Assembly (NCBI GenBank): GCA_011033025.1
Contig: WFMF01000263.1
Location: 179,391-243,390 of the forward strand
Direction of reading: 5' to 3'
DNA from: Beroe forskalii
Taxonomy: Eukaryota; Ctenophora; Nuda; Beroida; Beroidae
DNA length: 64,000 nucleotides
Shown: in pieces, positions 1 to 64,000 of the stretch
Numbering within the stretch: position 1 is the first letter of the stretch
How the letters are laid out: each line of letters begins with the position of its first letter
Notes under the pieces: generated by a model
Databases searched by the model: none
The model's input: only the letters and a program-made list of their open reading frames with translations
Told to the model about the DNA's origin: nothing
Program-made: the position numbers and the translations under genes

Positions 1-1106
1 TATCAGTGGATACTTTCCACTGATTGGGTTTATACTTCACCCTTTGAACACTCTGAATAGCGATAAGCGATGCTCACTATTTCATTCAGCGTGTTAAATA
101 CCTTCATCTCAATGAGACCAACTGGCAACACAGCTATACACTCAAATCTCTCTCAGAAATTAAAGAATATATAGTTTATATATTTCTAATAATATGCATC
201 ATCAGACAATTCAAATGCATCATAAGAGAATTTGGAGCATATATGCACATTATGCCTGCTTATTATAAGAAATTCTCTCATCTTCCTAATTATGGTCGAA
301 TCCACACAGATTTACTCCTTAAATCACTACACATGTCTCCCTTGTCTCAATTAGTAACCTTCCCTATCCCTCCTTGTCTCAATTATAAACCTCTCCACAT
401 ATATTATTATGTATAGTGAGGTCTAGTAATTTATATAGCCGTGTTATCATGAGACAGTGTGATGGCAAGCGACCAACAACCAATTTGTGAATATCGGCAA
501 CTCATGCACAAAATAAATCATTGCTAATGTATGTATGCTTAGAACATATCACATGAGAAACATATATAGGCTGTGTGACATGTGCTCTGTTCTCTATTCT
601 GAACCATGTTAATGATGTCATGACCTTATAATCGCCTATAATTTGTTGCTGTGCTTGTAGTCCAAGATATTTAGAGAAAGATTGTAGTGAACGATCATGG
701 CGCTTGTGTATGTGACACTATCAAATTAATATATCGAATCACAGGGCAGGAGAGATCGCTGCAGTGTCAACTCGCCATCCCTAATGAGTATTCAGTGTGC
801 ACAAGCAAACTTCTCAAAAATATAGTACACTTAATTTTCCCCGTACGTAGACGGAACGCGCGATGCATCTTTCGTGACCCACAATCATTTTTCTTCAAAT
901 TTTGGCGCGCGTTTTGTGCGCGCGCCTCCAAATTTTATGTGGATTTTTGATGAGCATAGTCTGGGATTTATAATGAACCGTGTATTCATAATATATTTCG
1001 CTATAAGATTCGTGTATTATGCTAAAATATGCAAAGGCTCCTCTATAACTCCTGTACACACATATATATTGCTCACTAACAATAACGACCGTGTATTTCA
1101 TCGCAG
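1..1106. other. No gene recognised (upstream non-coding / intron)
   Basis: AT-rich sequence. The open frames here are short and lack recognisable domains. A CG-rich imperfect inverted repeat built on GGCGCGCG and CGCGCGCC lies near 897-934. The stretch may be intron or upstream sequence of the DIDO1/PHF3-like gene, whose N-terminal part is not visible in the window. Confidence 0.5.
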
Positions 1107-1197
1107 AAAGTGGTCGTTACGAGGAGAAAAAGTTAAGTCAACCCAATCCGCTGAGACTGGGCGTTCGGAAGCATCTGAAAACATTCCTATCAACAAG
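1107..1197 (+). CDS. Possible upstream exon of the DIDO1/PHF3-like gene
   Basis: A 91-base stretch between an acceptor (tcatcgcag) and a donor (AAG|gtaatt). It reads as a polar, Lys/Ser/Glu-rich peptide beginning KWSLRGEKVKS and ending NIPINK, which resembles the charged linkers of nuclear proteins. It lies about 570 bases before the TFIIS-central exon on the same strand. Its end phase (0) does not match the phase needed at 1767, so at least one exon would lie between them. No domain is recognisable, so this is tentative. Confidence 0.3.
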
Positions 1198-1766
1198 GTA
1201 ATTACATATTTAATTACCATATTCCAATTTCCAGAGTCCAGTAAACATACGGCAATGTAAAATATACGGGTGTATTTGTATATGGGAAAGCACGGCTCAT
1301 CGACCGGTGTTTTTTAATAAATATGATCTAATTCCTCCTGCAAAAGAAAGTTTTTTTCGAGCTATGCAGGTTTGTTGTGCTAAGGTGATGATGGGTTGGG
1401 GAGTGTTAAAAATGCTCAACTGTCTGACTTACGGTTTCTGCTTTAATCTGAAAGTCGGAGAGCCATAGCCTGCTGCAAACCTATTTGCAACTAATGTCAG
1501 CAGCATTATATAATCCCTGGAATAGAGCCAAATATTATAACTCATAGTCTCAGGGACACATGACTTGCAACCATAAGAATGGATACTTCACAATATAAAG
1601 AGGAAGAGAATATCGCATTTTGCTAGTGAACGCAAATGGGGGCTGATGATTTCACTATGTAGAATCTTCAGGTTGTGATGTCTGTTGATGCAGAAACTTC
1701 AGGTATTGTATTTTACTTTTCATCGCCTCATTGAATGAATAACCTTAACTTTGAATCATTCATCAG

Positions 1767-4700
1767 AGCAAAAGAAGCAACAGACCTGCTCGTTACTGAA
1801 GATGAGATTGTTAAGATAGCCCAAAACATTGAGATGTCTCTGTACAAGTTGTTTCCTGATTGTGGTAATCGGTACAAGGCAAAGTGTAAAGCTATCTGCT
1901 TCAACATCAGTGACTCTAAGAATGTGGTAGTTTTCTTGTTAATGTTTTCTACTTGGTTGCGAACACTGGCACGTTAGGGAATTGAGACTTTTCTAATCTA
2001 ACACGAAAATTGAGTATTGAAGTCTCTCTAAATCTAAACCAGGTCTCACTCAGTCTCACTCAGTCTATTGCTAAATCTTTCAATCAGTGTCTTAGAGAAT
2101 CTAATTTCTTGATTATCACGAATTCTCCTCAGAACCTGTACCGTAACATCCTGAGTGGAACGCTGTCCTCGGAGAAGCTGGCTAAAATGTCTGCTGAGGA
2201 GATGAGTGTCAGGGTCAAAACCAAACAGGTTTGTGGTGGGATATGTCAGATCCGTCAGAAAGGTGGCATTTTCCAGACTATATTTGTTGGATGTACGACA
2301 TTTCAACTCACGAAGTTTTTTTTTTCCTGAAGATTGAAATTCCCAATATCTTAGATGAAAATTTGTCATACAGTTAATTTGGGGTATTCACAATAATATG
2401 TTTATTCCGTGTCTTTTTCAGATGGCTGGCGCCTCTTCTTCTGATGTTGTTGCCCCTGACAACACCGTCAACATCATGGACATGTTAGGTGTGTAAATTG
2501 TCATGTAAATATCTTAGACACACTGTATTCGTGAAAATAGACTTGGATTGACAGTGATTTTCATGCGTGTTGCAAGTCCAACAAGCTGATACACGTTTTC
2601 AAACAATTTATTACCAGCGACAAGTAATCCCCCTTTCCGTTCAGGTGACACGACTGCGCAGCACGGTACCCATGTGTTTGACGTGAAGTGTAGGAAGTGT
2701 ACCAGCAAAGCTCCCAAACAGAACAAAGCCCCCGCACCCACACCAGCGGAATCTGAACTGTGAGTGGAGGATATAGGCTATAGGATTCTGAAGTCTTTTT
2801 TGGAATTGATTGCGCTTATAAGGCTGAAAGCAAAAAGGATTTTGACAACGATTTAATAGTTTTTCCGCTAGAAATGCTCCAATGTACTCTATCTCTCTAT
2901 GTAGTCGATTATATGGTTTTCTGCTCTAGCACTTCGAGCACCACAAATGCGGATTGAGAAATTGAGTTTCTCCAATGTACTAGAGTTACATTTTAATCCC
3001 TCTCTCCAGGAGTACTGCTGAACCGGTAGTTAACCGGCTTGCTATCAGTTCTAAACCCCTCAAGGACCCCCTGGGACTGAACCCTGCGTTGTGGAAGGGG
3101 TATATCACCATGACATCCCTCACTAAGTTCGCTACTTCTGGATACCATGTGTATGGTCCGCATGAGAGTCTGCTCTCTACTCTACCAGGTGATTTGAAAT
3201 GTTGCTAGGTTACGTGATTGCAGTGTTGCTAAGTAACTACTTCCTCTTAAGCTGCAAGGAATTGTATTTGTATGGAACATTGCCAAAACCTTGTCAACCT
3301 GCAGCCATATACTGCAATGTACAGCTGTTGCAGTTCCCTGTGTCAGTTCGAAGAATAGTATCATTTTCAAAGCATTTCATATCATAAATCTCCACTTATC
3401 CCTATTCTTCTCCTGTTCAGATACGCTGCACGTTCAAGGACGGATAGCTAACAACATTGTGTGGGCTTACGTGGACAGACTAAGGAAGAGTCCTGTCAAG
3501 GTACGTCTGGGGTGCATGGAATAACACCGTGTATTTTTATATACAAACCACAGTACACAAGTGCTCTCATCAATCTGTGTCAATAAAGATGTGTCCTCAA
3601 AATTGATGGTTTTAAACTGTAAATTTCACAACTAGAGTGGTCTCTTCGTAATAACCCTGTACATGGTTACCATCTCCCAAAGTCCCAAACTTCCAAAAAT
3701 TAAGTACGAATTCATAATCATTGTCCTGAAATAATGCCAGACTCTCTTTACATTATTACACAAACTTTATCTAATTTGAGAGCTATATTTATACAAACAG
3801 GTTGCTCTACATGATTTGTAAACCTATTTACGCCGGTGGCTGACATAACTGTGTAGCACTGACTGTGTGTGCCTGTTCTTAGTCCTCTAAGTGATACTGG
3901 ACTGAACACTGCTCACGAAAAATAGGCGGTTAAAAACGTCATCAACTCGCTACGTTCAGCTATGATAATGACGTTATCTTAACCGCCTATTTCTCTCGCG
4001 TGTGCATGCTAGCGTTGTTATTCTGAGGAATTTGGACTGATGACTGTCTGCAGATACACATTATGGTCGATACGTCACCAGCTAACTTCTTAAAACCAAT
4101 GAGCGTGATGTCAGTTTACTGCATGTATACAATGTTCAACAGGTGGCATTTTCAGGGTATGTTTGGTCAGTAATGAGCTTCCTTTGGGGAGAAATCTCTC
4201 CTCAAAAAATGTATTATACCACTTTTTAACGAATGGAAGTGGAAAATATAAATTTTTGGTGAGAAATTACAATGATTATGATATTTGACGATAAAACTAA
4301 CATTCCTTTGTATTTCGCAGGAGCTGATAATTCTGAAGTTTGAGAGTCAGAATGGGGAGGAAGTTCAAGGGTACAGCAACCTCTTCCACTACCTCCACAC
4401 TAGAACTAGGTACGGTATAGGCGCTCAAACTAGGTACCGTAATCGCGATTATACGGCGTGACACAGGTGTCGTGACATTGAGGACTGAGGATCATTTTTA
4501 AATTTTCAAGTCGCGCGAACCGTGCACTGATTACTGGTAGAAACGTAGATGAACTTTTTTGCCAATTGACTCAGCTTGTCTTCTCCTGCCCAGGTGTGGA
4601 GTTATTGGTAACGTTACTGCCCCAGTTAGGGACATGTATCTGGTTCCCCTCTCTGCAGAGGGGTCCATGCCTCCCCAACTTAGACTGCTCGGTGTATCAA

Positions 4701-7214
4701 GTGAGTTCCTTGCTGAGTGTCCCTCTGTATGTGTCATTGATTTTAGGGGGTTTTGGAAGCGGGAGAAAATGACTACAAGTCCACAAATGAAGGATTGATT
4801 CCCTTGATTGTTACTCTAAGTTCTCTTTGGTGAGTGATATCCAATGATACGATCTGTAGATTTTATTCCTTCACCTACTTGGCGTATCAAGTATCCCCAA
4901 GAAAAACAGGACCAACCTTATCCTCGGGTTGATCGTAGTAAACAAAGTAGGAGCAAAGCGTCCCCGAGAGCCCATCTCGGAGGACATCCCCCCTGACGAC
5001 GGACCCGGAGGAGGAGGGGGAGGAGGGAGTGATCCCTCCTCATCCCACCAGGACCCACCCGGGGGCTCGCTGGACCACCTCTCCACCTTCCCAACCGACG
5101 TTTCCATGCCACTCAACCTAGGAGGAGGAGGAGGAGGAGATGAAGCAAGCGATGATGACGGTTTGAATGATATTGACATGATTTTACGAAACAACCTCCC
5201 TATCGGGGAGGTGTCGACTGACGGCGCCGGGCACTGCAGAGACACATCCTCGCCGGATGCCGCGCTCGAAGCGGCGCTGGAGCAGGCGGTGGCGGCGGCG
5301 CCGGAGGAAGGCGCCGCAATGCGGGTCGTGCCGACCTACCACCCCTCGGACTCGACTAACTTCCCGGCGCCGGACACGCCGTATGGCTTCGTGGACGGGA
5401 AGCCCATCCTGTCCCCGCTCACTCCCCTCGCTCCTCCCGCTCTCAGCTTCCACCCGGAGGACGGGCCGAGCATTCCCGCGGGTTTTGCGACGGATTACTC
5501 GCCCATTTCCCCTGCTGCAAAACACGCTTTCCTCAACCCGCCCACCCGAACCTTCACATCGCCCCCAAACGTGCCCTTCAATGACGTTTCTAGTAACTAT
5601 AGCAACCAGCCGAACAACTTAATCAGCAATGGGAGTAACTATAGCAACAATTTTAGCAACACCGGTGGCAACCCTAAGATGCTGTTCCAGAGTAGCCACG
5701 CGGCCATGCAGCAGACCCCAAAGTCAGTGTATCCCTCCCATCAGGGAAGCCCTGGTTTTGTGAACTCTTCAGACAAGGTCCTGGGTGGTGGTCCACCCAT
5801 CAGGGGGTACAGACCCCAGAACCCTAACCCTCAGAACAACCCGCTAGCTGGGAATAACCCGCTTGCTGGGCCTCCTTCGGACCAAAACTTCAGTGATTTG
5901 AATAAGGCGCCGGGGGAGAACTTTGGGAACATGGAAACCAACTCTTTCACTCCGTCCGTGTCTCACATTCCGAATAACGTCCCTGCGCACATGGTAACCA
6001 CGCAAGCCTCCCTTCATCAGAACATGGTGCCATCCCCTCAGAAGATGGCACCCAGACCACCCCTCCAAGGATCAGAACCTGGCACCACGCCAGGCTTGGG
6101 CACACAAAGTCATGAATCCCGCCGTCCCAGCAGTTCCAACAGAGCATGGGAACTCTAAACACGCGCATGCCAGTTCATCAGCCACCCCCGATGGTTAGAC
6201 CAGCACAACAGCAACCACAGCAACGTCCCATGAACCCCATGATGCCCTTCTTCAGTACCCACCCTCCGTGGCACGCTGCCAACTGACCAGACCCTCCCAC
6301 CCCAACAACCAATGATGACGTCATCATCAGTCAGACTCCCCACTGCCGCCACGCCCAGAGAACGCATCCTGCTCCCCAGACAGACAGCCTCCCCTGTAAA
6401 TAAAGTAGACAACACACCACCACCCCCGCCAATGAGCCAGACCTTCAAAGCAGACAACATTCCTCAGCAGCAACAACAAGTGCTGAGGATGCAGAGCATG
6501 GGAAATGTTCAGAGGTTCATGGGAGGAGGGGGAGGAGGGATGGTGAATACCCATCAGTTGAGGGGTGCGGACATTGCTATTCCTCCTAACTTGTTGGGGG
6601 TTAGAGCCCCTCAGACAATGATGTCTGCACAGCAGCAAGCTGTTCTTAGACAAGCAGCTCTGCCGGCCAGACCGGGTGGTAATTTTACTGGACCCATGCC
6701 AGCTGAAACAATGTCAGCGGGACCTATGTCAGGGCCAGGAACTATATCTACTGGACATATGCCAACAGGACCCATGTCAGGGGGCACGATGCCTTTAGGG
6801 CAGATCTCAGGGGGACCAATACCCCCAGGACAAATGTCAGCTGTCCCTGTGTCCTCAGTACCAATGACTGTTGGAGGAGGTTCAATACACGGCGCACAGC
6901 AAGGTGATTACTTCAACCGGCCGCCTCCGCAACCGTTCCTTATTCCGGACTCCAGACAACCCGTCGCCATGGCGCCCGGTGCCATGTCTCATCGCCCTGT
7001 AGTGTATCAGCTCGGACCAAACCCCGGACACTTCTATCCTGGAAACATCGCCAACTCGACCGCCAAACCCAACACCGCCAAAGCTGCGTCTAATAAACGC
7101 AGTAGTAACATCAAAGCGAAGTTAAAATCGAAACTCGATCGGAACAAGAATACTCCGAAACCCTTTGACGGAGATTCGTTGCTCGCCCAACTTGAGTCGG
7201 CGGAAGTGACTTGA
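1767..7214 (+). CDS. DIDO1/PHF3/SPOCD1-family protein (TFIIS-central + SPOC domains), 3' part
   Basis: Exons by eye: 1767-1923, 2133-2228, 2422-2488, 2645-2759, 3010-3188, 3421-3500, 4321-4409, 4594-~4700, ~4892 to stop at 7212-7214. The first three encode a TFIIS central-type domain (EDEIVKIAQNIEMSLYKLF, then YKAKCKAICFNISDSKN, then SSEKLAKMSAEEM). A CxxC pair follows (FDVKCRKCTSKAP). Exons 5-9 encode a SPOC domain (LWKGYITMTSLTKFATSGY; NNIVWAYVDRLR; CGVIGNVTAPVRDMYLVPL), closed by NRTNLILGLIVVNK as in DIDO1 and PHF3. The remaining ~750 residues are low-complexity Pro/Gly/Met/Asn/Gln-rich with a basic end (IKAKLKSKLDRNK). Family members act in the nucleus on RNA polymerase II; SPOC binds phosphorylated CTD (family knowledge). 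The PHD region expected upstream is not seen. The 4700/4892 junction and the tail frame each show one-base problems. Confidence 0.85.
3920..3992. repeat. Short foldback repeat in an intron
   Basis: Arms of 14 bp (AAATAGGCGGTTAA at 3920-3933 and its reverse complement at 3979-3992) pair perfectly. A further ACGTCAT/ATGACGT pair lies just inside. The repeat sits in the intron between SPOC exons of the DIDO1/PHF3-like gene. It looks like a small MITE-like or foldback remnant; no target duplication is clear. Confidence 0.6.
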
Positions 7215-7750
7215 CGCCGGTTGAGAGTATCACGCGTTGGGCGTAACGCGTGACAGAGAACCTCATTTCAGTTGAATCGATCATGTGATCAGGAATTATA
7301 CATAGATCTGTGCTCTCTGACAATTTTTGCACATACAGCCATTGATTGATTATATAACTCAGTAAATACAGTTAAAGATATCATCATGGGTTTTATAACA
7401 TTAAAATTATATGATTAATTATATACGTAAGTTCATATCTGGCAATATAATGTTATACAACTTTTGAAGAGAATTTTGAAATATACCTTTTTTACCTTCT
7501 ATATATCGCGTACGCACGTTTCACAATTTTTTTAGTTTGGTAATGTTTTACTGTCTCCTGTATGTGTGAATATGTGTATGTGGCTCTGCAGTGCCTTGGC
7601 GAACAACAATCATTAATTAATTATATGATTATTACAGACTTGACCCTTATTATTTGATTAATTAGTTAATTTTGTTGAATGATACTATATATAATTCTAA
7701 TAATTATATGATAATGTTAATGATGTTGATAGATTTATATTATATGAGCA
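7215..7750. other. 3' flank of the DIDO1/PHF3-like gene, AT-rich
   Basis: After the stop at 7214 the sequence becomes strongly AT-rich. I saw no canonical AATAAA close to the stop, so the polyadenylation site was not placed. No further coding signal is visible before the transposable element. Confidence 0.5.
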
Positions 7751-7753
7751 TAA

Positions 7754-10700
7754 GGTAGAGCGGGGTAACTTTGAACGATTTTTCAGTTTTTCTAACTGCC
7801 CTCTGAAAATAGAACACATGCCAAAAAGTTCGTGTGTTCTTATAACCATTAGGGGCCCTGGCTAATAAACCTGGTATGTGAGATGTGTCAGTTTGTACTA
7901 ACAGAGCCGTGATCACGTGATCAATTTGTAATAAAGTTGTTCAAAGTTACCCGGCCCTGGGGTAACTTTGAACACCCAATTAAACCAATTAGAAGCCTCC
8001 TGGATATAGATTTTTATGTTTTGGACAAATTCTGGGTCAATGAAAAGTTCATTACCACATAATTCATTTCATCAATTCAGATGGTGAAACCATGGCCACG
8101 CCCATTCAAAAGTGTTGTTCAAAGTTACCCCAAAAAATTTTTGTGCTTTTTGCTTCGAATTATGCTAAATTGGATTTAAAACATGCTAATGATGTTTATA
8201 TGCCATTCTTACAAAAACATCCTTTGGGCAATGAGATTTGACCACTTTTGGGAAGTGTTCAAAGTTACCCCAATTCGCTAATATTTTTCCAGATACAATT
8301 TTTGCATGAGGTCCTCTAGATTATGATTTGGCTAGCCAAGGCCAACTTTCAACATGTATCTACTGAATTATTACAAAAATAAAGCCCCATCATTGATGCC
8401 CGGACAAATTTGAGGTGGATCAAGGCCTTTTAAAATCAAATCCATAAAAGCATAAGTAGGAAATTGCCTGCATGAAAATATCTAAAATAAAAATCAAACA
8501 AAGTCTCAAATTTAAACAAAAACACATTACTGATGCAAGATATAATCTGACAAAAAGTGTACGTACAATTGATTATGAAAGTAGGCTTAATATTACCAAA
8601 TCTGAACTTATAGCCGAAAAAATCGATTTGAAGGACTTTTCCATGAAATTGCTCAGAACAAGCAATAATGAAACCAAATGACTTCTATGGGTGGCAGAAT
8701 TAGTCCAGGACGTAAGGTCCAAAAAATGCCATCCGTTAGCAACCCGTGTTAAAAGCGATTTTTCGACGGTTACTAGGCCTTTAGACCATGTAGAATCGAT
8801 CTAGCTCAGTCAGGACATCTGATCTCGATGGCGCCAAGTCGATATTGACCACGCCCTTTTTAAGGTTACGCGCAGGCTTGATATTTCATAACTTGGCTCA
8901 GGAAGGTCGTAGAGAATTCGTTTTGGGCGCAAACGAAGCGCAATGGCCATGTTTGTATACAATTGTTGAAGAAATTATGCACTAAAATGATCAGAGAAAA
9001 GTTATGACCGAAAACAGTTTTTAAGCCTTTTACGCGAAGCGAATTTTCGGTGATTTTCGAAAATCCGTTAGCAACCCGTGTTTAAAGCGATTTCTCGACG
9101 GTTACTAGGCCTTTAGACCATGTAGAATCGAATTAGCTTGGTCACAACATCTGATCTCGATGGCGCCAAGTCGATATTGACCACGCCCTTTTTTTAAGGT
9201 TACGCGCAGGCTTGATATTTCATAACTTGGCTCAGGGAGGTCGTAGAGACTTCATTTTGGGCGCAAACGAAGCGCAATGGTCATGTTTCTAGACAATTGT
9301 TCATAAAGATATGCCCTAAAATGCTCAGGAAGATAGTTGTGGGCGAAAAACTGATTTTTTGGCACCCACGGGACATAGCGGAGGCGTTTTTGTATCTTGG
9401 CCCAGGAAAGTCGTAGAGAGTTCGTTTTGGGCGCTAATGAATCCCAATATTCATGTTTATATACGACTTGTTAATAAACATTTGCCCTAAAATGGCCAGG
9501 AAGAGAGTTATGGGCGAAAAACTGACTTTTCTTGGTACCTGCAAGGCATAGCAGAGGCGATTTTTATCTTGGCCCAGGAAGTTCGTAGAGACTTCGTCGT
9601 GTGTGCAAACGAATCACAATGACCATGTTTATATACAACTAACAGATAAAAATATGCCCTAAATTGCTCAAGAACAGAGTATTGGACGAAAACTGATAAT
9701 TTGGACACCTGCAGGGCGTAGTGGACTAGTGTAGACAATTTTGTATTTTGGCCCAGGAAGGTCCCAGAGACTTTTTTTGAGCGCAAACGAATCGAAATGA
9801 CCATGTTTATAAATGACTTACAAAATAAAGATATGCTCAGGAACAGAAGTATGAACGAAAACTGTCAATTTTTGGGCACCTGTGATGCATAGCACCTACT
9901 ATACTTCTTGTCTGCATCTAATGGAAACTTAATTGGTTCAACTGTTGTAGGCCGCCCGTGGTCCAATTCAGTGGGAAGGGATTCTAGGTCGTTTGACACG
10001 ACATAATGCCAGATCTTCCACATTTACATTATCACATACCGCTCTCTGTGCCTCTGGAGGACATTACCAAGTCTCTTCAACCTTTCCCAGTAGTACTTCC
10101 AATGTTGTAGTGTGTAAAAGCACGTTGGGTGGATTCCAGTTTGTCTTGGACTGTGTTAGGGCTCCAAACTGGATAGGAGTATTCAAGTTGACTGCGAACA
10201 ATACTTTTTTTTTTTACAGCATAAGGACCGGACTGAGAATACACTGAGCACCCAGTTAGCTTTTTACTTCCATTTTGGGCAGCAACTGTAGCCTGGAGAG
10301 ACCACTTCATGTCTGGACTCTGGACTGAGGTGGACAGTGGAAACCAAGGTATTTGACACGGGTTGCTGAGGTACCTACGAATATGTCCTACGAATATGTA
10401 CTGACCCACACAGCAGTGAAAAAAGATCTTCAAGATATTATCAACACGAACAGTAACAGAATCTTATTGAATGAAGTCTTGTAAGCGAGGTATCGAATTT
10501 GTTTTCATGCTACTCTGCGTAGTCCATTTCACCACGATATTGAGGTCGTCCTGGAGAACAGAGACATCTTCACACTTAGACAAAATTAAACTACTAGCAA
10601 CTGAGCCTGTGATATGGCATTGCAGATTGTTTATGCGTGCGGGGAAGAGTATGGGACCTAGGACAGACCCTTGAGGTATTTCACTGAGGACAAGTGAGAG

Positions 10701-12219
10701 AAGAATGGAAGCCTTTTATGGTGACGAATCATTTCCTGTATTTGAGGATCCAATGAAGAAGTTTACCCTAAACCCCACATTGACCCAGCTCGTGATCCAC
10801 TTTGTCGAATGCCTTAGCTAAGTCAAGGTACCATCGTGGTTACTCCTGTAAAGGAGAATTTGAATGATCTCATCTATGGGGAGCAAATAATTGGGAGCTG
10901 TGTTGCATCGAATCTTCGTGGGAGCTGTGTGGGAACTAATGAGAGCTTCATTAGAGCTGCAAGGCTAAAAATAAAGAATCTTTTGATAGTTATTTTTTAC
11001 ACAACTCAACTTGATTTTCGATCAAAAATTGGTTCCACAATGGGGTGTTCACTCCCACTGTAGCTAACACCCTGTTCTTGATCGTTTAATTGCATTTATG
11101 CTTATCAACAATAGTTATTGATAGGCATAATATGCTCTAAAACGATCATAAACAAAATTAAGAGCGAAAAACGGTTTTTGGGTACCTGCCAAGAATAACA
11201 TAGGCGTTATTGACTATTGACATCCAACTTCTTCAAAAAAATTCCCAATCTCCTTCCAATACCAAGTAACACTAAGCCCGACTAAAACTTATTACTGGAT
11301 TGGACCACGGGCAGTCTGCAACAGGTGGTCTAATGGGGTCCCCATTGGAATTTTGGAAACGGAAATGAGGTACAAGATGTAGGTGCTACGCATTACAGGT
11401 GCCCAAAAAATCAGTTTTTCGCTCATACCTCTGTTCATATTAGTATATCTTTATTAACAAGTCGTATATAAACATGGTCATTGCGATTCGTTTGCACCCA
11501 CAACGAAGCCTCTACGATCTTCCTGGGCCAAGATAAAAAATCGCCTCTGCTATGCCTTGCGGGTACCAAGAAAAGTCAGTTTTTCGCCCATAACTCTCTT
11601 CCTGGCCATTTTAGGGCAAATGTTTATTAACAAGTCGTATATAAACATGAATATTGGGGATTCATTAGCGCCCAAAACGAACTCTACGACTTTCCTGGGC
11701 CAAGATACAAAAACGCCTCCGCTATGTCCCGCGGGTGCCAAAAATCAGTTTTTCGCCCACAACTATCTTCCTGAGCATTTTAGGGCATATCTTTATGAAC
11801 AATTGTATACAAACATGGCCATTGCGCTTCGTTTGCGCCCAAAACGAAGTCTCTACGACCTTCCTGAGCCAAGTTATGAAATATCAAGCCTGCGCATAAC
11901 CTTAAAAAAGGGCGTGGTCAATATCGACTTGGCGCCATCGAGATCAGATGTCCTGACCGAGCTAGATCGATTCTACATGGTCTAAAGGCCTAGTAACCGT
12001 CGAAAAATCGCTTTTAACACGGGTTGCTAACGGATGGACCTTACGTCTTGGACTAAATTGTTCTACAATCCCATTAATTGTTGAATGTATGAAATAAGGG
12101 AAGTGATATGGAAGCAAATGGAATTGATTTATTTGCTGTTCAAAGTTACCCCAGGAAAATTCAAAGTTACCCCAAGCTGTTCAAAGTTACCCCGTGTTCA
12201 AAGTTACCCCGCTCTACCC
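7754..12219. mobile_element. Foldback DNA element with TAA target duplication (PIF/Harbinger-like ends)
   Basis: The two ends are inverted copies: GGTAGAGCGGGGTAACTTTG at 7754 and its reverse complement ending at 12219. TAA flanks both sides (7751-7753 and 12220-12222). The motif CAAAGTTACCCC recurs many times near both ends (7960, 8120, 8270; 12140-12210). Inside, a large inverted repeat pairs about 8700-9960 with about 11290-12060. It includes conserved blocks such as GATCTCGATGGCGCCAAGTC, and the left arm carries that block twice in tandem. No transposase frame was found, so the element looks non-autonomous. A 3-bp TWA duplication and GG-starting ends fit PIF/Harbinger (family knowledge); the assignment is inference. 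Open frames at 9508-9804 (minus) and 11557-11985 (plus) are mirrored arm sequence, not genes. Confidence 0.8.
9985..10835 (-). pseudogene. Decayed LINE reverse-transcriptase fragment inside the foldback element
   Basis: On the minus strand, in order, the broken frames show RT motif A (LAKAFDKVDH, near 10835-10780), the following RT block (IPQGSVLGPI, near 10675-10640) and the typical RT end (SQLEYSYPVWSP, near 10195-10130). Frames are interrupted, and the expected catalytic YADD/FADD box is not recognisable. These motifs are typical of Jockey/CR1-type non-LTR retrotransposons. It lies in the loop between the two arms of the foldback element and so is probably a nested insertion. It is not functional as read. 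Confidence 0.75.
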
Positions 12220-12222
12220 TAA

Positions 12223-13565
12223 GTATAATATAATGTCTTAATAATAATAATAATTTGAATTTTTCAGTGCTTTGATGAAGTGAATTATATATGGAATGTA
12301 ACAATAATCTGTACACCGTTTAATATAACTATACATTTAATATGTGATGAATAATATACGATACAATTGTATAAAACTTTCTCTTTGTTAATGTATATTG
12401 TACTTTGCAGGTGAAATCTCGCCCTGAAGAATGTGAAATTCTCAAAAGAAATACTCACGTACATTTTTATTGTTTTTACAAAATATATTTACATTATTAT
12501 CACACTGTTTGAAGTACTCTCGAAGTCTCTTGGTTCTCCAGTTCAAAGTGCTCTTCAACGCATTGTTTTATCAAAAGTTGGGACTTTCAGTTTTTAAATT
12601 AGATGCAAAAACAATTTTTATCAAAAATGTTCAATAATTTGGGCATTGGTCATTCCCAAGGGACTATTTTTATTATAAACTATGTTATTTCAAAGTCCCA
12701 TTTTAATCATGATACTGATAGTAATTTATGCCAAATTTGTACAACAGCCCCTCATTTTCAAGTCGTAGCTTAAGTTTCCTCTAACCGTTAATAAATTTTG
12801 ACACCATTTGATTTGCTGCACATTTCATTTGCTAATCAATTCCAACTCACATCTGAAATTGTGAGTGAACGGCGATTTTAAACGGTTATGAATATTTGGT
12901 TTTGATCATTTTGAATGGGTTAGGATTGGTTTGACATAAAATTTCCATCATTAACACTTATCTGCGTGTGCACATGGATATTGGATCGATCATTCGATCG
13001 ATCATTCGATGGATGAAGGTACTGATAAAGACGTGCATTTAACTTCTATTAGAATTTCTATCGAAAGTGCTGCGTAAGCTTTTTTATGCGTTTTCATCGA
13101 TCGATCCATGTGTACAAATGGATTAATATTAAAAAGGTAGCAATAAAAAGAGTCATTCTATTTCTAATTTTAAAATGCCTATTAACGTGTGCACATGGAT
13201 CGGTAAAATTTGGGGTCGATAAAACCGCGTTATTCACTTTTAGCATAAATTCTATCGAAAGTAAATTGCACAATGCACAAACAGTAATTATTGGTCCCGA
13301 TTATTCAAATTCAATGATATTCATGTGCACACATTCAATACGAAATGGGTTATCCTACTCCTTGGACCTAGAGCTTCAACAGGCAGTATAAGTTTAATTT
13401 TATAATTAATTTATTGATACTATGGATAGTGTCACTCATTTTATTTAAATTTTACAACCACTTTAAATAAATGGTATTTTATTTCTTTCAAACTCAAACC
13501 GAATAAAATAACTGTGTTGTCTTGATCACCTTTTATCATATTTGTTTTACCAACTCTGGCTGCAC
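12223..13565. other. AT-rich intergenic stretch with short inverted motifs
   Basis: No convincing gene. The motif GTGCACATGGAT occurs at about 12967 and 13190 and its mirror ATCCATGTGTACA at about 13105. GATCGATC-type palindromes lie near 12985-13000. This may be a remnant of an inverted-repeat element. Confidence 0.4.
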
Positions 13566-14322
13566 ATTTGACGAGCGCGCACGCACGTTGAACGAGTGCG
13601 CGCGCACGTTGAACGAGTGCGCGCGCACGTTGAACGAGTGCGCGCGCACGTTGAACGAGTGCGCGCGCACGTTGAACGAGTGCGCACGAACGTTGAACGA
13701 GTGTGCGCGCACGTTGAACGAGTGTGCGCGCACGTTAAACGAGTGCGCGCGCACGTTAAACGAGTGCGCGCGCACGTTAAACGAGTGCGCGCGCACGTTA
13801 AACGAGTGCGTGCGCACGTCAAACGAGTGCGCGCGTACGTCAAACGAGTGCGCGCGTACGTCAAACGAGTGCGCGCGCACGTTAAACGAGTGCGCGCTCA
13901 CGTTTAAAGAGTGCACGTTGATCGAGTGCGCGCGCACGTTGATCGAGTATGCGCGCACGTTGAAAGAGTGCGCGCGCACGTTGAAAGAGTGCGCGCGCAC
14001 GGTGAAAGAGTGCGCGCGCACGGTGAAAGAGTGCGCGCGCTTTTTGAATGAGTGCGCGCTTACGTTGAACGAGTGCGCGCGCGTTAAACGAGTGTGCCGG
14101 CGTTAAACGAGTGCGCTCGCGTTAAACGAGTGCGCGTGTGCGTTGAACGAGTCCGCGTGACGCGCGTGCGTTGAACGAGTCCGCGCGACGCGCGTGCGTT
14201 GAACGCGTCCGCGCGCGTTGAACAAGTGTGCGCGCGTTGAACAAGTGTGCGCGCGTTGAACAAGTGTGCGCGCGCGTTGAACGATTGGGCGCGCACGTTG
14301 AACGAGTGCGCGCGTGTTGAAC
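13566..14322. repeat. GC-rich 21-bp minisatellite (~36 units)
   Basis: Tandem units of mostly 21 bp containing GAACGAGTGCGCGCGCAC, diverging and changing length after about 14040. Because the period is a multiple of three, long stop-free frames exist on both strands: ECARTLN heptapeptide repeats on plus and SFNVRAH repeats on minus. These frames begin and end with the array, lack domains outside the repeat, and vary only as the DNA repeat varies, so I do not call a gene. Confidence 0.9.
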
Positions 14323-25081
<10,759 letters not shown>

Positions 25082-27742
25082 GAGCGGGGGTTGCTATGGT
25101 GTGTGTTACCCTGGTGACGTCATCAACATCATCGTGTTGCTATGGTGACGTCATGTTACTCTAAATATATCAAGGTGTGTGTGCGTGTGTGAAGTACGGC
25201 ACTCAGACATTTATACCAGCTAAACGAGGATTTACTATCTATATTCGTGTTAATATTCCGTGGGACAGACACTGTGATCGATTGCGGAGTAAATTACGGT
25301 TTCTGAAGGACAAAACACCCGCGCGATGTTGTAGAACGTGCTATGGAAGTTACCCCTGAGAATAATGTTAAAGTCACGTGACAAAATGGTCACGTGTATC
25401 AATGATCAATCTGAACTCTGGTGATATAGATATAAAGTATACACGCCCGTTATGAGCAGCAAATCGCTAAATAAATTAACATGTTATCGTTAGTGATTCA
25501 CTCTAAATGATGAATTTATCATTTCGAACAACGTATGAAAGCTATTTCACATGCTTTGGTTTTTATGGCTACATCGTTTCCGAGAATTCTTGCACAGTAC
25601 ACTCAACTCAATGTTACATGCTATTATATTGCATTTATCAACGAATACGGATAGTCTGGATATAAGTGAAGTTCATGCGGTTTAACAGGCGTTGCGACAT
25701 CTTATAATGGTGAAATTTTAAAATTCCACTTGCGCTCCATTTGTACGTACATGATTAGCTGATTTGACGGTATAATCACGCGCGTACATGGTGCCATGCC
25801 ACCGGAAATTTCAGAATATGATTATTTGGATGTCGCGATACCTGTTTTAGATGCCCAATTTATGCCTCATCCTCATATTCATGAATTAATGATGTCACCC
25901 TTAACCACCTATATATGTCTTTTTGGGGGAATAATTTTGGTGATATGAAGTAAGTTATTGTATAGGCTACAGTTTGTATTATAACAACAGGAAACCTATA
26001 TAGCAGTACCACAAGGCGGCCAAAAGTATAACGAAATATTTGGCAAAGTTCATGAGCTTTAGAATTTGTAACCAAACATGCCGATCTATATCATTATGTA
26101 TGTGTAAATTCGTGTAGTAATATTAAATGCTGTGTATTATGCTCAGCATAATGTGAGTTACGGCGAGGTGTCTCAATGAAATATGTCATTTTCTGAATGT
26201 GGTGCTGCCTGCAACGTAGTTTCTGCGATCTGCTCTTTCTCTGGCCAGATGAAAAATTCTCAATGAATCTCTGAATATTTAAAGTTTTTCTGAATGTAAC
26301 TGTTCAAAATCGTGCTTTCTGCTGAAGAATCTTTTGCAATAACTTGGAATATTGGAATAATTGGTTTTGATGAATGATCTTTTCATATGAATCCTTATCT
26401 AATTGAAATTTCAATGTTGGCAGCACCACTCAGCAGTTATATTTAACTATAAGTATAAGGTGTTCTTAATATTTTTATCTGGGTATTTGGAATTTGTTGC
26501 CCCGGGGAACTTAAATCTGTTTAAAGCTTAGACGACTGATGCACTAATAATAATGATAGTCGATATATGGATCTGATTTTGTATTTTCAAGGTCGCTATC
26601 TTCACTCCTTTGGAAAATATACCCAATCCAGAACGTTTTATCCTGACAGAATGTGATTCGAATCTACCCAATTTATTGACGGTTTCTTAATCCATTGATC
26701 TGAGAAATAAGACAAAAAGGGCGATTGTATATGTTACAGCGTGTTATTTTTATTCAGCTCTATGTTTGTTAAATTCAAACCAAAATCATGATTAGGAAAT
26801 AGGATTAAATCAGTTTTTACATGAACCGTTTGTAGATTCCTGTATTATTTTAACATATTAATTTTCTTTTCATGATATGTAGTAGCATTAATAATTACAG
26901 ACAAGTCAACATATCTTATCGGTGGCTGGAATGAGCTTGCCCCTGTAACATTTGAAATTGTTTGCAGAGTAATAACATACATTGGCCAATCGGAGGCCAG
27001 AACAGGGCGTACATTGACCAATCGGAGGCCATAGCAGGGCGTACATTGACCAATAATAGGTCAGAACACGGTATATTGACCAATCAGAGGCCACAACACA
27101 AACTCGTGCTCTGATTGGCCAATGCCTCATTACTCCGCAAGCTTTTTTCGAGTGAGATTGATAAGCATTCCAACCTTAGATAGTGTAGACGTAGTATGGA
27201 CTACTTTTATGTCTGAGCTTTTGAAACTTATAATAACTCTCTCCTTAAAACAAACGATGTGTAATACGCGATCCTAGCATTATTTCAGTCAGTTTTTACT
27301 ATTTTTATTTTTATTTGTTGGTCCATCACAATAGAATTGTTCGATTTGATTTGTTTTGTATGTATTACGCTTTTTCGTTTATAATAAGATAATAATATGT
27401 ACCCATATTGAAAATTTCAAGTCCTTCGTTGTTATTGCGCCTCTGTAATCATATCTCTGTCTCTGTCTAAGTCAATTCCCTAGACAACTTCATCTGTTAA
27501 TTTAAGTGGAACATCCAATTTTTCGGTTTTTCTCACCGAAATGCTTTAAAAATTTTATTTCAATTCCATCCAATTTCTCCTGAAAGATAATTTAATATGA
27601 TCATTGATCAGTTTGATATTTTGAAGCTAAATCTAATCAGAAAATATTTCTAGCTTTCCATGGACTAAATGTGGATGTAAATACAAGATCGCCCGATCAG
27701 TCCCCGAATGCTACAGAATACAGATTCTGAAATTCTCTTACG
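25082..27742. other. PTEN 3' region and intergenic sequence
   Basis: Probable PTEN 3' UTR (candidate AATAAA at 25470-25475), then AT-rich intergenic DNA up to the glutaredoxin-like gene. No further gene is recognised. Confidence 0.5.
26980..27125. repeat. Short tandem repeat with clustered CCAAT motifs
   Basis: Four units of about 31-32 bp start at 26980, 27011, 27043 and 27073. Each contains TTGRCCAAT, mostly followed by CGGAGGCC or CAGAGGCC. A mirrored CTGATTGGCCAATG follows at 27110-27123. It could be a repeat remnant or a CCAAT (NF-Y-type) cluster about 620 bp upstream of the next start codon. Confidence 0.6.
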
Positions 27743-28606
27743 ATGCAGTGTATTCGAAGATATCCCACGCTCCTCTCACCTGCTTTAGCTAGAAGGAAAC
27801 CCTTTGGATTGGGAAGACAAAGTCAAACCATCTCTTCCCATCGACAATGCTTCGGTTCTCTGAGCTCGCAGTTTCCTTGCAAATCTCAGATTTCAACTGA
27901 AAACCTTATCAGGATTAAAAGTATCACTATCAGTACTGGCAAATGTCGCAAAAACGTTGATCATATTGTGAGGCGGACTTTGTCAAGTAACCATGACAAC
28001 AGTCCCTCTGAGAGTGAGTCAAGTGACAATGTCACGCAGTCAAGGGACGTTGCTCCATTGGTAGAAGTGTTCACATCCCCAAGTTGTACGTTGTGTGACG
28101 ACGTTATTCTTCAGCTGGAAGAATTGCAGAAAACCTTGAAGTTCAGGTAATGGTATTATTAATGCGGGCTAAAATTGCATTCTAGACTTATTTGTTTCCA
28201 TATTGCAGCCTTTTCTGACAGGAATTCGGGCATTTATTTTTCTTTACAACAAATCAAATATCATATTTTCTTAAACCCATTTTATTTGTTTTACTTTAAT
28301 CTAATGTTGTTTCTCCCCTGCAGGATTGGGAAGGTTGACATCACAAGAGACACGCGGTGGAGGAGGAAGTACAGGTATGATATTCCCGTCTTGCACGTGG
28401 ACGGAGTCTACCTCTGTAAACACCGACTGAACAGGGACAAGTTGCTCCACAGACTCACATCCGGTACAGTTGCTACTGGATATCTAGGATGTGGAACTGA
28501 ATACCCCGATACTCATTTTGATCGAATAACTACATTTAATTTTAACCGAAACAGTTATGGGCACCATTTGGTCCGTTTATTTATAAAGTCGCAAATGGAT
28601 AAGTGA
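27743..28606 (+). CDS. Glutaredoxin-like protein (C5orf63 / YDR286C type)
   Basis: Two exons, 27743-28146 and 28324-28606, joined in phase 2; 228 residues. The first ~100 residues are Arg/Ser-rich with few acidic residues at the start (MQCIRRYPTLLSPALARRK), resembling a mitochondrial targeting sequence. The domain follows: PLVEVFTSPSCTLCDDV with a CxxC pair (CTLC), then GKVDITRDTRWRRKYRYDI with the cis-Pro element DIPVLHVDG, and HRLNRDKLLHRL. This is the DUF836/glutaredoxin-like thioredoxin fold seen in human C5orf63. A CxxC dithiol suggests redox activity, but the family's function is poorly established. The C-terminal ~40 residues after HRL are not part of the recognised domain. Confidence 0.82.
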
Positions 28607-29170
28607 AACTAAATGGGAATGGGATCAGAATACTCATGCAGCGCACCGTCCACCCAGTCCTACGACCACCACCCAGCTTTTATATGTCACGTGACGCAGA
28701 CGTTTTCCACATGCAGTAACAAGTAATTCAACTGCAGATCCAATTGCAGCGCAGCTGCATTCGCGTTCGGACGGTTTCCGTTCTGGGTTCTCCGGAATCG
28801 AATAGAATTAAACTTAAAGATGAATCCTTTTTTTAGATCTTATCTTTTCAAAACTTCAATCTATGTCCATGTCAATTGTCATGTTTTGACTGAAATTATT
28901 CAAAAAATATAATTGTTGTCCACGCTTTAAGGACAGGGGTCCTTTCAATTTGCTGGTATTTTTTGTAAATGCACTGGTGCATATAATGCAGTCTTGACGT
29001 TAAGATCTGTGATCAGGGCCTGGTTTATATGGGAGAGATACGCGCGCGTACGAAATTATTCAATCCTTTGTTGTCAACGCCTGACAAATCTGCGCGACGT
29101 TGAATATGGTTACGCGCACAGAGCGCGGCGTATTTGCCATGTGCAAACTTACGCCGCGCGGCCGACGCGA

Positions 29171-29248
29171 AGCCCTGCGCACACCGAAAATAAGATTGAA
29201 GATGTGCGCGCGCACATTGCATTTTTGATTTTCGGTGTGCGCAGGGCT
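29171..29248. repeat. CG-rich inverted repeat, 22-bp arms
   Basis: AAGCCCTGCGCACACCGAAA (from 29170, extending to 29191) is mirrored at 29228-29249. The centre, TGTGCGCGCGCACA, is itself palindromic. It lies in a CG-rich block unlike the surrounding AT-rich DNA. Confidence 0.8.
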
Positions 29249-29377
29249 TTGGCCGCGCATTGCTAAGCACGTATACCCCTGTTATTGGCGCGCGCGACGA
29301 TAACGCGCGCGCGTACACTTCCTAAGCCCGCATGGCGCATTGGCCGTGTGTGTACGCGCGCGGCGCTGATTAAATTT

Positions 29378-29599
29378 CGCGCCGCGCAACGCAGACAGGG
29401 ATATACGTGTTTAGCAAAAGCCGCATATATTGGGACAAGCGCGGCATTAAATTCTCCAAAATTTTGTCCCGGTCATGGTCAACGACAACGCGAAGTCTGA
29501 CCGACGACCGTGGTGTCTCATTGTCTCAACCTTTTGCTTTGACAATTGACATTTAAAGGTTGCTAAACACGTATATCCCTGTCTGCGTTGCGCGGCGCG
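29378..29599. mobile_element. CG-rich element copies with 40-bp inverted arms
   Basis: The 40 bases at 29378-29417 are the exact reverse complement of 29560-29599 (start TTGCTAAACACGTATATCCC). A third related end is at 29260 (TTGCTAAGCACGTATACCCC) and a fourth at 63618 (TTGTTAAATACGTATATACC), so this is a dispersed family. Copies carry downstream CG-rich cores and a conserved block with AAGCCCGCAT or ATGCGGGC. No protein is encoded. It is probably a MITE-like family; its class is unknown to me. Confidence 0.6.
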
Positions 29600-29862
29600 C
29601 GTAGGGAAGCGCCGCGCGCGTACACATACCTATGCGGGCAATAGAAATTTAAAGCCGCGAGGAATTTTTGTGTAGCTTAAACAATGGTCCTTAAAAACAA
29701 ATTTCTTTTTCCTTATTGAGACCGACGACCGTGGTGTCTCATTGTCTCAACCTTTTGCTTTGACAATTGACATTTAAAGGGTCAAGGCGATGAATTTTGT
29801 GTAGCTTATTTTTATTGTATTCCAAATTGATGATTAAAAATAAATTTCTTTTCCTTATTGAG
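29500..29862. repeat. Tandem duplication, one copy carrying a CG-rich insertion
   Basis: The segment beginning ACCGACGACCGTGGTGTCTC is repeated at 29500 and 29721. Both copies run through TTTGACAATTGACATTTAAA and end in TTCCTTATTGAG. The first copy (221 bp) contains an extra CG-rich block of about 80 bp beginning at 29560; the second (142 bp) lacks it. Confidence 0.8.
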
Positions 29863-30560
29863 GCGCTACACTCGGAAGCTGAAAGGGTCTATCATCAATG
29901 AACTGATGAATCGACAAATTGTGGGCTGGAAGATCCAGCTGAATTGTGTATGCTTTGTCTGGCAATCATAGATCATTCATTTGGGTAAATTTGTTGATGT
30001 TAAATCAATCTTAATTGTTTAGTATTAATATTTCTTCCCAGTGAACAAAGAGATTGATCCAGCTGAATGGCATTTCAATCATAGATTCATTGTTTGGGCT
30101 AATTTGTTGATGAGAAATCAATATTTGTTTCGTATTGATATTTCATTGCAGTGAGCAAGGGATTGTTCACATTTTATTGTTCATTTTTCATAATTGTCAC
30201 ATCTGCTAAGGTTTGACAGCTTTTGTTCACAAAACTTTGATAGCCTCTCCCCATTGTGCTTAATTTGACCCCACCAGTTGGCTAGGCTGTAAGGGCTATT
30301 CCCAATTATAGTAGATCTTATTCAAGAAAGATCAATTTATTGTCTTGTAGCTTGGCAGAATGCAGAACCTGAAGAGGCATTTCAATCTGTAAATCCAGGT
30401 TTTGCAGTCTTTTTCAATATATTTCCCTTATCCAATTCACCCATTCTGAGCTTATTCACCATTTGGTTGGGACATTCCATACCAGTGTAGATTCTAATCC
30501 TCATTTTCATTCAGCATGATAAGGAGTTAGTTGGAATTTGTTGTTCGCAATTTACACCCA

Positions 30561-33500
30561 ATGAATAGCCTTGCAGCAGATCTTCTTTGTGATCTTCCCT
30601 CAAACTTGGTTGAATTTTCAATTGTAGATCCCCAAAAATTGGAAATCTTGGTTAAGAAGAATCATGATGAAGACTTGTGGATGAATATAACCTCAAGGTT
30701 GATGGAGACCTTGAGTGGGATATTTTGCTGTCACCCAGATTTGAGAATGTTCTCTGAGTTTTATTCTGAGTATACATTTAGATCAATAAACAATGCTCTG
30801 ATTCTGGTGATATCATTTGACAGGTAAATGATTTTACTCAAACTATCATCAATGGCTTCTTTATACCAACCTCTTGAATGATAGCCTGTTTTTTCAGCTA
30901 TTAACTGCTGAATGTGCCGATAGTCAATAGAAGTTACCAGTGTCTTTATATAATTAACACTACCTCACTAACTAGCTTGTAATATTTTCAATTCTTCAGA
31001 AATCCCTACCCATCCATCATTGCTATGCAACCAGAAGATGCAGACAAAGGCCATAGGTCTTTGGACATAGTGTATGATTTGGACAACTTCAAGTTCATGT
31101 TAAAAACATTAATACCCTTTATAGACCCTTCTGCTACTACTGCCACTGAACATTGCAATGGGGACATGTCTCATGAAGATAATTTACCAGCCAAAGTGGT
31201 CAACTTAAGTATAAATGAACCTGATGAACAAAGTCATGAACAGAGTGATGCATATAAAGGAAGTCAGGAAGAAAATGTCCATATAAATCACAATGATCCT
31301 ATGGAAGATAGGATTGAAGAAAACGTAACTGTTGCAAATAATGAAGGTCCTGTAAACATATCTACAGTTGATGAATTAGAATTAAATAACACCCAATTCG
31401 ATGTTGGTGAACATCCAGGTAATCTAAGATTTCTGTTTTACTTAAGTACTTATATGGTTTGCTAAATGTTGTATCAAATCAAAAAAACCAATGGCTTATG
31501 GCCAATGAAGTTCAATAAAAACTTCTTTCCTTCAATTAAATATGTTCTCAAACCTGTCTTCCAGGATTTGAATCAGAAAGTAATCATGAACCAACAGAGG
31601 AGTCAGGAGAGTTTGATTCAATTCCTAGTGACGTACTGTCTGCCAGTCACATATTGTCAACTAGTGACATACAACCGTCTGTGGAAAACAATGAATTTGA
31701 CAACGAACCAAGGACCTATGTCAATCATACTGCTATGGATAAATTTGATCCTATGAAAGATGATTGGTTCAGTGATGAGAATAAGATTAACCAAAAAACA
31801 GTTGATCTCACACTACCAGCTGATAATTTTGTAAGTTATTCTTCAAAATTTATCCGATTAGTTACATAGCTGCTTTCTTTTGTAAATATATGACAGTCTA
31901 TAGAATAGGTACATTCCTCGTTATTGAATCTGTCAGTAGAATAGTGGAACATAGTGTGGGTTGGATTTCATTTATTGAGAATTAACATTGTGTTTCACTG
32001 CAATTATAATTCATATCAAACATTCCTCATTACTGTAAAATGTATTTTAGTATTCTATAAATTCATTTATGTTCATTGTTCTTTTTAATTTCTCCAAATC
32101 TTCAGGTTGTCACAAATGACAGTACTCCAATCAAACAGAAGATCAAATTCATTGTAAGAGGAATACCAGAAAATACTAATCGAGTAAGTGATCCATCTAA
32201 TCATTGAACGACTTGGTAATGATATCACAGTAATCACTACGTTACTACTTTAACTTTTCGTAATTTCGAGACATTGAGATAAATCGAAAACCACCTCTTC
32301 TTTCAGTTATGTCTGAAGAACTTCTTCAAAAACCGCTGCTCGGATACAACAGTTATCAGCACTGTCAATATCGCCTTTACTTCGCACCCTTTGGCGTTAG
32401 TTTTGAATTTAATTTCATCTACTCGTAGTTTGAGAGCGAAGGTCGGGTGATAACTCAGTAAGTTTCAGTCAAATTTGCCTCGTGAATGGAGACGTTTTTA
32501 TCTTGATTCATCAAATTGACTGCACCAACCTGAAATTTGAAAACTAGGAAGGAGGATATGCAAATTTTCTATCTCTCCAGGTTTGTAGAAGTAGAAGGGA
32601 CTGGCAGTGCAAGTGACTTCACCAAGTCAGTAGATGGCAGTGAGTTCTGCAACCATCCCTTGAGGGTTCAACTCTGCCTAACGAGACCTGATGCAGCCAC
32701 TCAGAAACTCAATGCTCAAGTCCAAAGTTCAGATCGGCATGCTCAATTTGCGTGTAAGTGATCTAAAAATTTTGGAATCTTTGCTTTTGGATGGGGATAT
32801 CCACAATTTTATATTGTTTTCAAATGAAATCCCAAAGGCCCATATTATTATCATGATCAGATGCCTTAAAACCTCCATTTCAGCGAATCATCTACCAAAG
32901 ATTCCTGAACATGTGAGTCAGACTGTCGCTCAAGTGTCGAAGCATCATCCAACAGAGGAGAACAGGAGTGAAAAGCCCGTCTCACGTTCTGTTCAGAATG
33001 CAAATCCTAATCTACCTTCTAGGTCAACAATAAATACTGACAGAGCTGATAGTACACATCGATCAGTTAATAACTCCGAACAGCTGGGAAAGAGTTACAA
33101 AACCAGTGGAGTTGTTTTGAATGGAATTGAAGCTAAATGCGATAATTCAGGGACTGTCCAACGTTCTATCATTTCACCACTAACTGTTAATAAGGACCAT
33201 TCGTGCTTCGTACGACCTCCTAAAACCAGATCTACAGTACCCGATGATGTCAGCGAAGCAACGTCCAGTAATTTAGAGCAAAGAAACGGCAGTCCAAACT
33301 TTGCAGCAGCTGCTTCCTATGAAGTAAAAAGTGCTGATGATGGCTCAATTTCAACGAAAGAAGACGATCCTTCAGGCCAAGCTGCGAAAGTTGCAGTTTC
33401 TAGTTTCCCTTCCGAAGAGGAACGGCCGCTTCAATCTGTTGATATCACATCATCTGTGACCGAAAAATGTTCTGTTGATGATGTAGCATCCGGATCCAGC

Positions 33501-36500
33501 ATCAAGCTAAAAACTGATGCCAGTTCTGACCTAAAGTCAGAGCAATGTGCTGATACTGACCTGAAAATTAGTTCAGGGTTCATAAAAGCAGAAACATCGG
33601 AAGATCGGCTGAACTTGTTATCAACCCAAGAATCAGAGGATAAAATGAAACGAACCTCTTCGAAGAAAGCACCAGATGATACCAACACCGCTTTACAGAA
33701 CTCACCTGATCCATCCGCCTCACCAAGGTCTGTTGGCCTGGCTCCTACACCACTTGACCCTCCTGGATCCACCTCAATTCCTGAAGACCCAGCTGTTCGC
33801 TCCACCTCACCTTCTGTCAGTACTTCAGATGCCACCTCATATCCAACTCAACCATCCACTCCCACCGTGGCTTCTCTTGCCAGCACGGACTTTGATAGTC
33901 TCTTCATACTGGATTCCGATGAGGATACTGAAGAAGAGGGGAAGGGAGGGGGAAAGATGATCTGTGGGAGGGAAATCAGACTTGATCCTAAGCCTGATTC
34001 GAGTGTGAGTTATATAAGTTTTAGCGACTGATATGTTGATCAATTTCCTGCATGAATGCCCACAGTTGTTATTGAACTTACACCGATTAACTATGAGCAC
34101 ACTTACACGAATATTACAACTTCTCTGGTTTCGAATTATACCACACGCGCATGACATTGGTTTTTGAGTCATTGTTTTACAGTTAACTTTGAATTAACTT
34201 CCAGACTTAACTCTACCTGATACATCACTCTTAGGATTGGGTAAGTGACTCTCCCTTGAAGACGAAGAACTCCTCCTTTCCCTCCTCAACTCCCCTCACA
34301 TCCCAACTCCTCGTACCGTATCTCGAGTGGTGGTTACGTGTGCTGAGGGTGGTAAGGTGTGGGTGGTACCCCTGGATAAATACCCCTACATAAGGTGAGT
34401 GAGGGTGGTACCCCTGGAAAAATACCCCTATTTGAGGTTAGTGAGGGTGGTACCCCTGGATAAATACCCTTACATAAGGTTAGTGAGGGTGGTGCCCCTG
34501 GAGAAATACCCCTACTTTAGGTTAGTGTGGGTGGTACCCCTGGATAAATACCCCTATCTGAGGTTAGTGAGGGTGGTAACGTGTGGGTGGTACCCCTCGA
34601 GAAATACCCCTATTTGAGGTTAGTGAGGGTGGTACCCCTGAATAAATACCCCTATTTAAGGTTAGTGAGGGTGGTACCCCTGGAAAAATACCCCTATTTG
34701 AGGTTAGTGTGGGTGGTACCCCTGGATAAATACCCCTACATAAGGTTAGTGAGGGTGGTACCCCTGGATAAATACCCCTATTTGAGGTTAGTGAGGGTGG
34801 TGCCCCTGGAAAAATACCCCTACTTAAGGTTAGTGAGGGTGGTGCCCCTGGAAAAGTACCCCTATCTGAGGTTAGTGAGGGTGGTGCCCCTGGAGAAATA
34901 CCCCTACTTAAGGTTAGTGAGGGTGGTACCACTGGGTAAATACCCCTACTTAAGGTTAGTGAGGGTGGTGCCCCTGGAGAAATACCCCTATTTGAGGTTA
35001 GTGAGGGTGATAAATGAAAATACCCCATGTCCCCCTACTTGGGGTTAGTATGGGTGATAAGTTGGTAACCCTTGAAAAATCTCCCCGTTCCTACTAGGCA
35101 AGTTTGGCCTGGGTGGTATCTCTTGTCAATAGAGAGTGGGGTGTACCCTCTGATGTCTTCACCCCTACTTATGTGTGAACGTGTCATGAAGTATGATCTC
35201 ATTGGTCAATTAACAACACTCCAAAACACCCCTACTTGAGTTTCTCCAAATCTGTATGCGGAGAACTCTTATTTAGCAATTAGTAGCGCCATTACTTTCC
35301 TTCCCATGGGATTTGGCGGTGAACGGGTTTAATTTCGCACAGTACTCGATCTTTTTCCCCTTTGATATATCCACCTCATTTAATCTTCCCCAATACCCAC
35401 CACAAAACATGAAATTACGAAATATACCATACCAAATGAAATATGTAATTAGGATTATAATTGCCGGAATATTTCAGGAAGTACAGTAACATGTTACGTT
35501 TGACACATGTTGAGCTGGAAGGAGCTGTGTCAGAAGGTGACATGGTCATCCTACGAATAAACCAGGTATGTATAATGTTCAAGATACTTTCCAACTCCTA
35601 CTGTGGATTTCATTGGCGTTTTTCACGAAATTAACTGTATTTCAAGTTGATTTGGTTGGTCAAGAACATAAAATAGGGAGTGACTTGTTCTCAAAAGCTC
35701 AATTCCACTCAATCGTACGCCCATTTCTAGAAATATATCTAATTTCATTTGATTTGACTGTCATGTTACACATTATACCGGCTGATGTAAGTACAGTCTA
35801 AGAAAAACTTATATTTTCAGGCATTGAGTAATCTTACAGTTTGCAAGGCTGTATATCTGAGTTTTAACTGCCACAGCACGGTTTTGTAATGTAACACCAA
35901 TTCTTTGTAAACTCTAGCGTGTATTGTGAAGAAGTGTCTAAAGCTGAAAGCAGCATAGTAGAAAGTGTTTAAGCAAAAGTTACATGCACTATAACATCCT
36001 AACACGCAGGAATTTTCAATTTAAGGCAACCGACTTAGAATTGATTGTGCTAGGATATAATTGTAGAATTTGCATCAAAGCCTTGCAATTTTTCAGACTT
36101 TCTGCCGTGCCAAGGTGGTTGATGCGCAGTGTCCAGATGGCATGGTTACTGTGAAGCTGGTTGATATCGGAGAGGAGAGGACTGTGCATCGATCAGAGTA
36201 AATAGTGACATGAATTGAAAATATCAAAATGTTTCCAACATTTTAAGAACTTTTCTGTTTCTTTTTTTTCGAGAAGGTTTATTATGATGAACATTTTATC
36301 AGTTCATTCCTTCATGGAACCGATCAGGTACTCAATCTCAACTTTTTGCAATCAAATTTGATCTTGAGGCTATTGTTTTTACAAATCGTTTTCCCAGGTT
36401 GCTGGGAATGAACCGTACAAGTAACCTCGGATTACGACCCAGCCTCGCCACCTTACACACCCTGCACCAGTGTAAAGTGACAGATACAGCTCTCTTTGAT

Positions 36501-38929
36501 ACGCTGGTGGAAAGTGTCCTTGGGTACAATCAGGTAAAGGAGTTAGAGAAGACTCTTTATGGAGTTGAAGCTAATTAGTTTGACGTTTCATATTATTGAT
36601 GAGAACTGGGAATGGCGTCCTCTAACCGAGCAATCCGCTAAGTTCATGCTTTTCAGAGCAAGTTTTGTGAAATTCCCAATTCCAATGACAAGATTCGGTT
36701 CAAAAGAATTATGCGCCTCCTAACTGATTGAAAGAATGAAAGTACCCGTGGGGGAGTGCCTCTTTTATGGGCGATAAGATTTACTATGATAACATGAATC
36801 AACAATATAGATTGTCATTGTCAACTTGCAGGTTGACATGCTGGTTTACGAGGATGAGCGGGTTGATTTCCTTATAAGGAATAACCTGGTTCGACACAGC
36901 TTCTGCCAGTTTTCTGTGATGAGTGGATGTGCTCGGTTTACTGTGTAAGTCGGAATAAATGTCAAATGTACTTAAGTCAGAATAAATTGATTAAATAATT
37001 TATTTTGCATAATATACTCTCATTATTTTACTTAATTCACTCATTAGAATGGATATATCAGGTTACATTACTCATTGATTAAAGTACAAAAGTCCGTAAT
37101 ATTTGAAGCCTTACTATAACTCAAATATTCTATGTGTGAATCACACTCGGTACTCTAGAACACAGTTATGTGCTCAGTATTAGATCACATACTTTTATTT
37201 GTACTGTACTATGTAGATAAGATACATGTCAAATGTACCTATGACTAATTCAAAAGAACAACACCTTCGCTGTATTTTCAAGATGAATACATAACTTTAG
37301 TTTATACTTTTTACAATGTACAAACACATGTAGAATTACCTAGTTTTCCTGAAACCCCACTTGTTTTTCAGAATGTGCTCAGTATTAGATCACATACTTT
37401 GATTTGTACTGTACTATGTAGATAAAATACATATCAAATGTATTACTAATTCAAAAAAAATCTATGCATTCCGTTGCATCTTGAACATGAATATACATAA
37501 TTTGTACCATTCACTATCTACAAGCACATGTAAAAACACATGTATAAATAACTATCTTCAAAAAACCCACGTCTTTTTCAGAATCAAGCCCTATCCCATC
37601 ACCCTCCGAACTACCAACTCCTACAAAGTAACTCACATTGATGACAGTGTAGTTTACGTATCAGAGATCACTTCCGACTACATCATCAAACACAACACTG
37701 CTGTTGATCAAAAGAAAGCAAGTTCTGCAATGGTAGATGGTGTGAGAAAGACCTCGGATTGTGTAGGGAAGATCTCGGATTGCGCAACAAAAGCAGCCGA
37801 TTGTGTCCCATCAGACTCCTCTCGGTCTTCTCGATCCAGTGAACTAGTGGACACCTCAACACAGATAACTAAGGATGGTTGGTTGGACGTTCTGCAGGCT
37901 GCATCGCTTGCAGAGTACACTGGCGGACAGTACTGTGCTGTGAAACAGTGAGTAAATGACGAATTTAGGCCAGTTTTTGTCATAGAATTGATCAATACCC
38001 ATCATTGAGAAACTTGTGTTTTGTGTCTTGACTTTTACAAAGAAGACTGTATTTGTTATTTGTATAAATGTTCAAGATAATGGATAAGTAATCACCAAAT
38101 GACTTACCCGTGTTAATTGTCCTTAGTAAATCCTTAAGGCATAAGTACTAAGTAGCAAATGTCACAATGCTAATGTCCACGAATTGCTAAGCGTCTACGC
38201 GATCCATTCACATCGTTTTCAACATCGATTCGATAACCAAGAAGGTGATGAAATGAACAGTAAAAATGTGTTTAAGGAGTCCAATAAGCTGCGATTAACC
38301 CGTACATTCAACACATATTGTTTGCAGTGAAGGCTCGTGGCATCGCGGAGAGATAACCAACACGAATCTCTTTACGGGAGAGCACGAAGTTCAGCTAGTT
38401 GATCACGGCTCACGAGTTACAACACGTGATGTAGCGGAGTTGCCTCACGCCTTCTACGACATTCCTGCTCAGGTACAATCGCATGCATTGCACACTTAGA
38501 CCTATATAGTGCTGTTCAAAATATAAATGGAAGGCTTCACTCATCGGCCTGATAATGGCAATTTTGCTTTTGGAATCGAGTTTTGACGGAAGGCGCTCAA
38601 AAGATAATAATGTATATTCCGCGCAACACGGACATCCAGATTGCGCGCACTGTAGCTTTGTTAAAATAGTTGTGCAAAGTCATCGAAAAATTTAGTCGAT
38701 AGTCCAGCAAATGGCTGTCGACTTTACGGCGAAAATTCTCAGACGAAAAACTTGACACGATATCAAAGAATTTGCACCAATCCATCTGAGATATCCTTTT
38801 TCTCAGGTGGTCCAGTGTTTCTGTGAAAAAGTTGGGGATTTCTGCATTGGATCAATCGTAAATGGATTCATCACGAATCAAGGGGACTCTTTCCGTCTTC
38901 ATGTGTTGGAATTTAACGCAGAGGAATGA
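30561..38929 (+). CDS. Tudor-domain protein (two Tudor domains, long novel N-terminal part)
   Basis: Exons by eye: 30561-30823, 31000-31418, 31565-31830, 32106-32183, ~32308-32441, 32581-32753, 32884-34004, ~34205-34394, 35478-35565, 36097-36197, 36398-36533, 36832-36944, 37582-37947, 38328-38472, 38807-38929; about 1230 residues. The first ~100 residues form an unrecognised folded-looking region (DLLCDLPSNLVEFSIVDPQK). A short segment with IKFIVRGIPENTNR follows, then a long Ser/Thr/Asp-rich linker. The first extended Tudor reads VWVVPLDKYPYIR, then GDMVILRINQTFCRAKVVD and VTVKLVDIGEERTVHRSEL. The second reads YCAVKHEGSWHRGEIT with EVQLVDHGSRVTTRDVAEL. Tudor repeats usually bind dimethylarginine, often in germline RNA granules (family knowledge). 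The start ATG, the exon near 32308 (phase mismatch with 32581) and the 34205 exon (in-frame TGA) are uncertain. Confidence 0.8.
34395..35045. repeat. 42-bp minisatellite derived from the end of a Tudor exon
   Basis: About 15 tandem units of 42 bp follow directly on the exon ending at 34394. Each unit copies the exon end (GTGGTACCCCTGGATAAATA or variants) plus its donor (exonic AAG followed by gtgagt in the first, gttagt in later copies). Because 42 is a multiple of three, frames stay open for up to 155 codons, reading RVVPLDKYPYLRL-type repeats that mirror the Tudor segment VWVVPLDKYPYIR. Confidence 0.9.
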
Positions 38930-39253
38930 CAAAAAATGCTAAGTTTTTGTTAATTTTCCTTCTTTTAATACGTGTTTTTACATTTTAATGTTCCCGTTTT
39001 GATTGTTTAGATTAGGAGTATAATCGAATATCAAAATTTCTAATTTTTGACTAACTTCTTTTGGAGAGTTAAAGTTATTTTATGAAGATGTTTAATGGCA
39101 TTAAAATCAGAATTATCTTTCAAATACAGAACCTTTGCTTTTGATCTATGTTGAAACAACTTACTTCAAGTTGATATAGTCAAGCAGTTCATATTTGATG
39201 TAGTCCATGGCACTCAAATAACACTCAATCTTCACATAAAATCCTTTCCATAA
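38930..39253. other. Short convergent intergenic spacer
   Basis: A 324-bp AT-rich gap between the plus-strand Tudor stop and the minus-strand membrane-protein stop, so the two genes converge here. No clear polyadenylation signal was assigned for either strand. Confidence 0.5.
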
Positions 39254-40510
39254 TCAAATGGTCGACATTTCCATCTCGCTCCTTCTCGAGGGTGACCCAC
39301 TCGTATCTCCAATAATCTCATCCAGCCTGTCAACCCACTCGTACTTATTCCTCTCACAGACATACCCCAACAAACTCCATACGGCCATCACCACCGCTCC
39401 AATCCCTGCAAAAGCAGCACATATCAGGATAGTCCGATCCACCCCATTGTGACACCCCACTTGGAAAGGGGTCTGAACGAGGGCCCCCTCCTCGGTCACC
39501 ACGAGGCATTCCTCGGGAATACTCCCCTCGTAAGAGTGGTACCAGCACGAGTAAACTCGGAATATCTTGCTAATACCGAGGAGGAAGGATGGAGCGTTGA
39601 AGCCAAGGTAGAAAACGTTGTCTGAAGACATATCCCGGGATTTCTCTACCATTTTCTTGGTTGTTACGACGAAGAAACCCGTGCAAACCAGAGCCATGAG
39701 GGTTGAATTGAGCAGGACGAGCCAGTCTGAGCCAGCCTTGGCGTATTTATCTGCGTAGAAGTACTCCAGCACAAGCTCCACTGCATCCTCCATGATTAGA
39801 GTGGTGAAGGGGATAGCACTCTTGTAGGTCAGTGTCACCTCGTCTCTGCAGCCTTGGAGGACTTTCTTGTTGAGTACCGCGGAGTCTGACAGCTTCTCTG
39901 TGTATTTCACCAGGCAGGATATGCTCTTTTTCGAGAAAGCCACCACGGCTAGGGATTTAAGTGCCCCTAGGTAAGCAAATGCTAATATGGCATTATTAAC
40001 TGCCTCATTTCGCGTGATTTCGTCGCCTATCAAGGTGCTATTCTGTTGATCTAGCTTGTGGAAGTATAGGCTATCTAACGCCACATCAACCGTATCGTAA
40101 GCCATGTAACCAACCGGCATAACCAGCCAGAACAGGATAAAGCTTATCTTCAACGCTGTCTCCTTGCCTGTGATACAAGCCAAGATCTTCTGGAAAATTC
40201 CCAAGAAATCGGTGTCATCGGGAATCTTTTTGTTGGTATTGGAGAAAATACCATAACAGCTCTTAAACTTGACTATCATGTACAGAATGGCAATCCCATA
40301 AACCAGTCCAGCAAAGGCCGTTGGAACTATAACGGTCGGAAGGACAGGGAAAGGAGCTTGTTCGATCCAATCCCGTGGTTCCCATGTCTGGCTTACCCCA
40401 CAGAATGTTATGTTGTTGGATCCTAGTGTCACGCAGATTCCAACCGTTTCAGAGCTGTTGGTGAGATCTGTGACATTTGGCAAGCTTTGGTTAGTTAGAT
40501 CAGAAGCCAT
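39254..40510 (-). CDS. Uncharacterised multi-pass membrane protein, 418 aa, single coding exon
   Basis: An uninterrupted frame from ATG at 40510. The N-terminus has four N-glycosylation sequons in about 35 residues (NQS, NVT, NSS, NIT), suggesting it is extracellular. Hydrophobic segments lie near residues 57-81, 120-142, 170-192, 258-282, 292-312 and 360-388, with a possible weaker one near 225-245 (MEDAVELVLEYFY). Six or seven membrane passes are therefore likely. Several cysteines sit in the last extracellular-looking loop (CWYH, CLVV, VGCHNG). The cytoplasmic tail is acidic with Ser residues. I do not recognise the family. It is divergently arranged with the ARF-like gene 242 bp away. Confidence 0.75.
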   Translation of the reverse strand: MASDLTNQSLPNVTDLTNSSETVGICVTLGSNNITFCGVSQTWEPRDWIEQAPFPVLPTVIVPTAFAGLVYGIAILYMIVKFKSCYGIFSNTNKKIPDDTDFLGIFQKILACITGKETALKISFILFWLVMPVGYMAYDTVDVALDSLYFHKLDQQNSTLIGDEITRNEAVNNAILAFAYLGALKSLAVVAFSKKSISCLVKYTEKLSDSAVLNKKVLQGCRDEVTLTYKSAIPFTTLIMEDAVELVLEYFYADKYAKAGSDWLVLLNSTLMALVCTGFFVVTTKKMVEKSRDMSSDNVFYLGFNAPSFLLGISKIFRVYSCWYHSYEGSIPEECLVVTEEGALVQTPFQVGCHNGVDRTILICAAFAGIGAVVMAVWSLLGYVCERNKYEWVDRLDEIIGDTSGSPSRRSEMEMSTI

Positions 40511-40752
40511 TACAGCTGGGGGTGGTTGGTATTCATATACATATCACAACCTGGAATCATGGGAAGAGGGTAAAAAGTAAAATAATGGGGTTGGTTTTAA
40601 TAGTTGGAATTAAAACAAATTCTCATTTTATCTAATCGAAGTGATTACCATTATTTAACTTGTGCATTACGGAATTTATTTACAGATTGATGGCACCCAT
40701 TAACCATTATTAATGTTTTGGACCAGTTTCACAAGAACTGAACTTCTGGTGA
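40511..40752. promoter_or_regulatory. Compact divergent promoter region
   Basis: Only 242 bp separate the start codon of the membrane-protein gene (minus) from that of the ARF-like gene (plus). Any core promoters for the two must lie here or in 5' non-coding exons. No TATA box is evident. GACCAGTTTCACAAGAACTG and AT-rich tracts are present, but no motif can be assigned firmly. Confidence 0.35.
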
Positions 40753-41806
40753 ATGGTGTTTTCCAGTTTTCCTCTTCATAAACTGATCGGTGAGCCAGAT
40801 TCCTGGAATGTTCTAATGCTAGGTCTAGATGGTGCTGGTAAAACAACCATCTTCCAGAACTTGCAAAACTCTCAGAATATCAGTAAACCTGAGCCAACAG
40901 TCGGATTCAATGTTGAAACTATTCAGTTATGCGAAGGTATGGAAACTTCAAAGCAATATTTCGACTGTCACTCACGATCATCAATTCCAATGAGATTTTT
41001 TCATGGAAAATCTCTCCGATTAATAAATTCGAATCGATTCCGGTCATTTTCAATCGACATTTTTGAATTTTGATTCCATATTTATTGGACTTAATATCTT
41101 AAATCTTAACTCGGCTCATTCGCAGGACTCAAATTTACGATGTGGGACGTTGGAGGTGGAGTGGAGATAAGGCAACACTGGAAGTACTACTATGTTACTG
41201 CTCAGGCACTTGTTTTTGTGGTGGATGGCAGTGATAAAGATAGACTTTCTGTGAGTTTAACTAACGGGTGATGACTTATTGATATTATCTGGGCAAATTT
41301 TAAGCCTTCTTTCGGTCTCGAGACAAATTTCAAACACATCAGTTAACTGACACATAATTCATTTGAAGTTTTATGTTTGATGTTTAACAATATTCCAACG
41401 TTAGGAAGCAGCAGAGGAATTGCGAGGTGTTTTGGAGCACCCAGAGCTTCCCAAGGGAGTGCCTGTTCTGATTCTAGTCAATAAACACGATCTACCATAC
41501 TCAGTGGTTCCAGAAACTGTGATAGAGAAACTGGAGCTAGAAAATTACAGGTTAATTTAGGAGGTTAATTTACAGGGTATTTTAGGAATTGCAGGTCATT
41601 TTGTTTATTTAATTTTCAATCGTATATGCCACAAGGGCCAAGAATACCATTGATAATCTGAAACTTAACTCCCCCTTTCTCCCAGGTTTAATTCCTGGCA
41701 TGTTCAGTGCTGCAATGGGTTATCAGGAACAGGACTGCATGAGGCAATGGAGCACTTGGGCAGAATTCTTGCGGAGTACAAGAGACAGAAACCCTCCGGA
41801 CGATAA
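40753..41806 (+). CDS. ARF-like small GTPase A, altered switch II (catalytic Gln replaced)
   Basis: Four exons, 40753-40936, 41126-41250, 41405-41550, 41686-41806; intron phases 1, 0, 2; 191 residues. The P-loop is intact (GLDGAGKTT), as are switch I (TVGFNVETIQL), the guanine motif NKHD and the SAK-like CNGLSGTGLHEAMEHL. Switch II reads WDVGGGVEIRQHW: the Gln of the usual WDVGGQ is Gly. That Gln is catalytic in ARF/ARL proteins (family knowledge), so slow or GAP-resistant GTP hydrolysis is inferred. The N-terminus (MVFSSFPLHKL) lacks Gly2, so no N-myristoylation is expected. An AATAAA at 41873-41878 follows the stop. GTPase B at 47.0 kb has the same intron phases, so the two look like paralogues. 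Confidence 0.92.
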
Positions 41807-41872
41807 GCGATTTTTACAGTTTTTAACGATTTTTACAGTTTTTATTTAAGGTATCCTAACGATGATTACACG

Positions 41873-41878
41873 CAATAA
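41873..41878 (+). terminator. Polyadenylation signal of ARF-like gene A
   Basis: AATAAA about 67 bases past the stop codon of the ARF-like gene A, the usual position for a cleavage and polyadenylation signal. Confidence 0.6.
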
Positions 41879-44109
41879 AATCACATTCATAGATGAATAT
41901 TTCAAACGCAATTAATACAAAGATTTCCCACACTATAATTCTTAGACTTGTTTAATCTTTAAGCAATAACTTGAAGTCATTTTGAAGTAAGAAGTTCATC
42001 ACAATATCCAATAACGAATCAAATGATAGTGTGCACTGAACTATTGTTTTAACCACAATGAATTCAATAATTGGTGGAAACATATCTGGAAAGAAAAGGC
42101 GTTATAAAACAAAGGATTTGAACAGAGTAGTGGAATTTTAACATTTGCTTTGCAACTGCTTGACAAAACGTATAACATATGCATGAGCGAACAACTTCAC
42201 CGACTTCTGATTTAGCTACAGTCAAATGTGTTTTCAGTTTACATAATCAAGTGAAAGGTTATTCGTCACGATTGAGATGCAGCAGTAGGGTGTATGATGA
42301 AAAAGCACGAAACAACATTTATTAATAGTATTCATAACACTACTGGGTGTGGCGAGTTCGAGAAATGAGAACCATTCTGAAATTTCCAAGTCATGCGACG
42401 CCGGCCTGTACTAAGTGTTATTCTGTGGTTTATGGCAGTCTCCAAGAAGCCGAAATTCCACGGTGGTTGTCGGGCTTCTTGGAGACTGCCACATCCACGA
42501 GTCAACTTCAAGTTATAAATTGTTTAGATGAGCTGTGAAATCGCCTAATCTGTATCACTAAAGAATGCGCACCATCGAATCGCTAAAACTTTAAACTACC
42601 TATATAATATCAAGGACGTTAGCTGAGCTGAAAAGATAGCAAGTAATATCCATAGTAAACTGCAAAGTGGCTAACAGGCAGTAAGTCCTGCGGCCATTCC
42701 ATTACCATTATAATACCTAAATATTGATTTCAAAACAATATGTTATACATTGGGTGTAATTCATACATAATACATTGTATACTATACATCATTTACATCA
42801 TTGTCTAGTTGTCTACCTTCCAACCTTTGAATAATAACGGAATCCCGTTTTTATTTTCGCCACACCTCACATCTCATACCTCAACAACAATTATTACAGT
42901 TAGCACTTAGTTCTTGAAGAGGGTAGCTAGCTAGGTCGAATATAGCTTACGTGTCACTGGCCACGAGTACAGTCAACAACTCACATAAGTAGAGAAATTC
43001 TACAAATACGGCATTTCATAGTTTAGTACGTTTGTTTATTGCCGTTATATTGATTAGTTTCGCTGTTGCACCTATAACTATTATCAAAGCAGCACGAAAT
43101 TGAGCTTTCAATCTCTTAATATTCCATCTCGGTTGTGATACGTGGCTGCTGTGATGCTACGGAATCATCTGTGTCGAAGCTGCACCGCCTCACTTTCCCC
43201 AGACTCCTCAAGCATCAGATGAATGCATACCTGAAAGTAGAATTAAGGTGCATTATTCTGAATGGCAATATCCTGATCAGCATGAGATTTAAACTTGACT
43301 TGGGTACTTGGAAACGACTTCTAAGCAAACTGCAATACCGGCTAACCGGTAATTTTTGGCTTATCGAAATTGCAACCGAACATTTGAACTTAGGAAAAAA
43401 ACTGTAACCGAACATTTTTATTTAAATAAACTGTAACCGAAAATTTCACAATTCTCTCGAATCATTATATCATCTACCTCCTTAATTCTGCATACCTTCG
43501 TCAGAGTTCAGATTGGTACCTGCATCGACTCCACTTAATCAACCCAGAGCTCGATTCTTTGTCTACCATTTTGCCATCCTGAATCAGTGTGAAGTTACTG
43601 TGCGAAGAGGTTGTGCATATTATCTGCTAAGAATAAAAAGTATTCATTGTATGTTCATATCAATAAGACTGGAATTAAAATGAAAGGAATAACTTGAAAG
43701 TTATGGGCTAATAACTTTATTTTGATATGTGGAAGATGAATGATTTCATTTCTAAAACAACAGATAAACATTGAATCAAAACATTATTAGAAAGGCACCT
43801 TAGATAAAGAATGAAGCAACAAGTTGATCTCAAAATTTTATTAAGTTGTGAATAACATAATAAATAATCAAACAAATCGGTGAAATATTATCAATCATCA
43901 TTCTCAAATTTATTTAGCATCAATAAATTTTCAAATTTAAATAATACCATAATTGGCATCAAAAAAATATTCGAAATTTTCAGAACCAAATAATTAACAA
44001 AAATCTCAAAAAAATAAAAATTCTGAGATAAAATCCATCACACTTCAAAATTAGTCATGTCACAATATTGGTCATACTCATAGTCGTCCTCTATAATCAT
44101 TGTCTGAAT
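41879..44109. other. Intergenic region between ARF-like A and the isocyanide synthase fusion gene
   Basis: AT-rich, with one perfect hairpin (42433-42491). Open frames at 42347-42538 and 43135-43407 show no recognisable features. The last few hundred bases are likely 3' UTR of the minus-strand gene. Confidence 0.5.
42433..42491. repeat. Perfect 19-bp hairpin with 21-base loop
   Basis: TGGCAGTCTCCAAGAAGCC (42433-42451) is the exact reverse complement of 42473-42491. Stem and loop lengths are compatible with a small foldback or a small-RNA precursor, but nothing in the sequence shows transcription. Confidence 0.7.
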
Positions 44110-46458
44110 CTAATGTTTAGAATAGAACTTCTTGCCCATCTCCCTGAAATACTCCGGCACATTAGTAGTCGGGGGCACCAGTTGAACCCTCCATAACTCC
44201 CTCTCATTCGTAAACGCCTCCCTCCCATGCAGGGTCGTGTAGTTGTTCACATACACCTGATCTCCCTCCTCTGCCACGTACTTCAGGTAGAACCGGTCGT
44301 TAAACGCCATCTTTCGAACCTCAGCCTCGAGATCGGATTCAGAAACTGAGCTGGATTTTCCGGAGGATTTTCTGATTTTGTAGCTGACTTCTTGGACTGA
44401 GTTTGGGTTTTCAGAGCGAGTCCAGGACTGCTGCCATCTGAGAACGGGTTGGTGGGTCCATGGACAGTCCATTACCAAGGGGTAGGAGAAAGTGTTGCCT
44501 CGCCCACCCATGTAGAGAGACTTCTGGCTTTCTGCCGAGGCGTTCATGTTCATGTTTGTGTGTTTCGATGTAGCTTCAGCCCCAACTTGGTTCCTGTCTT
44601 CAGCCCCAACTCGGCTCCTGTCTTCGGCCCCAGTTCGGCTCCGATCCTCAGCCGCTGATCTCTTCCTGTCAATCAGCTTCGTCTCATAAGTCAGCTCAAT
44701 CTTCTCCCACTTCCTTGCAAGATTCCCCGGGATACTCAGCGCCACTCCTGCTGCATCTACAAACGTTGTTGGTCCTTTCCTTCCTTCCTGAGAGTTCCTG
44801 TGACAGTAAAGCAGGAACTCCCGGGGAGTAAAGTCCTCGTATCTGTGCTGGGATTGGTTGACTCCCATGTATCTGGGAGGGAAGGCTAGGTCCCAATGGA
44901 GGGGGAGGGGTCCTCGTCTGTTCACGATCCCTGGCTCCGAATTATCAAATCTCACTTTGTGAACAGGGCCGTGTTCCCAAGGGATAGCTCCGTGGGGGGA
45001 GTGGGCGTGGTACTGGGTGAAGAGGTCTTCTTCGCTGGTGAAGGGGCGGAATCCCTTCAGGACCACCAGTCCGAAGTGCTTTATCAGGGATGTCATGGTG
45101 GCTTGGTGGATCACGCTGGAGGGAAGGTCGGGGTTTTCTGAGGTGTTCTTGATGATCATCCCGCAGCCTTGCTTGATCAGATCAATGGAAAGGTCTTCGT
45201 CATTCAACTCAAATCCTGACTTTTCATCGATGACAACCCTAACCAGCAGCCATGGGTTTCCCTCAAAGTACACCGTAGTAATGAAGGATGACTCATCTTC
45301 TCTGTTCAGTAAGTCCTGTTTCCACCCCACCACAAACACATCTCCCTCTGTATCCAGCATGACTGTGTGATGCCACGGTGTCCTCAAGATATGTTCCTCC
45401 GTGCCGAGACAACTCCCAAACAAATCCACCGCAAACTTACCCTTACTGGGGTGATGAGCATGAATACTGATCCTGATGTAGTCCACCAGCATCTTCTGTT
45501 GCCTGAGGAAGGAATCCAGAGCTGCCCCCTGCGCCATCATTCCCACCACCACGTTCTTCAGGAACCGTTTGTTGGTCTTAGAATTGGGGGAGCTGCTCGG
45601 GAGTCTGGTTGCTAGGTCCGTTGTCATGAACTTCTTCATCTGTTTGTACCGTTCCAACATGGCCTCATCTTCTTTAATCAGCTCGTCGAAGCTCCCTGCG
45701 AATCCCTCCGGTCCGTAATCGCTGTACAGCTTCCTGGAGAGGCTACAGGTGGGAGTGTTCCGGAATTCTGGGAAGGAGGACAGGCTGACAACCCGGAATG
45801 TTGTCTCCCCGCCCATGCCTGCGATCATGTTCTTCAACCCAGCATGGTATTCCTGATAAACCTCCTCCTCCACACCCACATAATGATCGAAGGTGTGGTA
45901 ATCCGAGAGGATGGTGATCAGAACACCGTGTTTGTAGATCTTCTCAAGCTTTCGGGCTGTTCTCATCAGGGTTCGTAGAGCGATGAATTCACCAAAATCA
46001 ACGGTAGTTCCAAGGACTTTGCGAACGTCGTTTGAACTCTTGGCTGGGAATCCAGGTAGCATGAAGTCCAGCACTTTCTTCCTGATAAAAGATCAAACTT
46101 AAGAAATTTTAAACAAATTATTTTTTCTCAAAATTTTTCAAATTATCTGGACGAAAATTAAATTTTTCAAAAATCAAAGCGGATCATGATAAAAATACAA
46201 CAGAAAATCTAAACAGAAATCTTACCTGGTGACAAGATCAAGAATACGCTCAAAAAGTGAGCTGAAATGGTTGGCAGTGTACAATTTCTTGTAGTTATAC
46301 ATCCAGTCGTCAAGAATGATGTAGAAGATTTGCTTGACAGTGGAAATGATTTTCTCATCATATTTCTTCAAAATGTTGCGGTTGATATTAAGCTGTTTGA
46401 AATCACCGGAATCTCTTATGCCCGTTCCAGGAACGGACTGCGTTAGTGTGGATGCCAT
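44110..46458 (-). CDS. Isocyanide synthase - TauD Fe(II)/2-oxoglutarate oxygenase fusion
   Basis: Two exons, 46458-46226 and 46081-44110, joined in phase 2 by a 144-bp GT-AG intron; 734 residues. The N-terminal ~330 residues match PvcA/DIT1/IsnA isocyanide synthases: LPGFPAKSSNDVRKVLG, then ITILSDYHTFDHYVGVEEE, and RISIHAHHPSKGKFAVDLFG with TPWHHTVML. Such enzymes turn an amino acid and ribulose-5-phosphate into an isonitrile (family knowledge). The C-terminal ~330 residues are a TauD/PvcB-like oxygenase: FGLVVLKGFRPF, the metal motif HxD (PLHWDLAF) and the distal His with the 2-oxoglutarate Arg (TTLHGREAF, ELWRVQL). PvcB-type partners oxidise the isonitrile product further. A linker inside the oxygenase contains Ala-Glu-Asp-Arg repeats. 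No secretion signal is apparent. The substrate cannot be told from sequence. Confidence 0.88.
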
Positions 46459-47035
46459 AAAGCTTTATGAATAATCGTCACTGATGGAAAGATTGTGTTA
46501 ATGGTATGAATTAAATTATAAATCATAAGGTTACAAGAGAATGTCGATGAGGCCAAATTTTCGGCAAAGTTTTAGATATAATTATATTTTTCGCGTCAAA
46601 AGCAGTACAATTAGAAACAGTCATATTTGCTTGGTGTAGGATTTGTCCACATTTCGAGTTTTGGAGCATGATTTGACTAAACTAACCGAAAAGTGCAGGA
46701 AAGTATGGAATTTAACAAAACACAGTTTTCAAATTCAATGAAATGACTTATTATAAGAAGAAAAAGACGAACAATGAGTTTAATGTCATGATAGAGAAAA
46801 GAGAATGCTACAGTTTTTATCTTCTTATCAACATTGCTTATCAGCTTATGTAACCACTCTTATCTTGTTCAATGCTCATTCTAATGAATGAATATCACGT
46901 TTTTCTGTGTACTGAGAAAACACAATTATTCTGAGAAAAACTGAGTTATAATAGTGAACTTACCTGAATCGATTATAGGTTTTAGTGCAGCTATGACATC
47001 ATCGTGACATTTTCAACTTGAAGCATGGTAATGGC
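46459..47035. promoter_or_regulatory. Divergent promoter region of the fusion gene and ARF-like gene B
   Basis: 577 bp lie between the two divergent start codons. The region is AT-rich with no clear TATA box or known operator. It includes the 5' leaders of both genes. Confidence 0.35.
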
Positions 47036-48217
47036 ATGGGTTTGATTTTCTCGAGACTCTGGAATTCCCTTCATCAGATCCTCACAAGGGCTCCTGAGCC
47101 ATGGACAGTAATGGTTCTGGGACTATTCGGCTCCGGAAGGACCACAGTTGTGTATCATCTGAAATACAAGGAGTTCATTGATGTACCGAGCCTTCACAAC
47201 AGTTTTAATGTGGAGACTGTGGAAATTCGGAAAGGTGATTAGAGATAATCATTCTATCACGTTGATAAATATAATCGCGTCAAATATCCTTGTTTGCTGC
47301 TGGATTCTTCTTTGAGATTGAATCGTGGGGTTAAATATTCAATGATACTTGTGAAAATATGTGGGGAACGGACATTTCACCTCAAGACATTTGATTTCAG
47401 TGAAATTTCATGAAATTTCAGTTAAATTTCAATATCCATACCTCCCAGGTTTGAAGTTCACTCTGTGGGACATGGTGGAGAATAAAGCAATGAGGAGGCA
47501 CTACTACGACCGAGCAGATGGTCTGGTTTTTGTAGTGGACAGCAGTGACCCTCAACAATTCCCTGTATGATACGGAGTTCATACTATTTCGTTATCAGCC
47601 AGAGGAGGGAGCTACATTTTTTGCAAATTCTTAAGTGGGGGGGGGGTTCTTAAACTCTTAAATGAAAACTCAAAGTGCTGAACATTTATTTGAAAGTTAA
47701 TTTGAGATTAAGTTCATTTGAGATTAAAGTTAATTTCTATTCAATGATGCTGATATCTCCATCGGTATTGGGTATGATATTTATGTTTGAATCTCTCAAC
47801 AAATTGCAGGAGGCAGCTGATGAACTGAGAGAGATCTTGGAGACTCCTGAGTTCCCGGATGGAGTCCCAATCCTCATCCTGGCCAACAAACAAGACTTGC
47901 CAGATGCTGTAACTACACAGACTGTGGCAGAGAAGTTGCAGCTAAATTCGTTCAGGTTGGTTTGGGTGATCATTTCCAATCCGTGACCCCCTATCAATAA
48001 AGTATTAAGATAGATCCATTTTTCGATGTCCATTCTTGAATTTTTGGGTAAATCATTTCTTTTTGATCACACTTTTAGTTTTAATGTTTCAGTTCTGAAC
48101 AAATGGCACGTGGAAGCTTGCTCTGCTCTGACAGGAGACGGACTTCACGAGGGATTGGAACAGCTCCATCGCATGCTCACTGCAGAGATTGAGACCACAA
48201 TCCCTCACTCCTTCTAA
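47036..48217 (+). CDS. ARF-like small GTPase B, degenerate nucleotide-binding motifs (likely pseudo-GTPase)
   Basis: Four exons, 47036-47234, 47449-47564, 47810-47955, 48079-48217; intron phases 1, 0, 2 as in ARF-like A; 199 residues. The start MGLIFSRLWNSL gives Gly2 and an amphipathic helix like ARF1, so N-myristoylation is plausible. The P-loop is GLFGSGRTT, with Arg in place of the invariant Lys. Switch I reads HNSFNVETVE, lacking the normal Thr-containing TIGF. Switch II reads WDMVENKAMRRHYY instead of WDVGGQDKIRPLW, so both the Gly pair and the Gln are gone. The guanine-specificity motif NKQD and SALTGDGLHEGLEQL are intact. The fourth exon starts at the upstream acceptor (48079), which keeps the frame. 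The pattern suggests a membrane-anchored protein that does not hydrolyse GTP; this is inference. Confidence 0.88.
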
Positions 48218-50400
48218 ATTTCTAACATTCTATTTTCTAAAAGTTTCCTAAGCCTGCATAGTATTTGATTATTATGCGAAGGACAAATAAAAGGGATTAC
48301 CGATAACCAATATCTTAGATGCTACAAAAGTTTAAAGTACTAGAGACAGCCTTTATGCAACTACTTCAGTAATTCAAGAGAATGATTATTTTTTATTTGA
48401 TGTAGTAATAATTAACATTGAGATTTGTAAACTTTTCATTTATTTGTTTGTATATCCTAGTTTCATGCCTTCATACCAAATCTGAAATCAGTGCTGCCTT
48501 GGAAATATTGAATTTGTTTCTACTATTTCCCTAGCTTAAAGATTTTCTATTTAAAACAAATCAGTCGATCTAATGAAGTTGATTGATCGGCCAATTCCAT
48601 TCGATCGACTGAAGAACGTTACAGGTGCCTTATCTCCTCATGGCATGGCACGAACTCGCACCCATTGGGCATTGACGTGATTGCAGTATAATTGAAACTT
48701 TGATTGCGTCGTCCATGAGTCCATGGGTTCGATTCCGTGCCACTGCCATGAGGTTGTGGAAACGAAACTAAATCTTTCGCTAACTGCTAGTGCTGTTTCA
48801 AAAAGGGCCGCTCCTTGTGACATACATGACGCAAGGAGCCCTTGATCGAAGCTTATCAGCTTGCAGTTGGTTAATGTAGTTAGGGAAAGATTTGCCAGCC
48901 TGTCTGCACGCATGGATCGGCTTCAGGGGGTCGGACAACGTACGTTTGACAAGGAAAGCTGTCGATCTCCTTGCGCCCAACATTGTCAGACCCCCTTGTA
49001 ACCAGAATTGCCCTCTGTTTTGCGGCCGATACAGCTTGCAGAACTCCAATTTGAATGCGTTACGATCAAAACACTTGTTGACGCGCGCGCGATTAAAGTC
49101 ACACTAAGAACTAACAACTACTACTTTCATCATTTATGGTTCAAATTTAATGCAGACTCCACTGTTGTTAGTGCTTCAATGCGCGCACTATTGCGCGCAA
49201 TTGAACACCGCGCGGGTTCCATAGGAGAATTTATACTCATTTTATTGACGAAATACTAAACAAATTTAATCTGGATAATTGATAAATGTTTCTTTTCATA
49301 ATTACAAGAACCTAAAATTCATTTTACTATAAATTTCACCGTTAATTTAAAACATAATTGGGCAAAAGTTCGATGCATAGCAACTTGCACTTTGCAGGCA
49401 AAAAATATTTTAATGATACCTACTGGTGCCTGCTTTCGTCAAAAACGACTTTTATTCCTCGACATAATTTCAAAAGCGAGTTAGATTCTATTGTTAATTA
49501 AGTCAGAGCGACAAGTAGGTATAGTTAAAACTTTGACTGACGTTACAGTTTGTTGATTGGGAAAATAACCACTGTTGCTATAAGCTTCAATGACTATTTA
49601 CATATTGATTTACATCTTGTAAAGCACATATGAGTACAGACTCTTGTTATTAGTAAGGCCTGTACACATCGGACATGCAGCAATTATCATGCATTTATCC
49701 TACGTCAGGCGAACTTATCATTTCATACCACACACAGGTAGTTAAGTGCAGTAGAACGTTCTAGACTCAAAATTATATGGCAGGAGTCATCTACCAATTA
49801 CACCATATTTGGTCATATCGATCACTTCTAAACTCGAATCTAGAACTGACTGACTGAGAATCCAATCAATCACTGACATTAGAAGAAGTTATGGGTGATA
49901 TTATATAAACGCTTTTAATTTCTGCCACCGTAAAATCTGTGATTGGTTCTAAAACGATGGTTTTCAAATTTTGAAAAGCTGATATTTTACTCAGCAACGT
50001 TTAATCGGCAATGCTGAATTAGTTTCATGCGAATTCTTTAAATCTCCTAATATATATCAAGTTTATCAAGTTTATTAAATACAATCTAAGATTCAACTAT
50101 TTACCATGATTTTGCCCGATATCATTCTACTTCAGTCACTATAATTCCGTTCAGTCAAGACTCTTGGGTTGCAGAAATATTCCTCAAATATTGATCATTA
50201 ATCATTTCAAATAAGAACTGGAACAACAACACTTTTCATGGCCTGTGTCAATTCTGGGAGGGCTTTCTATCGTGTACAAGAAACGTAGAAAACTTAACAA
50301 ATACTGATACATCAACTCATCAAGTGTTAAAAGAAGGCCCGGCCTCTGGATAACGCGTTGCGGCTAACGCGTTGCTTCTAACGCGTTACGCCCAACGCGC
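48218..50400. other. Intergenic region with repeat remnants
   Basis: No gene recognised. GGTTCGATTCC near 48726 resembles a tRNA B box, but no complete tRNA folds. An imperfect hairpin with GGGGGTC and GACCCCC arms lies near 48926-48992. A CG-rich patch is at 49080-49215. Confidence 0.4.
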
Positions 50401-51724
50401 TCAACTCCTGTGGTATTTAGAGGTCCAGTCAGTTCTCCCTGGGATCTGGGCTCGTCTCCCATACTGCGGATTGTAAAGTCCTGTGTCTGCTGCGGCTGGC
50501 ACGGTCTGGGGAAACTTAAGAGATAGGAGATTAATGGAGGTTGGCAACAAGAAATTCTTCAAGTGCAGTTATCGTAAAGATTCCTTAATTTGAACTTCTA
50601 AAAACCAAGCCACACTTTGCAGCTGGGGAAAGCTTTCAATCAAAAATTTTGTGTCCTCAAAATACTCTCTGGATGAGCTACCAAATTTAAATATACTCAC
50701 TATGTTTGATTTGGCCGAGCTACAAAGTTAGCAAATTAAAATGCTCGCGATATCTTATTTGGTACAGAGCTTGGTAAAGCTAAATAACAATGAGTTATCA
50801 AGTTATAAAATACTCACGATGTTTGCTTTGGTGGAGCTTCCGAACATGGGTATGTAAGAGAGGGAAGGTTTCTTCGAGATGGGAGGCAGTTCGTTTTCAG
50901 AGCTCAGGTTGGTGCTCTGTCCGACCCTGTACCGTGCCTGCCCTCGGTAGTAATCAAGATAAGACAGAAAATTCAAAATGTGGAAATAAAAATATTTCAA
51001 ATAAATCAAAAATTTCATAATTTTTTCTTCATATTATGAAGCAAAAATTTAATTTCACATTCAATAGAAATTTGTCCACTAAGATTGCTCTTTGTTATAT
51101 TTCATGAATAAGAGATAAAGTGAAATAAATTGCACATCCACTGCCCTCTCTCTATCTTATCAATCACAAGACACAGATTGCAGCATCTTATTCCAGAAGA
51201 TAGTAACCGTTGTTATCACGTGACCAGAGAGCTACAAGTATATACACCGCGTTTTTAAACAATGTCTGCTTGACAAATGCAAAACACATTGAAAACGTTC
51301 AAGAGATGTACATTTATAATAGCTCGGCTAATATATTCTTGTGATGTTTAGTCATTTCTAAAACAATTAGAGCACGGCAACAATGAGAAAATAAGAGGAG
51401 AGGTGGGAGGGATCAGAATTATCATCTTGCTCACATCAGAATTAGCAACTTATCAATGTCACTTCCCTACCAGTTTAACGATGTCAAACGACTTGTCAGT
51501 CAATAAATTCTTAATTTAACGTCAAGGAATCGGAACTGAGGGTCTCCTTATTGCTATTGTGCTATTGCGAAAATTTGATAGTAAAGTCAAGATTCAATTC
51601 ACAAAATAATATCAAGTGTAAGCAACTCACATCAAGAGGTTTCGTGGATTTCCCGCTAGACCCACTCCACTTGGAGGCGTTGGACACGTTCGAAACGTTG
51701 AGGCTTCCCGGAGCTTGCGAGGCC
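50401..51724 (-). CDS. Alternative 3' exons of the MAK/CILK1 gene
   Basis: Three exons: 51724-51631 ([19 protein letters not shown]), 50937-50818 ([19 protein letters not shown]) and 50505-50401 ([20 protein letters not shown], then TSKY, stop). The joins 51631/50937 and 50818/50505 are in phase 0, and each has a good donor (GAT|gtgagt, ATC|gtgagt). The DW-x-x-KY ending matches the family. The incoming phase (2) of 51724 has no matching donor in the 52972 exon, so a connecting exon remains unseen or splicing bypasses that exon. Confidence 0.6.
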
Positions 51725-54700
51725 CTGAGCGTGAATCTAAACACCCTTATAAACACGAATATAAACACCCTTATAAACACGAGTATAAACACTTAATAGG
51801 GAGGGGGAGGGAATATAAACACCCTTATAAACACGAATATTAACACTTAAAAACCGGGGGGCGTGAATCTAAATATCCTTCAAAACATGAATATAAAAAC
51901 TTATAGGGGGAGGGAATATAAACACCCTTATAAACACGAATATAAAAACTTAGTAGGGAGGGGGAGGGATCTAAACACCCTTATAAACACTCGTAATGAG
52001 GGGGGTATAAACACCGGGTCACCGGGGTGAGCAAAATGGTGAGTTAGTGGATATTGAATTCATTTTTAGTAAAGGACTAAATAATATTGATATAGTTTAG
52101 CTATTTAAGTCATATCCATTATCCAATCATACCTAGCGATAGGCTGAAAACCCTGGGTCTTCTCTTTAGGTTTAGCCTGTCAAATACACCAGTTGTTTAG
52201 GGGGTAAATTAGTACTCAGAAAGAATACCTGATAATTCATGTACCAGTAGTTTAGGGGGGTAAATTAGTATTCAGAAAGAATCCCTGATAATTTATAGAC
52301 CTGAGTCCCTGACTAATTCTAGAAAACAGCCAAAATCGCATCATAAGATGTCATTATTATCAAAATATTAAATTTTTCATCGAAGAATTTAATATTTTAA
52401 TTAATGACATCGTGCAATGCAATGTTGACTGTTTACAAAACCATAGTGCCCGAAGCCTACGTCACTCTGAAGAATTATGTAATGATTGAGAAGGAATCAA
52501 GTGAATGATTCAGCAGTGACATTAGCATGCTGAATGACATAGCCATGCTTGTCATCGTATCTTGGTTTGTCGCTGCATACCTGCAAAATCTGTTAAAAAT
52601 AGAAACTTGCGTATAGCGCAAGTCTGAGGCAATTATGGTTAAAATTGTGAACAGAAAATTACCGATTTAACGAAAAAAAAGAATCAAATTTCTAAGCACA
52701 GAATATAGATACCAGATAGATGGTCCCTGGTGAATTCGAAAAATCAAGGAAACAATAACATTCAGCACAGAGCGACAGGATTTTATTCTTAGAAAGCAAA
52801 CACTAGATCACTCCAAACACCAGGCCTTATTTAGCCTTGACAATGCTATCATTGAAATCCAGGTCGTCCAAGTCGTCCAGTGCTTTGTCGATGCTGTCGT
52901 TCACAGAGACATTCCAGCGTCTTCTGGAGGAGTCCTGTCCTTGGACGTTGTTACTTTCTGCAGGGTTGGGTCCTGGGAAAGGGATGTGAGGATCAGCCGA
53001 GCAATCAGTTGACGACGATTATCACATCATTCTCGAAATCTCCTGATTTTAAATCGTATCATCTAACGTTTATTTGCTCCCTAAATCAGTCAATCAATCA
53101 AACGCTCAATCGAACAATTAATCCGAGTTTTTCCCAAAATTTTCTCTCGAATATTGTCCACGTGTGAGATAAAATCTAGTCTGCAGGCTCATTTAACCTT
53201 AAAAGAGCTTACACCTACCAATTCCGGGTATTTTGGCGGGCTTCACGTGCGCGGGAATCTTCTGCGGGGGACCGTCCACCAGGCGGGATATCAGGTTAGC
53301 CTGCGGGAAAGTTTCTGGAATAGTTTTTTGTTCGTTTAGGGCAGGGGAGCTAATAAAATCAAAGATTAATGTTATAAGATCGTTATAATTCAGTTATAAT
53401 TCACTGAGACCTGAGCAAGTGCACACATTTCAATTTTGATAGAAATCAATGTTCAATTTTGATAGAAATCAATGTTCATTTGACATTCGATAAATGCAAG
53501 TTAATCAAACCAGAGGACCATTTTACGATATTTTTGCTATATATGGCCTTCAAGTGAACCCATAGCAAATGTAATAAATCATTTCTATGCAAACGCCCAA
53601 CATAATAGAACCCAGTTAGTTGAAAGTGGTTTTTAATTTGACAAATTAGAATTCGCAGTAAGATGTGCCATCTTTCTGTGAACTAGGCACTCAAATATTA
53701 ACTGTTTAAATGTACCTCCCAGCACCAATAAAATGATTTATATGCTCTAATAACTCTGTCTGCTGGTCTAATAATTCCCATAAAATGAATATACCTTGAT
53801 TGCTCCATGTAAAATTCTCAAATAACTCTAACACTCTAACACTCTACATGACTCAAAATAACTCTAACACCCTTGAAAAGATGAAGGATTTGATACTCTA
53901 ACAACTCTTTTTATAATGCCCTAAAACATCTATGAAATGAAGACTATTTGATACCTCTAACTCTATCTCATGCTCTAATAACTTCATCTCAAGGACCAGT
54001 GTCTAATAACCCTAACACTTGGCAGTGTGTATGAGATAAGAGCACATGTGTTATTAAAATGTGTGCCTGTGTCCAGTAGTAAACACAGTAATGATACACT
54101 GTTGCTATGGCAACCAATGCATGTCCTTGTGCGTGTTGAGCAACACCTACTACGCCAATACACACACATGTAGTTATTGTAGAGGAGTGTTGTTAAGTGA
54201 GATAACATGAGATGAAAAGATAAAAATTATATGAGATAACAGGAGATAATATAAATGGTATGAGATAGCATGAGATGATTTGACATGAGATAAAATGAAA
54301 TGAAAACGGAAAACTAATATAGTAATATGAGAAAAATATTTTTTGGTAAAAGACCACTACAAAGTAGCAGTCCACTGACCGCTATTCGGCGACTCTGCCT
54401 GTTCATGATAAAGATAGAGATTACAATATGGGATCAAAACCGGTCAAAATCGGTCAAATCCCCCAGGCTGCGCCCTCGGACACATCCCAGAATAGACTCG
54501 ATAGGCGCGTGTCTATGCATTTTAATCTACAAAGCACAGTACAGAAGCGCTGTGATTTGATCCGTTCATATCTCCGTGTTAAATTTATTGTCGATTCTAT
54601 TAAACCGATTAAATCTTTGTTAATTCTATCCAACTTTAACTCATTTTTTTTTTTTTTCCGGGCAATATTCACTGACCACCCCCTCCCCTTGCGGGGGGTG

Positions 54701-57700
54701 ATGGCAGCTCTCTCCAGCACGGAGAGCTCGACTGGAACCCAGCTGGCTGCACTCTTACCGGGCACCAGGTGATGATACCCTGACGGGTACCAATTGAGCG
54801 GGGGCGCCCCTCCGAAGATTGACTACCTTGATCCCTTGGTAAGTGTGGCTGAAAAGCCTGTCCCTCTAACTCTGGGTGCTAAATCACCAGGTCATGCATG
54901 AACTATCTGTGATACTGTTTATTGAATGTTATGTATTCCTCGTTATAATAGTGGGATTATAGCAGTTTTCGGGAGATAATTTGATTCGTGATTTATTTTG
55001 ATGTTTGTGATAGTATTGGTGAGCCGTTATCGTTGGTTACTGGTTCCGCTAGCTGCATATCATCTAGTATCTGTGTAAGTGAGTATGTATGATTGGTTAC
55101 TTTTGGCAGTGAAAGTTATTTATCGTCGGAGATAAGAGATCATTGAGCAAGTATTGTGGCGATACTCTGGAAACAATGCACACAACAAGGTAGAAGACTG
55201 CAACAGTGCTTTCTACTCCAGAGATTGTAATGCCTGCCCTGTAGGTTGGTAAGAACAAAAAGATATAACCCCATAAGGAGGCCATAATGGCATCATGATG
55301 GTCATCATGAAGACATCATGGCAGGATGGGGAGATCAGAGTTTCCTGAGATCTTAAAATGACTCTAGGGATGAAGAATCTTTAGAGAATGACCGTCTGGT
55401 CCTAATTCTGCTGTCATCCTAAAGTTCTATTATAGAGTCAGGGGTGTGATGTGAGATCTTAAACAAAATTATAAAAGCAGTACTCATCAATAAAAAAGTC
55501 AATCATAGCCTTCTCATTGCACATGTGTTAGACGACGATATGGTAGTCAACCAAACTTATGAGATACCCTCAACAGAACATTGAAGTGGCCCAAAAAGCA
55601 GAGAATATATGCTTATGTATCTTTTTTTTTTAAATGTCGACTTTGTTGTTCTTGATACCACCCTAAAAGGATATCCGAAATAGTGCAAACAAAGTATACT
55701 TTAACTTTAACTCATGTTACAAAATACCTACCATGTTACAAAATACCATATCCCATGTGACCTTGTTGCGACACACAACATGTCTGGGTAAGATTGAGCG
55801 GTGTAAAGTTGTAACTACTCAGTTATTACCACACCTATCGAGTTCCCTAGCATACTAATGCGACAGCTTCTTATTGATTTGGGAGCAAAGATTAGATTCA
55901 CATGACTTTGGAGTGCTGCCCGTATAAATATAGCTTACATTCCCCGAGTACCAAGACATCAGATACCCAGACATCGGGGTCAGCTGGTACCAAAGTTTTG
56001 GAAAGGGGTCTACCCCTTTCCAAGCTACATAAAAGCTGTTGAATTTATTATTTTGGTTGGCTTCATATCAAGCTTTCATCTTTACAAAATAAATGAGGAG
56101 TCGGTAGCCTATGTCGCCTTCTCCTTGGCTACGCCCCTGAACACAAGCCGTGTTAAATTGGCAGCAAGATAAGCCCTCATAATTACAAAATATTGATTGA
56201 GTATGTAAGAACTACATTGCTTGAAAATCTTTTAAAGACTCGCTCATCTTTTGATATTTCAAATTGTAACTCCGCTTCTTAGAGTACACTTAGCGCCTTT
56301 GAGTGTAGGTTCATTGATTCGTAATTCATTAAAATGTTCAAAGATTTATTCAAATGTTCAAAGATTCATTTAAAATCAAACACAATGGACCATGTGATTT
56401 GAGATGGAGTAACGTCATGTGACCCCTATTGTATTCCATAATCCATTACTGACTTACTGATGGATTGGGAACTCATTTTAAAGTAAATCTGATTATTAAC
56501 TGAAATAAAATAGCTAGCGGTGTCGAGAAAGAGGGCAGTTATCGTCAAATTTCATTGAATATTTTAATGCTCCATGGATCAATTTATCCCATTGATTATG
56601 GAATGCTACTGACTACTTAGATAATGGGATTATTATAAACTCGAGAGCATTACTAAACTGGACTAACTCTAAGTCTGAAGCTTACGATGTTCCGAGGAAT
56701 CCTGGCTCAGTGCCAACAAACATATAATCTTCATTTGATGCACAATGCAGGCTAATATATCACAGTTTACATGACAGTAATTAATTAGCTGATTAATCGC
56801 ATGTCCTGCCACACACAGGAACAAAGACAGGTCCAGACACGCCGCGTGATGTCTGGACAAGCTACACTGGTTCTAGTACTCTAGTGGCTGATAGAAATGG
56901 ATGGGTGCAGCATGTGGTGATATGATTCAAGTAGACTGTAGAACTATCAAGAGCCGAAAGCGTGAAGCATTCAATTGCTCAATTGGGGAAGAGATTGGAG
57001 GCTTTGGGCGTACATTTTCTTTACAGCTATGAGATTATTATGAAGAGTCTTCATTGAAGACTACCAAGTAAACCAGTTCATTGCCCAAAATATCATGATG
57101 ATATGACTATCAATCATAAACAGTGGTGTATCACTGATGTATCTCAGTGGTAAGACTCAGCGATATCTCACGCGGTGTCAATCAGGAAATAAACCAGAAA
57201 CCAGGATATATGTAGTAAGCTACTGGAGTTTACTAGAGCTTGCTAGGAGTTTACTAAAGCTTGTTAGGAGTCATGTCAAGCCGATGTTTACATAACTGTT
57301 AGATTCAAGTCACTGGATTCTATGTGACGGAAGTTCAAGCAAAGGAAGTTCGAACAACGGAAAGTTCGAATCGTTCAAACTTTCGTCAAGACGAACTTCC
57401 GTAGTATAATCAGTCCCCGATAGACTTGGCCCTTTTCCAAATCAGTGAATGTTCTTCACTCTTTCTATGACATTTGGGGTTTTAAGACGTCCTTACGCCA
57501 TGCTCAAGTACTAACTAACTTACAGAGCTTCTTTACAACCCTCATTAGGTAGTTATATATTTAAATAACATGAGTATTTACACGTGCAGTATTAAATTCT
57601 ATAGCATATTAGCTTACACGTAAGATCCCAAAACCGCCAAGATAGTGACCAATCAGTGCGCGAGTTTAAGGTCAGCTTGCGCGCTGATTGGTCATTGCCA

Positions 57701-60700
57701 AACGGATCTTGGGTAAACTGTCGATATTAGCAGGGGCTGTAGATTTACTGAGATTTATTTGAGTATTTGGCACGATACCTACACCCACCCCTCTTAATCT
57801 AAACGTTAGTCCTAAGGTTGAAGTGTCCAATAACCACCAATTCTTGAATCAGATCCAACAGAGCAGATCCAACAGAGCATTATAAATGCTCACGTGCAAG
57901 CTATGTACTTGAGAGTTGGATAATGAAGTCATCACCATAGATTAGAATGGTTAACTGATGACTTCACACACAGTGTAGTGACGTGTGGTGGTATTAACAC
58001 AACTCATAACCCACTCCCTCTCAAATACACTGCCTCCTCTAACTCCAGAGACTGGTACATTCTAGTGCCCTAGTATTCCATCTGTTCCATTGTAAGGAGA
58101 TATATCTACTAAGCTACTATACTGTCTCATATTCCATTATTCCATTCCTACACTGCACAACTATTGCCGATATCAGAATAGCATAACCACGGGTTCATTT
58201 GACATTATGAAAAACCAGCGCGCAAGATAACCGAAAATTTGCACGGTGATAATTAGTCAATTTCATGGCAATTTCATGCTTTTATTGGTAAGCTAATACG
58301 CCACCGATAATGATGTGGGATTTTAAGGATACAGTAATGATCCAGGCAGATGTTCTGGATCTGTGATAGTTATTTGAAAAAAAAACGTAGTATGTAGCCA
58401 TTACCCATTTCAATACAAGCACATCTTTTTGAAGGTAAAAAGGACTAAACAAGAACGCGAGAATCTCACAGATGATTAAAAATTGCTCATGTTTTTGGTT
58501 AAAAAAAGACATGATTTTTCAAAAAAATATTTTTTCAGAGAGAAAAAACACTTCTGTCTGATACAAACCATGGAAAAAAAAGAAGAGAGACTTCACCAGC
58601 TCCACTTGTAGACGTACACATGCACATTTGCCCCTAGTCACAGTATAATAATAGCGTGACTATAACACTCCCCTACCCACATGATACCTTCTTAAAACAT
58701 GGCAGAAGCCTACGAAGACCATAAAACAAACATACATCAGGGGCCTGTTTCTCCTGGCCCATGCTGTTCTGGACACTTTCTCTTCGGCCGATGGTGCCCA
58801 GCAGCCCACTGGCTCTCCGTCTCATGGCCTTATTCCTGAACTGAGAGGTGGGTCGGGCCATGTCCTGACCCACTTGGAAGTAGGGGTATTTCAGACATTG
58901 GGCGGCTGTAGGGCGCTTGTTAGGGCTCCATTCCAGGCAGTCCTTGATCAGTTGTAGGGCTTCAGGGCTGGCGTTAGGGATCAGGGTCTTCAGAGGGGTT
59001 GCAACCTGAGGAGAGGGGTAGGGTTAGGGATAAGTTGCAACCTGAGGATCAGGGTTAGGGATCAGGGTCTTCAGAGGGGTTGCAACCTGAAAAGAGGGCG
59101 AGGGTTAGGGATAGAGGGTTCCAGAAGAGTCGCAACCTGAGGGTTTAGTTCAGGAAATAATTATAGTTTAAATTTTAAACAGTTTAGAAGGTTTAAGGAA
59201 GGACTATGATCTGTTATAGAACATTAGAACAGAATTGTAGGAAGCAAGACATCTGATTTAACCACTGTCCTATGTCTAACCACTGTAACGCGTGACAACG
59301 CCCAAAGTGATCAGTCTATTTCACATGATCTCTTTGACTCAAACATAGCATATTGTGCAAGGAGCACATCAATTCAGCATTATAATCTCACAAGATGATG
59401 GTCATGTTGCAGCTCTTACTGTAATTTCACGACGTTTACTTGTTGTGAAACATAACAAGCAAATCATTCACATACGATAAGTCTTATGGTCAGCTCATGT
59501 GAGATTTATAATATTTCACATTGATATTATGATACACCACTCAGAGGGTCAAATATCACCACTTCATAGATGCCACTATTCGAGATAACTAGATTTGTGT
59601 CAAAAGGAAGCACGTCTGGTCGTGATAAGACACCATTTGTGTCTGAGATAGAGTGTTTTTACACACTTGATAAGTTTGTAAGTCTCCTCTCACACTTAGA
59701 AAGCTGTAGAAAGTGTGACTGTACATGTGAAGTACGCACTGCTTGCAACACTCATCTCGCATAATAACATCTCACTTTAACGGAATATCTCACTTAATAA
59801 CACATCTCACTCTACCGGAGTGATATATTGTGATTTCCTAATGATAAAGTTTCTATCTTACTAATAATACTCACGCATTGAGGGAACTTGAAGTTCATGT
59901 TCTGGGCTAGCTTCACTCCCTCCCTGCCCCCTTAACATACTTACACATTGAGGGAATTTGAAGTTCATGTTCTGGGCTAGCTTCACTCCCTCTGGCCAGT
60001 CATCCTTGGTTGGAGTGCCAAGAACTCTCACTATCCTGAAAATCTCGTCTACCTGGGATGAATCACTCATTAATATGATGAAATGATGTGTAATAGATCC
60101 ATTGCGTAAATAGCTGCTAAACTTTTGAAATTCGTTTGGAGAGCAGTTTTATCCCAGACAGAAGGGAATATCCAATGGAGAAGGGCATCAACGTTTAGAT
60201 TTAATAATTTAATAAGCACAGAACTTATTCTCAACAATATTCAATTATTCATGATAATTCCAACATCTGCCTGTCAAACCTCTGAGCTGCCCGGAAAGAG
60301 GGGTTTGAGGGAGTACAGCTCCGCCACAATGGCACCACACGCCCAGATGTCGATGGGGGAGCTGTAGTTTGTCGATCTGAGGATAAAGCTTTTAGAGACT
60401 CCATATGCCTGATTTCCTGACTCCGTCCCGATTTATATTTTGCCTTTTCCTTCAATTCACAAATTAACAAAATCTTAATAAGAGAGACATGGATGCCTTC
60501 AGCATCCCCAAAAATAAAAACATACCTGAGGAGGACTTCTGGGGCTCTGTACCACCGAGTGGAGACATAGTCGGTGTATGGGGGCCGGGACCTGATCTCA
60601 CGAGCCAAACCGAAGTCTGCGATCTTAACGTTCTCTGAGCCGTTACACAGGAGATTCTCGGGCTTTATGTCACGGTGAAAATACCCTGGGGTTTGCAGGG

Positions 60701-62065
60701 AGGCTTTATGTCACGGTGAAAATACCCTGGGGTTTGCAGGGAGGGTTTATGTCACGGTGAAAGTTATCATATTTTCATGAAACATTACTTAGGGCATTAT
60801 TTAGCGCATAACATCGTTAATCAGGCAAGCCTTACCATGTTTGTGCATGAATGAGAGTCCTTGGAAAACTTGGAACATAATGTTTCGTACCATGGAGTCT
60901 TGAAAATACCTGTTCCTGAAAACATAGAAACATATTGATTGATATATTCATTGTTCCAATGTTTCTATCTAAAATTACCAATTTTGAGTGAATGCAAATA
61001 ATTGGTAATCACATTAAATTCATGAGACTTGGATTATGCAACAATATTTTCTAAATTGAATATCTCAGCAAAAAGATAACAGATTATTTCTTCCAACTCA
61101 ACCAAGTATAAAACCACTAACAATGGTAGGTACAGTGGATCAGTTTGAAACAAAGATACCTATTCCTTAAGAACCTAGATTCCTTTATATAAAAACAACT
61201 AAATAGTTCAACTAAAATAAAACCGATCTCAAAATATTTGCTTATTTAAAAATAACAAGCTTTAAACATAAAGCAATTATTTGCTCACTTCTCATATCTT
61301 GCTTTCATCATCTGATATAAGTTTTCTTTCATGAATTCAAAGATGAAATAGAGGGTGTCATTTTCTCTAATTACTTCTTTCAGCTTGACAATGTTTGCAT
61401 GGTTGAGTTTCTTCAGTGACTGCAGGAAAAAGACTTATTCAGTTTCAAACAGTAGGTACCTATAATACCTAAAGCACTTATGTCAATAAAATGGAGTCAG
61501 CTGTTTGCAAGTATGCAATTAAACAGCACAAATTAAAGCAATACTTATTCTATCAGTGAGTATTTAATAGTCTCACCTTGACTTCCCTAAGGTCCATAGC
61601 TTCTTGCCAAGACTTGTATTTTCTCTTCATTCTGAAATGATTAAATACTAAGTTATTATAGCCTCTTGATCACTCGATCAAAGGAAAATTATGATGGGTC
61701 AATTGTTTTGGCAAGAAAAATTGAGGCAAACTTAAACAGTGAGACAGTGGACTTAGTCAACTTACACTTTGACAGCAACTTGCTCCCCTGAGTCCACATG
61801 CTTTGCCAGACAGACTGAGCCATATGTGCCTGAGATCACAATTAACATTATGTAGATATAAAGGTACCTTATTATTACATATAATGCATGTAACTTGAAG
61901 ATAGAATAATCCTTGTTTCTAAAAATATGGCAACACCTACCTGAATCTGAATCTACTGAATTAACAAGGTCCCAAACCTATCAAAGTTTTAAATGTAAAA
62001 GCTAGTTACTCACCATCTCCAAGAGCCCTACTAAGAGTGTACTTGTTTGCAACTGTAACTGTCAT
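50401..62065 (-). CDS. MAK/CILK1 (ICK)-family protein kinase
   Basis: Exons from the start: 62065-62014, 61829-61766, 61631-61577, 61419-61289, 60915-60836, 60685-60526, 60376-60280, 60052-59945, 59005-58736, 53300-53219, 52972-52827 (stop TAA). These give about 414 residues. Further 3' exons at 51724-51631, 50937-50818 and 50505-50401 (stop TGA) look like an alternative C-terminus. Kinase motifs: [36 protein letters not shown] and the dual-phosphorylation TDY loop [16 protein letters not shown]. These are diagnostic of MAK/CILK1 rather than MOK (TEY). The tail [12 protein letters not shown] resembles the conserved end of CILK1/MAK. These kinases act in cilia, controlling length and intraflagellar-transport turnaround (family knowledge). 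Short tandem duplications touch three exons. How the two C-termini are spliced is not resolved. Confidence 0.9.
51730..52015. repeat. Irregular tandem repeat upstream of a kinase 3' exon
   Basis: Repeated AAACACCCTTATAAACACGA and variants, interspersed with GGGAGGGGGAGGG tracts. It begins a few bases before the acceptor of the minus-strand exon 51724-51631. The composition is strongly strand-asymmetric. Confidence 0.75.
52190..52305. repeat. Two-copy tandem duplication of about 58 bp
   Basis: The block GTTTAGGGGGTAAATTAGTA followed by CAGAAAGAATACCTGATAAT occurs twice with minor changes (about 52194 and 52252). It is non-coding, between 3' exons of the kinase gene. Confidence 0.7.
54645..55702 (-). 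mobile_element. Non-LTR retroposon insertion with 13-bp target duplication
   Basis: AACTTTAACTCAT flanks both sides (54632-54644 and 55703-55715). Just inside the left flank is a T14 run, which is a poly(A) tail on the minus strand, as left by target-primed reverse transcription. The element is about 1.06 kb with a GC-rich tail part (54658-54810). The minus-strand frame 55285-55097 shows no recognised motif. It may be a 5'-truncated LINE or a long SINE. Confidence 0.65.
57649..57702. repeat. CCAAT-containing inverted repeat
   Basis: TGACCAATCAGTGCGCGAG is mirrored almost perfectly by CTTGCGCGCTGATTGGTCA, within larger imperfect arms (AAGATCCCAAAAC and ATCTTGGG). It lies in the large kinase intron and resembles the CCAAT motifs at 26980-27125. 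Confidence 0.6.
58978..59110. repeat. Tandem duplication of a kinase exon 5' end with its acceptor
   Basis: The stretch GATCAGGGTCTTCAGAGGGG followed by TTGCAACCTGA (exon start and acceptor on the minus strand) occurs at 58978 and again at about 59053. A shorter, diverged third copy is near 59118. Confidence 0.8.
59880..59999. repeat. Tandem duplication of a kinase exon 3' end with its donor
   Basis: CATTGAGGGAACTTGAAGTT through CTAGCTTCACTCCCTC occurs at about 59876-59925 and again at 59946-59992. The second is the true exon end (FKFPQC then gtaagt on the minus strand); the first is a near-identical downstream copy with donor-like gtgagt. Confidence 0.85.
60660..60762. repeat. Tandem duplication of the kinase HRD-exon 5' end
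   Basis: GCTTTATGTCACGGTGAAAA through CCCTGGGGTTTGCAGGGAGG is present at about 60662-60704 and 60704-60746, with a third partial copy to 60762. Each copy includes a splice acceptor and the code for the start of the catalytic loop (YFHRD on the minus strand). Confidence 0.85.
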
Positions 62066-64000
62066 GATTTTAATGCAGGTATTTGGATCTCATCTTGTTG
62101 CTGCCTTAGTTACATGGCACCATCACAATAGGCTCAGTTAGTTAATTTAATATTCAAACTGTTTTTGATAATTTATTACATCAATTTGAACAATTTTTTA
62201 AATTTAATTTAACTAATTCATGATCTCAGGAAGGTGCTTATCACCAAATGGAGTTTTCTGAAGACGAAAAATAATATAATCATTTTCAATGTTGTGTTCT
62301 CGAAACTGGCAGTAAACCAGCGGTGTAAAGTAGTTCTGATTTGAATCCATTTTTGCATTCTTAGTGTTTTACTATGGGGTCTCCCTCAGTCAATGCTAAA
62401 AGCAATCAAGTTCAACAGAATATATTCGTAATTGAAAAACTTAATCTATAAGATATATTATCATCAATTCAAAATTAGTCATGGAATTATATAGACACCC
62501 TTACATGAATTATGAAAGTGGCAATACTGCTTGACTCCAAGAAAAAGTTTACACAATAGCTGATCTTGACCTTTGTTATATAGATTTGCTGTGGCATACC
62601 AAGTCAAAACAAATCAAAACAAAACCCAATTAAAACTAAAAGAGGCCTTGAGGACAGGCCTTTTACACAGGTCTTAAATTGCTAACATGGTCTGTACTCG
62701 GTAATCTGAACTTAAACCCCTTTTATTGATATCTAACTAGCAGGTATTAAAATGAATGGCATACTGGACTATGTATATTGAAAATTATATTGATTCATAA
62801 ATCTTGAAAATGAAAACAAAAGTAAAATCAAGGTTAAAAAGGCCTACTCTTTTAGATGTTGTTAGAATTTGACATGTCACCCATACTGGTTTGTCAGTTG
62901 AGTCAGGGGCGTAGCCAGATTTTTGAAAAGGGGGTGGCGAATTACACTCAAAACCTGTTTAATGTTTTATTTTGTTGGCTCAAAGCTATCATTTTATCAA
63001 AATGATCAAAATTTTCAAATCATCTGTCCAAAAGTGGCCCTTTGGTATAATTGATATACTACGTGAATTTTCACTTCATGTATCCAACTGATGACTAATT
63101 TGGTTAACTACAGATTCTAATGCAGGTGACAAATAAGCAGAGATTCAAAAACTCTCATAGCAATTTGTCAGTTGATGCATAGATCACAGTAATTGTAAAT
63201 GATCAGCTTCTATTAGGTGGTTTCATCATTCTGTATCAATCGAATGGACTGATCAAATGAAAACCACCCAGAGTACTTTTTAAGGATGACATCTGCACAA
63301 AACAGTAAGCTCGAGCAATTCTGCAATTGTGTGCGTTTTTCATTTGATCAGTTCATGATCCATGCGGAACGATACAGGTGCATAACACCACTTGAACCAA
63401 AATGACAAATTATCTGAAATCAGTTGCAGTATGAGAGTGACAAACTGGTGTTTGAGTTTTCGAAACCCGAACCTATTTGTCACCTGTAGTCAATCAAATT
63501 ATTCATCTAATCATCTGTCCCCCAGAAGGATAAGATATTTTTTCTCCTTCAAAATAGAAAATAACTTGTCCTTTTGGGGACATACACGTGTCACAGAAGG
63601 ATAAGCTCAGCTTTGCATTGTTAAATACGTATATACCTGTTCAGGTCGCCTGCGGCCGCGTTGCAGTTGTGCGCTTCTCCGTAGGGAAGTGCTTTGCCCT
63701 AACCAGGACCCTGGTTACGCGCACGGAGTGCGCGACGCGGCGACGCGCGGCCCCTGGCTAGGGGAAGGAATTAAGTGCTGCGCGCGCGTACCACAGTTCC
63801 TAAGCCCGCATAGGTGTGTGTACGCGCCGCGCGCTTCCCTACGGGGCACTATAGGCCAGTTTTGCGCGGGGCGGCACTAGGGAGATTTTACGATGCGCGT
63901 CAATTTGAAAAGTGCCCTCTGTTTAGTGACATCTTAGGCAAACTTAATATTGTTTGGGATACTTGAAGTGCTGTTATTCTAGTTCAGCAAAGTCTGCAGA
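62066..64000. other. Upstream flank of the kinase gene and repeats
   Basis: AT-rich 5' flank, then a hAT-like repeat end (CAGGGGCGTAGCCAG at about 62905) and a CG-rich block from 63618 to about 63900. No gene is recognised in the last 1.9 kb. Confidence 0.5.
63618..63900. mobile_element. CG-rich repeat related to the 29-kb family
   Basis: Starts with TTGTTAAATACGTATATACC, close to the element end at 29560. It contains CCTAAGCCCGCAT as in the 29-kb copies and a mirrored pair (CGTAGGGAAGTGC and GCGCTTCCCTACG). Confidence 0.55.

Follow-up and report, generated by a model that had tools for sequence, protein, structure and literature searches.

On the minus strand of the analysed DNA of the ctenophore Beroe forskalii (a 64-kb stretch, hereafter termed the window), positions 44110-46458 carry what is, with a probability that we put at roughly 70%, a native single-copy nuclear ctenophore gene encoding a bifunctional isonitrile-forming enzyme of predicted activity. 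Its spliced product of exactly 734 amino acids unites an isocyanide synthase (ICS) domain and a TauD/PvcB-type Fe(II)/2-oxoglutarate (2OG) oxygenase domain in a single frame with the ICS part first, i.e. the ICS-DOX fusion architecture. Coordinates, length and domain order agree with the original prediction, which had omitted the strand. On sequence and structural grounds, the protein is probably a working enzyme of a known kind, encountered, as far as found, in an unexpected and seemingly uncharacterised place, an animal.

The gene model comprises two exons. Exon 1 (46226-46458, minus strand, 233 nt; start codon at 46458-46456) encodes an N-terminal extension of amino acids 1-77 and supplies the first two bases of codon 78; this exon is spanned by the alignments with homologues such as P0001 and P0002. 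Exon 2 (44110-46081, minus strand, stop codon included) contributes the last base of codon 78 and amino acids 79-734, and encodes nearly all of the ICS domain and the whole TauD domain. Between them lies the spliceosomal intron that had been predicted (46082-46225, minus strand; 144 bp, phase 2), with GT-AG borders (GTAAGA...TTTATCAG) and a GC content of 21.5% (78% AT). Removal of this intron is required, since the unspliced frame contains five in-frame stops (codons 79, 95, 107, 120 and 122) and the exon junction is crossed without gap by all six relatives aligned beside the protein. Three AATAAA/ATTAAA signals are located approximately 200, 270 and 390 nt 3' of the stop codon.

The ICS domain (amino acids 74-329; 45328-46239, minus strand, a span interrupted by the intron) matches the Pfam family DIT1_PvcA (PF05141) with 165.8 bits (cut-off 26.4) over profile positions 3-260 of 273, and the oxygenase domain (amino acids 403-710; 44185-45108, minus strand) matches the Pfam family TauD with 55.1 bits (cut-off 27). 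Residue conservation was assessed in an alignment of 105 proteins (P0062 and L045-L081 were left out), 60 of them bacterial and 45 eukaryote-like, the latter being a class to which 41 members (all other than Beroe, P0056, P0010 and P0043) were assigned by tree position alone. As presupposed by the original prediction, the conserved ICS residues are in place: at 14 of 14 tested sites (K92, N95, K99, D106, E109, S137, D138, F142, R281, S283, H285, P313, W314 and H315) the Beroe protein agrees with the bacterial consensus, and each of these residues is presumed, from the alignment, to be catalytic. H285, P313 and W314 are present in all 45 eukaryote-like and all 60 bacterial rows, K92 in 44/45 and 59/60, respectively, with gaps in the remainder; the position of K99 is occupied by Q in 21/60 bacterial rows. 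The conserved ICS blocks are also visible in the alignments with PvcA and PIsnA. In the TauD domain, the HxD motif (H473/D475), the distal histidine (H696) and the 2OG/substrate arginines (R705/R709) are retained, as had been read from the sequence before, and all five tested TauD sites correspond to the bacterial consensus. H473 is found in 38/45 eukaryote-like rows (6 gaps, 1 R), D475 in the same number (6 gaps, 1 N) and H696 in 35/45 (10 gaps); the rows with gaps in this triad are mostly records that end early. A loop of the domain contains an in-frame 24-bp minisatellite (44574-44653, minus strand) encoding an 8-aa AEDRSR-like repeat, which is absent from 18/18 aligned relatives and at which the model confidence is <50.

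For the exon-2 part (656 aa), the predicted structure reached a pLDDT of 88.0 and a pTM of 0.87. The closest solved relatives by sequence are PvcA, PIsnA, P.IsnB and PvcB, and the same four lead by fold: in the predicted structure, the ICS part adopts the PvcA/IsnA-type fold and the oxygenase part is closest to P.IsnB/PvcB. The substrate anchors reported for P.IsnB, Trp74 and Arg265 (PMC9467999), correspond to Beroe W446 and R709 (positions counted on the alignment). Two further P.IsnB positions, K107 and N188, are said to forecast the product (K/R and N/H for vinyl, L and C for acrylate; PMC9467999). The Beroe residues at these positions, P479 and Q628, match neither the vinyl nor the acrylate rule; at position 628, ten different residues occur among the eukaryote-like rows.

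Isonitriles are reactive small molecules that bind metals. In PvcA-type isonitrile formation, the nitrogen of L-Trp or L-Tyr is combined with a carbon from ribulose-5-phosphate (PMC7949033). Domain 1 of the Beroe protein would likewise join a ribulose-5-phosphate carbon to the amino nitrogen of an L-amino acid to form an alpha-isocyano acid; L-tyrosine would be the most likely substrate, since crystals of the nearest solved relatives contained tyrosine or its isonitrile. Domain 2 would then employ Fe(II), 2OG and O2 for a benzylic oxidation and desaturation resulting in a vinyl isonitrile or an isocyanoacrylate. A benzylic cation, with the carboxylate either lost or kept, has been proposed for the desaturation by P.IsnB/PvcB (PMC9467999), and the IsnB-like half of the Beroe protein may proceed by such a cation, with or without carboxylate loss. 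The product probably serves in chemical defence, microbe control or metal binding, a role proposed by analogy with microbial isonitriles.

The window forms the end of a 243,390-bp contig (C318) in an assembly of 216 Mb and 1134 contigs. The COX1 of this assembly (contig C1134) has, as judged by eye, AGA/AGG at conserved arginine positions and reads through TGA, in line with genetic code 4, which non-bilaterian animals use. Translated with this code, it shows 100% identity to B. forskalii COX1 over 507 residues; among the best 120 of 8000 matches listed, other rows reach at most 89%, and the ctenophores Tjalfiella and Vallicula (61%) are the next named animals. By this one mitochondrial contig, the window comes from B. 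forskalii or a very close species, which NCBI assigns to Ctenophora, Nuda. The gene is positioned well inside this contig, with Arf-family exons on either side (40753-41070 and 46997-47983, plus strand) and protein-kinase exons farther along (58676-60710, minus strand; the second of the two is under the Pfam cut-off), in keeping with the animal gene neighbourhood described originally. A short dispersed host repeat (46586-46685) begins 128 nt upstream of the start codon and has matches of 75-78% on contigs C614 and C444; searched against the assembly, a 4.2-kb query with the gene gave three matches, namely itself and two short ones (~100 bp) on these two contigs. Another dispersed host repeat (42341-42426) is located ~1.7 kb past the stop codon; a 4.7-kb query beyond the stop codon yielded at least 41 matches including itself (40 of 90 candidates scored), and 38 of the 40 non-self matches fell on this repeat. 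The GC3 of the gene (0.62) compares with 0.36-0.65 in seven further stretches of the window that are presumed to be coding. The whole assembly contains one PF05141 match, and no second or allelic copy of the gene was found in it. No biosynthetic gene cluster was seen round the gene in a Pfam scan of 16 chosen window frames, eight of which had matches (four Arf, two kinase, one glutaredoxin-like, one tandem-repeat/low-complexity) and eight none.

Several other features of the window and the genome were recorded. The Arf-like exons that flank the gene (46997-48217 and 40753-41070, plus strand) include one (46997-47242) with a P-loop reading GLFGSGRTT, i.e. with Arg where Arf proteins presumably carry Lys. 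Exon-like frames at 18513-18740 and 23369-23605 (plus strand) resemble PTEN phosphatase by eye, and their HCKAGK motif is taken by us to be PTEN phosphatase-like. Long tandem arrays at 13571-14314 (21-bp unit, 35.6 copies) and 34357-35009 (42/126-bp unit) fall where both strands have long open frames, and large GC-rich open frames of Pro/Gly/Gln-rich content, without Pfam match, are located at 4929-7214 (plus strand). The Beroe genome also encodes another type of TauD-family protein (L095, G000:C708:2510-3286; 303 aa, hydrophobic start), a copy of which (L094, G000:C447) contains a TAG stop; L093 resembles, by eye, the animal trimethyllysine-dioxygenase type.

Among the 8000 candidates sharing most words, the sequence search revealed 42 related proteins; the profile search gave 35, 20 of these new. 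The Beroe protein is 35-67% identical to 35 eukaryote-like rows of the sequence search. P0056, from the jellyfish Rhopilema esculentum (LOC135683069), is a 391-aa record covering the ICS domain only, as do some other eukaryote-like records; P0010 and P0043 are EukProt entries, the former with both domains. Three proteins of the family each are encoded on contigs of 3,820,149 bp (P0013/16/28), 1,814,027 bp (P0009/20/26) and 112,716 bp (P0008/22/33), which suggests local paralogue clusters and an expansion of the gene family, perhaps in jellyfish. P0055, P0035 and P0049, in which oxygenase residues are lost or the ICS domain has an internal deletion, are possibly mono-functional or decaying paralogues.

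Bacterial relatives, with Calothrix among the best, show 23-30% identity over the best segment; the bacterial loci were found by one peptide pattern, and 80 of 227 were retained. Among the candidates scored, the nearest named bacterial relative is Vibrio nigripulchritudo P0036 (33% identity), the oxygenase of which is degenerate (HxN, and Met replacing the distal His). In a ranking by similarity to the fused query, which favours fusions, 41 of the 43 top bacterial loci (L002-L044; exceptions L021 and L043) encode both an ICS block and an HxD...H triad within a single frame, and most of the later loci (L045-L081) match the ICS part only. What had been stated originally on the fusion holds for its occurrence in fungi (Lim 2018, PMC5974471), whereas the usual separation of both genes in bacteria is not borne out by the loci so ranked. 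A viral or plasmid vector was considered and rejected: viral contigs contained no relative (31 stretches fitted a pattern, 0 were confirmed), none was found in phages, and plasmids gave seven records, among them one that aligns to 96% of the exon-2 query with 25% identity. The matches listed in the sequence, profile and bacterial-locus searches included no protein labelled fungal.

All trees were unrooted and included no fungal sequence; a group denotes one side of a branch. In the first, quick tree of 76 rows (L021, L043, P0062, P0041 and 26 redundant bacterial loci dropped), the 45 eukaryote-like rows were grouped with an SH-aLRT of 97, and together with P0036 of 100. Later trees were calculated from chosen rows. 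The full-length tree (37 rows) separated 22 eukaryote-like from 15 bacterial rows with a support of 99/98, joined P0036 to the eukaryote-like side (100/100) and grouped Beroe with P0001-P0005 (100/100). The ICS-only tree (55 rows; 100/99) and the TauD-only tree (34 rows; 100/100) both placed the eukaryote-like proteins and Vibrio apart from the other bacteria; as they give the same split, both domains have travelled together. The homologue search and phylogeny of both domains, as suggested with the original prediction, thus group Beroe with eukaryote-like proteins including Rhopilema and apart from bacteria save one Vibrio. Because this split is shared by both domains, the lineage most likely acquired the gene in fused form, as judged from the trees, from a bacterial donor in the distant past.

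The position of P0036 varied among the trees: it was placed weakly inside the Beroe group in the TauD-only tree (85/55) and outside it in the ICS-only and full-length trees, and both P0036 and P0039 were flagged by the tree program as long branches of unsure place. A transfer of the gene from an animal to Vibrio is possible because of the branch position in the TauD-only tree. Twelve "cnidarian-like" rows as a sole clade were rejected (AU test, p 1.2e-05), P0029-P0031 nesting among them in the best tree; a clade of these 12 rows with P0029-P0032 was not rejected (p 0.213). The trees are compatible with one or two acquisitions by ctenophores and cnidarians. Our judgement is evenly balanced on whether comb jellies and scyphozoan jellyfish share, through ancient gene capture, one animal clade of fused isonitrile-forming enzymes and produce isonitriles of their own from amino acids.

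Two-domain ICS-DOX proteins have been described in bacteria and fungi (Lim 2018, PMC5974471); one clause of that paper puts outliers in "oomycetes, plants, and metazoans", and the organisms named in its section 7 comprise oomycetes, one amoebozoan and one moss. The fused proteins treated there (cholerae IsnAB, A. fumigatus IcsB, XanB) have the domain order, the Pfam families and the key residues in common with the Beroe protein; the latter differs by its animal host, spliceosomal intron, exon-1 N-terminal extension and separate tree group, and is ~23-33% identical to the bacterial fused proteins. In contrast to the fused Beroe protein, P. aeruginosa PvcA/PvcB and Photorhabdus PIsnA/PIsnB are separate proteins, and they deviate from it at the forecast positions (P479, Q628). 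ScoE-type Fe/2OG oxidases, which are not known to contain a PvcA domain, have a lower similarity to the Beroe protein. In this type, one non-heme iron oxidase forms the isonitrile alone (PMC7949033). Yeast Dit1 (formyl tyrosine, spore wall) shares PF05141 with Beroe but is without an oxygenase domain, and reportedly does not act as an isocyanide synthase (PMC7345447). The isonitriles of marine animals, mentioned originally as a speculative link, do not support a connection with the enzyme: those of sponges are mostly terpenoid, with isonitrile nitrogen and carbon derived from cyanide (PMC4728513), and have no link to it. Among the matches listed from open-licence PubMed Central (titles and abstract starts), no paper on an animal ICS was present; subscription papers and preprints may differ. 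The words "horizontal", "lateral gene transfer" and "dioxygenase" are absent from the Beroe ovata genome paper.

The product cannot be deduced from the fold, as yeast Dit1, a member of the same Pfam family, reportedly yields N-formyl tyrosine and not an isocyanide (PMC7345447). Domain 1 might accordingly be a Dit1-like variant whose N-formyl tyrosine arises either directly or from the isonitrile by hydration and would then be oxidised or cross-linked, e.g. in a protective matrix; this is unlikely, though to be reckoned with. Formyl tyrosine has been reported as the most likely product of yeast Dit1 (PMC7345447), and N-formyl tyrosine is accepted by P.IsnB and PvcB (PMC9467999); however, yeast Dit1 is single-domain (Lim 2018, PMC5974471), the Beroe TauD domain is closest to P.IsnB/PvcB, which act on tyrosine isonitrile, and in Phycomyces a stable tyrosine isonitrile was detected and attributed to the fungus's Dit1-like protein (PMC13005658). 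An intact gene of changed chemistry, with another amine or amino acid as substrate or a TauD domain now hydroxylating, appears distinctly improbable, as Beroe retains every other conserved or anchoring residue that was tested; in its favour are the variability of the P.IsnB N188 position among the eukaryote-like rows, the Pro at the K107 position and the expanded, lineage-specific loop of the TauD domain. Some relatives have lost TauD residues (P0055, P0049), yet a decaying or non-functional relic is very hard to reconcile with an intact 734-codon frame in which the key sites are kept, at an identity of 35-67% to 35 eukaryote-like rows.

The presence of a relative in Rhopilema, which is not known to be luminous, argues against a part in coelenterazine biosynthesis, a barely credible reading even though a non-heme iron enzyme acting on tyrosine is predicted here in a ctenophore listed as luminous. 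Ctenophores are thought to make coelenterazine from Phe-Tyr-Tyr, and B. forskalii is listed as luminous (PMC4488382); in the same paper, isopenicillin-N-synthase-like oxidases, other candidates, track luminosity, and by word counts "isonitrile" and "isocyanide" are absent from it. As to a contaminant, symbiont gene or misassembly, a marine Vibrio (P0036) comes closest among the named bacteria, at 33% identity; these sources were nevertheless ruled out, being next to impossible in view of the intron, the 243-kb contig, the host repeats on both sides, the single locus, the host-like composition (GC3 within the range of other coding stretches of the window) and the named animal relative. The original prediction had likewise argued against simple contamination.

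A native bifunctional isonitrile-forming enzyme is thus the reading that we prefer. If active, it would be the first characterised animal-encoded isonitrile-making enzyme, as far as the open-licence papers listed show, and a case in which animals have domesticated a fused biosynthetic enzyme of microbial type. This would suggest that soft, unarmoured plankton animals (comb jellies, jellyfish) are genetically equipped to make small molecules that bind metals, act against microbes or serve as deterrents. Should the clade shared by comb jellies and scyphozoan jellyfish be real, an animal-encoded route to the isonitrile, a group hitherto credited to bacteria, fungi, plants and sponges, would exist in two plankton phyla.
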